From a virus: a stretch of 40,688 nucleotides of DNA. The stretch is taken from the IMG/VR virus record IMGVR_UViG_3300046328_000109, positions 1 to 40,688 of that record; one strand, 5' to 3'. The notes below the pieces were generated by a model. That model saw nothing but the letters and a program-made list of their open reading frames with translations. It ran no database searches and had not been told where the DNA came from. The translations under genes were made by a program, and so were the position numbers. This document shows positions 1 through 40,688 of this stretch, piece after piece; within the stretch, counting starts at the first letter, position 1; each line of letters begins with the position of its first letter.

Positions 1-109
1 ATAAATCAAAAAAAGTTTCCTCTAAAAGTTTTGTGTATTTAAACTCATCATCTATTAGATTGGGGTGAATATGGTTTTTATAAATATCATTTATATAATT
101 GCAGAACAT
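1..109 (-). CDS. Partial small protein, dispersed 'YINxIY' paralogue family
   Basis: Only the first 36 codons are present; the gene runs off the left edge. It starts with ATG at 109, three bases after the stop of the gene before it. The visible start (MFCNYINDIYKNHIHPNL, then DDEF and a tyrosine) closely matches the starts of the genes at 19704-20168, 21147-21692 and 35064-35507, so it is a member of the same phage family. The function of that family is unknown. I infer homology from the shared YIN-x-IY, N/P-x-L and D-E-F/L spacing, all seen directly in the translations. Confidence 0.7.
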   Translation of the reverse strand, partial: MFCNYINDIYKNHIHPNLIDDEFKYTKLLEETFFDL

Positions 110-112
110 AAC

Positions 113-592
113 TTATAATTTTTCAAACTTTTTATAAACATCTTCAATATTGTAAACTAAATCTTTACCTGTTATTGATTTATATAAATTTTGGAACTCG
201 TGAACATAAAATTCTTTCTTTATGTCTTTATTCCACAAGACAATTAAATCGTTTGGAATTTTCTTATCTTTATCAAATTCAGTTATTATTAAATAATCAC
301 CAGAAAATGATAATTTTAATTCACCAGATTCAAATCTAGAGATATCATATTCATATGAATTAAATCCATTTTTTACACCACCAAGAAGAATATGCCAATC
401 ATTTGTTATTGGAATTCCACAATAGTTATCTTTAAAAAACCACTCGAAACTTTCATCGCATTGACACCAGACTTGTTCAAATTCCCTATCATCGTTACCA
501 ATTTCAAGAACATTACCAATAAGTGATGTGTCTTCAAATTTCACACCACTACCAATCCAATTACCAACTTTAATATCAGTATTTTTTAACAT
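113..592 (-). CDS. Hypothetical protein of a Bacteroidetes-phage family
   Basis: A 159-residue soluble protein with no membrane segment or signal peptide. The N-terminus has an I-x-V-G-N-W-I element, followed by a middle ITNDWHILLGG and a C-terminal VHEFQNLYKSITGKDL. This order (I-G-N-W/Y start, PIT-x-E/D-W in the middle, VHxLQNLYxxLTGxEL end) is a layout I associate with small proteins common in phages and prophages of Bacteroidetes. No biochemical role is known to me. It lies in a tight run of small genes after the metallophosphatase, 11 bases from the next gene, with no late motif in front, so it probably belongs to the early/middle operon starting near 2500. Confidence 0.7.
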   Translation of the reverse strand: MLKNTDIKVGNWIGSGVKFEDTSLIGNVLEIGNDDREFEQVWCQCDESFEWFFKDNYCGIPITNDWHILLGGVKNGFNSYEYDISRFESGELKLSFSGDYLIITEFDKDKKIPNDLIVLWNKDIKKEFYVHEFQNLYKSITGKDLVYNIEDVYKKFEKL

Positions 593-603
593 AATTAATT
601 AAT

Positions 604-807
604 TTATATTACATTAGTTTTAACAACCGTTACTATAGCAACAAAGTCATTAACAGTTGCCTTTACATCATTATCATATCCAAGTATATCAACGTTTTCC
701 AATTCTATATTTTCAAATTCTCTTAATTTATCAACACAATAGTTTCTAATTGCATCTTTAATTTCTCTTTCATTTAATTTAAATGAACTTACTGTTTTTA
801 TTTCCAT
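604..807 (-). CDS. Small hypothetical protein (67 aa)
   Basis: A short protein with an N-terminal segment (KLNEREIKDAIRNYCVDKL) that looks helical and a beta-like second half ending in a run of alternating hydrophobic residues (VNDFVAIVTVV). The alternation L-x-E-x-x-I-x-x-A-I is often seen in small phage proteins of unknown role. It lies 8 bases after the metallophosphatase stop and 11 bases before the next gene, so it is presumably co-transcribed with them. I cannot assign a function; the coding call rests on tight packing, strand and an unbroken frame. Confidence 0.6.
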   Translation of the reverse strand: MEIKTVSSFKLNEREIKDAIRNYCVDKLREFENIELENVDILGYDNDVKATVNDFVAIVTVVKTNVI

Positions 808-815
808 ATTTTTAA

Positions 816-2432
816 TTAATCCAATTCAATATACGTTTCAGTTATTTTATTGGTATACTTTGATACTACTTGATAAACAAATGCTGGACAAGTATATCCA
901 AAGTTTGCATCTGTCCATGTTGATCCCCCATATATTGAGGGAATATTGGTGTACTTTAGTTTCTTTCCAACTTCGCTGGCGTATTGGTGTAGGTCACCTT
1001 TAACTACTGAAATATATTTGGAAGTTATTTTATTGTGTTTAATGTAGTTATCAAAAAATAGTTCTGTTTTAAAATCTAAATGTAATGGAAGATTTCTAAT
1101 CATCTTATCATTATCCTTTCCGTGATTAATGATATATGTATGTTCACCGTATGTTATATGCTCAACAAACTTTTCAAACATTTTGAATTTTAAATCTGGA
1201 AACTTAAAATCAAATATATATTTTAATGCATAATTGGCATTATATTCAGCATCACCTCCGTGATTGGATTCGGCAACGGAAACAAATTCAATATTATTTG
1301 CCAAATCAAATCCATGTAATTCTTGAAAAAACATAACCATTGATTCAACATATGTTTTAAATTGTTCTCTATCATTCATATTTTGTGGAAGTTTATGTCC
1401 ACCTCTTGTTGTTTCAGCTTTCCAACCATCTAATGCATCGCCAAGATTCATGACAATAATCTTATCGAATTTTTTATTATCTTGTTTAAGTTCTCTAACT
1501 TCGGATAGAATTTGTTTTAATCTAGAATAATAAACTTCTTTGTTATATGGTTTGCTGAATTGTGCATTGTTGTTTGATGCACCAATATGATGATCTGATA
1601 AAAATATAATAAGTGCTTTCTCTGATGCATTATTTGAATATGTAACACTAAATTTATTTATATCATTAATATTCTCAAATACTTCCTTTACTATTCCATT
1701 ATACCAAGCTCTTTTATCTTTTAACTCCATTAATTCAGATTGGGTATCTCTCAATACCTTTTCAACAAATAATGGTTTTTGTTCAACATATTTCTTTAAT
1801 GCTGAATGTTCTTTGGCCTTTAGTGCAAATTCAGCAATCTCATCTTCTGATTTATTTTCCAATATATGTTTTGGAAATAATCTATCTTTGGTAATATTGA
1901 ATACTCTAAGAAGTCTTTTAAACTGTTGAAATGTTAGATATGGAAAATAACTAGATACTGTATTTCTAGTTACATATGGATAGTTCGCAAAAATCTGCTC
2001 CATTTGATCAGTCGTAAGATGTCCAATAAATGGATCTTCATCTCTAATCAAAATATGGTAATTATATTTAGTTATTTTATTTGATGTATCTCTATCTTCC
2101 CATGTTTTTGATCTTTCTAAATCAATACCCTCATCCTCATTTAACACATTTTTATGCTGAGTATTTAATGTATAATTATATGTTGATGATGCTTTATCTC
2201 TATTGGATATAATATCACACAATTGTAGAAATTTATTTACAAATAATACATCATAATGATATGGTAAATTATTTTCACTTACATATTTAGTAAGTGTTTT
2301 ACGTACACTTCTAATTGTTCTACCACAAAATCCTAATTGACTACAAACTTGTGTATATGGTTTATTTTCACTTATTGCTTTTTCAAGTACTTCAATTGCT
2401 CTTAATAATGTGTTATTGGGAATATTATTCAT
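816..2432 (-). CDS. HTH-plus-calcineurin-like metallophosphoesterase
   Basis: 538 residues. The first 50 or so resemble a helix-turn-helix (CSQLGFCGRTIRSVRKTL). The C-terminal half carries calcineurin-like metallophosphoesterase motifs in order: SDHHIGA near 278, GDALDGW near 331, a SNHGGD element near 391 in the position of GNHD/E, INHGKD near 436, and GDLHQY near 483. These supply the Asp, His and Asn ligands of a two-metal centre. Related phage proteins are annotated as metallophosphatases and sometimes compared to SbcD/Mre11 nucleases, so a nucleic-acid phosphodiesterase role near the resolvase is plausible but not shown. The Gly of GNH is replaced by Ser. The gene starts at ATG 2432 after a leader holding a palindrome and a TAnnTTTG element. 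Confidence 0.8.
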   Translation of the reverse strand: MNNIPNNTLLRAIEVLEKAISENKPYTQVCSQLGFCGRTIRSVRKTLTKYVSENNLPYHYDVLFVNKFLQLCDIISNRDKASSTYNYTLNTQHKNVLNEDEGIDLERSKTWEDRDTSNKITKYNYHILIRDEDPFIGHLTTDQMEQIFANYPYVTRNTVSSYFPYLTFQQFKRLLRVFNITKDRLFPKHILENKSEDEIAEFALKAKEHSALKKYVEQKPLFVEKVLRDTQSELMELKDKRAWYNGIVKEVFENINDINKFSVTYSNNASEKALIIFLSDHHIGASNNNAQFSKPYNKEVYYSRLKQILSEVRELKQDNKKFDKIIVMNLGDALDGWKAETTRGGHKLPQNMNDREQFKTYVESMVMFFQELHGFDLANNIEFVSVAESNHGGDAEYNANYALKYIFDFKFPDLKFKMFEKFVEHITYGEHTYIINHGKDNDKMIRNLPLHLDFKTELFFDNYIKHNKITSKYISVVKGDLHQYASEVGKKLKYTNIPSIYGGSTWTDANFGYTCPAFVYQVVSKYTNKITETYIELD

Positions 2433-2487
2433 TCTTTAACTGTTATTTGATTTATTTCAATTTAATTTTAAACAAAACTATATCGTT

Positions 2488-2508
2488 ATGTTATAACATG
2501 CAAATTTA
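2488..2508 (-). promoter_or_regulatory. Possible host-type -7 element with adjoining 12-bp palindrome
   Basis: On the coding strand TAAATTTG (2508-2501) matches the Bacteroidota -7 consensus TAnnTTTG. One base further on is a perfect 12-bp palindrome, ATGTTATAACAT (2499-2488), where an operator would sit. The nearest upstream TTTG is 24 bases away, a little longer than the usual 19-21. The metallophosphatase start is about 55 bases downstream. The palindrome is certain; its role is inferred. Confidence 0.35.
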
Positions 2509-2820
2509 TATTTGGTTTTCTTGTAAATAAATCAAATTTCTTTCATTTTTCTCACAAATATAACTAAATTCTTCTAAATCTTTATCATCCAATCCAAACC
2601 ATTCTCCCTTTATATGTTTCAAATTATAATAATTATGTAATGAGAATTCTAATTTAGAAACAACATTTGATGTTGTTTTATAATTATTTATTAATATTAA
2701 TTCTTCAGCATTGCCTGTTTGCAATGTTTTCATTCTTTTATTAATATCTTTTGCAATACCAATCTTATAATAATTGTTAATGGAAGATTTAATTAAATAA
2801 ATATAAACAATATCTTTCAA
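2506..2820 (-). CDS. GIY-YIG-like (T5orf172/Mug113-type) protein
   Basis: 104 residues, small for a full homing nuclease but the usual size for the T5orf172/Mug113 branch of the GIY-YIG superfamily. The start has VYIYLIKSSINNYYKIGIA, where Y-x-Y and YKIGIA stand for GIY and YIG. It is followed by the arginine-containing segment KDINKRMKTLQTGNAEEL, matching the R-x-x-x-L-Q-T-G-N signature. Near the C-terminus, HNYY and GEWFGL complete the pattern. Members are thought to cut DNA, and in phages they occur as free-standing enzymes or domains. It lies between the resolvase and the metallophosphatase with 6 bases to the former, suggesting a recombination/repair cluster. Activity is inferred only. 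Confidence 0.75.
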   Translation of the reverse strand: MKDIVYIYLIKSSINNYYKIGIAKDINKRMKTLQTGNAEELILINNYKTTSNVVSKLEFSLHNYYNLKHIKGEWFGLDDKDLEEFSYICEKNERNLIYLQENQI

Positions 2821-2826
2821 ATTTAA

Positions 2827-3435
2827 TTATAATATTTTCTTTTCTCTAAGTTTTGCGACCCCAACACAATAAGCATCACTCATATCATAATTTTCTTGTG
2901 CTATATCACCTTTCTTATTGAATATCCATTGGATATCTCTTTCCATTGAGGCCACCTTTTTCCAGATGTATTCTTTCTTATCGATTTCTTTTGGAAATGA
3001 TAAAGTTTTGGTGAGTTTACCTTTAACTGTTTTGGTTTTTACAAATTCTGGACAGAATAATGATCTAGCTTCGTGTACACTAATCATCTCTGGACATATA
3101 CCAAATATAATTTTAATTATATAACAACAGACTCCATTAAATTTTTGTAACAATGCTGATGTAAATTGATTATTTGACATCATTAATGGTTCTTCAACGA
3201 ATATTGTTTTTATATCAGCTTCATATGTTGTTTTAACATGATCACGATATGAAATTAAGAATTTATAAAACTGATCACCTTTAATTAGATATCTATCTGT
3301 ATCTGGTGTAGTTTTTACATCGGTGTGTAATTTTAAATGTTTTAATTCAACCAATGCACCCTTATCATTAAATAAGGCCAATCCAATATTAGTTGTTGAT
3401 ATATCCAATCCTAAATAAAAATCTCGTGATTCCAT
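2827..3435 (-). CDS. RuvC-like Holliday junction resolvase
   Basis: 202 residues with the RNase H-fold layout of RuvC-type resolvases. There is an N-terminal strand with the first acidic residue in LGLDISTTNIGLAL (residues 8-21), a second acidic pair in IFVEEPL (about 80), and a C-terminal YDMSDAYCVG (about 183-192) with two aspartates. These would bind the metal ions that cut branched DNA. In T4-like phages branched DNA must be resolved before packaging, normally by endonuclease VII; phages without it often carry a RuvC-like enzyme instead. No late motif precedes it; the short regulator gene 3460-3609 lies 24 bases upstream and would share its transcript. Confidence 0.8.
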   Translation of the reverse strand: MESRDFYLGLDISTTNIGLALFNDKGALVELKHLKLHTDVKTTPDTDRYLIKGDQFYKFLISYRDHVKTTYEADIKTIFVEEPLMMSNNQFTSALLQKFNGVCCYIIKIIFGICPEMISVHEARSLFCPEFVKTKTVKGKLTKTLSFPKEIDKKEYIWKKVASMERDIQWIFNKKGDIAQENYDMSDAYCVGVAKLREKKIL

Positions 3436-3459
3436 TTTGTTATTTATAAAATATAATAA

Positions 3460-3609
3460 TTAATTTTTGACTTCGGTTTTCTCGATGTCTTTATTTATTA
3501 CATTCTCAACATATGGCCCAATTTTTAGGTTATTTACGTCACAATGCTTTTTTAATTTATCGTGAGTATCATCTGATATTAATACAGATTTTGATTTTTT
3601 AATTTTCAT
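3460..3609 (-). CDS. Short Arc/MetJ-like (ribbon-helix-helix) protein
   Basis: A 49-residue gene, ATG at 3609 and TAA at 3460-3462. The translation begins MKIKKSKSVLISDDTHDKL and continues through a Lys-Lys-His-Cys helix, a GPYVENVI helix and a charged tail. A short basic strand, the V-L-I-S-D-D-T-H turn and two amphipathic helices are the layout of phage ribbon-helix-helix proteins of the Arc/CopG type, which bind operators as dimers. An ATAAATAG late motif lies 16 bases before its ATG, strong support that the gene is real. Coming just before the resolvase, it may regulate that operon late in infection or act on host DNA. Target unknown. Confidence 0.75.
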   Translation of the reverse strand: MKIKKSKSVLISDDTHDKLKKHCDVNNLKIGPYVENVINKDIEKTEVKN

Positions 3610-3625
3610 ATAATATTTATTTATT

Positions 3626-3633
3626 ATAAATAG
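3626..3633 (-). promoter_or_regulatory. Late-promoter motif (site 1)
   Basis: Coding strand reads ACTATTTATAATAAAT, 16 bases before the ATG of the ribbon-helix-helix gene at 3609. It is the only late motif in front of a small regulator rather than a virion gene. It would also feed the resolvase downstream. Confidence 0.65.
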
Positions 3634-3683
3634 TATGAAAAAATAAATTCTTATAAAATTTTATTAATTTTTATAAAAAAATA

Positions 3684-4433
3684 TTAAAAATCCATTCCAA
3701 AATCAAAAGTTCTTGTTTTGGTATTATCTTTATCGATTGGATAATTTAGTTTAGCGATGCCAACCAAATCATTATTATCATCATAAATACCAATCTCTGT
3801 TATATATACTGGTGTATTTTGTTCCCATGTTGGATTGGTACTATTATTATATGTGTTTAATGGTAGGAATATATTAATATTACTTCTTTGTATGGTTGCA
3901 TTAATATCGGTTGTAATATTTCCATAAAAAAATGTTTCATCACCGAAATTTAGTTTATTGTCATCATCAATTGTTTCAGGTAGATTTAAATATTGGTCTA
4001 AATCATATATACTTGCACTCTCGTATAACGAATCACTAATACTGAAGATAACACCTACCAAATCATTTGGATTGATTGTAGTGGCTGAAAACGTGGCAAA
4101 ACCAGATATTTGATTGGTTACATCAATTATTTTCCATAATGTTGGATCTGGCCTAAGTGTTTCATCAACATAATCATATTTTTGAACAAGTGCTTTAATT
4201 CTATTCGCATTCCAACCCAATCCATTCATTTCACTTGTTGATTTCATAAATGGAAATAAATCTTCATTAAATGTGAAGTTTATTTTTTTCCCTCTATAAT
4301 CATCTGTGGTTAATTTTTGAATATACGCACAATGGATTGGTGTCTGGAATCCATATGTTGAACCAGATAAATATGTTTGATCATTTTCAAACAAATATGT
4401 TATAAATACTGTTGTTGGTAATGCTTGTGCCAT
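3684..4433 (-). CDS. Tail fibre/baseplate-associated structural protein
   Basis: 249 residues from the ATG at 4433 (MAQALPTTV). An upstream in-frame ATG at 4463 would overlap the previous gene by 28 bases, and the MAQ/MAD/MAT start is shared by neighbouring structural genes, so the shorter form is preferred. The C-terminal part has VYITEIGIYDDNNDLVGIAK, the I-T-E-I-G-I/L-Y-D pattern found at the edge of tail-collar and fibre-attachment domains, ending in an aromatic FDFGMDF. It is co-transcribed with 4436-4984 (2-base gap) from the late motif at 5001. A role in the baseplate or fibre attachment is inferred from pattern and neighbours. Confidence 0.6.
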   Translation of the reverse strand: MAQALPTTVFITYLFENDQTYLSGSTYGFQTPIHCAYIQKLTTDDYRGKKINFTFNEDLFPFMKSTSEMNGLGWNANRIKALVQKYDYVDETLRPDPTLWKIIDVTNQISGFATFSATTINPNDLVGVIFSISDSLYESASIYDLDQYLNLPETIDDDNKLNFGDETFFYGNITTDINATIQRSNINIFLPLNTYNNSTNPTWEQNTPVYITEIGIYDDNNDLVGIAKLNYPIDKDNTKTRTFDFGMDF

Positions 4434-4435
4434 TT

Positions 4436-4984
4436 TTATTCTTGATATGTTATATAAATCCAACCTCTGTTATATGATGTTGAATTATATTCAGTGCTGT
4501 CATATATTCCAGCAGTTTTTCTTCTTAAATATATTAAATCATCTGTTGATATATTTATACCACCTTCACCTTCATACAAACTACCACCAGCTATTTGTCT
4601 TATTGTACATAAAAATGGATTTAATTCAGTAGCAGAATCATTTCTAACCATAATACTAACCAATCTTAATTTTGTTTCTAAACTAGAAATACCACTAGCG
4701 ACACTTTTTGAATCGTTAGTATCCATATCCCAATCACCAATTTCTAATATTTTACTTTTTACTGTTACTTCACTAACAACACTTGAACTATCAACATATG
4801 TTGTGGTTATACCAGTTGCCGTTTTATTATTACCACCAGTATTTCCACTGAAAGCACCAAATGTACTATCAACAATATCGATTAAAGCATTTTGTAAAGT
4901 AATCCCACTAATACTTTTTAAACTATTATTTTTAATTGTACTTGTTATACCTGTATATAAATTGTTGTAGCTTTTTTGGGCCAT
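4436..4984 (-). CDS. Tail fibre-type structural protein
   Basis: 182 residues, rich in Ser, Thr, Gly and Asn. The second half follows a pattern common in phage tail fibre/spike proteins: ILEIGDWDMDTNDSKSVA, then IRNDS-like and GGINIS strands, and a final TSYNRGWIYITYQE. The SYNRGWI-x-I ending is typical of small beta-rich receptor-side domains. No enzymatic motif is seen. A late motif lies 16 bases before the start, and the gene is followed after 2 bases by another fibre-like gene. The structural assignment is fairly firm; the exact position in the tail is not known. Confidence 0.65.
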   Translation of the reverse strand: MAQKSYNNLYTGITSTIKNNSLKSISGITLQNALIDIVDSTFGAFSGNTGGNNKTATGITTTYVDSSSVVSEVTVKSKILEIGDWDMDTNDSKSVASGISSLETKLRLVSIMVRNDSATELNPFLCTIRQIAGGSLYEGEGGINISTDDLIYLRRKTAGIYDSTEYNSTSYNRGWIYITYQE

Positions 4985-5000
4985 TATATTATTGTTTTAT

Positions 5001-5008
5001 ATAAATAG
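5001..5008 (-). promoter_or_regulatory. Late-promoter motif (site 2)
   Basis: Coding strand AACTATTTATATAAAA, 16 bases before the ATG at 4984. It lies in the 34-base gap after the 524-residue tail protein and would drive the two fibre-like genes to its left. Confidence 0.7.
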
Positions 5009-5018
5009 TTTATTTATT

Positions 5019-6593
5019 TTAACCAAAGTCATCACTAAAGTCAATACTAAAATCAGCAGCATCTGTTGTTAATGTTACAAGTGCAGTGGCAACACATCCA
5101 TCTTTGGTTATATCTTTAATTCTAATCATATAATTACCAGCAGACACATTATAGAATATATTACTTGTTTGATATGTAACACCATTATCATTTGAATAAT
5201 AAATTGTTCCACTATAACCACTAGCAATAATTTCAATAGTTCCACCAGTTATAACTGTCGGTTGTGTTACATTTATATAATCAAATTCAATTGAACAAGG
5301 GTTAACACATGTACTAATATTAAATCCAGCAGAGCATTCAGGAATAGTCCAATTTCGATTGGATTTATACGACATTGCATGTAATAGTTCTTGATCTTCA
5401 ATTACAAATATTTTTAAATCAATAAAACATTTACCAACAACATTTCCATCTTCATCACCTAAATCATAATAGTATGAATCCAATCCATTAAGTGTTTTTC
5501 TTTCATTACCACAACTTAATGTTAATCCTAATGTATTACCAGTATTATAATGCCACATTATTGTTGGCAAATCCAATACTGGTGTATTTGAATCTAATGA
5601 TTCACCATAGTTATTTGTTATTGAACTATTTGTATAATGGATTATTCCAACATTTCTCAATGTTGTTCCATATGTTGCAAAACTATTTTCAGTATATGCA
5701 CTTTGAGCAATATAAACTATATCGCCAGAATATTTTTTTGTTTTATATGTTGATTTATTTTTATAATTTGCTAAAGTACCAGCTAGTGTATCACCATAAA
5801 TAATTGACATATTCCATACTCTAACATCACCAACATTATCATAATAATTTTTCATTGAATCATATTCTGATGTATTTGTCGATGTATATCCACTAGCATT
5901 TGGATATACAATAGCAAATGATGTACCTGATATACCATTAAAGTTTGGTAAATTTTTATCAACGGTGATTTGTAAATTATTTAAAGCAATTGATGTACCT
6001 GATATAATATCTTGTATTTTATACCATATGAATGGTATTGGTGAATTAATATCTATTATACTATTTTGTAATAAACTTGTACCAGTCAATCTTGGATTTC
6101 TCCACCCAATTAATATAAAATCATTTACTTGTGGTTCATTTAATACCAATCCATAAGCAGATGATTGCACAAGTGATAATGTAGTTTTACCAGTAGTATT
6201 TAATTGATGATTGCGTATTAGTAAATGTGGTTGTCTTGTTTGATCTAAGTCTAATGTAAATGTTGAACCTGACCTTAAAAAGAAACCTCTTTCACTAGCC
6301 GTATTGATTACAGTAATTTCAGTTGAATCAACGCTTGATATTGTTGTGTAATTTGATTCACTATCTGGATTTTCCTTTATATATGATTTGATTGATGGGT
6401 TTACATCTTTAGGTCTTAAAACCATTCCATCTGTTAAATCAAAAGATGTTTCTGATGCAAATTCATAATTTATTTCACTATCACCAATTGCCCATTTTTT
6501 AAACTGTAAATTACCTTCGGAAAGTTTTTTTCTTCCTAGTGTTGTTAATTTAATATTTAATGTTATTGGTGAATCTTTTATTATAAAACTCAT
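5019..6593 (-). CDS. Baseplate/tail structural protein with SprB-like C-terminal domain
   Basis: 524 residues. The N-terminus (ITLNIKLTTLGRKKLSEGNL, then KKWAIGDSEINY) has the L-T-x-x-G-R-x-x-L-x-x-G ... W-x-x-G-D-S-E-I pattern of baseplate-associated proteins in large T4-like phages of Bacteroidetes. The last hundred residues form a separate module: GTIYYSNDNGVTYQTSNIF, then NVSAGNYMIRIKD and DGCVA. Its Y-S-x-D-x-G-x-T-(F/Y)-Q-x-S and G-x-Y-x-(V/I)-x-(V/I)-K-D-x-x-(x)-G-C elements resemble the SprB repeat of flavobacterial gliding adhesins. An adhesin-like module on a tail protein suggests contact with the cell surface. A late motif lies 18 bases upstream. Confidence 0.7.
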   Translation of the reverse strand: MSFIIKDSPITLNIKLTTLGRKKLSEGNLQFKKWAIGDSEINYEFASETSFDLTDGMVLRPKDVNPSIKSYIKENPDSESNYTTISSVDSTEITVINTASERGFFLRSGSTFTLDLDQTRQPHLLIRNHQLNTTGKTTLSLVQSSAYGLVLNEPQVNDFILIGWRNPRLTGTSLLQNSIIDINSPIPFIWYKIQDIISGTSIALNNLQITVDKNLPNFNGISGTSFAIVYPNASGYTSTNTSEYDSMKNYYDNVGDVRVWNMSIIYGDTLAGTLANYKNKSTYKTKKYSGDIVYIAQSAYTENSFATYGTTLRNVGIIHYTNSSITNNYGESLDSNTPVLDLPTIMWHYNTGNTLGLTLSCGNERKTLNGLDSYYYDLGDEDGNVVGKCFIDLKIFVIEDQELLHAMSYKSNRNWTIPECSAGFNISTCVNPCSIEFDYINVTQPTVITGGTIEIIASGYSGTIYYSNDNGVTYQTSNIFYNVSAGNYMIRIKDITKDGCVATALVTLTTDAADFSIDFSDDFG

Positions 6594-6611
6594 TTAATTA
6601 ATGCATTTTAT

Positions 6612-6619
6612 ATAAATAG
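6612..6619 (-). promoter_or_regulatory. Late-promoter motif (site 3)
   Basis: Coding strand AACTATTTATATAAAA, 18 bases before the ATG at 6593, in the short gap after the large propeller-bearing tail protein. Confidence 0.7.
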
Positions 6620-6631
6620 TTTTAATAAAAA

Positions 6632-9600
6632 TTAATCCGATGTTTTATTTCCATCATTATTAATTCTAATAATATCATTGGCAACCTGTCCATCATATGT
6701 ATTATAATCACCCATTATTATAATTTCATCATCTGAATTGATTAGAATATTTGTAACTGAGCCAGCAAATCCATCACCAAATGTTGAATCAACACTACCG
6801 TTAGTATTTAATCTAATAATTTTATTTGATGTTATACCACTATATATTTGAAAATCACCACCAACTAATATTTTATTATTTGATTGTTGTTTTATTGCTC
6901 TAACAGTACCATCGAAACCATCTCCAAATATTGTATCAACACTACCGTCTGAATTTAATCTAATAATATTATTTAATGATGGTTCAACATCATAACTTTC
7001 AATACTACCACCAACAAGTATTTTACCATCGGATTGTTGTTCAATATCTAACACTAAACCACTGCCACTAAAACCAGTACCAATCTGAAAAGTTTCATCA
7101 ATAGTTCCACCAGTATTTAATCTAATAATTCTACTTTTAGAAACACCACTATATGATGTAAATTCTCCACCGACAAGTATTTTACCATCAGATTGAATAG
7201 CTAACGTTCTAACTATAGTATCAAAACCAGATCCAATCTGAAACGTATTATCAATTGTACCACCAGAATTTAATCTAATGATTCTATTTCTGGTAGTTAC
7301 ACCACTATATGATGTAAATTCTCCACCGACAAGTATTTTACCATCGGATTGGATTGACATATCATATACTTGATTACCAAATCCACTACCAGTTGTGAAG
7401 GTTGAATCAATAGTTCCATCAATATTTAATTTTACAATTCTATTAGATGATGTGCCATTATATGATGTAAATGAACCACACATTAAATACTTATTATCAT
7501 GTGTTCTTAATATTTTATAAACAATTCCATCACTAAAACCAGAACCAATAATAAAATTATTATTAACATAACCTCTATTATTTAAATTTATTAATCTATT
7601 AGCTGATATGTTACCAGTATTTGCACTATATGATGTGAAACTTCCACCAATCAAATAACCATCATCCAACTTTAATGCTGTATTTACCGTATTATTAAAA
7701 CCATTTCCAAAATCCATAAAATCTTGTGATGTTACAACAAATTCAGATCCATAATCTGATTTTCCACTATCATAATATCCAGCTTTATATGTGAATTTTT
7801 GTTGATGAAAAATTGTATTTCGGATTGATATACCACCTTTTCTTAAAATTGCTGTTGCTGGCAATAATTGTGATACAAATGTTTGAAAATACCCATTAAA
7901 ATTGTTTAGGTATTTATATAACTTTATAAAATTATAATTATTTAAAAATGTCGTACCACTTTGAGTTTGTCCATTATAGTATAAATCATACAATGTTGAT
8001 AATGTTGGGTAGTAACCACCTTCATAATTTGTAATAATCTTTCTATCTTTTGCATCAATAAATTCTCGTGTTATTTTATTAATAAATTCCAAGAACGTCA
8101 TCTCAGATGCAATACTTCCATCACTAAAACTATATGCACCTAAACCAGCATCACCAGTATTAATATAATAAAATATATTTATTGTATCACCAATCCTAAG
8201 TGGTGCGTTAAAAAATATTTGTTTTTTATTTGTTGATGATAATGTAAAATCAACATCATTAGTTAAAGTTATACCATTTACTATAACTTTCATTGCGTAT
8301 TCATTAAATGCACTATATTGCATTATATATGTAAACTTATTAAGCAATGAATTATAATAGAAGTTACTAGCGAACAATGATGTTACTCTATGAAAATCTG
8401 AATATTTTTCAACCAATATTGATGTATCATTAATTTCCAAATATGTTATTACAATTGTATCTGTTGTTTTTAAATATGCACCCAATATTGATGATCTTAC
8501 AATAACCTCTTTTCGATTTGATGGGTTTATTATATAATCACCGTCAGTTGCACCAATACCTTTTGTTAATGTTACACCATTTAATGTTAATTGAACATCA
8601 CCAGCAGGTTCTTTTGGTAGTGTAAATACAGTTTGACCATCAGATGTTACGGCAAATTTTGTTACAACATATTTAACAGTTGCTGATGTTAATACACCGC
8701 TTCTATCTACTGTATATGTAACAGATATTGTATCATTAAATCCAACATAGTTTTTATATGCAGATACGTTTAATATAATTTCTTGCTCGTTTAATGGATT
8801 GATATAATAATCGTTTTCGCCTGGGATTGTACCGATGGCCAATGTAATACCATTTATATTTACTTGTATATCACCTAACTGTTCTTCTGGAATAATAAAA
8901 TTAGTTTGTGATGAACCAGTTATATCCAAAGGAATGTTTATATATAAAAATGGCATAGTAACGCCAGTTGATGATATTGGATAGTTATATAAACTATTAT
9001 ATTTATAAAATTCATATTCAATACCTCTAGCTATATCAAATGATACATCAATCTCTTTTGTATTAATTATTAATTTACTATCATTTTGTGTATAATTAGT
9101 TTCAGTATCATTCCTAACTGTCGCACCAGTATACGTCCATGATTTTTTATTATCTACTGTTCTATTTAATTTAAATCCAACATTCCTAAAATTATCCATA
9201 TAAGCATTACCACCATCGGTATTTCCACTTAATTGAAAATAAAATCTAGAATCTTCTAATGGTGATATTGGATAACCTTCAGAATTATATGGATTGGATG
9301 TCGATCTAATATCGATTGCCAATTCAATAGTGTCAACATTTATTTTTTCATCTACAGTATAAACATACTCATTGATTGATATTAATGAATCTGGTATTCC
9401 TAAGAATAAGAACATTGATCTAATAGCTTCTCTAGTTCCCTTTGATTTCCAAAAGTAATTAGTGTTTAAAACAATTCTTCTCCATAATTCAATATCAACT
9501 TCTGCTGGTAGATATGATTCACTATCTTCACTAGAACTATCACCGAAAAATCTTTTTAATAAATCATTTTCATCAACTAAGTTAAATGTATCCCAACCAA

Positions 9601-10780
9601 ATACCCTTGCAAAATTTTTAATTAATACATCTGGTATGTTATTTTTCTTATCATAATTAATTTTATTTAAATATGATATTGAATCAATGAAACGTTTTAT
9701 TTCATCAAATTCTCTACCATATACTCTAAGTAATTTTGATATTTTTTGATCTGATGTTAAATCATACGATTTTAATGATTGTGGTGTTAAAAATCTATAT
9801 ATTAGATCGGTTTTATAATCATCATATTGAACTCCGACATTATATAATCTTTGTAAAAATTCACCGTATTCCGAACCAGATATATCAATATTATAACCAT
9901 CACTTGTTGGCCATAATATTTGAGTGTCAATTAATACACTCTCACCCCTATCATTTTGCTGTGGTATTTTTAACTTAATTATATAACCGTCAATTGATTT
10001 ATTTGCTAACAAAAATTCTTCAAAATCAGATAAATCTTTTATTGCTTTATTATATGTTGAGAAATTTGGTTTAATATGAAATGTTGTCGATAATGTTGTT
10101 AATCCAGTTGTAACAGTTAATTCAGTAAATGGATTACCACTAACTTTAAAATATATGCTAGTATCTGAATATCCAGTAAATCCAATAATATTATACTCTG
10201 TTGTTCTTGATGTGTTTCTAAATATTGAATATAAGTTATATGATAGATTTAAATTTCTAATCTCCAATCCCTCTGGATATTGACTATTGCCATAATCATA
10301 TATTAATCCGAAATTGTTTTCGATTGGCGCAATTGGTGTTCTAAATGTTGCAGTATTTGAATATATATCATATGAATAATCATTAACAGTATTATACATC
10401 TGTCTATCAAATATGTTGGGTACATACATACTAGCTGGAAATTTTGTTATAATCTCTTCAATAGAAATTCTAATATATTCAGCTAATGATCCAAACTTGG
10501 CATAGTTGTTTAGATCTGTCTTATCGTAGTTTAATAATAATCTTTGTGATAATGTGGAGATTGTTTTGGATTCATCAACTGTTAGATTGATGTTCTCCAA
10601 TGTAATTGGTTCAAGAAATACACCCAGAACATTATTATAATTTCTGATGTTTCTATTTGATAGATTTGTCTCTAATGAGAAATCACCTGCACTGAATAGG
10701 GTTTGTGATGGAGAATTCTTAAAAGAACCACCAACCAAATCATAATTTATATTACCATTAATGACTCTTCTTGTTGCCAA
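6632..10780 (-). CDS. Large tail protein: tail-protein-I-like region, beta modules and delta-60 propeller
   Basis: 1382 residues, translated from a TTG at 10780; an in-frame TAG two codons upstream rules out a longer form. The middle (about 330-465) resembles phage tail protein I: KLLRVYGREFDEIKRFIDS, FARVFGWDTFNL and FWKSKGTREAIRSMFLFLG, the last with the W-K-x-K-G-T-R signature of P2 gpI-like baseplate proteins. Residues about 600-875 hold at least three related beta modules of the type F-x-L-P-x-x-P-x-G-D-V-Q-L-T-L-N-G-V-x-L. From about 1018 to the end are seven copies of a delta-60 (DUF5122) blade, e.g. DGKILVGGEFTSYSG and RIIRLN-x-x-G-T-I-D, predicting a seven-bladed propeller. It is probably a baseplate hub or fibre-bearing protein with a carbohydrate- or surface-contact head. 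Confidence 0.75.
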   Translation of the reverse strand: MATRRVINGNINYDLVGGSFKNSPSQTLFSAGDFSLETNLSNRNIRNYNNVLGVFLEPITLENINLTVDESKTISTLSQRLLLNYDKTDLNNYAKFGSLAEYIRISIEEIITKFPASMYVPNIFDRQMYNTVNDYSYDIYSNTATFRTPIAPIENNFGLIYDYGNSQYPEGLEIRNLNLSYNLYSIFRNTSRTTEYNIIGFTGYSDTSIYFKVSGNPFTELTVTTGLTTLSTTFHIKPNFSTYNKAIKDLSDFEEFLLANKSIDGYIIKLKIPQQNDRGESVLIDTQILWPTSDGYNIDISGSEYGEFLQRLYNVGVQYDDYKTDLIYRFLTPQSLKSYDLTSDQKISKLLRVYGREFDEIKRFIDSISYLNKINYDKKNNIPDVLIKNFARVFGWDTFNLVDENDLLKRFFGDSSSEDSESYLPAEVDIELWRRIVLNTNYFWKSKGTREAIRSMFLFLGIPDSLISINEYVYTVDEKINVDTIELAIDIRSTSNPYNSEGYPISPLEDSRFYFQLSGNTDGGNAYMDNFRNVGFKLNRTVDNKKSWTYTGATVRNDTETNYTQNDSKLIINTKEIDVSFDIARGIEYEFYKYNSLYNYPISSTGVTMPFLYINIPLDITGSSQTNFIIPEEQLGDIQVNINGITLAIGTIPGENDYYINPLNEQEIILNVSAYKNYVGFNDTISVTYTVDRSGVLTSATVKYVVTKFAVTSDGQTVFTLPKEPAGDVQLTLNGVTLTKGIGATDGDYIINPSNRKEVIVRSSILGAYLKTTDTIVITYLEINDTSILVEKYSDFHRVTSLFASNFYYNSLLNKFTYIMQYSAFNEYAMKVIVNGITLTNDVDFTLSSTNKKQIFFNAPLRIGDTINIFYYINTGDAGLGAYSFSDGSIASEMTFLEFINKITREFIDAKDRKIITNYEGGYYPTLSTLYDLYYNGQTQSGTTFLNNYNFIKLYKYLNNFNGYFQTFVSQLLPATAILRKGGISIRNTIFHQQKFTYKAGYYDSGKSDYGSEFVVTSQDFMDFGNGFNNTVNTALKLDDGYLIGGSFTSYSANTGNISANRLINLNNRGYVNNNFIIGSGFSDGIVYKILRTHDNKYLMCGSFTSYNGTSSNRIVKLNIDGTIDSTFTTGSGFGNQVYDMSIQSDGKILVGGEFTSYSGVTTRNRIIRLNSGGTIDNTFQIGSGFDTIVRTLAIQSDGKILVGGEFTSYSGVSKSRIIRLNTGGTIDETFQIGTGFSGSGLVLDIEQQSDGKILVGGSIESYDVEPSLNNIIRLNSDGSVDTIFGDGFDGTVRAIKQQSNNKILVGGDFQIYSGITSNKIIRLNTNGSVDSTFGDGFAGSVTNILINSDDEIIIMGDYNTYDGQVANDIIRINNDGNKTSD

Positions 10781-10797
10781 TTTCTATATACTTTCAT

Positions 10798-10805
10798 ATA
10801 AATAG
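10798..10805 (-). promoter_or_regulatory. Late-promoter motif (site 4)
   Basis: Coding strand TCTATTTATATGAAAG, 17 bases before the TTG start at 10780. Its constant distance supports that TTG as the true start of the 1382-residue protein. Confidence 0.7.
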
Positions 10806-10816
10806 ATTTGGATTAA

Positions 10817-13357
10817 TTATTTAACAAAATCTTCGTAGTATTGGATTAATTGATTTTCGTTGTTAAAATATTTAACATTATCTGGTGGTGAATAATTAAC
10901 CATTTCACGTCCTTTTATTACCAATCCATCATATCCAATATTTTTCATCTCATCACTAATTGTTGTCTTTTCACTAAAGAAATGATTACTTCTAGGTACA
11001 TTATGTTTTTTGCAAAAATTGGTTACAAGTTGTTGTTGAAAAATTTCTGCCATATTTGTGTCGTTAAAAACTTTTGGTTTTTTTGGTATCGCATTTAAAA
11101 CAAAATAAACTTGACCATATTTTTTAGCCATAGCTTTATTTGATAAAGCTGCTGTATATAATCCACTACCAAACATAGCACCAGCATTGTTTTCTTCACC
11201 AACATTTCCAGAAATACCCCTCAATGTAACATTATTACGCTTCCATCTTAAATATTCGTTTCTGTTGAAACTTTTGTTTGGATTTGTAATATTATTTAAT
11301 TCTTCTGTTATTATATTAATAATATCAATATTTTGTTTTGATTTATTAATCATTCTTTCATTTATTGCTGATTGATTATTTTTATATTTATCTATTAATG
11401 ATTGTATCTCTTGTTTATGTTCTTGTGGCGTATGTGTTAACAAACTATTAATTATATCTAAATCTAATTTATCTTTTACATATGGAAATATTTGCTTAAC
11501 CATATCATACTTTTGTTCTTGTGGTGTAAAATATAATAAAATACGAACCACATCCCATTCCAATTTATCCTTCACATATGGAAATATTTGCTTAACCATA
11601 TCATACTTTTGTTCTTTTGATAATTTATATAACAAACTATTAATTATATCTGAATTCAATTTATCCTTCACATATGGAAATATTTGCTTAACCATATCAT
11701 ATTCTTGTTCTTGTGGTGTGTTATCTAACAACCTATTAATCATACTAGAATCCAATTTATCCTTCACATATGGAAATATTTGCTTAACCATATCATATTC
11801 TTGTTCTTGTGGTGTGTTATCTAACAACCTATTAATCATACTAGAATTCAATTTATCCTTCACATATGGAAATATTTGCTTAACCATATCATACTTTTGT
11901 TCTTGTGGTGTGTTATCTAACAACCTATTAATCATACTAGAATCCAATTTATCCTTCACATATGGAAATATTTGCTTAACCATATCATACTTTTGTTCTT
12001 GTGGTGTGTTATTTAACAACCTATTAATCATACTAGAATCCAATTTATCCTTCACATATGGAAATATTTGTTTAATCATATCATACTTTTGTTCTTTTGA
12101 TAATTTATATAACAAACTATTAATTATATCTGAATTCAATTTATCTTTTACATATGAAATTATTTGTTTAACCATATTGTATTTTTGTTCTATTGATGCG
12201 TTTTTAAATAATATATTAACACTCTGTGCATTCAATTTATCACCATCCAATAAACCAATCTGAAAACTATATGATACTTCTTCAACACCAAATCCAATAC
12301 CAGCAGTGCCTTTTATTAATTCACCAATTCTTTTACTTAATATATCATCATATCTTTTCTTTAATTTACCATTACTCATCACATAATCAAACATATACTT
12401 ACTTATTGGTACACCCAATCCAATATACAAATTTTTTAGATCATCGGGTAACGCATTAAACTGATTATCGGTTATATGTTTATTCATCTTAACATATACA
12501 TCTAAGTAATTACGTTTTTCTTTATAATCTAACTTTGCAAACTCTTCATCACTTATTCCACTATTATATTTATTAAATGTCTCTTTTTCCTTTGGTGATA
12601 AGGGTATTGGTTTAATTAATTCTTGTTTACCATTTAATTCGGGTGCAAATTTTAAAATATCATTCCATGACATTAGTTTATCACCATCATTTTGTGCTGA
12701 TGTAACCGTATATTGTTGTTGTGTGGTATTATTAAGTTTAGCGTTTTTATGTACTTGTACAACAAAAAAATGATATTTATCTTTAAACGATCCATTAAAT
12801 ACATTTTTGGTCATATTCCAAACACCAAATTCATTTTCGGTTGCTTTAATTCTTTTTATAAAATAGAATGCAGGTTCATTCTCTTTGAACCTATATGTTG
12901 AAAACATATTAGATGCATCAGTACGAGATATGCACCAAGAATAAGGAAATTTACCTTTATATTTAATGCAAGCACGAGGTGAATTGGCGTATTTAATATC
13001 AAGCTGATCATCTTTAAGGACAATATTCCCAGGGAATTCTAACGTTTCATCTTCTTCATCCTCTTCTTCAAATGAAGCATTTTTTATATTACGCTTACCT
13101 TTAACATAATCAACAATAGTTTCAAGCTGATGAAAATCTTTATAGTTATCTATAATTTTACGTTTATCTTTATCAATTTTAAAATCAATAATATCATCAT
13201 TAAGTTCTCTAAAATCTTTAATAGTTTTAAATGTATCAATATAGTTATCAATGATTTTAGAATCAATACCTTGTTTAAGGTATTGTGCTTTCATTGATTT
13301 AAAATCTTCGTTCAAAAAGTTTTTAATCTCACTTTCTATTATATTCTTTAAATTCAT
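10817..13357 (-). CDS. Multidomain virion-type protein with 32-aa repeats and ADP-ribosyltransferase-like C-terminus
   Basis: 846 residues. The N-terminal MNLKNIIESEIKNFLNE resembles the start of the ParB-like protein at 33057. Residues about 120-230 form a domain with ACIKYKGKFPYSWCIS and a later NDGDKLMSW, a pattern I have seen in large-phage proteins but cannot name. Residues 388-643 are eight tandem 32-residue repeats (see 11429-12196). From about 710 to the end comes LRGIS, GSGLYTAAL, a KYGQVYFVL strand, then GYDGLVIKGREMVNYSP and VKYF. This order (Arg, G-x-x-Y, Y/F-G strand, G-Y-D-G, a final Y-x-P and V-K) fits polyvalent-type ADP-ribosyltransferases. It sits among baseplate genes, 12 bases after 13370-14272, so it is probably made late and carried in or on the virion. 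Confidence 0.65.
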   Translation of the reverse strand: MNLKNIIESEIKNFLNEDFKSMKAQYLKQGIDSKIIDNYIDTFKTIKDFRELNDDIIDFKIDKDKRKIIDNYKDFHQLETIVDYVKGKRNIKNASFEEEDEEDETLEFPGNIVLKDDQLDIKYANSPRACIKYKGKFPYSWCISRTDASNMFSTYRFKENEPAFYFIKRIKATENEFGVWNMTKNVFNGSFKDKYHFFVVQVHKNAKLNNTTQQQYTVTSAQNDGDKLMSWNDILKFAPELNGKQELIKPIPLSPKEKETFNKYNSGISDEEFAKLDYKEKRNYLDVYVKMNKHITDNQFNALPDDLKNLYIGLGVPISKYMFDYVMSNGKLKKRYDDILSKRIGELIKGTAGIGFGVEEVSYSFQIGLLDGDKLNAQSVNILFKNASIEQKYNMVKQIISYVKDKLNSDIINSLLYKLSKEQKYDMIKQIFPYVKDKLDSSMINRLLNNTPQEQKYDMVKQIFPYVKDKLDSSMINRLLDNTPQEQKYDMVKQIFPYVKDKLNSSMINRLLDNTPQEQEYDMVKQIFPYVKDKLDSSMINRLLDNTPQEQEYDMVKQIFPYVKDKLNSDIINSLLYKLSKEQKYDMVKQIFPYVKDKLEWDVVRILLYFTPQEQKYDMVKQIFPYVKDKLDLDIINSLLTHTPQEHKQEIQSLIDKYKNNQSAINERMINKSKQNIDIINIITEELNNITNPNKSFNRNEYLRWKRNNVTLRGISGNVGEENNAGAMFGSGLYTAALSNKAMAKKYGQVYFVLNAIPKKPKVFNDTNMAEIFQQQLVTNFCKKHNVPRSNHFFSEKTTISDEMKNIGYDGLVIKGREMVNYSPPDNVKYFNNENQLIQYYEDFVK
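11429..12196 (-). repeat. Eight tandem 96-bp coding repeats
   Basis: Eight consecutive 96-bp units inside the 846-residue protein, each coding for 32 residues of the form (P/S)(Q/K)EQ-K-Y-D-M-V-K-Q-I-F-P-Y-V-K-D-K-L, then a variable I-N-x-L-L half. The first half is almost invariant in DNA as well as protein, so the units expanded or were homogenised recently. The second half varies (SSMINRLLDNT, SDIINSLLYKL, EWDVVRILLYFT). Two helices per unit predict an alpha-solenoid. A partial ninth unit follows below 11429. Confidence 0.9.
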
Positions 13358-13369
13358 ACAATATAAAAA

Positions 13370-14272
13370 TTAAGCTATATCATCGGTAATAATATTATCG
13401 AAATCTTTACTTTCATCAATAGTTGTTCTTTTTAGTTTGGCCTCATATAATAATTTTTGGAAATCATCTCTTAGTTCAAACGTATCAAATTGTTTATAAA
13501 TTAATCTATTTTTATCATAATATGTAACAATTCCATCTTCTGCACTTCTGATTTGTTCACCAAATATACCAATGGCCAATGTATCCAATGTATTTTCAAC
13601 CAATTCAACTTCCAACATTACTGGATTAAATTGTGTATTTATTAATAATATTTCTTGATTTGCTGATCCAATAAATGGTGTTGAGTTAGGTTTAACGCTT
13701 GCAGCCGTTGATGGTGTTAATGTTAAAAATAATAGATTGGATGTATCATTAAATCTATATCTAACACTTGTTTGTGTTGTGTTATTTATGTTCTCGTTTA
13801 CTGGTTCAACTCTATTGGCAGATGTTACAATTCTAAATACACCTCTGGTTTTATCACCATTATCTTCAAAGTATTCTATTCTATAACCAACCAATCCATT
13901 ATTCCCTAACTTATCAGATATATCAGCTAATTCTGGAAGTGTAGTATCAATTAATATACCCTTTACAGATGGTATGGCAGATAAAACACCACAATCAGTA
14001 ATCGTTGTTTTGATTTGTTTAGGTCTAATTATTATATTATATATTCCAAGATTATTGAATATATCTGAAGGGAGTTTTAGATTATACATACCACCAAATA
14101 TGGATGTACCCTCATCAGTAGGTTCATTTAGTTCAGTTAATACATCAGATGCTTCTAATCTATAAACTGTTAATGATTGTGTAACTCTGTCTGGTGAGTA
14201 TGTATAAAAAATATCAATATCAGTTATTGATATATCTGTTGGTCTTATATTTCCGAAATAACCAGTAGCCAT
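13370..14272 (-). CDS. Probable baseplate/tail structural protein
   Basis: 300 residues, starting MATGYFGNIRPTDISITDID and continuing FYTYSPDR. The N-terminal G-x-F-G-N-I-x-P-x-D-I arrangement resembles proteins next to baseplate genes in large marine and Bacteroidetes phages. The rest is beta-rich with a charged helical tail (LRDDFQKLLYEAKLKR). No enzyme motif is visible. A late motif lies 15 bases before its ATG, directly after the terminator of the CCA enzyme gene, so it opens a new late transcription unit that continues into the 846-residue gene. Its exact place in the virion is unknown. Confidence 0.6.
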   Translation of the reverse strand: MATGYFGNIRPTDISITDIDIFYTYSPDRVTQSLTVYRLEASDVLTELNEPTDEGTSIFGGMYNLKLPSDIFNNLGIYNIIIRPKQIKTTITDCGVLSAIPSVKGILIDTTLPELADISDKLGNNGLVGYRIEYFEDNGDKTRGVFRIVTSANRVEPVNENINNTTQTSVRYRFNDTSNLLFLTLTPSTAASVKPNSTPFIGSANQEILLINTQFNPVMLEVELVENTLDTLAIGIFGEQIRSAEDGIVTYYDKNRLIYKQFDTFELRDDFQKLLYEAKLKRTTIDESKDFDNIITDDIA

Positions 14273-14287
14273 TTATAATTGTTTCAT

Positions 14288-14295
14288 ATAAATAG
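14288..14295 (-). promoter_or_regulatory. Late-promoter motif (site 5)
   Basis: Coding strand AACTATTTATATGAAA, 15 bases before the ATG at 14272 and 6 bases beyond the T-tract of the terminator at 14301-14333. The order terminator, then motif, then gene argues that the motif initiates transcription. Confidence 0.75.
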
Positions 14296-14300
14296 TTTAT

Positions 14301-14333
14301 AAAAAAATCCCCATACTATATGTGATGGGGATT
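14301..14333 (-). terminator. Rho-independent terminator after the CCA enzyme gene
   Basis: On the minus strand a 9-bp stem AATCCCCAT/ATGGGGATT with a 10-base loop, followed by a run of Ts. It starts 3 bases after the stop of the CCA enzyme gene. Confidence 0.85.
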
Positions 14334-14336
14334 ATA

Positions 14337-15665
14337 TTATGCTACTTGTTTAATGAACTGTTTAACAAAGCAAACATAGTTTAATTTATTTAATTTTTTT
14401 GCATCTTGCAAATCTAAACATTGTTTTAATATTGTTTTAAATGATGGTGATGGTGTTAATTCAAATTCATCAATTAAGACCTGACCAGTTACGATTGGTC
14501 TTAACTCATCACTTAGCAATATTGCATCAATATCCTTTTGTCTTATGTCTGGTGTACAACCTTCAATCGGTGGTCTACCTGATACATCACATCTACAAAC
14601 TTCAACAAGATGTTCATATGTTAAACCAACTTCCAATAGTCTTCTAAGTATCTTTTTCAAATATTTATCAGATATTTTCTGTTGTGTGTGAACCATATGA
14701 AATTCAACCAAAACCAATATTTGTTTTATTGTCTTGCCATCAAAATATTTCAGATTTTCAAGCATTTTTTGGGTTGGTTCTAATCCAGCAACATCGTGAC
14801 CATAGGCCGTCCATCTACCTTTTCGAAATACCGTTGTTGATGCTTTTCCAAGGTCATGACAAATCATTGCCAATCTAATCAAATAATCACTTGCTTGATC
14901 CAATGTATGCATTGTATGTTCAAATGCATCACCCTCTGGATGCCAGATTGGGTCTTGTTGAATACCAATCAAATCTGATAGTTCTTTAAAATAATAATCA
15001 AGCCAATCAACATCTTTCAAAAATCTAAAAAAGATTGATGGTTTTGTTGCTTGATGAAGCATTTTATACAACTCCATACCAACTCTTTCGTTTGATATAT
15101 CAGTTGGTTTGATTGATTTACACAATTGTTTAAGTTCATCACTTGGTAATAAATCAAATCTACTTGCAAACCTAGCTGCTCTTAACACTCTTAAACTATC
15201 TTCCGCAAATGCATCAGATACATGCGTTAATCGCATTTTGGTTATATCAGATATACCACCATATGGATCAATATATTCACCAGATAGGATATCTTTTGCT
15301 ATTGCGTTGATTGTGAAATCTCTTCTAAGCAAATCTTGCTCAATAGAAACATCATCAACAATAATATCAAAGTCTTTTCTGGATTGGCCAGATTTTAATT
15401 CGGCTCTACCTAAAGCAAAATCAATCTTCTTATCATCAATTGTTGCTATCCAAACAGGAAACTTCTCACCAACTTCAATGGTTAATTTGTCACACAAATG
15501 TGATAAAATCTGTGTTAAAGCTTCCTTATCCTTAACTCCAATCAAACAAATGTCTATATCATCGGAGGTTATGCCCATAATCCCATCTCTAACATAACCA
15601 CCAACAAAATATGATGTTATTCCCATTGTTTTAAGCCTTCTCGCAATTTGTATCATTCTTTTCAT
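14337..15665 (-). CDS. cca: CCA-adding tRNA nucleotidyltransferase with HD domain
   Basis: 442 residues from ATG 15665; an in-frame TTG at 15683 would add six residues but is less likely. It is a complete class II CCA enzyme of the long, HD-bearing type. The polymerase-beta-like head has VGGYVRDGIMG and DDIDIC (metal-binding Asp-x-Asp), then RRDFTINAIA, DPYGGISDI, and the fingers helix SLRVLRAARFASRF. The C-terminal half has HPEGDAFEHTMHTLDQA and AMICHDLGKA, the HD phosphohydrolase motif of E. coli-type enzymes. The enzyme restores CCA ends on tRNAs in the cytoplasm, implying the phage maintains its own or the host's tRNAs. It follows five small paralogues and ends at a strong terminator. Confidence 0.9.
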   Translation of the reverse strand: MKRMIQIARRLKTMGITSYFVGGYVRDGIMGITSDDIDICLIGVKDKEALTQILSHLCDKLTIEVGEKFPVWIATIDDKKIDFALGRAELKSGQSRKDFDIIVDDVSIEQDLLRRDFTINAIAKDILSGEYIDPYGGISDITKMRLTHVSDAFAEDSLRVLRAARFASRFDLLPSDELKQLCKSIKPTDISNERVGMELYKMLHQATKPSIFFRFLKDVDWLDYYFKELSDLIGIQQDPIWHPEGDAFEHTMHTLDQASDYLIRLAMICHDLGKASTTVFRKGRWTAYGHDVAGLEPTQKMLENLKYFDGKTIKQILVLVEFHMVHTQQKISDKYLKKILRRLLEVGLTYEHLVEVCRCDVSGRPPIEGCTPDIRQKDIDAILLSDELRPIVTGQVLIDEFELTPSPSFKTILKQCLDLQDAKKLNKLNYVCFVKQFIKQVA

Positions 15666-15697
15666 GTGTAATCTAACGTACAATCAATTAAAAGGTT

Positions 15698-15910
15698 TCA
15701 ATTTTCAACATCCATTTCAAAATCAAATTCAAAAGTAACATATTGAACTAATTTCATATCAATTTCACCAAATTTCATTTGGAAAAATGAGTCAACTGAT
15801 ACAATACCCCTTAATTCACCAGTTTCTATATTAGTGAATATCTTATTTAGGATTGGCACTAAATGTTGGCAATATGTGAAATTTCTATTATTAACTTGAT
15901 ATCTGAACAT
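15698..15910 (-). CDS. Small tandem-family protein, copy 5 (70 aa)
   Basis: Fifth and last of five adjacent paralogues in transcription order. The shared core reads F-T-Y-C-Q-H-L-V-P-ILNKIFTNIETGEL (residues 11-34), then a variable middle and a Phe-rich acidic tail unlike the other copies. No known domain; possibly a helical hairpin followed by a beta strand (F-G-E-I-D-M). It lies 32 bases before the CCA enzyme start and 17 bases after copy 4, so it belongs to the same transcript. Confidence 0.65.
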   Translation of the reverse strand: MFRYQVNNRNFTYCQHLVPILNKIFTNIETGELRGIVSVDSFFQMKFGEIDMKLVQYVTFEFDFEMDVEN

Positions 15911-15927
15911 TATATAGTGATTGTTAT

Positions 15928-16146
15928 TTATAATATGGATACTTTATTAATGGATTCTCTATTATGGTGAAAAACATAATCAAGTACAATTTGACTACGC
16001 AAAAATCTATTATCATAAAAAGTAGAACCTAAATCACATAGTTCCATAATTTCACTATCTGTTAACATATTTTCCAAAATATTGGATAAGATGGGTTTTA
16101 GATATATTGAGTACTTATAACTACTTTCGTTAATTTTGTAAGGCAT
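15928..16146 (-). CDS. Small tandem-family protein, copy 4 (72 aa)
   Basis: Shares the family core YKYSIYLKPILSNILENM (residues 10-27), then TDSEIMEL. The C-terminal QIVLDYVFHHN corresponds to the D-I/I-D strand of the other copies. Spaced 11 bases from copy 3 and 17 from copy 5. No catalytic or metal-binding pattern; function unknown. Confidence 0.65.
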   Translation of the reverse strand: MPYKINESSYKYSIYLKPILSNILENMLTDSEIMELCDLGSTFYDNRFLRSQIVLDYVFHHNRESINKVSIL

Positions 16147-16157
16147 TGGTTATATCA

Positions 16158-16343
16158 TTAAAATGGTAAATCGTTTATTTTATATTTTAATCTAATATCG
16201 TTAAAATATGCCACATAATATCTATATTCAACAAAATTATTAAATTCATCAATCATTATATTTTCAAAAATCGAATTTAAGATTGGCTCTAAATATTGAC
16301 AATATTGATACTCAGGTTTTGAAATCTTAAAGAATGTATCCAT
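16158..16343 (-). CDS. Small tandem-family protein, copy 3 (61 aa)
   Basis: The shortest clean copy: KPEYQYCQYLEPILNSIFEN (residues 9-28), then a DEF element, an aromatic strand (YRYYVAYF) and N-D-I-R-L-K-Y at the end. It is the best template for the family: Y-x-Y-x-x-Y/H-L-x-P-I-L-N-x-I-x-x-N. Two bases separate it from copy 2. Function unknown. Confidence 0.65.
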   Translation of the reverse strand: MDTFFKISKPEYQYCQYLEPILNSIFENIMIDEFNNFVEYRYYVAYFNDIRLKYKINDLPF

Positions 16344-16345
16344 AA

Positions 16346-16546
16346 CTAAAACATAATATGATAATCCATCTCAATATCATTAAAAAATGTGCGATATGTT
16401 CTAACATTATATTTAATAAAAACATAATCCAATTCATCATCGGGCATATTTATTAAAATTTTATTTAATATAGGATATAAATACATTGAATAGCCGTAAT
16501 CTATATCTTTATTGCAAATTTGATAATATGCTACTCTCTTGTTCAT
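16346..16546 (-). CDS. Small tandem-family protein, copy 2 (66 aa)
   Basis: Start placed at ATG 16546 (MNKRVAYYQI), because the in-frame ATG at 16579 would deepen the overlap with copy 1. Even so it overlaps copy 1 by 38 bases, unlike the 2-17-base gaps elsewhere in the array. The core is YGYSMYLYPILNKILINMPD, then D-E-L and a C-terminal FFNDIEMDYHI matching copy 3. Function unknown. Confidence 0.6.
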   Translation of the reverse strand: MNKRVAYYQICNKDIDYGYSMYLYPILNKILINMPDDELDYVFIKYNVRTYRTFFNDIEMDYHIMF

Positions 16547-16697
16547 TATTATATAGGATTCCACAAATAAAATGATCACCTTTACTTATTGACACATTTA
16601 ATTCAGAATATTGAATATTTATTAATATCTGATTTAAGATTTCTTTCACATATTGAGAATAAATGAATTTACCTTCTGCGACTTTTAAAACAAGCAT
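16509..16697 (-). CDS. Small tandem-family protein, copy 1 (62 aa)
   Basis: First copy after the host-type promoter. ATG 16697 (MLVLKVAEGK) is preferred to an in-frame GTG at 16703. The core is FIYSQYVKEILNQILINIQY then S-E-L. The C-terminus diverges (ILYNNEQESS) and lacks the final aromatic N-D-I strand of copies 2 and 3, while its end overlaps the next gene by 38 bases. This may mean the copy is truncated or frameshifted at its 3' end. Confidence 0.55.
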   Translation of the reverse strand: MLVLKVAEGKFIYSQYVKEILNQILINIQYSELNVSISKGDHFICGILYNNEQESSILSNLQ

Positions 16698-16754
16698 ATG
16701 CACTATTTTAATTCATGTTTATGATATTTTTTACCCATGTGTGATTTTAAAACC

Positions 16755-16788
16755 CAAATCTAAAACATTTTTTTTAAAAATACAACAA
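16755..16788 (-). promoter_or_regulatory. Bacteroidota-type promoter for the small-paralogue/CCA operon
   Basis: On the coding strand a TTG (16785-16783) is followed after exactly 20 bases by TAGATTTG (16762-16755), matching the Bacteroidota primary-sigma consensus TTG-N19-21-TAnnTTTG. It lies in the 94-base gap before the first small paralogue, the only long gap in this stretch. The leader also holds an 11-codon ATG reading frame (16738-16703) that may be chance. Host RNA polymerase could therefore transcribe this operon without phage late factors. Confidence 0.7.
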
Positions 16789-16791
16789 TCA

Positions 16792-17355
16792 TTAATTATT
16801 TTCAATAATATTGAAATAAGATCCACCAGCATAGTTTATTAAATCATTTAAATTTGTTGCTGTGGCTATTCTATAATGGTTTTCAAACACTGATATTGAT
16901 TGTCTATCAACATCAATATCACTATCTACCCTAGAATCATCGGTCAGGTTAACATTTTTATCTTCAACGACAATATTTGTGCTATATGAATTTAAAGCTG
17001 TCAGACCGCTTGAATAGTAGGTAAAAACGGTAGTTGCACTGTAATCTACATAATTAATTCCACCAATCCAATAAGATATTGTTGAACCTGTTGAATCATT
17101 ATATACAACACCATCCGAAGTGGATGAACCAGTTAATACATATTTTTGTGAAATATCATCAGATATTGTATATTTCTCAAGTTCAATCAATCTAGAATCG
17201 GTATAGCCAGTTATTTTATTAACAAGTGTAGTTCCAGTTGTTCCAGAACCAACAATTGAAAATAACCCAACATTATCATATTTTTGGGTTAATCCAAAAT
17301 TGATATAATATGTTGTACCTGAACTATATTGAATTGCATATTTAATCATTTCCAC
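16792..17355 (-). CDS. Probable baseplate/tail structural protein (187 aa)
   Basis: 187 residues, rich in Thr, Ser, Gly and Tyr, with alternating hydrophobic strands. The C-terminal section VDSDIDVDRQSISVFENHYR followed by NDLINYAGGSYFNII matches a pattern (I-x-R-x-x-I-S-V-F-E-x-H-x-R ... N-Y-G-x-G-Y-F-N-I) seen in structural proteins beside the baseplate wedge genes of large Bacteroidetes phages. It follows the gp6-like gene after 10 bases and so belongs to the baseplate operon driven from the late motif at 19636. No enzyme motif. A second in-frame ATG two codons in is an alternative start. Confidence 0.65.
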   Translation of the reverse strand: MEMIKYAIQYSSGTTYYINFGLTQKYDNVGLFSIVGSGTTGTTLVNKITGYTDSRLIELEKYTISDDISQKYVLTGSSTSDGVVYNDSTGSTISYWIGGINYVDYSATTVFTYYSSGLTALNSYSTNIVVEDKNVNLTDDSRVDSDIDVDRQSISVFENHYRIATATNLNDLINYAGGSYFNIIENN

Positions 17356-17365
17356 TTTAAATTAA

Positions 17366-19210
17366 TTAACCAAGTAATTGATTCTTTTTATTTATAAAGA
17401 CTCTAATATCTTTTTGTGGGTATTTGATTTCAAACATGGAATCTTCCACTGAATATATTGTGTTATTTATTAATTGAACTTCTCTGGTTGTATCATTAAC
17501 ATAAGCCATTTCTATTTCATTTAATGAGTAACCATTACCGACCTTATTATATATTTTATATGATATGACGTTAATAACGCCATTAATATCATTAACCATT
17601 TTAATTAAATCACCAACAAATATATCTTCGTTTATTTGTCTATTATTAATATCGAAATAATTTGATATTGTTCTAATAACCAAGTTGGCGATTTCATTTT
17701 GATTATTATTATCACTTATATATAGTGTAAAATCAAATGATAGATTGAATACTTTTCCATCTCTAACTTCAACATAATCATTTATCATTCTATACTTTTT
17801 TAAGTATTCAGCAATATTTTGTTTTAATATTGTTGTGCTACTATTATCCAATGTACCATCAGCACCCAATCCAATAATTGGTATTACCACTTTATTATCT
17901 GCTTTAAATGCATTTAATCTAAATGGCGCACCAAATTTCCCAGGCATCTGATAAACCCTTGATAAATAATCTTCAATAGTAACACATCTATTTTGTGCTG
18001 AAAAATTATATGAAATCAATTTTCTGATTTGTTCAATTGACAAATCATCAGAACCACCAATTGCTGGTATTGGATTATTTGTTTTTAAACTTCTATTAAC
18101 TAATCTATTAAAATCTTCTCTTCTACCATTAACAACCATACTATAATTTCCAGTGGTTGTTAATACATTAGCACCAACATTTGATGCTGCACCACCACCA
18201 GTTCTATATCTAATAAACATTGTTGTATTACCTCTTGGCATTTCACCCAATGAAGTATTGTTTAGATAGTTTTGCAAGAAGTTAACTGATCCAAATCCAA
18301 CACTATTTATTGCTTCATTAAATAAATCCAAATCTGGATTACCACCACCAAATATTAATTTACAAAATCCATTTTCACTATATTCTTTTATAAATTTCTT
18401 TGTCGTTTCCAAATATACACCAGATTTAATTCCAGATGAACCAGATAAACCAATTGAACCATTTTCAACAAAAATCTTTTGTTCAGCTAAATAATCAACT
18501 TCATAAAATCTATTGTCTGGATCGAAAAAATCAGTCAATGCTGGATTTGTACTATAATTAACACCATTCAATACAATAACTTGTTCAATTGATAATACAT
18601 CATCATCTGGTAATATAACTTCCATAAATTGAACAGACTCTTCTGGTCTAATTACTTTTTTAAATATGGATACTGCACCATTATATACAACCTCTCTTTT
18701 TGTTAATGTATAATTTTGAATTATATTATTTGAATTAAAATTGGGAACAATCGTTCTATTTGCTGTTCCAAAGTTTGATGTTGGTGAAGAAAAATCAATA
18801 TCATCAATCGTTTCAAATGTCTTTCCACCTCCCAATATTTGAGCACCCATTTTTAGGATTGGTAAATATTCGGTATCAAATGAATCACCATTTGTTGGAA
18901 CTGTAACCGAAAAATCAACAACAGTTACTGATGCTCTTTTTGATGGAATATTGAATCCCATATTCTTTGCCAATGCAAATAATGATTTTCTTTGTTGTGC
19001 ATATTCCAATTGGGTTTCTTGAAAAGCCCTATCGGTATTGATTGATAAGTTATTTCCAACAGCAGCACATAAATCTATTAATAATGATCCAATTGAACTA
19101 TCAGAAAATGATGATAATGTCTCTGGATAATATTGTTTTATGTAATCATATAATTCTTGTCTTATCTGACCAAATGTTCTTTTATTATAATTTATTCTAT
19201 TATCTGCCAT
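17366..19210 (-). CDS. Baseplate wedge protein (T4 gp6 / baseplate-J-like)
   Basis: 614 residues, close to T4 gp6 in length. The N-terminus follows the gp6/J-like signature: TFGQIRQELYDYIKQYYPE, SDSSIGSLLIDLCAAVG, NLSINTDRAFQETQLEYAQQ and then LAKNMGFNIPSKRAS. Further on there are GNTTMFIRYRTGGG and AQNRCVTIEDYLSRVYQMPG, typical of the domain that repeats around the baseplate wedge. The protein would form the inner wedge ring that holds the tail tube and triggers sheath contraction. It lies 4 bases after the gp25-like gene, the classic gp25-gp6 order. Confidence 0.85.
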   Translation of the reverse strand: MADNRINYNKRTFGQIRQELYDYIKQYYPETLSSFSDSSIGSLLIDLCAAVGNNLSINTDRAFQETQLEYAQQRKSLFALAKNMGFNIPSKRASVTVVDFSVTVPTNGDSFDTEYLPILKMGAQILGGGKTFETIDDIDFSSPTSNFGTANRTIVPNFNSNNIIQNYTLTKREVVYNGAVSIFKKVIRPEESVQFMEVILPDDDVLSIEQVIVLNGVNYSTNPALTDFFDPDNRFYEVDYLAEQKIFVENGSIGLSGSSGIKSGVYLETTKKFIKEYSENGFCKLIFGGGNPDLDLFNEAINSVGFGSVNFLQNYLNNTSLGEMPRGNTTMFIRYRTGGGAASNVGANVLTTTGNYSMVVNGRREDFNRLVNRSLKTNNPIPAIGGSDDLSIEQIRKLISYNFSAQNRCVTIEDYLSRVYQMPGKFGAPFRLNAFKADNKVVIPIIGLGADGTLDNSSTTILKQNIAEYLKKYRMINDYVEVRDGKVFNLSFDFTLYISDNNNQNEIANLVIRTISNYFDINNRQINEDIFVGDLIKMVNDINGVINVISYKIYNKVGNGYSLNEIEMAYVNDTTREVQLINNTIYSVEDSMFEIKYPQKDIRVFINKKNQLLG

Positions 19211-19214
19211 TTTT

Positions 19215-19619
19215 TTAAGTTGTAACTGTTATTGTTATTTGATCAGTTTCTTCAAACACATCCTCGGAATATGTAAAATCAACTTGCATCCTAACCTCAT
19301 TTTCTTTGATTGGTGTTCCATTCTCATCCTCCAATGTGTAAAACAATATTTTATTTATTGTCAATTGTGGAATGTATTTTTTTATTGTGTTTTTAAAATC
19401 TTCTTGGATTGATTGAAATGTATTCTCATCCTTCTGCTCAAAAAAGAATTTCTTTAGATTAATACCATAATCTGGCATGTAATATCTCTCACCACGATCA
19501 GTTAATAACAATAAATATAAATTAGATCTCAAAGCATCCTTGGATAACTTATTGGTCTTAAATAGAAAGTTCTTCTCATTGTCATCTTGAAAAGGAAATG
19601 CAATATTTATATTCTTCAT
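19215..19619 (-). CDS. Baseplate wedge protein (T4 gp25-like)
   Basis: 134 residues, the usual size of gp25/GPW proteins. It has KDALRSNLYLLLLTDRGERY (helix, then strand with the T-x-R-G-E-R signature), MPDYGINLKKFFFE and a C-terminal EVRMQVDFTY strand. Family members join the sheath to the baseplate and start sheath assembly; the historical lysozyme label is not supported by catalytic residues here. It is the first gene of the baseplate operon, with a late motif 16 bases upstream and a terminator before that. Confidence 0.85.
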   Translation of the reverse strand: MKNINIAFPFQDDNEKNFLFKTNKLSKDALRSNLYLLLLTDRGERYYMPDYGINLKKFFFEQKDENTFQSIQEDFKNTIKKYIPQLTINKILFYTLEDENGTPIKENEVRMQVDFTYSEDVFEETDQITITVTT

Positions 19620-19635
19620 TATTAAATTCTTTCAT

Positions 19636-19643
19636 ATAAATAG
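19636..19643 (-). promoter_or_regulatory. Late-promoter motif (site 6)
   Basis: Coding strand GCTATTTATATGAAAG, 16 bases before the gp25-like start at 19619 and just after the terminator at 19652-19686. It differs from the other copies in having G instead of A before CTATTTAT. Confidence 0.75.
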
Positions 19644-19651
19644 CACTAAAT

Positions 19652-19686
19652 AAAAAATCCCTACCACAATTAAGTAATAGGGATTT
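19652..19686 (-). terminator. Rho-independent terminator before the baseplate operon
   Basis: On the minus strand a 9-bp stem AAATCCCTA/TAGGGATTT with a 14-base loop and a T-rich tail. It sits 18 bases after the stop of the gene at 19704-20168 and insulates the baseplate operon from it. Confidence 0.85.
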
Positions 19687-19703
19687 GATTTATATTATAA
19701 ATT

Positions 19704-20168
19704 TTATACTATTGGTTTAACAATGAAATTTGGATTGAGGCTTACGTTATAATCTTCTAGATATGATCTATCATAATATGAATTTCTTATACGATCAAAA
19801 TTAACATTAACATTACCAATTGTTTTTTGAATCACGTGTTGAATATTTGTGCGGATTACAGTTAAGAATAATTTAACCGCTATCTGTTTTGATAATCCAA
19901 AAATTATACTTAAAGAACATATTGGTTCATCATATGTAGTAATAAATATTGAATCAAAGTAAATTGTTATCTTAAACTGAATTGTATCATTTTTCAAAAA
20001 ATAAACACTCTTTGGATCTGGACTTACTACCTTTTCAGCAATGTGTGTGCAATCATTCCATAAATCCAAAATATGTTCTCTAATATAATAATTATATGTA
20101 AATTCATCAGCCATTAGATTTGGCCCAATATGTTCAATATATATTTGATTTATGTAATTACAAAGCAT
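19704..20168 (-). CDS. 'YINxIY' paralogue family protein (154 aa)
   Basis: Starts MLCNYINQIYIEHIGPNLMA, then DEFTYNYYIREHILDLWNDC, the fullest version of the family start shared with 1-109, 21147-21692 and 35064-35507. The middle holds aromatic strands around a D-x-Y-F-D-S-type element, and the C-terminus is Asn-rich. No known catalytic pattern. It follows the nucleotidyltransferase-like gene after 5 bases and is closed by a terminator, so it ends the operon that begins near 24 kb or 23.5 kb. Function unknown. Confidence 0.65.
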   Translation of the reverse strand: MLCNYINQIYIEHIGPNLMADEFTYNYYIREHILDLWNDCTHIAEKVVSPDPKSVYFLKNDTIQFKITIYFDSIFITTYDEPICSLSIIFGLSKQIAVKLFLTVIRTNIQHVIQKTIGNVNVNFDRIRNSYYDRSYLEDYNVSLNPNFIVKPIV

Positions 20169-20173
20169 ATTAA

Positions 20174-20719
20174 TTAAAATGGTAAATCATCAATTATAGT
20201 TTCAATCTGAACCAAATCTAGTTTATGTTTTGCTGTTCTATCAGCATATGATCTTTTGGCTAGTATTGCATTATTAACATTTTGGATTCTTATTACTCTT
20301 TTTTTAAATTTAAAAATTGAATGTTGTAATTGTTCTTCGGGTACAGAAAAACAACATATTTTAATGTTTTTCCAAATCATTCCAACTCTTCTGATTTGTT
20401 CACCATTAACATCAGTTGTCGATTCCGAAAATCTATTATTTGAATGTTCGCTTGAAACAACTTCCATTATTCCAATATATGAAACGCTTTGTTCTCTGGA
20501 AACAAAAACATCAATATCATTAATTTTTCTATTTAGTAAACCAACAGCATTTAATGCGATTGAACCACCAAAGACTACATGTGGACAAACAAGTAAAATA
20601 TTGTCCATCGCTTCCAATATTTCTGGTGAAAGAATATTTGGATCATCTAAATTGTTTTTAAAATTCATTTTAATGTTATATTTATCATAATCAAATTCAT
20701 CTGTATTTATATTCATCAT
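20174..20719 (-). CDS. Nucleotidyltransferase-fold protein
   Basis: 181 residues. Residues 49-72 read VVFGGSIALNAVGLLNR followed by NDIDVFV: the G-G-S-x-A-L helix cap and the D-x-D metal pair of the polymerase-beta nucleotidyltransferase superfamily, as in small MNT-type and AbiEii-like enzymes. A basic segment near the end (AILAKRSYADRTAKHKLDL) matches the K-x-x-x-R-x-K-H-x-x-D-L motif of these proteins. Substrate unknown; it could transfer a nucleotide to a protein, RNA or small molecule. It sits between two members of the YINxIY family, overlapping the upstream one by 4 bases, so a functional link with that family is possible. Confidence 0.75.
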   Translation of the reverse strand: MMNINTDEFDYDKYNIKMNFKNNLDDPNILSPEILEAMDNILLVCPHVVFGGSIALNAVGLLNRKINDIDVFVSREQSVSYIGIMEVVSSEHSNNRFSESTTDVNGEQIRRVGMIWKNIKICCFSVPEEQLQHSIFKFKKRVIRIQNVNNAILAKRSYADRTAKHKLDLVQIETIIDDLPF

Positions 20720-21144
20720 TTAATTAATGTTGTTGATTTTAATTTACCACAATGTCTCCATCTAACGGAACTGATATTTGAGTGATAAGTAACGTAAATA
20801 ATTGGTATATATTTTAATAACGCCTTAAAATAATCAACATATTCTGACCAATTATAATAATATGTTTTTGTTAAAAAATATGTAGGTTCTACAAAATCAA
20901 ATGAAAGATATATTGTACTATCGTCAATTAGTTCAAATCCAATATCACCATCATAAAACATGTAAAACTTAGAATTGGGATAATTTTCGTAAACATTTAT
21001 AGAAATAATTCTATTGTTAATATAATGTTCAATATGTAATGTTATTAATCTATTATATTTATATTCACTATTATTTTCTAAATTATCAATAATATGGTTA
21101 ACATAAATATCAAAAATATAATCAGAAACCATCGTCATATTCAT
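20716..21144 (-). CDS. Divergent 'YINxIY' family member (142 aa)
   Basis: The N-terminal MVSDYIFDIYVNHIIDNL keeps the Y-I-x-x-I-Y-x-x-x-I spacing of the family but lacks D-E-F. The start could be the first Met (21144) or the fifth (MVSDYI). The middle has several aromatic strands (FYMFYDGDIGFEL, YLSFDFVEPTYF) and no catalytic pattern. It overlaps the nucleotidyltransferase-like gene by 4 bases (ATGA) and lies 2 bases after the family member carrying the GC-rich insertion, giving a tight pair of paralogues. Confidence 0.6.
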   Translation of the reverse strand: MNMTMVSDYIFDIYVNHIIDNLENNSEYKYNRLITLHIEHYINNRIISINVYENYPNSKFYMFYDGDIGFELIDDSTIYLSFDFVEPTYFLTKTYYYNWSEYVDYFKALLKYIPIIYVTYHSNISSVRWRHCGKLKSTTLIK

Positions 21145-21146
21145 AA

Positions 21147-21692
21147 TTAAATCTTAACGTTATTCGCCCTGCTTTGCAGGGATTCGTATTCTCGTAAAAT
21201 CGAAAGACGGCCACCCGTAAACGAGTACGAATCCCGAAAAGCGCAGTAGTAGGACGAGAAACCGACCCCACCATTCGCATTATTCAGTAATATATTTTCA
21301 TTGATATTATCAGATTGAATATTTGCTGGATTTATTTCATCTATCGTATCCAATACAATCTTCGGTATATTATCCGATGGGAATATTTGATCAAATAATT
21401 GTTTTATTTCTTTATATTGTAGTCCGTGATTTAATAATATATCATACGGCTCTTTATATATGTATATGTAGTTTAAATTATCTGATTTATGATAATAAAT
21501 TTGAAACCATATGATATTATCCTTTACATAAAACAATCTATCTAGATCCGATTTATTTTTTCCAATATGTGTACAATTGTTCCATAAATCCAAATATAGA
21601 TTTTTAATTAGTTCTGAATATAATAATTCATCACCTAATAGTGCTGGATTAATATACTCTTTGTATATGTTGGTTATGTATTTGCTTAACAT
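21147..21692 (-). CDS. 'YINxIY' family member with in-frame GC-rich insertion
   Basis: 181 residues. The start MLSKYITNIYKEYINPALLG, then DELLY and LYLDLWNNCTHIGK, matches the paralogue at 19704-20168. The last 44 residues are unlike the rest: 37 of them come from a 111-bp GC-rich segment (21162-21278). Removing it would rejoin the sequence as ...LLN-AN-NVKI-stop with the frame intact, so the ancestral protein was probably about 144 residues, near the size of its relatives. Whether the longer protein still works is unknown. It has a 6-base gap from the nucleotidase fusion upstream. Confidence 0.7.
   Translation of the reverse strand: MLSKYITNIYKEYINPALLGDELLYSELIKNLYLDLWNNCTHIGKNKSDLDRLFYVKDNIIWFQIYYHKSDNLNYIYIYKEPYDILLNHGLQYKEIKQLFDQIFPSDNIPKIVLDTIDEINPANIQSDNINENILLNNANGGVGFSSYYCAFRDSYSFTGGRLSILREYESLQSRANNVKI
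21162..21278 (-). mobile_element. 111-bp GC-rich palindromic element inserted in frame
   Basis: The core has 55 G/C in 105 bases against clearly AT-rich surroundings. It is bounded by direct repeats ATTCGC (21162-21167 and 21273-21278), both in the same codon phase. Inside are a long stem GGGATTCGTA (21179-21188)/TACGAATCCC (21226-21235), extended by CTCGT (21191-21195)/ACGAG (21221-21225), an inner hairpin ACGG/CCGT (21207-21218), and an overlapping hairpin CCCTGC-TTT-GCAGGG (21167-21181). The unit is exactly 37 codons. It codes for no transposase, so it would need to be mobilised in trans. By analogy it resembles palindromic elements such as the Rickettsia RPEs that insert into genes without breaking them. 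Confidence 0.6.
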
Positions 21693-21698
21693 ACTATA

Positions 21699-22511
21699 TT
21701 AATTAAACAATTCTGATAATGATTTAATTCTTTTATAACCCACATTATATCTTTGATTATGTGGTGCATCAAACAAATAACAGCAGATACCTGCATTATT
21801 TAATTCAACAAAGTTTTCAAATCTATCATCAACAAAAATGTCAATCCCAGATTGTTTTGCTATATCAACCTTGCTTTGTTCGAATCCAACACAATATACT
21901 GGCATGGTTGGAAATCCATTTTTATCGAGCCATTCTTCAGTCCACTCTTTTGGAATTGATCTTGATGTGATGTAGCAGTGCGGTTCAAAATGAATTTCGT
22001 TTGGATTTGTTTTAACTGGTATAGATAACCAAAATTCCTTATCATCTTTTAATGAATCAAATTTGGATTTTATATCTCTATCAAAATTCCATGTTTCTGG
22101 AACTTCTTGTTTATGATGCTTTGACCAATGACCAACCCAATCCGCTAGGACTTCATCAATATCAAGTCCAATCTTGGGCATTTTTAAATACTTATGATGT
22201 CTATTATCACCTTGTGGATATATCTTGCTGTATTCAACCAAAAATGCTGCATTACACATAACGTGTGCCATGTGATGTGAAAAAGTCTCAGGATCAAAAT
22301 CCTCCCCATTTTCAAATGCTGCTATATGTCTTTTTAATGAAGCAAGTACCTTACTCCAATCCATACCCCTTTTCCAATTGTTAGGTGCATACTTATTTGC
22401 ACCATAAGTCAAAACCTTAACAAATTCTTTTTCAGCAAAATTGGGAATTAAATCATATCTTAATTTACCTTCGTTATAACGAAGTCCACCACCATCTATC
22501 TTATTGCTCAT
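21699..22511 (-). CDS. dATP/dGTP diphosphohydrolase-like domain fused to 5'-nucleotidase-like HAD domain
   Basis: 270 residues in two domains. Residues 1-110 match the phage dATP/dGTP pyrophosphohydrolase N-terminal family: GGLRYNEGKLRYDLIP, LTYGANKYAPNNWKRGM, LKRHIAAFENGEDFDPE and HHMAHVMCNAAFL, with the E/H metal ligands of an all-alpha MazG-type fold. Residues 112-270 form a HAD domain of 5'-nucleotidase type: GLDIDEVLADW (nucleophile Asp-x-Asp), YITSR, and GIDIFVDDRFENF. Together these could turn a dNTP first into dNMP and then into nucleoside, or shape nucleotide pools for phage DNA synthesis. The fusion is a single unbroken frame. It is transcribed with small unknown genes upstream. Confidence 0.8.
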   Translation of the reverse strand: MSNKIDGGGLRYNEGKLRYDLIPNFAEKEFVKVLTYGANKYAPNNWKRGMDWSKVLASLKRHIAAFENGEDFDPETFSHHMAHVMCNAAFLVEYSKIYPQGDNRHHKYLKMPKIGLDIDEVLADWVGHWSKHHKQEVPETWNFDRDIKSKFDSLKDDKEFWLSIPVKTNPNEIHFEPHCYITSRSIPKEWTEEWLDKNGFPTMPVYCVGFEQSKVDIAKQSGIDIFVDDRFENFVELNNAGICCYLFDAPHNQRYNVGYKRIKSLSELFN

Positions 22512-22528
22512 TATTTTTATAATATTAA

Positions 22529-22744
22529 TTAAACAAATCTATATCCAACATAATCACACTGATTGCAATGTATATTTTTTTTTGCTGGAATTGATGTTAA
22601 AGTCATCATTGGATTTGAATCCAATAACTCACTTTTGCATTGTGGGCATTCAACACCATTAGGTTGTGGTGCATTTGAAAATTGATTGCTGAATTGAAAT
22701 GCTTGAGCATTATTTTCTTCTAGCGTTTTTAGTTTCTTTGACAT
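22529..22744 (-). CDS. Small zinc-ribbon protein (71 aa)
   Basis: Two Cys pairs, ECPQCKSEL (about residue 33) and IHCNQCDYVGY (about 59), form a typical four-Cys zinc ribbon. The N-terminal thirty residues are polar and Gln/Asn-rich, probably disordered. Such small ribbons in phages often bind nucleic acid or RNA polymerase, but no partner can be named here. It lies 17 bases before the diphosphohydrolase fusion gene and 11 bases after the next gene. Confidence 0.7.
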   Translation of the reverse strand: MSKKLKTLEENNAQAFQFSNQFSNAPQPNGVECPQCKSELLDSNPMMTLTSIPAKKNIHCNQCDYVGYRFV

Positions 22745-22755
22745 AATTATTATTA

Positions 22756-23208
22756 TTAAAATGGGATATCATTATCCGTTTTTTCGTTTTCAATATAAAG
22801 AATATCACTTAACAATTCTTGTAGAACATCAACAATTTTTCCATTTAATGTATAATAATCCATTCCTTGTTTGGTTACATTTAATAGTTTATTATATTCT
22901 AATATTCTTTCCTCAATCAATAAAACATATTCGCTTTTGGATTTGTCTTTAATCCCAGAAGCATATTGACCATTATTTTCTTTCCATACCTCAAATGTAC
23001 ATTCAGTTAATTTATTACCACCCAAATGTTTCATATCACGACCATACATATTTACTGAATATAGTTCATTATTAATCCATTTAGCTTTTATTCCCCAACA
23101 ACCACCATCTCGATAATATTCAAATAAATTATCGGTCAACACCAATCTAAATGCAGTATTTCCCATCATCACATAATTTGGTAATCTTTTAATATTTTTT
23201 TTGGTCAT
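22756..23208 (-). CDS. Hypothetical protein (150 aa)
   Basis: A soluble protein with an aromatic beta-rich first half (NYVMMGNTAFRLVLTDNLFE, CWGIKAKWINNELYSVNMYG) and a helical second half ending in an acidic NDIPF. The C-terminal D-N-D-I-P-F resembles acidic tails of phage single-strand-binding or replication proteins, but the body does not look like an OB fold I can recognise. Co-transcribed with the zinc-ribbon gene. Function unknown. Confidence 0.6.
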   Translation of the reverse strand: MTKKNIKRLPNYVMMGNTAFRLVLTDNLFEYYRDGGCWGIKAKWINNELYSVNMYGRDMKHLGGNKLTECTFEVWKENNGQYASGIKDKSKSEYVLLIEERILEYNKLLNVTKQGMDYYTLNGKIVDVLQELLSDILYIENEKTDNDIPF

Positions 23209-23220
23209 TGTAACATTGAA

Positions 23221-23472
23221 TTATAAGTTGTTATATCGCCACTCGGCCTCGTCAAAATTATATTTTCTATAGTCAGCCAAATATGTTTCTAGAACACACA
23301 AGGGACAACTATGGATTTGGTTTGTACAGTCTCCTGAATGATATTCTGTTTCCAATAACATTGGATAATAAGATATAAAACTTTTTGCCCAATCCAAAGA
23401 AGATTGATCAATGTTATCAAAGTCGTCAGATTCGTGAGCTGCAATAAATTCAACAAATGTGTATTTTTTCAT
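23221..23472 (-). CDS. Small Cys-containing phage protein (83 aa)
   Basis: Acidic helical N-terminus, then HSGDCTNQIHSCPLCVLETY, with three Cys and two His in a compact cluster that could bind zinc, and an aromatic C-terminus. This H-S-G-D-C-T-x-x-x-x-x-C-P-L-C-x-L-E pattern is seen in small proteins of T4-like phages of unknown role. It is the first gene after the terminator at 23528-23564 and so probably opens the operon reaching down to 19704. Confidence 0.65.
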   Translation of the reverse strand: MKKYTFVEFIAAHESDDFDNIDQSSLDWAKSFISYYPMLLETEYHSGDCTNQIHSCPLCVLETYLADYRKYNFDEAEWRYNNL

Positions 23473-23527
23473 TTTATTAATTGTTTTAACAAAAATCAGA
23501 TTAATTGTTAATTAAAGCAAATTATTA

Positions 23528-23564
23528 AATAAAAAATCCAACAAAATTTAATTTATTGGATTTT
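23528..23564 (-). terminator. Rho-independent terminator
   Basis: On the minus strand a 9-bp stem AAAATCCAA/TTGGATTTT with a 14-base AT loop and a following T-run (complement of 23530-23536). It lies 28 bases after the stop of the gene at 23593-24030. No late motif follows here, unlike the other two internal terminators. Confidence 0.75.
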
Positions 23565-23592
23565 AGTGGTTTAAAATAGAATTATTTTAATA

Positions 23593-24030
23593 TTATTGGG
23601 TAATATGGTTCATTTCTAATTCTTTTTCATCATTTTGTTGTGTGGCTATTTTAATACTATCTTGTAATCTAATCACTTCATCATAACCATATTTTTCAAT
23701 AATACCTCTAAAGGTTGTGAAATCTGGTTGTGTGATTTTAACTACACCACGCTCATCATTATATGAGATTCCACATAGTGCTTCATCAAATACTTGTTCT
23801 TTTTGTTTTTCATCAAGAACATCAAATAGTTCTTCATTTAAAATAATTACAACATCAAATCCTCCAAGATATTTATGTAGATCATTTTCTTTTACTACTT
23901 TATAAATTTCCTTTTGTGAGTTATCAACCAATACCGTTACCTTAATAAAATTATCAAGATTTGTTTTATCATAGATGTGATTGAATGATTTTAATGTTTC
24001 CTTTTCGGGTGATTCATACTGCTTTGCCAT
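23593..24030 (-). CDS. Putative phage metallopeptidase-like protein, apparently without HExxH
   Basis: 145 residues from ATG 24030 (MAKQYESPEKE); an in-frame ATG at 24072 would add 14 less conserved residues. The centre FDVVIILNEELFDVLDEKQK then VFDEALCGISYN has the layout of small phage proteins related to metallopeptidases, in which the second segment is normally H-E-L-x-H. Here it reads D-E-A-L-x-G, so zinc binding and proteolysis look lost. A later ITQPDFTTFRGIIEKYG is also conserved in this type. It has its own terminator 28 bases after the stop. Role unknown. Confidence 0.5.
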   Translation of the reverse strand: MAKQYESPEKETLKSFNHIYDKTNLDNFIKVTVLVDNSQKEIYKVVKENDLHKYLGGFDVVIILNEELFDVLDEKQKEQVFDEALCGISYNDERGVVKITQPDFTTFRGIIEKYGYDEVIRLQDSIKIATQQNDEKELEMNHITQ

Positions 24031-24094
24031 AATTGTTATATTTTGTTTTAAATTAAAAACAATATTAACCAATCAAATCCAATAATGCAAATTT

Positions 24095-24895
24095 TTAATA
24101 TTGAACATCCAATTTATTACCATTAAAAGATAATATATAATATAGTTCATTGGATTCTATATTAACAAAGCTATCAACATTATAATAATACTTCATTCCG
24201 TTTTGATTGGTGAATGAAACATATTTACAATCAACAAAATCATCCATCATGGTAAAGTTCTTTCCATCAAATCCAAAAGTCTTTGGCACAAAGAATCTAA
24301 GTTTGCGATTATGATTAGATGTTTTAATAACCTCTAAATATTCAGTATATTCACCTAATGTATAGTATCTATTTACAGCACCGTTTACATTCAGCATATA
24401 TACTCTTATTTCTGGTGCTCCCATAAATACTTCATATTGGTTTCTAACAGTATATGAGTTTTTAAATACTATTTCAATATTTTCATCCTTTTCTTTTACT
24501 GTATGATTTTTTGTTCCAAATTCAAATGAATTATCACCTTCATCAATCATTCCATATTTAATCCTAGCTTCATTTAGTTTATTGCTATCACTATTTTGGA
24601 TATAGTTATCAGCCTTTTGTAAAACCTCATAAAAATATTTAATATATTGTTCATCTCTAACACCACCTTTTAGATTTTGTAGAAAATCTTTTGCAACACT
24701 ATTGTTTTGCTGCATATGGTTACCAGTATCAGTGCCATTATCTTGTGAAAAGATTTCCTTTTCAACATTACTCAATCCCATTGATACTGATATTGCTATT
24801 GAACTAAAGAAATCTTTTACATCTTTTGGTAGAAATTCCCAAACCTTTAGGAATTTCTTTTCATCTTCATTTGAGATATTATTACTATTTGACAT
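24095..24895 (-). CDS. Hypothetical late protein (266 aa)
   Basis: An acidic helical N-terminal third (EDEKKFLKVWEFLPKDVKDF), a polar linker with N-terminal features of a disordered segment, then GGVRDEQYIKYFYEVLQKAD and a beta-rich C-terminal half with tyrosine-rich strands. No catalytic motif or transmembrane segment. It follows the 50-residue gene at 24885-25037 with an 11-base overlap and so lies downstream of a late motif, suggesting a structural or virion-associated role. I do not recognise the family. Confidence 0.6.
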   Translation of the reverse strand: MSNSNNISNEDEKKFLKVWEFLPKDVKDFFSSIAISVSMGLSNVEKEIFSQDNGTDTGNHMQQNNSVAKDFLQNLKGGVRDEQYIKYFYEVLQKADNYIQNSDSNKLNEARIKYGMIDEGDNSFEFGTKNHTVKEKDENIEIVFKNSYTVRNQYEVFMGAPEIRVYMLNVNGAVNRYYTLGEYTEYLEVIKTSNHNRKLRFFVPKTFGFDGKNFTMMDDFVDCKYVSFTNQNGMKYYYNVDSFVNIESNELYYILSFNGNKLDVQY

Positions 24896-25037
24896 TAATT
24901 ATATAATCTGTTATAAATAATTTAAATGAATCAAAAATGTCAGCAATATCAATCAAAAGAATTAGAATACCACATTTAATATCCAATTCAAAATATTTAA
25001 ATTCTCTTTTTATTTTATCGATTCGTTTTTGATCCAT
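24885..25037 (-). CDS. Small hypothetical protein (50 aa)
   Basis: ATG at 25037, TAG at 24885-24887. The translation begins MDQKRIDKIKREFKYFELD and continues with a hydrophobic stretch (GILILLIDIADIF) that could be a short membrane or packing helix. A late motif lies 13 bases before its ATG, where a start would be expected, and its end overlaps the next start by 11 bases. It may be a real small gene or a leader frame. Function unknown. Confidence 0.5.
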   Translation of the reverse strand: MDQKRIDKIKREFKYFELDIKCGILILLIDIADIFDSFKLFITDYIINVK

Positions 25038-25050
25038 TTTATTATTTTTT

Positions 25051-25058
25051 ATAAATAG
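25051..25058 (-). promoter_or_regulatory. Late-promoter motif (site 7)
   Basis: Coding strand AACTATTTATAAAAAA, 13 bases before the ATG of the 50-residue gene and about 156 bases before the next larger gene. The short distance is the main reason to believe the 50-residue gene. Confidence 0.65.
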
Positions 25059-25065
25059 TTATTGA

Positions 25066-26412
25066 TTATTTTGTAATTGATTTATAAAACTCTGATCTTG
25101 TTTTGGTTACATGAATTAAATTATATTTCTCCTTAAAGTCTTCATGCATCTGGTTACCCAAATCTTCACCAAGTGCTGGATTTAATATTAATTTCTTAAC
25201 AGCCTTTGCCCATTCTTTTCCAGAATTTTTACCAACTGGAATTAAAATACAGTTTTTCATATGATGTCCATCCACATTATATGGTGGAATATCACTACAA
25301 ATAATTGGTAACTTTCTAGTCCAAACTTCAATCTGCTTGAGCGAGCTTTTCATGCGGTTAAACATATTATCAGCCAATGGTGCTAATGATACGTCAGCTT
25401 CATTCAATACGTTAGCATATACGTTAGCTGGCCTTGTCCATCTTCTTACATATGGTTGTACATCATCACTATGATATTTCTCTTGTCCAAACTTATTCAA
25501 ATATTGTAAATATGATTTATCAGTTATAATCTTATGATTATCTGTCATAATATGTTCATATTGTAAATATACTGATTCTTCTGGTTTAATTGGTCTAGTT
25601 TCTTGATTTATAGATTGATTTCTAAAAGCATCTTTAATTTGTTGTGGAACTTCTGGAATTAAATCCAAATTACCACCAGCTTTATTAAATTTAGCTATAA
25701 ATTGTTGTGTCCATAAACCAACCTTCTGCAATACATCGGGCAATTGTGGATTGATGTTATAGGTTGTTGTATTCCCTCTAATATCCCAACCAGCAAGCAT
25801 ATATTTTATTTTATCCTTAACTTGCTCATCAGATTGTAGAATATTTGACATACCATCCAATTGATGTACATCATTTAAGTGGCTTGATCCAGCACTATAT
25901 ATTAATCTTAACTTATCTGAATCTTTTTTTCTATTGTCCTTAAATTGTGGCATCAATTCGGGATTGACACTATTAAACAATACCACTACATTTTTATTAT
26001 GTTTTCGGATTTGTTCAGCAAACAATTCAGTAGTTGTTGTTACAAAATCGGCCATCTTCAATGACTGAATTACCCTCTCAGGCATTCTTTCTTGCAAAGA
26101 AATTGCATGGTATGGATGTGTCTTATCCAATTCCCAATAATCATCAATATCAGCAACAAGTTTAACACCCTCTTTTTTTAATTTATCAAACAATTCACGT
26201 TGCTTAACAATATCATTCAAAAATTGTCTATGGAAATGTATGATGTTGAATTTTCTTAAATATTCAAAATCATTTAACTCTGGTGTGTGATTTAATTCAA
26301 CTTCAAAATCATCCGAATAATCATTTTGTAATTGTAATGCTGGCATTAATATTCTGAAATATTTTACACCAGCCTCATCTGTTGTATGAAATAAAACTTT
26401 TAGTTTTGACAT
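25066..26412 (-). CDS. Glycosyltransferase-like protein (GT-B type)
   Basis: 448 residues. The N-terminal half starts KVLFHTTDEAGVKYFRILMP, followed by FNIIHFHRQF, VKLVADIDDYWEL and VVVLFNSVNPEL, a Rossmann-like arrangement as in GT4 glycosyltransferases. The second half opens with LRLIYSAGSSHLNDV and later has ADVSLAPLADNMFNRMKSS with KQIEVWTRKLPIICSDIPPY, where a GT4 donor-binding motif (E-x-x-x-x-G-x-P) would lie. Such enzymes in large phages add sugars to phage DNA, virion proteins or host surface. With a late motif 18 bases upstream and structural neighbours, virion or receptor glycosylation is the better guess. Confidence 0.7.
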   Translation of the reverse strand: MSKLKVLFHTTDEAGVKYFRILMPALQLQNDYSDDFEVELNHTPELNDFEYLRKFNIIHFHRQFLNDIVKQRELFDKLKKEGVKLVADIDDYWELDKTHPYHAISLQERMPERVIQSLKMADFVTTTTELFAEQIRKHNKNVVVLFNSVNPELMPQFKDNRKKDSDKLRLIYSAGSSHLNDVHQLDGMSNILQSDEQVKDKIKYMLAGWDIRGNTTTYNINPQLPDVLQKVGLWTQQFIAKFNKAGGNLDLIPEVPQQIKDAFRNQSINQETRPIKPEESVYLQYEHIMTDNHKIITDKSYLQYLNKFGQEKYHSDDVQPYVRRWTRPANVYANVLNEADVSLAPLADNMFNRMKSSLKQIEVWTRKLPIICSDIPPYNVDGHHMKNCILIPVGKNSGKEWAKAVKKLILNPALGEDLGNQMHEDFKEKYNLIHVTKTRSEFYKSITK

Positions 26413-26430
26413 AAATTTATATACTTTTAT

Positions 26431-26438
26431 ATAAATAG
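26431..26438 (-). promoter_or_regulatory. Late-promoter motif (site 8)
   Basis: Coding strand AACTATTTATATAAAA, 18 bases before the glycosyltransferase ATG at 26412. Just upstream is a 12-bp palindrome ATAAAATTTTAT (26458-26469), also found near sites 1 and 11. Confidence 0.7.
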
Positions 26439-26488
26439 TTAGTATTTATAAAAAAATATAAAATTTTATAAAAAATAATAAAATATTT

Positions 26489-26833
26489 TTATTTTCTCGG
26501 ATCTATATATAATCTGTAAACGTTTGAACCTAAATTGTCGATATCGTTACTACGCATGAATCCTAAATTATCTTCACTCTCCATATCACCAGCCATGAAA
26601 TGTGCATTACCATATTGTGATACAACTTCTTGCTCAAATTTATTTAATTTTTGAATATCTTCATCCGATAATCCACTATCATCACCATTAATTAATGCTG
26701 ATACTGCCCATTCTGGAATATCATAACCAATCAAATCATCTTTATTTTCATTTAATTTCTTTTTGTTTTTGAATGATGGATCAATGTTTTCCATTAATTG
26801 GAACATTCTACTTTTTCCAGTCTTGGTCTTCAT
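26489..26833 (-). CDS. DUF6926-like small protein (114 aa)
   Basis: A basic N-terminus (TKTGKSRMFQLMENIDP), then YDIPEWAVSALINGDDSGLS and D-E-D-I-Q-K-L-N-x-F, a compact helical motif (I-P-E-W-A-x-x-x-L-I-N-G-D-x-S-G-L) present in small phage proteins that I associate with DUF6926. The C-terminal part is polar and ends YRLYIDPRK. Function unknown. It follows 26837-27283 after 3 bases and precedes the glycosyltransferase motif, so it ends the late unit that starts at 28078. Confidence 0.6.
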   Translation of the reverse strand: MKTKTGKSRMFQLMENIDPSFKNKKKLNENKDDLIGYDIPEWAVSALINGDDSGLSDEDIQKLNKFEQEVVSQYGNAHFMAGDMESEDNLGFMRSNDIDNLGSNVYRLYIDPRK

Positions 26834-26836
26834 ATA

Positions 26837-27283
26837 TTACTCTGTTTTCTTTTTCTTTGATTTTGTACTATCAGCCTCTAATTCTGGTAAACTATCTTCA
26901 ACTTGTGCTAATTCATTTTCATGCTTAACATATTCTTTGACAGCTTCCATAAAATCAACCGATTCAGACGATTTTTGGATTGGTGAATCAACCATTTTGG
27001 TTTCAACTTTCTTTCTGGTATCACCATATAGAAAACGTTCACTTTTTAGTTTGGTTTGCTCATATTCGTTATCACTGATCTGAATAACGTTTATTAAACC
27101 TTTAATTCTTAATTTATGCAATTCTAATGGTAAATCATTAACTGCTAAAATTGTTTCTTGATCAGGTCTAATCTTTTGTGTGTACCACCTAAATTTAATG
27201 TTATATTTAACATCAATAGTGGTATTAAACGATGGATGTTTACCGTTTAATGTGTTTGTTATATTTTTAATTTTAAATGCCAT
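26837..27283 (-). CDS. Hypothetical late protein with charged tail (148 aa)
   Basis: The first 80 residues are beta-rich with a basic character (KYNIKFRWYTQKIRPDQETI, PLELHKLRIKGLINVIQI). The last 60 form an acidic stretch (EYVKHENELAQVEDSLPELE) and a lysine cluster at the end. The arrangement resembles small proteins next to structural genes in Bacteroidetes phages, but I cannot name the family. It is transcribed with the ParB/ART-like gene (2-base gap). Unknown function; probably virion-associated. Confidence 0.55.
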   Translation of the reverse strand: MAFKIKNITNTLNGKHPSFNTTIDVKYNIKFRWYTQKIRPDQETILAVNDLPLELHKLRIKGLINVIQISDNEYEQTKLKSERFLYGDTRKKVETKMVDSPIQKSSESVDFMEAVKEYVKHENELAQVEDSLPELEADSTKSKKKKTE

Positions 27284-27285
27284 TA

Positions 27286-28059
27286 TTATAAAGTTTGTAT
27301 ATATTTTTCTCCGTATTTAATCCCATCATAACCCATCTTCTTTGCCCTTTCAACAACCATTCTTGAAACCAAAACATCAAATGGTAATGATTTATTTACC
27401 GATGTTTCATTTATCTTCTGCATATCATGCCACTCCGAACAAATCTTCTTTACATTTTCATTCTCATAGCTTTGATCCAATTCCAATATGTTATCAAATT
27501 CAATTTCGTATTTATATGGGAATTTTTTATCTTCAGTGTCTTTAATGTTAAAGAAATTACCTGATTTACTATTCTCAACCATTGGTTTATTCCTATATCC
27601 AATAATCACTTTTTGGTTTGGGGTATTTGGATTTGATTCATTCTCACAATCAGTACATTCTTCTTCTTTCTTTCCACTTTCGTGTGTATAGATATCTTGA
27701 ATCTTGTTTAATGAACGAACACTATTGTCATAGTCAGTATCTAACCTAATAACCATTATTGTTCCGTTTGGATTATCTAATGCTGCTCCAGCATATCTAT
27801 GATGTCCATCAATAATTTCATTATCTTTGGAAACGTATATTGGTTTTAAAACCTCATTGTCTTTTATCTTATCCAAAAAGAATGAAACACTATCTGAATT
27901 GATAAATTTTTGCATTGGCTTAACACCAGCAATTGGTAAATTCAACATCTTTGATGGTATATTGTTGGATTTTAACCCATTAACAACATATGAATATGGT
28001 GCAGTTACCTGTGGTAAATGACTTGGTTTTAATATATTTGTATATGCTGCCTTTTCCAT
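27286..28059 (-). CDS. ParB-like domain fused to ADP-ribosyltransferase-like C-terminus
   Basis: 257 residues. The first 115 form a ParB/Srx-type domain: a lead-in strand, KDNEVLKPIYVSKDNEIIDG then HHRYAGAAL (about 87-97), the classic (I/V)-x-D-G-H-H-R signature. The second part begins VIIGYRNKPMV, passes SGNFFNIKDT, and ends VVERAKKMGYDGIKYGEKYI. The Arg, the S-G-N-F-F strand and the final K-K-x-G-Y-D-G-I-K-Y-G-E segment fit ADP-ribosyltransferases of polyvalent-protein type. ParB-like domains may bind CTP or cut DNA; ART domains modify targets with ADP-ribose. An injected or virion-carried enzyme is inferred from the late motif 18 bases upstream. Confidence 0.65.
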   Translation of the reverse strand: MEKAAYTNILKPSHLPQVTAPYSYVVNGLKSNNIPSKMLNLPIAGVKPMQKFINSDSVSFFLDKIKDNEVLKPIYVSKDNEIIDGHHRYAGAALDNPNGTIMVIRLDTDYDNSVRSLNKIQDIYTHESGKKEEECTDCENESNPNTPNQKVIIGYRNKPMVENSKSGNFFNIKDTEDKKFPYKYEIEFDNILELDQSYENENVKKICSEWHDMQKINETSVNKSLPFDVLVSRMVVERAKKMGYDGIKYGEKYIQTL

Positions 28060-28077
28060 TAATTAAATTTCTTTTAT

Positions 28078-28085
28078 ATAAATAG
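28078..28085 (-). promoter_or_regulatory. Late-promoter motif (site 9)
   Basis: Coding strand AACTATTTATATAAAA, 18 bases before the ATG of the ParB/ART-like gene at 28059, in the 44-base gap after the small propeller gene. Confidence 0.7.
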
Positions 28086-28103
28086 TTTTAAATATATTAT
28101 TAA

Positions 28104-29360
28104 TTATGTTGAAATTCTAGTACCACCAGATGAGATTAATACAATATTTCTAGCTAATTCATTATTATATGTAGAAAAAGTACCGCCCATTATAATCTTG
28201 TCATTACCAATTGTTTCAATTACACGAACAATACTACCAAAATTAAAACCATCATTAATATTTAACGTGTGATCAAAATCGCCATTACTATTTAATCTAA
28301 CCAAACCATTTACAGAAATACCACTATATGATGTTATTGAACCTCCCACCAATAATTTATTATTGGTTTGTGTTTTGATTGAATTAATTGTACCACTAAA
28401 TCCATAATTAATAAAACTTTCATCAGGATATCCATTTGACTTTAATTTAACTAAATTATCATACGTTATACCACTATATGAACTAAAAACACCAGCAAGA
28501 TATATATTTCCATCCGAATCAATATCAACATTACTAACACTATTATTTGTACCATTTAATGGGAAAGTATTATCAATTGAACCATCTGAATTAATTCTAA
28601 ATATGTTATTTACTGTAAGACCACTATATGTACTAAATCTACCTGCAACTAATATTCTATCAGAACTATCAATAGATATTGAATTAATTACATCATTAGC
28701 ATCATCAACACCAACACCCATTTTAAATGTGCTATCAATTTCACCATTATTAAATATTTTTACAATATTTCCTTTAGTAATGCCGCTATATGTTTCAAAG
28801 TCACCAGTAACAATATAACCATTATCAGCAGTTTTTAAAAAATTTAAAACAGCATTTGCACCAGCTTGTATTCCATTTCCAATCTGAAACGTATTATCAA
28901 TTGAACCATTAGAATTTAATTTAATGATTCTATTATACGTTACACCACTGTATGTAGTAAATTGTCCACCGATTAAAATTTTTGTATTATCAAATGATAT
29001 TGTTCTAATTGTATTATTAAATCCATCCCCAATTTCAACAGTATTATCAATACTACCATCCGAATTTAATACAATAAACCTATTTTTAGTTATTCCTGTT
29101 GGTGTGGTAGTACCACTATATGTTGTAAAATCACCACCAATATAATATTTATTATTTTTATATGTAATTTCTCTAATTAAATTATCAAAACCACCTAATG
29201 CTGGTATAATGAATGTACACTCATTAGTATACCAAACACCATTTTTACATACAGAAAAACCACCTACGGATGATAAATCATACCAAGTACCACTCTTGGA
29301 TATTGAACTATCGCAAGCATCATACCATGTGCCGTTTTTACTGAAATATATATTAGCCAT
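28104..29360 (-). CDS. Delta-60 (DUF5122) seven-bladed propeller protein, probably a tail decoration
   Basis: 418 residues. The N-terminal 50 hold three short N/K-x-G-x-W-Y repeats (KNGTWYDACDS, KSGTWYDLSS, KNGVWYTNEC) that may serve as an attachment tag. The rest contains seven blades with the pattern I-(L/I)-x-G-G-x-F-x-T-Y-S-G, then N-R-I-I-K-L-N-x-x-G-S-I-D-x-T-F, e.g. LIGGQFTTYSGVTYN and LVAGRFSTYSGLTVN. They match the propeller of the 1382-residue tail protein in blade number and sequence. A surface-binding or structural role is likely. It is transcribed with the multidomain gene 29365-31320 (4-base gap), with the late motif at 31339. Confidence 0.75.
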   Translation of the reverse strand: MANIYFSKNGTWYDACDSSISKSGTWYDLSSVGGFSVCKNGVWYTNECTFIIPALGGFDNLIREITYKNNKYYIGGDFTTYSGTTTPTGITKNRFIVLNSDGSIDNTVEIGDGFNNTIRTISFDNTKILIGGQFTTYSGVTYNRIIKLNSNGSIDNTFQIGNGIQAGANAVLNFLKTADNGYIVTGDFETYSGITKGNIVKIFNNGEIDSTFKMGVGVDDANDVINSISIDSSDRILVAGRFSTYSGLTVNNIFRINSDGSIDNTFPLNGTNNSVSNVDIDSDGNIYLAGVFSSYSGITYDNLVKLKSNGYPDESFINYGFSGTINSIKTQTNNKLLVGGSITSYSGISVNGLVRLNSNGDFDHTLNINDGFNFGSIVRVIETIGNDKIIMGGTFSTYNNELARNIVLISSGGTRIST

Positions 29361-29364
29361 TTAT

Positions 29365-31320
29365 TTAAAAATCTAACTTTAATAATGATGGATCATCTTC
29401 AATCTCATTAAATCCATATTTTTTATATAATGTTACCAATTTATTATAATAGTCTTTACCTTTTGTAATATCTGGTTCTAGAACGATATTAGTATATTCA
29501 TTTTCTTTGGCATATGATATAATATCATTTAATAATGATTTAAACAAACCTCTATTTCTACTTTCTTGATTTAATTCCAAATGTGTTACAAACAATGAAC
29601 CATTTGTTGAAAATTTTGGAGATATTTCAAAAAATCCATATTCCAAATCAAATCTATTATTTGTTTCATTTTCATCAATTGTTTTTTGATGTGATGTATT
29701 TTTTGGTGATGCTATATAGTAACCATTATCAATATCTTGTGTAGTATAGTTCAATCTATTAAATAATTCATTATAGATTCTTGTTTTGGCCATTCTATGT
29801 TTGCTTCTACTAGCATCTGGTGAATACACTAATGATGGATTATCATTTTTATTAATAAAATCATTAATTACATTTTTTATGGTTGACATCACTGCCATAC
29901 TATCAGTAATATTTTCTAATCTTGAATAATTTTTTACATTATTTTTTACTGTAAAAAATGATACTAGATATGTATTATCACCAGACTTACCAAAATTATG
30001 TTTTTTACTAAATTTAACCATATATTCTAAACCATCTTTAGATTTAAAATCATATCCAATATCCGAATCTTCAATATTATTATTTAAATTATACTCATAT
30101 GATTCTTCCATTCCACCACCATCACTTACACCATCATAATTATTTATATTATTATAAGCAGCACCAGCACCATAATATAATCCCATTATTGGTCTGCGAA
30201 TTGATTTATATTTTTTATTCTTTTTCTTTTCAATTATTGGATTTGTTTCATCGATCTTGGTTAATTCAATATTGTTAATATCACCTTGATTGCAAGCATC
30301 ACTAGTTCCGTCGGACTTACCACCAAGTTTGCATTGTTTTTTTATTTCAACTTGTGATGAATTGGGCATTATGCCAATCATTTCATCAATTTTTTTATCC
30401 AATTTAATATGATGTTTTTTCTTATTAACTGTTGAATATGTTAAATCGCTAGATTTACCTTCAATTGATTTTTTTAAATCAAAAACATATTTCTTTCCAA
30501 GTCCTGATTTTATATAGGCAATTGTTAAATGTGGATGATAATTGGGAAATGTTGATGTATTTTCGTAATTCTCCTTGAAGTGTTTATTCAATCTAATCAA
30601 ATCTTCACTTTCCACATCGAATTTCAATACATCATATAATTCATTTTCAAATAATGAAACAGATGTTAATTTATATTGGATTGGTTCTTTTATTGATTTA
30701 ACATCTTCCAATAGAAGATCTACATCGATATTATCATGGAAGCCATATAATACTGTTATATGTGGTTCATCTTCTTTACCAAATCCAATCTCATCATATA
30801 CATCTTCTTGTTTAACCCTATCCAATAATTCATTCCAATTCTTAACTTTAAGATTAAGCATTAAACACCCATATTCGATTGGATTTATTTCTCTTTTATT
30901 AATATCACTAGTTTCTTTTAATTCATCAGCCAATCCAAATTTTTTTAATTTGGTATAATATAATGGATTTTCACTAATATGATCAATTGCTATTTCTTTA
31001 GCCAATTCTTCTGAATTAGTATGCTCCAATTCAGTTTCAATACCCAATTGGATTTGTTTATTAATTAATTTATATACAACATCATGTGGTTTATTCAATT
31101 TATCAACATAGGTATTAATTAAATCTTCGACAGATTTATTATCAGCCTTACCACCAATAATATTATTGGAATCTGATAATACCTCCAATGGTGCTAATCC
31201 AAACATATTTCTATGTTTATTAAACGTAGCTAAAAGACTATCTTTGGATTGATTTCCTTTGAAAATATCGTAAAATGCTGAAAAATCACCATTTGTTACT
31301 AAATCACTAATATTATTCAT
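29365..31320 (-). CDS. Multidomain protein: DUF5661-like, 2H phosphoesterase and GNAT acetyltransferase
   Basis: 651 residues. About 75-130: QIQLGIETELEHTNSEELAK then ENPLYYTKLKKF, as in DUF5661. About 150-300: a 2H phosphoesterase (2'-5' RNA ligase-like) with its two catalytic elements PHITVLYG (near 183) and HPHLTIAYI (near 260), each H-x-T. The middle has a Gly/Asn-rich linker and a helical segment (VYSPDASRSKHRMAKTRIYN) like those of polyvalent phage proteins. About 570-645: a GNAT domain with VTHLELNQESRNRGLFKSLL, where Q-E-S-R-N-R-G-L is the acetyl-CoA loop, and a final FNEIEDDP strand. 2H enzymes cut cyclic or 2'-5' phosphodiesters, and T4 Acb1, a CBASS inhibitor, belongs to this class. 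Late expression suggests it is packaged. Confidence 0.75.
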   Translation of the reverse strand: MNNISDLVTNGDFSAFYDIFKGNQSKDSLLATFNKHRNMFGLAPLEVLSDSNNIIGGKADNKSVEDLINTYVDKLNKPHDVVYKLINKQIQLGIETELEHTNSEELAKEIAIDHISENPLYYTKLKKFGLADELKETSDINKREINPIEYGCLMLNLKVKNWNELLDRVKQEDVYDEIGFGKEDEPHITVLYGFHDNIDVDLLLEDVKSIKEPIQYKLTSVSLFENELYDVLKFDVESEDLIRLNKHFKENYENTSTFPNYHPHLTIAYIKSGLGKKYVFDLKKSIEGKSSDLTYSTVNKKKHHIKLDKKIDEMIGIMPNSSQVEIKKQCKLGGKSDGTSDACNQGDINNIELTKIDETNPIIEKKKNKKYKSIRRPIMGLYYGAGAAYNNINNYDGVSDGGGMEESYEYNLNNNIEDSDIGYDFKSKDGLEYMVKFSKKHNFGKSGDNTYLVSFFTVKNNVKNYSRLENITDSMAVMSTIKNVINDFINKNDNPSLVYSPDASRSKHRMAKTRIYNELFNRLNYTTQDIDNGYYIASPKNTSHQKTIDENETNNRFDLEYGFFEISPKFSTNGSLFVTHLELNQESRNRGLFKSLLNDIISYAKENEYTNIVLEPDITKGKDYYNKLVTLYKKYGFNEIEDDPSLLKLDF

Positions 31321-31338
31321 CTATACTATTTTATAAAT

Positions 31339-31346
31339 ATAAATAG
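31339..31346 (-). promoter_or_regulatory. Late-promoter motif (site 10)
   Basis: Coding strand AACTATTTATATTTAT, 18 bases before the ATG of the 2H/GNAT gene at 31320. The downstream half is less A-rich than other copies. Confidence 0.7.
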
Positions 31347-31349
31347 TTT

Positions 31350-31955
31350 TTATTTTTTTGATTTCTGCAATGTAATTAGATAATCTTTTACCACACTTCT
31401 GATTTTTTCTTCTACATACATATCAACTATCACATCTTTCAATGTTTCTTTAGCAACTTCTTTAATCAAATCCGACATGTTTAAAAATCTCTTATCAATT
31501 ATCTCATTTATCATATTATGATCAAGTGAAGGACTTTGTTTTTGCATTATTTGATTAGCATATTCTTGGATTGGATTAACTGGTGCAGAATATTGTTGTG
31601 TTTGTTTAGCATTTACAGCAGCATTGGTTCTTTTCATCATTGCAGCTTCAAACGCATCCTCACGTTCTGGCATTTCAGTTAATAACTGTTTTCCTATTGG
31701 TCTATTTAATGGTGCGCCAAATGTTGATTCGGATGATGGTGCTTGCATTGGTGTTGCTGATGGTGCTACACCTTTCTTTTCATCAACGGCAATCATAACT
31801 GATTTAACCTTATTTGCTAATGCAGCCATTGCCTTTATTTTAATATCATCTGGAACATATGCTCCACTAACCATTTCATTCATCGCACCTTGTGTTGGTA
31901 CAGGGTTTTCGGCCAATTCCCTTTTTCTCTGATCCATATATTGTGATAAATCCAT
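31350..31955 (-). CDS. Helical hypothetical late protein (201 aa)
   Basis: Predicted mostly helical. An N-terminal helix (MDLSQYMDQRKRELAENP), a helical segment with IKAMAALANKVKSVMIAVDE, a Pro/Ala/Ser-rich linker, and a C-terminal amphipathic helix (LIKEVAKETLKDVIVDMYVE, then KDYLITLQKSKK). This shape, short helices joined by disordered linkers, is common in internal head or scaffold-related phage proteins, but no family is recognised. A late motif lies 25 bases before the start, the longest spacing in the set. A virion component is the most likely role. Confidence 0.55.
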   Translation of the reverse strand: MDLSQYMDQRKRELAENPVPTQGAMNEMVSGAYVPDDIKIKAMAALANKVKSVMIAVDEKKGVAPSATPMQAPSSESTFGAPLNRPIGKQLLTEMPEREDAFEAAMMKRTNAAVNAKQTQQYSAPVNPIQEYANQIMQKQSPSLDHNMINEIIDKRFLNMSDLIKEVAKETLKDVIVDMYVEEKIRSVVKDYLITLQKSKK

Positions 31956-31980
31956 AATTTATAAAATTTTATTGTTTTTT

Positions 31981-31988
31981 ATAAATAG
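31981..31988 (-). promoter_or_regulatory. Late-promoter motif (site 11)
   Basis: Coding strand AACTATTTATAAAAAA, 25 bases before the ATG at 31955. The palindrome ATAAAATTTTAT (31961-31972) lies between motif and start. Confidence 0.65.
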
Positions 31989-32009
31989 TTGTTTTTATAG
32001 AAAAAAAAA

Positions 32010-32789
32010 TTATTCTTTGAAGAATCTTTTCCAAGTATCTTTTAAATTCTTGAAAAATCCACCACCAATACCAGTATTTGGACTAGTCTGATTACTATCT
32101 GGATTTGACTGATTATTATTTGGTTTATTATCCACTTTATTATCCATATTTGATTGACCAGTATTATTTGATGAATCAGCTTTTGGATTATTATCAACCT
32201 TATTAGCTGTATTTGGATTGGTATTATTGGATTGGTTATCTCCTTGCTGTGTAGCTGGTTGATTAGCGTTATTACCATCTTTATTAAACAATGGTTTAAA
32301 TGATGGCTGATTAGGCTTATTCTGTGGTGCTACTGGCTTATTTGTTGGTTGCTGTGCAGATGGCTCATTACCGCCAATTGATGCACTTACAGCAGCGTAA
32401 ATCGTTGCCATATCTTTATCATCTGGATTATAACTTATTGAATCCAATCTACTTTTTGATATATCAAACTTATTAGATGTTTTATTGAATGTTGAAATAC
32501 CATCCAATCTAAACATTCTCCATCCTGGCATTCTACTTAAATCATCATTTGGTTTCCCATTTGGTGTATCAGACGTACCAGTTCTTTGCCAAGCTCTAAT
32601 GCATGGATTACCATTTTGGTTTACACCAAAACAGAATGGTTGTATAACTCTATAACCTTTATTAATAGTTCTATCACCAGCATAGAAAATAGTAACTTCG
32701 GTATTTGTCTTTATAGCGTCAATTACCTTACCCTTTTCTATTGCCTCAGTTAATAAAACTTTATAAATTGAGTCAACATTTAAATCCAT
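32010..32789 (-). CDS. WYL-like domain protein with Asn/Gln-rich tail
   Basis: 259 residues. The first 120 resemble a WYL-type fold found in phage proteins: AIKTNTEVTIFYAG, YRVIQPFCFGVNQNGNPCIR, AWQRTGTSD, and WRMFRLDGISTFN. The I-x-P-x-x-x-G-V-x-x-x-G-N-P-x-x-R and W-x-x-F-R-L-D-x-I motifs are the key signs. Residues about 135-240 are very rich in Asn, Gln, Pro and Ser, probably disordered. The last 20 end in FFKNLKDTWKRFFKE, a short basic amphipathic helix. WYL domains bind ligands or nucleic acid in defence regulators; here the late setting suggests a virion-carried form. It follows 32795-33034 by 5 bases. Confidence 0.6.
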   Translation of the reverse strand: MDLNVDSIYKVLLTEAIEKGKVIDAIKTNTEVTIFYAGDRTINKGYRVIQPFCFGVNQNGNPCIRAWQRTGTSDTPNGKPNDDLSRMPGWRMFRLDGISTFNKTSNKFDISKSRLDSISYNPDDKDMATIYAAVSASIGGNEPSAQQPTNKPVAPQNKPNQPSFKPLFNKDGNNANQPATQQGDNQSNNTNPNTANKVDNNPKADSSNNTGQSNMDNKVDNKPNNNQSNPDSNQTSPNTGIGGGFFKNLKDTWKRFFKE

Positions 32790-32794
32790 TAATA

Positions 32795-33034
32795 TTATAA
32801 AGTATCTTGAATTCCGTATTCTCTAGATTTTGAGAACTTATTTTTTGAAATTAGAGTATTTCTTTTTGCAATATCTGTTGCTGAACCAATCGAATTAGTT
32901 TCGCCTTTACCTAGTTCATCACCAGTTGATAGTGCATTTTCATGGCCTACATTATATTCATCAGATGTTGAATATGTATTTTTTGCCACTAATGCATCTC
33001 TAAATTGTTTTTGTGTTGTTTGTAAACCTGCCAT
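32795..33034 (-). CDS. Small structural-type protein (79 aa)
   Basis: Polar, Thr/Ser/Asn-rich with no hydrophobic core: NTYSTSDEYNVGHENALSTG, then GDELGKGETNSIGSATDIAKR. The motif Y-N-x-x-H-x-N-A-L-S-x-G-D-E-x-G-K-G is repeated in small virion-associated proteins of large marine phages. A late motif lies 14 bases upstream. Probably a virion component without enzymatic role. Confidence 0.6.
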   Translation of the reverse strand: MAGLQTTQKQFRDALVAKNTYSTSDEYNVGHENALSTGDELGKGETNSIGSATDIAKRNTLISKNKFSKSREYGIQDTL

Positions 33035-33048
33035 ATTAGTTATTTATT

Positions 33049-33056
33049 ATAAATAG
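33049..33056 (-). promoter_or_regulatory. Late-promoter motif (site 12)
   Basis: Coding strand AACTATTTATAATAAA, 14 bases before the ATG at 33034 and directly next to the stop of the ParB-like gene at 33057. Confidence 0.7.
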
Positions 33057-33566
33057 TTAATTATTTATAACTTGTTTGAATAAGCACCTATGAAATTCAT
33101 CGTAACCAAGTTTTTCATTAGTTAATTTATTTATTGGATTATCTTTAATTTCCAATTCCACATTTAATGGTTTCTTCAATATTTTTGCAGCGTATGTTCT
33201 ATGGTGACCATCTTCAACATAAAATTTTCCGTTTTGATATGATACTTGGATTGGTTCTGATAGATTTATTTTCTTTGACCAATCCAATGGCGATAATCCA
33301 GATTTTTGTTGTTCATACTTAATACCACTCCAATCCTCTTTCCATTTAATTGATAATTGGTTTGGATTTAATGTTTTAATATCATCGCTTGAAAAACCAT
33401 AAGCCAATCTATCCAATATTTGGATTGGTAAACCACCAGATCTTAATAAATCCTCATCTGATTTAAACTTTTTAATATAATTAATAACTTCATCATTTAA
33501 ATCAAATAGTGGGCATTCAATATTTAACTTACCAAGTTCTTCATTAATAATATTTTTAATATTCAT
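33057..33566 (-). CDS. ParB-like protein with N-terminal virion-type tag
   Basis: 169 residues. The start MNIKNIINEELGKLN resembles that of the 846-residue protein (MNLKNIIESEI). The C-terminal half has NGKFYVEDGHHRTYAAKILK, the (V/I)-x-D-G-H-H-R signature of ParB/Srx-like domains, followed by LNVELEIKDNPI. No HTH or segregation partner is seen, so the protein is unlikely to act in partition; the family may cut DNA or bind CTP. It lies 7 bases after the Nudix gene in a late unit. A companion ParB-like protein is at 27286. Confidence 0.65.
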   Translation of the reverse strand: MNIKNIINEELGKLNIECPLFDLNDEVINYIKKFKSDEDLLRSGGLPIQILDRLAYGFSSDDIKTLNPNQLSIKWKEDWSGIKYEQQKSGLSPLDWSKKINLSEPIQVSYQNGKFYVEDGHHRTYAAKILKKPLNVELEIKDNPINKLTNEKLGYDEFHRCLFKQVINN

Positions 33567-33573
33567 AATGGTA

Positions 33574-34377
33574 TTACTTAGTTTTTAAAATATAATCCAA
33601 AATCTTTGGTACAGTATCTAATTGGTGTATTTCTTTTATTGTAAACCAACCGAAATTTGTATGTTCATAATCAAGTTTAATATATCCTTCATTTAGTTTA
33701 ACCAAGAACAACGTTTCGATTGTATTGGTTTCTCGATTATGGAATGCATCTTTCTTTTCAAACCATTTAGGTGTGACAGATATTTCTTCTTTAAGTTCTC
33801 TATATAGTGTTTGTTCTGGTGTTTCATTTGGTTCACCAGTTCCACCGACAAAAGCCCACTTACTTGGCATCCAGTCATCGTTTGGTTCTCTTTGCGCCAA
33901 AAAATATTTATCGTTATTATCAATAATAATAGCAATAGATACCCTTTTAACCTCATCCATTTTTTCCATTACAATTTTTTCAACAATTTTACCAATATTA
34001 AAATCTTCATTCACACCATCTTTAGTGTGTGTTTTTCTAAACTGATTATCCATTTGAGCATAATCGGATTTATTCTCTTTACTTGTTTTAACTTTATTTC
34101 TTTCTGTTGATAATGTATCATTTATAAAATTCTTCATATTCTCACCGCCATTCAAATCAAATTCTATTTGATCAAAACCCTCTTTATCTATATTATCAAA
34201 ATAATTTTTTAATCTCTTTAGGTTTTGATATGTTAAAGTTTTTTCTTTTAGTGTATTACTTCCCCTCTCATATCCAGCATGGTCTTCAGATGGTTTATGA
34301 TGATTTATTGCCAATTCAATATTCTTTAGAACATGATCTGGCACTGAATATGTATTGTTATAAAGATCCTTGTTCAT
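33574..34377 (-). CDS. Nudix hydrolase fused to a phage-specific N-terminal domain
   Basis: 267 residues. The first 130 form a helical domain (SVPDHVLKNIELAINHHK, LTYQNLKRLKNYFDN, MDNQFRKTHTKDGVN) present in structural-region proteins of large phages. The C-terminal 120 are a Nudix domain: SIAIIIDNNDKYFLAQRE, then GGTGEPNETPEQTLYRELKEE, which fits G-x5-E-x7-R-E-U-x-E-E. A final helix ends the protein. Nudix enzymes hydrolyse nucleoside diphosphates linked to another group, including ADP-ribose, NAD and RNA caps; the neighbouring ADP-ribosyltransferase-like proteins make an ADP-ribose link worth considering. Translated two bases after 34380-35030. Confidence 0.8.
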   Translation of the reverse strand: MNKDLYNNTYSVPDHVLKNIELAINHHKPSEDHAGYERGSNTLKEKTLTYQNLKRLKNYFDNIDKEGFDQIEFDLNGGENMKNFINDTLSTERNKVKTSKENKSDYAQMDNQFRKTHTKDGVNEDFNIGKIVEKIVMEKMDEVKRVSIAIIIDNNDKYFLAQREPNDDWMPSKWAFVGGTGEPNETPEQTLYRELKEEISVTPKWFEKKDAFHNRETNTIETLFLVKLNEGYIKLDYEHTNFGWFTIKEIHQLDTVPKILDYILKTK

Positions 34378-34379
34378 TA

Positions 34380-35030
34380 TTATTTGTTCATTTTGGATTC
34401 AACAACATCATTTATATTGGCAATAATATCTTTGATTTGGTTAACATCGATACCATTACCTTCTTTTCTGATTGTATTAATAAGCTTTTTAACAGAGTCT
34501 CTAACCTTATCATTTTTTATATCAGATAATGTTAATTTTATTTTATCTTTTAAGATTAAATCATTATCATTTTTAGTGACAATATCCTCATTCATTTTCT
34601 TCTCTTCAATCCCATCATGTTGTTCTTTAAGATATTTCATTAAAGCTTCAACATTTTTATTTGCCCATTTATAATCAGATTCTTTTTCTTTATCGGATAA
34701 ACTATCAAATGATTTAGATGCTGTTTTCTTCCACTCCAATATATTTTCTTTTGAAATATTTTTAATAAAATAGTTTAATATTTCTTTATATCTTTCAAAT
34801 TGTTGCTTTGCAAAAACGTCTATTAGTTTTGTGGAATGTTTATCACTATCATCTTCAAAGAAATATGATCCAAACTGACCAATAAAATTATCATTATAAT
34901 TTTGTCTACCAACACCAACATTATAATCAGTTGTTTTATCAGCCATTGTCTCCAAATTATCACCAGCTACTGGTTTATCGTTGTCAACTGACAAATTTAA
35001 ATTCTTATCTAAAACTTCTTTGATTCGCAT
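34380..35030 (-). CDS. Helical hypothetical late protein (216 aa)
   Basis: An N-terminal basic segment (MRIKEVLDKNLNLSVDND), a Tyr/Asn-rich stretch (TTDYNVGVGRQNYNDNFIGQ), then mainly charged helices including FERYKEILNYFIKNISKENI and SDYKWANKNVEALMKYLKE. The second half has the layout of small helical domains that accompany head or tail proteins in big phages. No motif for catalysis. It is the first gene of the late unit beginning at 35047, and is translated directly before the Nudix gene. Virion association is likely; exact role unknown. Confidence 0.55.
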   Translation of the reverse strand: MRIKEVLDKNLNLSVDNDKPVAGDNLETMADKTTDYNVGVGRQNYNDNFIGQFGSYFFEDDSDKHSTKLIDVFAKQQFERYKEILNYFIKNISKENILEWKKTASKSFDSLSDKEKESDYKWANKNVEALMKYLKEQHDGIEEKKMNEDIVTKNDNDLILKDKIKLTLSDIKNDKVRDSVKKLINTIRKEGNGIDVNQIKDIIANINDVVESKMNK

Positions 35031-35046
35031 TTTTATAACTTTACTT

Positions 35047-35054
35047 ATAAATAG
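35047..35054 (-). promoter_or_regulatory. Late-promoter motif (site 13)
   Basis: Coding strand AACTATTTATAAGTAA, 16 bases before the ATG at 35030 and nine bases after the stop of the last replication-operon gene. It marks the border between the replication and late regions; no terminator is seen here. Confidence 0.75.
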
Positions 35055-35063
35055 TTTATATTG

Positions 35064-35507
35064 TTAAAGTGAATTGTTTGCTAATTTTGATTTAATAAAT
35101 TCCCATGATCTATCCATTTCAATATAATCAATCCTATTAACAACTAGCATATCAAATTCTTGGAATTCCATTCTCCGAATAATTTTTTCCAAAACTCTAT
35201 ATATAACAGAATTGGATTTATTATTATCTAATAAAAAGCCTAATGGACTGTCTGGTGAATTAAATAATATAATATCATTGCCCCAAACTGATCTAAAATT
35301 GAAATTAATTTTATGTTCATATTCAAAAACAACATCTTTATCGTTTACGTAAAATATTGAACTCGGATATTCTGGAACTACAACAACTTTAAGTGAGTTT
35401 AATAAATCATCCATATCCGATTTTATTTTTTCTGAATATGAAAATTCATCATCAATTAATGATTGGTGAATTATATCATATATTTGATTTATATAACCAC
35501 AAAGCAT
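35064..35507 (-). CDS. 'YINxIY' paralogue family protein (147 aa)
   Basis: Starts MLCGYINQIYDIIHQSLIDD then EFSYSEKIKSDMDDL, the family start shared with 1-109, 19704-20168 and 21147-21692. The middle has a V-x-D-K-D-V-V-F strand and the C-terminus a W-E-F-I-K-S helix. It begins inside the polymerase stop (TAATG overlap), so the two are translationally coupled. That places at least one member of this unknown family in the replication operon. Confidence 0.65.
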   Translation of the reverse strand: MLCGYINQIYDIIHQSLIDDEFSYSEKIKSDMDDLLNSLKVVVVPEYPSSIFYVNDKDVVFEYEHKINFNFRSVWGNDIILFNSPDSPLGFLLDNNKSNSVIYRVLEKIIRRMEFQEFDMLVVNRIDYIEMDRSWEFIKSKLANNSL

Positions 35508-38500
35508 TAGTCTGCAAATATTGGTTCAGTATTAATTTGTTTTACTTTTCTAAGATATCCTTCTTTATATAAATGGATTTCATAATCATTTCCTTTTTTT
35601 ATAACCATAAAATTATCTTCTATTGGATCTGAATTTACATCCACAGCCACTTTACCCATTGGTTGAAGTTTATTATTAATATAATTAATTACTTTAGCAT
35701 ATTCATTATACATCAAATCAACACCCTCTGGTAATTTAAAGACATCGGTTATTAGATATGGATTAAATCCAGTTTTTTGCCAAAATTCAATTTCTTTTTG
35801 TTCCAAGAACATAGATTCTTCAATATTATCCTTTTCATGGCAATATAACTTCAAATCCAAATCGGTATAATATTCTCTTAATGTAGGATCTGATTTTAAT
35901 AGTGTATTTCTAACATTTTCACTAAATCCAACCAAAATCTTTTCAACCCTCTTATTAAAATTATCAATATATTTTGCAATATTGTATTTACCTAACATAG
36001 TTGGATTTTGCTCCAATTGTTTACCATCAATCATTTCAGATGCCATTCTAAGTTCTTTGGTTACTTTATCTTTGATGATTTTCGAATCTCCGTGTGATTT
36101 TACAGTTCCAGTATTAACATAATATATTAAATCACCAACTTCATATGGTATATTAGCATTTATTAATAATTCCATATGGGCTTGTTTTCCCTTCTCTTTA
36201 CCGTTTTTATTTAAACCTCTATTCTTATAAGATTTAATACTCATCTTAACCCTACCCTTATTTGCAATCTTTTTTAATGGGATTTGCATGTAATATATCT
36301 TTGCAAGATATTCATAATAATGCTCAATAAATAAATCTGGCTTATTTTCCAAAATATGCTTCATAGCCACATTAATATAATCTTCAATATATTCAGGCAT
36401 GGTATTGGATTTGATTGTATTACCAGTAAGCTTAATCTTTGGTGGTTTTACTTTTCCACTTTTCTTATCGATACTTTCATATGTTAAATTGGCATAGTTA
36501 ATTCTTGATAGGATTAGTGTTGACTTCCATTCACCATCGTGATCAATTTTCATGAAATCACCATTCATAACTTCAGTGTTATATTTTTCAACATATGCAT
36601 TAACACCTTTATGTTCTTTACCATTTTTATCAATATAAATAATATCATTGATTGGTATCATTTTATCCAATTTGTTTAGATTTATATCAATATCCACCAT
36701 TGATGGAATTGAAAAGTTAACACCATCGGTTACTGCAAGTAAAGGCAAGAATTGTCTTTTATAAAACCAATCTATTAATTGTCTTAAATAAACTCTACCA
36801 GTAGTTGTAATTCTATATGCAACATCATTATCTGACCATCTAAATGCCACACCAGAACCCAACGCACCAAATAGTGAGTTGTTTAATATTTTAATTGGTA
36901 ACTGTTTTGTTTTATAAAACTGTCTTGAAATGTCATCCAATGAAGTATCATTTGATAAATATTTATATTCATCTCTGGTTATTTTCAAATATAAAAGAAT
37001 CTTCTTTAATTGATTGGTTATATCGATATTTGGAAATACACCATGTGTTAATTGGATTGATGGATATAGAGATGCAAAGTCAAGTTTTAGGATTGATTCA
37101 GCATATCCAATCCTATAAGCCCTTGCCAATCCACCCGATATTTTATCAAAACTATCACTTTCTTCTCTAGCTGGTACAGCAAATTCATCAACCTCAACTT
37201 CTTCACCATCTTCTTGCCCACTTTCTTCGCTTATGGCAACGTATTTTTCATTCTTGCTCTTACCACCCACGTCAGGTATTGGAATCGCTATATCGTTAAT
37301 ATATGACCATTCCGACATAATTAAATTCCATACAGCAGCAGTTCCCATTGTACATACTCTGGAAAAGGTTGTTGGTATTAGTTTGGCCAATAGAAAAGAT
37401 GATTCATTATATTGGTTATCCAACATTTCAGTTTCCCACAAATCGTCCAATAAATATCTATCAACAATTTCAGAACCTGTTATTATTGAATTATATTTTT
37501 CTTCACTATTATCAATTATTGATTTAATATCAATATGTTCTAATGGATTTGTGCCATTATTTATACATTCTTTAACAATATCTTGTAAATCATCTGGTAT
37601 TTGTAGATAATTATTATTCGATGTATTAATCAAAAAATATTTATTATTAATCCAATATTTAAAGATATTACCACCATCATTGATATACATTCGGTTTGGT
37701 TTGGCAATATCTTCAAATTGACATAAATATTTTAATTTAACATTTTTAATCTCTTTGTTAATGGCTGCTGTTTTCTTTGCGGCATGTATTGTATCAATGA
37801 TATTATACCCCCAAGCAATTGTTTGGGTATAATGTCCAGTTTCATTACCATATTTAACAGTTGCATTCTCTTTTCTCCTAATGGATTTGTTTGGATTTAA
37901 CGTGGTTGTTATATCATTAATATAATCCAATCCTAAAAGTTCACATCTTTTAAATATAAATTCAAAATCAAAGTTTTCACCATTATAAGTGGTTATAATG
38001 GCTGGTTTTAATTTATTATATACATAAAAGAATTGTTTTATAATCTTTCTCTCTTCATCATCATCGTTTGGTTTTTTTATTTTACAAACGTGTTCAAATC
38101 CTTTATTATCTTTAATACCAATCATAAAAACCCTACTGTTCTCTGGTAAAAGACCAGTGGTTTCAATATCGAATGTTAATTTATATACTTCATTATATTT
38201 TTCATAACCTTTAAACAATCTAATTCCATTTTGAATCATGAATTGTTCTTCTGGCTTTACTGCAAAGAATAAATCTCTATATTGTTCACTATATATGTCA
38301 ATATTCTCATCTTTAAAGAATGAAACTATTGCATTAAATGATTTGGTGCTATGTATAATAAATTTATAACCTTGTTCAAGTCTTCTTTGTGTACCAGTCT
38401 TTAACTTCTTTATAGTTAAACCATACTTATCCAAAGCTTCTTGCCTTTTCTCCTTATCCTTATATATATTAATACCATTGGATGGTAAATCTTTTAACCA

Positions 38501-38671
38501 TATAAATGGTTTATATTCCATCTTCTCGATGTACTTACCTTTCTCTGGATCATGTATTACACATTCAACATAATTATAATATGAATACCCTTCAATGGCA
38601 ACAATATATTTTTTATCAGAAGATCCTTCCAAAAACTTTTGTACATCTGCTAGTTCTTCTTTTCTAATCAT
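35507..38671 (-). CDS. Family B DNA polymerase with 3'-5' exonuclease
   Basis: 1054 residues, somewhat longer than T4 gp43. The exonuclease has LTFDIETTGLLPEN (Exo I, about 169) and ITTYNGENFDFE (Exo II, about 232). The polymerase core has ILKLDFASLYPSI (motif A, about 532), QLPIKILNNSLFGALGSG (motif B, about 597), and PLLAVTDGVNFSIP (motif C, about 649). Motif C lacks the first Asp of the usual D-T-D but keeps the second, which is the metal-binding one. It copies the phage genome. It begins 1 base after the SNF2-like helicase gene and ends overlapping a paralogue-family gene, making a compact replication operon. Confidence 0.9.
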   Translation of the reverse strand: MIRKEELADVQKFLEGSSDKKYIVAIEGYSYYNYVECVIHDPEKGKYIEKMEYKPFIWLKDLPSNGINIYKDKEKRQEALDKYGLTIKKLKTGTQRRLEQGYKFIIHSTKSFNAIVSFFKDENIDIYSEQYRDLFFAVKPEEQFMIQNGIRLFKGYEKYNEVYKLTFDIETTGLLPENSRVFMIGIKDNKGFEHVCKIKKPNDDDEERKIIKQFFYVYNKLKPAIITTYNGENFDFEFIFKRCELLGLDYINDITTTLNPNKSIRRKENATVKYGNETGHYTQTIAWGYNIIDTIHAAKKTAAINKEIKNVKLKYLCQFEDIAKPNRMYINDGGNIFKYWINNKYFLINTSNNNYLQIPDDLQDIVKECINNGTNPLEHIDIKSIIDNSEEKYNSIITGSEIVDRYLLDDLWETEMLDNQYNESSFLLAKLIPTTFSRVCTMGTAAVWNLIMSEWSYINDIAIPIPDVGGKSKNEKYVAISEESGQEDGEEVEVDEFAVPAREESDSFDKISGGLARAYRIGYAESILKLDFASLYPSIQLTHGVFPNIDITNQLKKILLYLKITRDEYKYLSNDTSLDDISRQFYKTKQLPIKILNNSLFGALGSGVAFRWSDNDVAYRITTTGRVYLRQLIDWFYKRQFLPLLAVTDGVNFSIPSMVDIDINLNKLDKMIPINDIIYIDKNGKEHKGVNAYVEKYNTEVMNGDFMKIDHDGEWKSTLILSRINYANLTYESIDKKSGKVKPPKIKLTGNTIKSNTMPEYIEDYINVAMKHILENKPDLFIEHYYEYLAKIYYMQIPLKKIANKGRVKMSIKSYKNRGLNKNGKEKGKQAHMELLINANIPYEVGDLIYYVNTGTVKSHGDSKIIKDKVTKELRMASEMIDGKQLEQNPTMLGKYNIAKYIDNFNKRVEKILVGFSENVRNTLLKSDPTLREYYTDLDLKLYCHEKDNIEESMFLEQKEIEFWQKTGFNPYLITDVFKLPEGVDLMYNEYAKVINYINNKLQPMGKVAVDVNSDPIEDNFMVIKKGNDYEIHLYKEGYLRKVKQINTEPIFAD

Positions 38672-38672
38672 T

Positions 38673-40439
38673 TTATTTTTTATTAATTGTTATAACTTCC
38701 GACAAAGATATATCATTGGATTTATAGTCGCTAATTTTATTATCGATTCCAAGTGAAATTTCTTTTCTTTTCATTTTTAACATATCATTTATTTTCTCAT
38801 CAACAGTATCTCTACATATAATATTATAAACATTCACCGATGATTTTTGTCCAATCCTATGAAGTCTATCTACAACTTGGTCATAAGTACCTGGAACATC
38901 TGATAATGTACAAACCACTATATCAGATGCTTCTGTTAAAGTTAATCCTTCTTTTATAACAGTTTCAATTCCAAATATAATTTTTATTTTACCATTTGGA
39001 TTTTGAAAGTCTTTTACAATAGCATTTCTTTCTTCTAATGTACTATCACCAGTAAAATATGCAGATATGTCTTTATATTGATTATATAAATTCCGTAATG
39101 GTTCTTTAAATTGATCAACAATAACCAATTTTTTATCATTCTCCATTACAATTATTTCAATCAAATCTATTATTGGATTGGATTTGAAATTAGCAGTAAA
39201 CTGTTTTTGTGCCACTCTGACAGCTATTTCTGGTTTACCTTCAGCCATTATTTGTCTTGCTATACTAGAATATTCCCTATAATCTTTATCAGATAATTCA
39301 ATAATAACATCATTAAATACTTTATCTGGTAAATCTTTTAAAACCTCTTCTTTGGTTTTTCTATAAACAAATGGTTGTAATTTCTCATATACTTTAGCAT
39401 ACTCATTTACAAATTCACCACTTTCTACACTATCTAAAACATTATATTTACTAACCCATCCATATTCTTCTGGATTATACACTAAATCCAAATATTCTGT
39501 ATAAAATTTTTCTTTACTTGAAAATTCAATATCGGATATTAGATTCATCATATTATATATTTCTCTAATTCTAGATGGTGCTGGTGTTCCAGTTAAGAAT
39601 ACCTTATTTTCAATACCTTTATGATACTTTTTTACATTTCTATATCTATTTGAATCACTATTCTTTAAATAATGTGCCTCATCACATATTAAACATTCTA
39701 CACCATTTAATAAATCATATTTCTTTAGTTTGGTTTCTAATCCACTAGACCTTGAATAAAAATCATAGTTAACAATTATATATCTACACTCACTAATATC
39801 ATATTTATTAGATTTAATGCCTATTATATATGCCTTTTCATTGGTGAATTTCTCAATTTCATTTAAATAATTAAACTTTAAATTGTTTGGAACTATAACC
39901 AATATCTTTTTATAATCCATTGATAATGTGTGAATTATTGACACTATTGACTTGCCCAAACCCATTTCAAACAATAATGCACCACTTTTTATAACTTCAA
40001 GAAACTTAACACCAGCAATCTGATGTGGATATGGTATAAATGATTTATCTTTTATGTGTTTTGTGACTTCATCATAATATTGTAAATAATTCACCTCAAT
40101 TGTTTTCTTAAATTGAATAGCTTTTATTTTTCTTTCTTCAATTATTCTCTTTTTATCCAATAATTCAACCTCTTTTGCTCTTAATCTTAAAAACTGTTTC
40201 TTAAAGAATGCCCTATCATCTTCATTAATAAAATTAAAAAATATTTTATCAGATTTTATATAGTGAGATATAACATCATATAAATTACTTACAGTTAATA
40301 TCCAATTTTTTTGGACATCATTATATTTTCTACCTTCTTTCTTGGTAGCCTTTATGGTTTCAACCAATCCAATATTATAATTAAATTTTAATATGAATGA
40401 CTGTTTTTTTGGGATACGTTCCACTTCTACTGTAAACAT
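38673..40439 (-). CDS. SNF2-family DNA helicase/translocase (SMARCAL1-like)
   Basis: 588 residues. The N-terminal segment with VETIKATKKEGRKYNDVQKN and W-I-L resembles the HARP domain of annealing helicases. The motor core has YPHQIAGVKFLEV (Q/motif region), LLFEMGLGKSIVSI (Walker A, about 158), LICDEAHYLKN (DExH, about 252), VFLTGTPAPSR (motif III, about 286), KEGLTLTEAS (motif V) and DRLHRIGQK (motif VI, about 526). SNF2-type proteins move along double-stranded DNA and can re-anneal strands; phage UvsW-like proteins do fork or recombination work of this kind. It opens the replication operon after a strong terminator. No late motif lies before it, so an early or middle promoter is expected in the 40-base leader. 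Confidence 0.85.
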   Translation of the reverse strand: MFTVEVERIPKKQSFILKFNYNIGLVETIKATKKEGRKYNDVQKNWILTVSNLYDVISHYIKSDKIFFNFINEDDRAFFKKQFLRLRAKEVELLDKKRIIEERKIKAIQFKKTIEVNYLQYYDEVTKHIKDKSFIPYPHQIAGVKFLEVIKSGALLFEMGLGKSIVSIIHTLSMDYKKILVIVPNNLKFNYLNEIEKFTNEKAYIIGIKSNKYDISECRYIIVNYDFYSRSSGLETKLKKYDLLNGVECLICDEAHYLKNSDSNRYRNVKKYHKGIENKVFLTGTPAPSRIREIYNMMNLISDIEFSSKEKFYTEYLDLVYNPEEYGWVSKYNVLDSVESGEFVNEYAKVYEKLQPFVYRKTKEEVLKDLPDKVFNDVIIELSDKDYREYSSIARQIMAEGKPEIAVRVAQKQFTANFKSNPIIDLIEIIVMENDKKLVIVDQFKEPLRNLYNQYKDISAYFTGDSTLEERNAIVKDFQNPNGKIKIIFGIETVIKEGLTLTEASDIVVCTLSDVPGTYDQVVDRLHRIGQKSSVNVYNIICRDTVDEKINDMLKMKRKEISLGIDNKISDYKSNDISLSEVITINKK

Positions 40440-40483
40440 TTTTTAATATAAAATGTAAATCTAATCCAAAAAAATATAATTAA

Positions 40484-40521
40484 CAAAAAAAAACCAATCC
40501 AGTAGCGAATTGGATTGGTTT
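40484..40521 (-). terminator. Strong rho-independent terminator upstream of the replication operon
   Basis: On the minus strand an 11-bp perfect stem, AAACCAATCCA/TGGATTGGTTT, with a 9-base loop, and a following T-run. It separates the truncated gene at the right edge from the helicase gene. Confidence 0.9.
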
Positions 40522-40522
40522 G

Positions 40523-40540
40523 GTTTGCAGTAACGCAAAC
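40523..40540 (-). other. Small hairpin next to the terminator
   Basis: GTTTGC (40523-40528) and GCAAAC (40535-40540) form a 6-bp stem with loop AGTAAC, two bases before the main terminator stem. It could be a 3'-end processing or stabilising structure of the upstream mRNA. Its role is unknown. Confidence 0.45.
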
Positions 40541-40558
40541 AGTCCTAACGGAAAAATC

Positions 40559-40688
40559 TTAAATAACTGTTGTTTTTGTAATAGAATCTTCAATTATGAT
40601 ATATAACATATCTTCATTTGGTATTGTTAGTTTTAAACAATTGTTTCCATATTGATCAAAGAAGTCTATTTTAAACTCACCATGATAT
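40559..40688 (-). CDS. Partial unknown protein, C-terminal 42 residues
   Basis: The gene enters from the right edge and stops at TAA (40559-40561). The visible end is YHGEFKIDFFDQYGNNCLKL, then an I-P-N-E-D-M-L strand and a final T-K-T-T-V-I. It is followed by a small hairpin and a strong terminator, which supports a true gene end. The fragment is too short to identify. Confidence 0.6.
   Translation of the reverse strand, partial: YHGEFKIDFFDQYGNNCLKLTIPNEDMLYIIIEDSITKTTVI

Follow-up and report, generated by a model that had tools for sequence, protein, structure and literature searches.

Rickettsia palindromic elements (RPEs) are palindromic units of about 100-150 bp that sit in frame inside open reading frames (PMC10969869). 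REPs tagged with GTAG or CGTC are shorter, at 20-40 bp, and occur at high copy number, the GTAG ones being linked to RAYT transposases (PMC3733652). The small variable segments of bacterial genomes, defined by strain comparison, are short stretches scored by presence or absence, some of them in frame (PMC2884548). Here we describe a segment at the 3' end of a phage gene, called the insert below, that recalls each of these systems and also the MITEs. It lies in a 40.7-kb virus record of 27% GC whose baseplate genes are T4-like and which also codes for a family B DNA polymerase; the whole of this record was analysed and is referred to as the window.

The sequence-only reading had likened the insert to protein-coding palindromic elements, and the likeness to RPEs stands for the size range, the internal palindrome and the in-frame position without a stop codon. 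It does not extend to copy number, as RPEs are multi-copy in unrelated genes whereas the insert is single, belongs to a phage and sits where its gene is about to end, and copies in unrelated genes were not found. Compared with MITEs, the insert is likewise small, without a transposase of its own and flanked by a possible target duplication (a 6-bp repeat, chance about 0.03-0.06), but it lacks terminal inverted repeats, and neither a second copy nor a related transposase was recognised. REPs or their dimers and the insert are all hairpins near gene 3' ends; however, REPs are high copy and the insert is single-copy in the searched window and related records. The small variable segments are similarly short and some are in frame, but they are recognised by comparing strains, and no strain-level relative was available here.

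The insert-carrying open reading frame (21147-21692, minus strand, 181 aa) belongs to a multi-copy family. Its GC-rich core occupies 21168-21272 on the same strand, 105 bp with a GC content of 0.524 against a mean of 0.273 (sd 0.052) for 105-bp stretches of the window, and the GC maximum among these stretches starts at 21165. Copies of the direct repeat ATTCGC (GCGAAT in gene sense) stand at 21162-21167 and 21273-21278, placed exactly at both composition borders, with only 7 ATTCGC sites in the sequence. Their spacing is 111 bp or 37 codons, both copies reading as GCG AAT in one codon phase on the minus strand, and the core plus one repeat copy makes exactly 37 in-frame codons. The repeats with their shared phase, the 37-codon length and the GC content of the core had been claimed from the letters beforehand, and the measurements bear them out. 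A 6-bp direct repeat would be expected at the two borders by chance with a probability of about 0.03-0.06, and ATTCG recurs within the insert's own stem arms. Codon use is foreign too: the log-odds against phage usage is -0.92, compared with 0.56 ± 0.17 and a minimum of -0.03 among 680 coding stretches, which places the insert about 8 sd under them. None of the three sense frames contains a stop (matched by 0.6% of dinucleotide shuffles), which would make the insert tolerable within a gene. It ends four codons ahead of the stop of the 181-aa frame, at the 3' end as first proposed, and since just these four codons remain the in-frame placement tells little.

An assembly chimera, or another artefact of metagenome contigs, is highly improbable here. 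The region comes from a single contig and has no independent copy, but a chimera would not be expected to give both the kept frame and the boundary repeats, and no match to other sequence compared was seen. Translational bypass of the T4 gene 60 type was considered and set aside; the GCG AAT codons match, but the frame is open throughout and no skip is needed.

The fold that had been predicted, a 15-bp interrupted stem with inner and overlapping hairpins, was recovered in full. On the plus strand the 5' arm of the main stem (21179-21195, GGGATTCGTA-TT-CTCGT) pairs with the 3' arm (21221-21235, ACGAG-TACGAATCCC) as 10 bp (21179-21188/21226-21235) and 5 bp (21191-21195/21221-21225) separated by a 2-nt bulge at 21189-21190. 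An inner hairpin lies at 21207-21218 (ACGG-CCAC-CCGT), and an overlapping, competing hairpin at 21167-21181 (CCCTGC-TTT-GCAGGG) has its GGG in common with the main stem and gives only a weak terminator-like match. Terminal inverted repeats are absent from the ends of 21168-21272. RNA folding, a check suggested with the original claim and carried out here computationally, gave -37.7 kcal/mol on the plus strand (z -4.4 against shuffled sequence) and -42.5 kcal/mol on the gene-sense strand (z -3.0). The insert region is the strongest-folding of the window's 117-nt stretches, and its ungapped inverted-repeat score was reached by 2 of 300 shuffles. The better z on the antisense strand hints, but only hints, at an insert that was once an RNA or entered regardless of the gene.

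Such a fold could belong to a functional structured RNA of the phage, placed between two co-directional paralogues and controlling, for example, translation of the downstream gene. Its strength, the few codons left before the stop and the fact that the following paralogue has its aligned start about 35 nt further on fit this idea, but the other paralogues and the relatives have no counterpart, there is no real terminator and promoter-like matches are at chance level, and we consider it quite improbable. A known structured RNA was rejected, with no Rfam or tRNA match and one sub-threshold chance match outside the insert (E 6.6). The position at a gene's 3' end, a terminal hairpin and the frequent use of NNY codons, encoding Y, F, S and D, also recall the variable repeat of a diversity-generating retroelement. 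This is scarcely credible, since an A-tolerant scan of the window found no template repeat, neither the window nor 14 related records has a reverse transcriptase, and the stem pairs the would-be variable codons with neighbour codons.

The gene family offers several insert-free comparisons. Four copies besides the 181-aa frame occur in the window, all on the minus strand: at 19704-20168 (154 aa), at 20716-21144 (142 aa, aligned start 21132), which lies directly downstream of the insert gene, at 35064-35507 (147 aa), and an incomplete fifth member cut by the window edge at 2-109. The first three lack the insert. Family members share a conserved N-terminus (MLCxYINxIYxxHI...DE) and have variable C-termini. 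The 181-aa protein matched nothing in PHROG or Pfam, the family gave no PHROG match and, for the window members tested, no credible Pfam match, and an AlphaFold2 model of the 181-aa frame was unusable (pLDDT 35). A search of 14 related viral records did not detect the family, and a profile-guided scan found it in another phage fragment, IMGVR_UViG_3300046328_000176 (G025), with four copies by profile and a probable fifth by alignment at 11604-12035. These five are 133, 143, 143, 165 and 224 aa long, and none has a GC-rich stretch, the top 105-bp GC in that fragment being 0.44 and outside the family genes. Family genes are often back to back, both in the window and in G025 (L234 4412-5244, 10080-12035). 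Removing the insert was said to restore a protein near the length of its relatives; the resulting 144 aa does agree with the 142-154 aa of the window paralogues, but the argument is weak because family C-termini vary and lengths in the wider family run from 133 to 224 aa.

The insert gene lies in an accessory gene island (19704-23472, minus strand). Two relatives were compared whole, G001 (349 kb) and G005 (325 kb), with 54-56% identity to the window in a baseplate protein. Gene order around the insert site is kept in both, the island is missing at the syntenic place, and the counterparts of 23593-24072 and 19215-19619 adjoin each other. An orthologous empty site is therefore unreadable, as these two genomes are without the whole 19.7-23.5-kb island, insert gene included. 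A Bacteroidota host is plausible, judging from distant relatives only. Several side observations were made in the same material. Both relatives are jumbo phages with large tRNA arrays (L205, L206, L212, L213), and no tRNA gene was found in the window. Their sizes suggest that the window, too, derives from a jumbo phage. The portal-like genes of G025 (L234 6231-9326) and G005 (L214 12073-16482, stop to stop) have an apparent intein-like insertion, seen by eye from the translation. The window also has an 846-aa frame at 10817-13357 containing a unit of about 35 residues (QKYDMVKQIFPYVKDKLDSSMINRLLDNTPQE) that recurs almost unchanged.

A miniature element family had been suggested, but further copies were found in none of the collections searched. 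There is no second copy within the window, in the 14 related phage records or in G025, and a covariance-model scan of the whole of G001 and G005 found none. The phage and plasmid collections INPHARED and PLSDB gave none at blastn sensitivity and none by peptide, IMG/VR none by an 18-mer, a stem-pair seed, a 15-mer arm seed and six peptide seeds, and GTDB none by six peptide seeds or a palindrome seed, so that in these peptide searches the 37-residue insert, which might have turned up elsewhere in proteins, did not. BLAST against about 850 whole genomes likewise returned no copy; 388 of them shared the phylum of a Verrucomicrobia MAG, 395 that of a Desulfobacterales MAG and 68 that of a Hydrogenedentota MAG.

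Candidate matches were set aside for various reasons. The short BLAST matches (best E 7e-5, one genome, 38 bp) were near chance level for the number of genomes searched and lie in unrelated frames and genes; a resemblance to a conserved coding motif did not hold up, as their reading frames disagree. A hairpin, CCCTGCAAAGCAGGG, common to three viral contigs stands in unrelated context. In IMG/VR the six matches to the stem-pair seed were all chance, and none of the 61 to the 15-mer arm seed had the second arm; 42 matches to the palindrome seed in GTDB included some dispersed Desulfobacterales palindromes, which showed no convincing likeness beyond the seed. The seed scans were exact-match, from which we infer that copies diverged by more than about 10-15% would be lost. 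GTDB was reached by exact seeds only, with Bacteroidota genomes outside the BLAST-sensitivity search. Close copies can therefore be taken as absent from the collections used, whereas diverged ones may exist in the host lineage.

The dispersed palindromes met in these scans form sets of their own. In two Desulfobacterales MAGs, nine matches (L124, L127, L129, L131, L134, L135, L138, L147, L155), often near contig ends, have (TACTCG/TGCTCG)n arms around a conserved loop, CGGCTTTTATTTTTCGAG, followed by a GTCCCGC-TTAT-GCGGGAC hairpin. A Hydrogenedentota MAG (G015; L123, L245-L274) has another dispersed family of similar TACTCG palindromes, with about 50 matches in one genome, and a Planctomycetota locus (L139) and a Verrucomicrobia one (L144) contain others. 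The TACTCG/TAATCG palindromes of the Desulfobacterales, Hydrogenedentota and Planctomycetota MAGs resemble the insert in being palindromic with GATTCGTACTCG in an arm and, in Desulfobacterales, in the second hairpin. However, their arms are hexamer tandems and the likeness is mostly imposed by the search pattern; no convincing sequence similarity to the insert extends past the search seed. The covariance model did match L139 with a rough E of 0.003, but that seed had also served to select this locus.

The reading we favour, at somewhat short of an even chance, is that palindromic DNA of foreign origin was inserted once, in the recent past, and that the accessory gene could bear it at its 3' end. 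The foreign make-up of the sequence, its sharp borders with their repeats, the palindrome and the paralogues without an insert suit this reading best. A GC-rich palindromic stretch of about 105 bp, foreign to the phage, would have entered the last codons of the gene once and fairly recently, a staggered cut would have duplicated the target to give the 6-bp flanking repeats, and the insert may have persisted, presumably as a neutral change, because the frame was kept and the tail is just 37 residues, four codons from the stop. The absence of the insert gene's island from syntenic relatives was counted in favour of insertion. Counted against it were the lack of a second copy, of an orthologous empty site and of terminal inverted repeats, the shortness of the flanking repeat (chance 3-6%), the presence of ATTCG in the stem arms and the variable length of family C-termini.

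Where such DNA came from can be read in two ways. The insert may belong to an unsampled miniature palindromic element family, either a protein-coding palindromic insert or MITE-like, residing mainly in an uncultured host and mobilised by a transposase in trans. Such a family would be consistent with the length of the insert, its palindrome, its place in frame and the repeats at its borders, and its probable Bacteroidota hosts lie beyond the BLAST-sensitivity scan, with GTDB covered by exact seeds only. We nevertheless think it unlikely, given no copy in the collections searched, no terminal inverted repeats and no transposase recognised among the window's frames (by eye, some also being scanned against families). 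The alternative, doubtful as well, is a captured foreign piece, such as a structured RNA gene, a terminator region or a phage or host fragment, which arrived by illegitimate recombination and was never self-mobile. The GC-rich islands of G001 and G005 are mostly tRNA genes or Gly/Pro/Ala-rich coding stretches, and the better fold z on the antisense strand is as expected of an RNA gene inserted backwards, but there is no Rfam or tRNA match and BLAST gave no source. Between a miniature element and a captured fragment as the source of the insert the data cannot decide.

With neither a second copy nor an orthologous empty site in the data, a miniature-element family is not demonstrated. We regard it as improbable that this is the first copy of an undescribed family of protein-coding palindromic elements whose members pass back and forth between jumbo phages and their uncultured host, probably one of the Bacteroidota, inserting in frame with 6-bp target duplications. 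As a singleton, the insert shows one foreign insertion only and is a curiosity. The discovery of a family would reveal that small palindromic DNA can be added in frame to phage proteins, outside Rickettsia and its kin, and the mechanism of insertion would become testable in phages.
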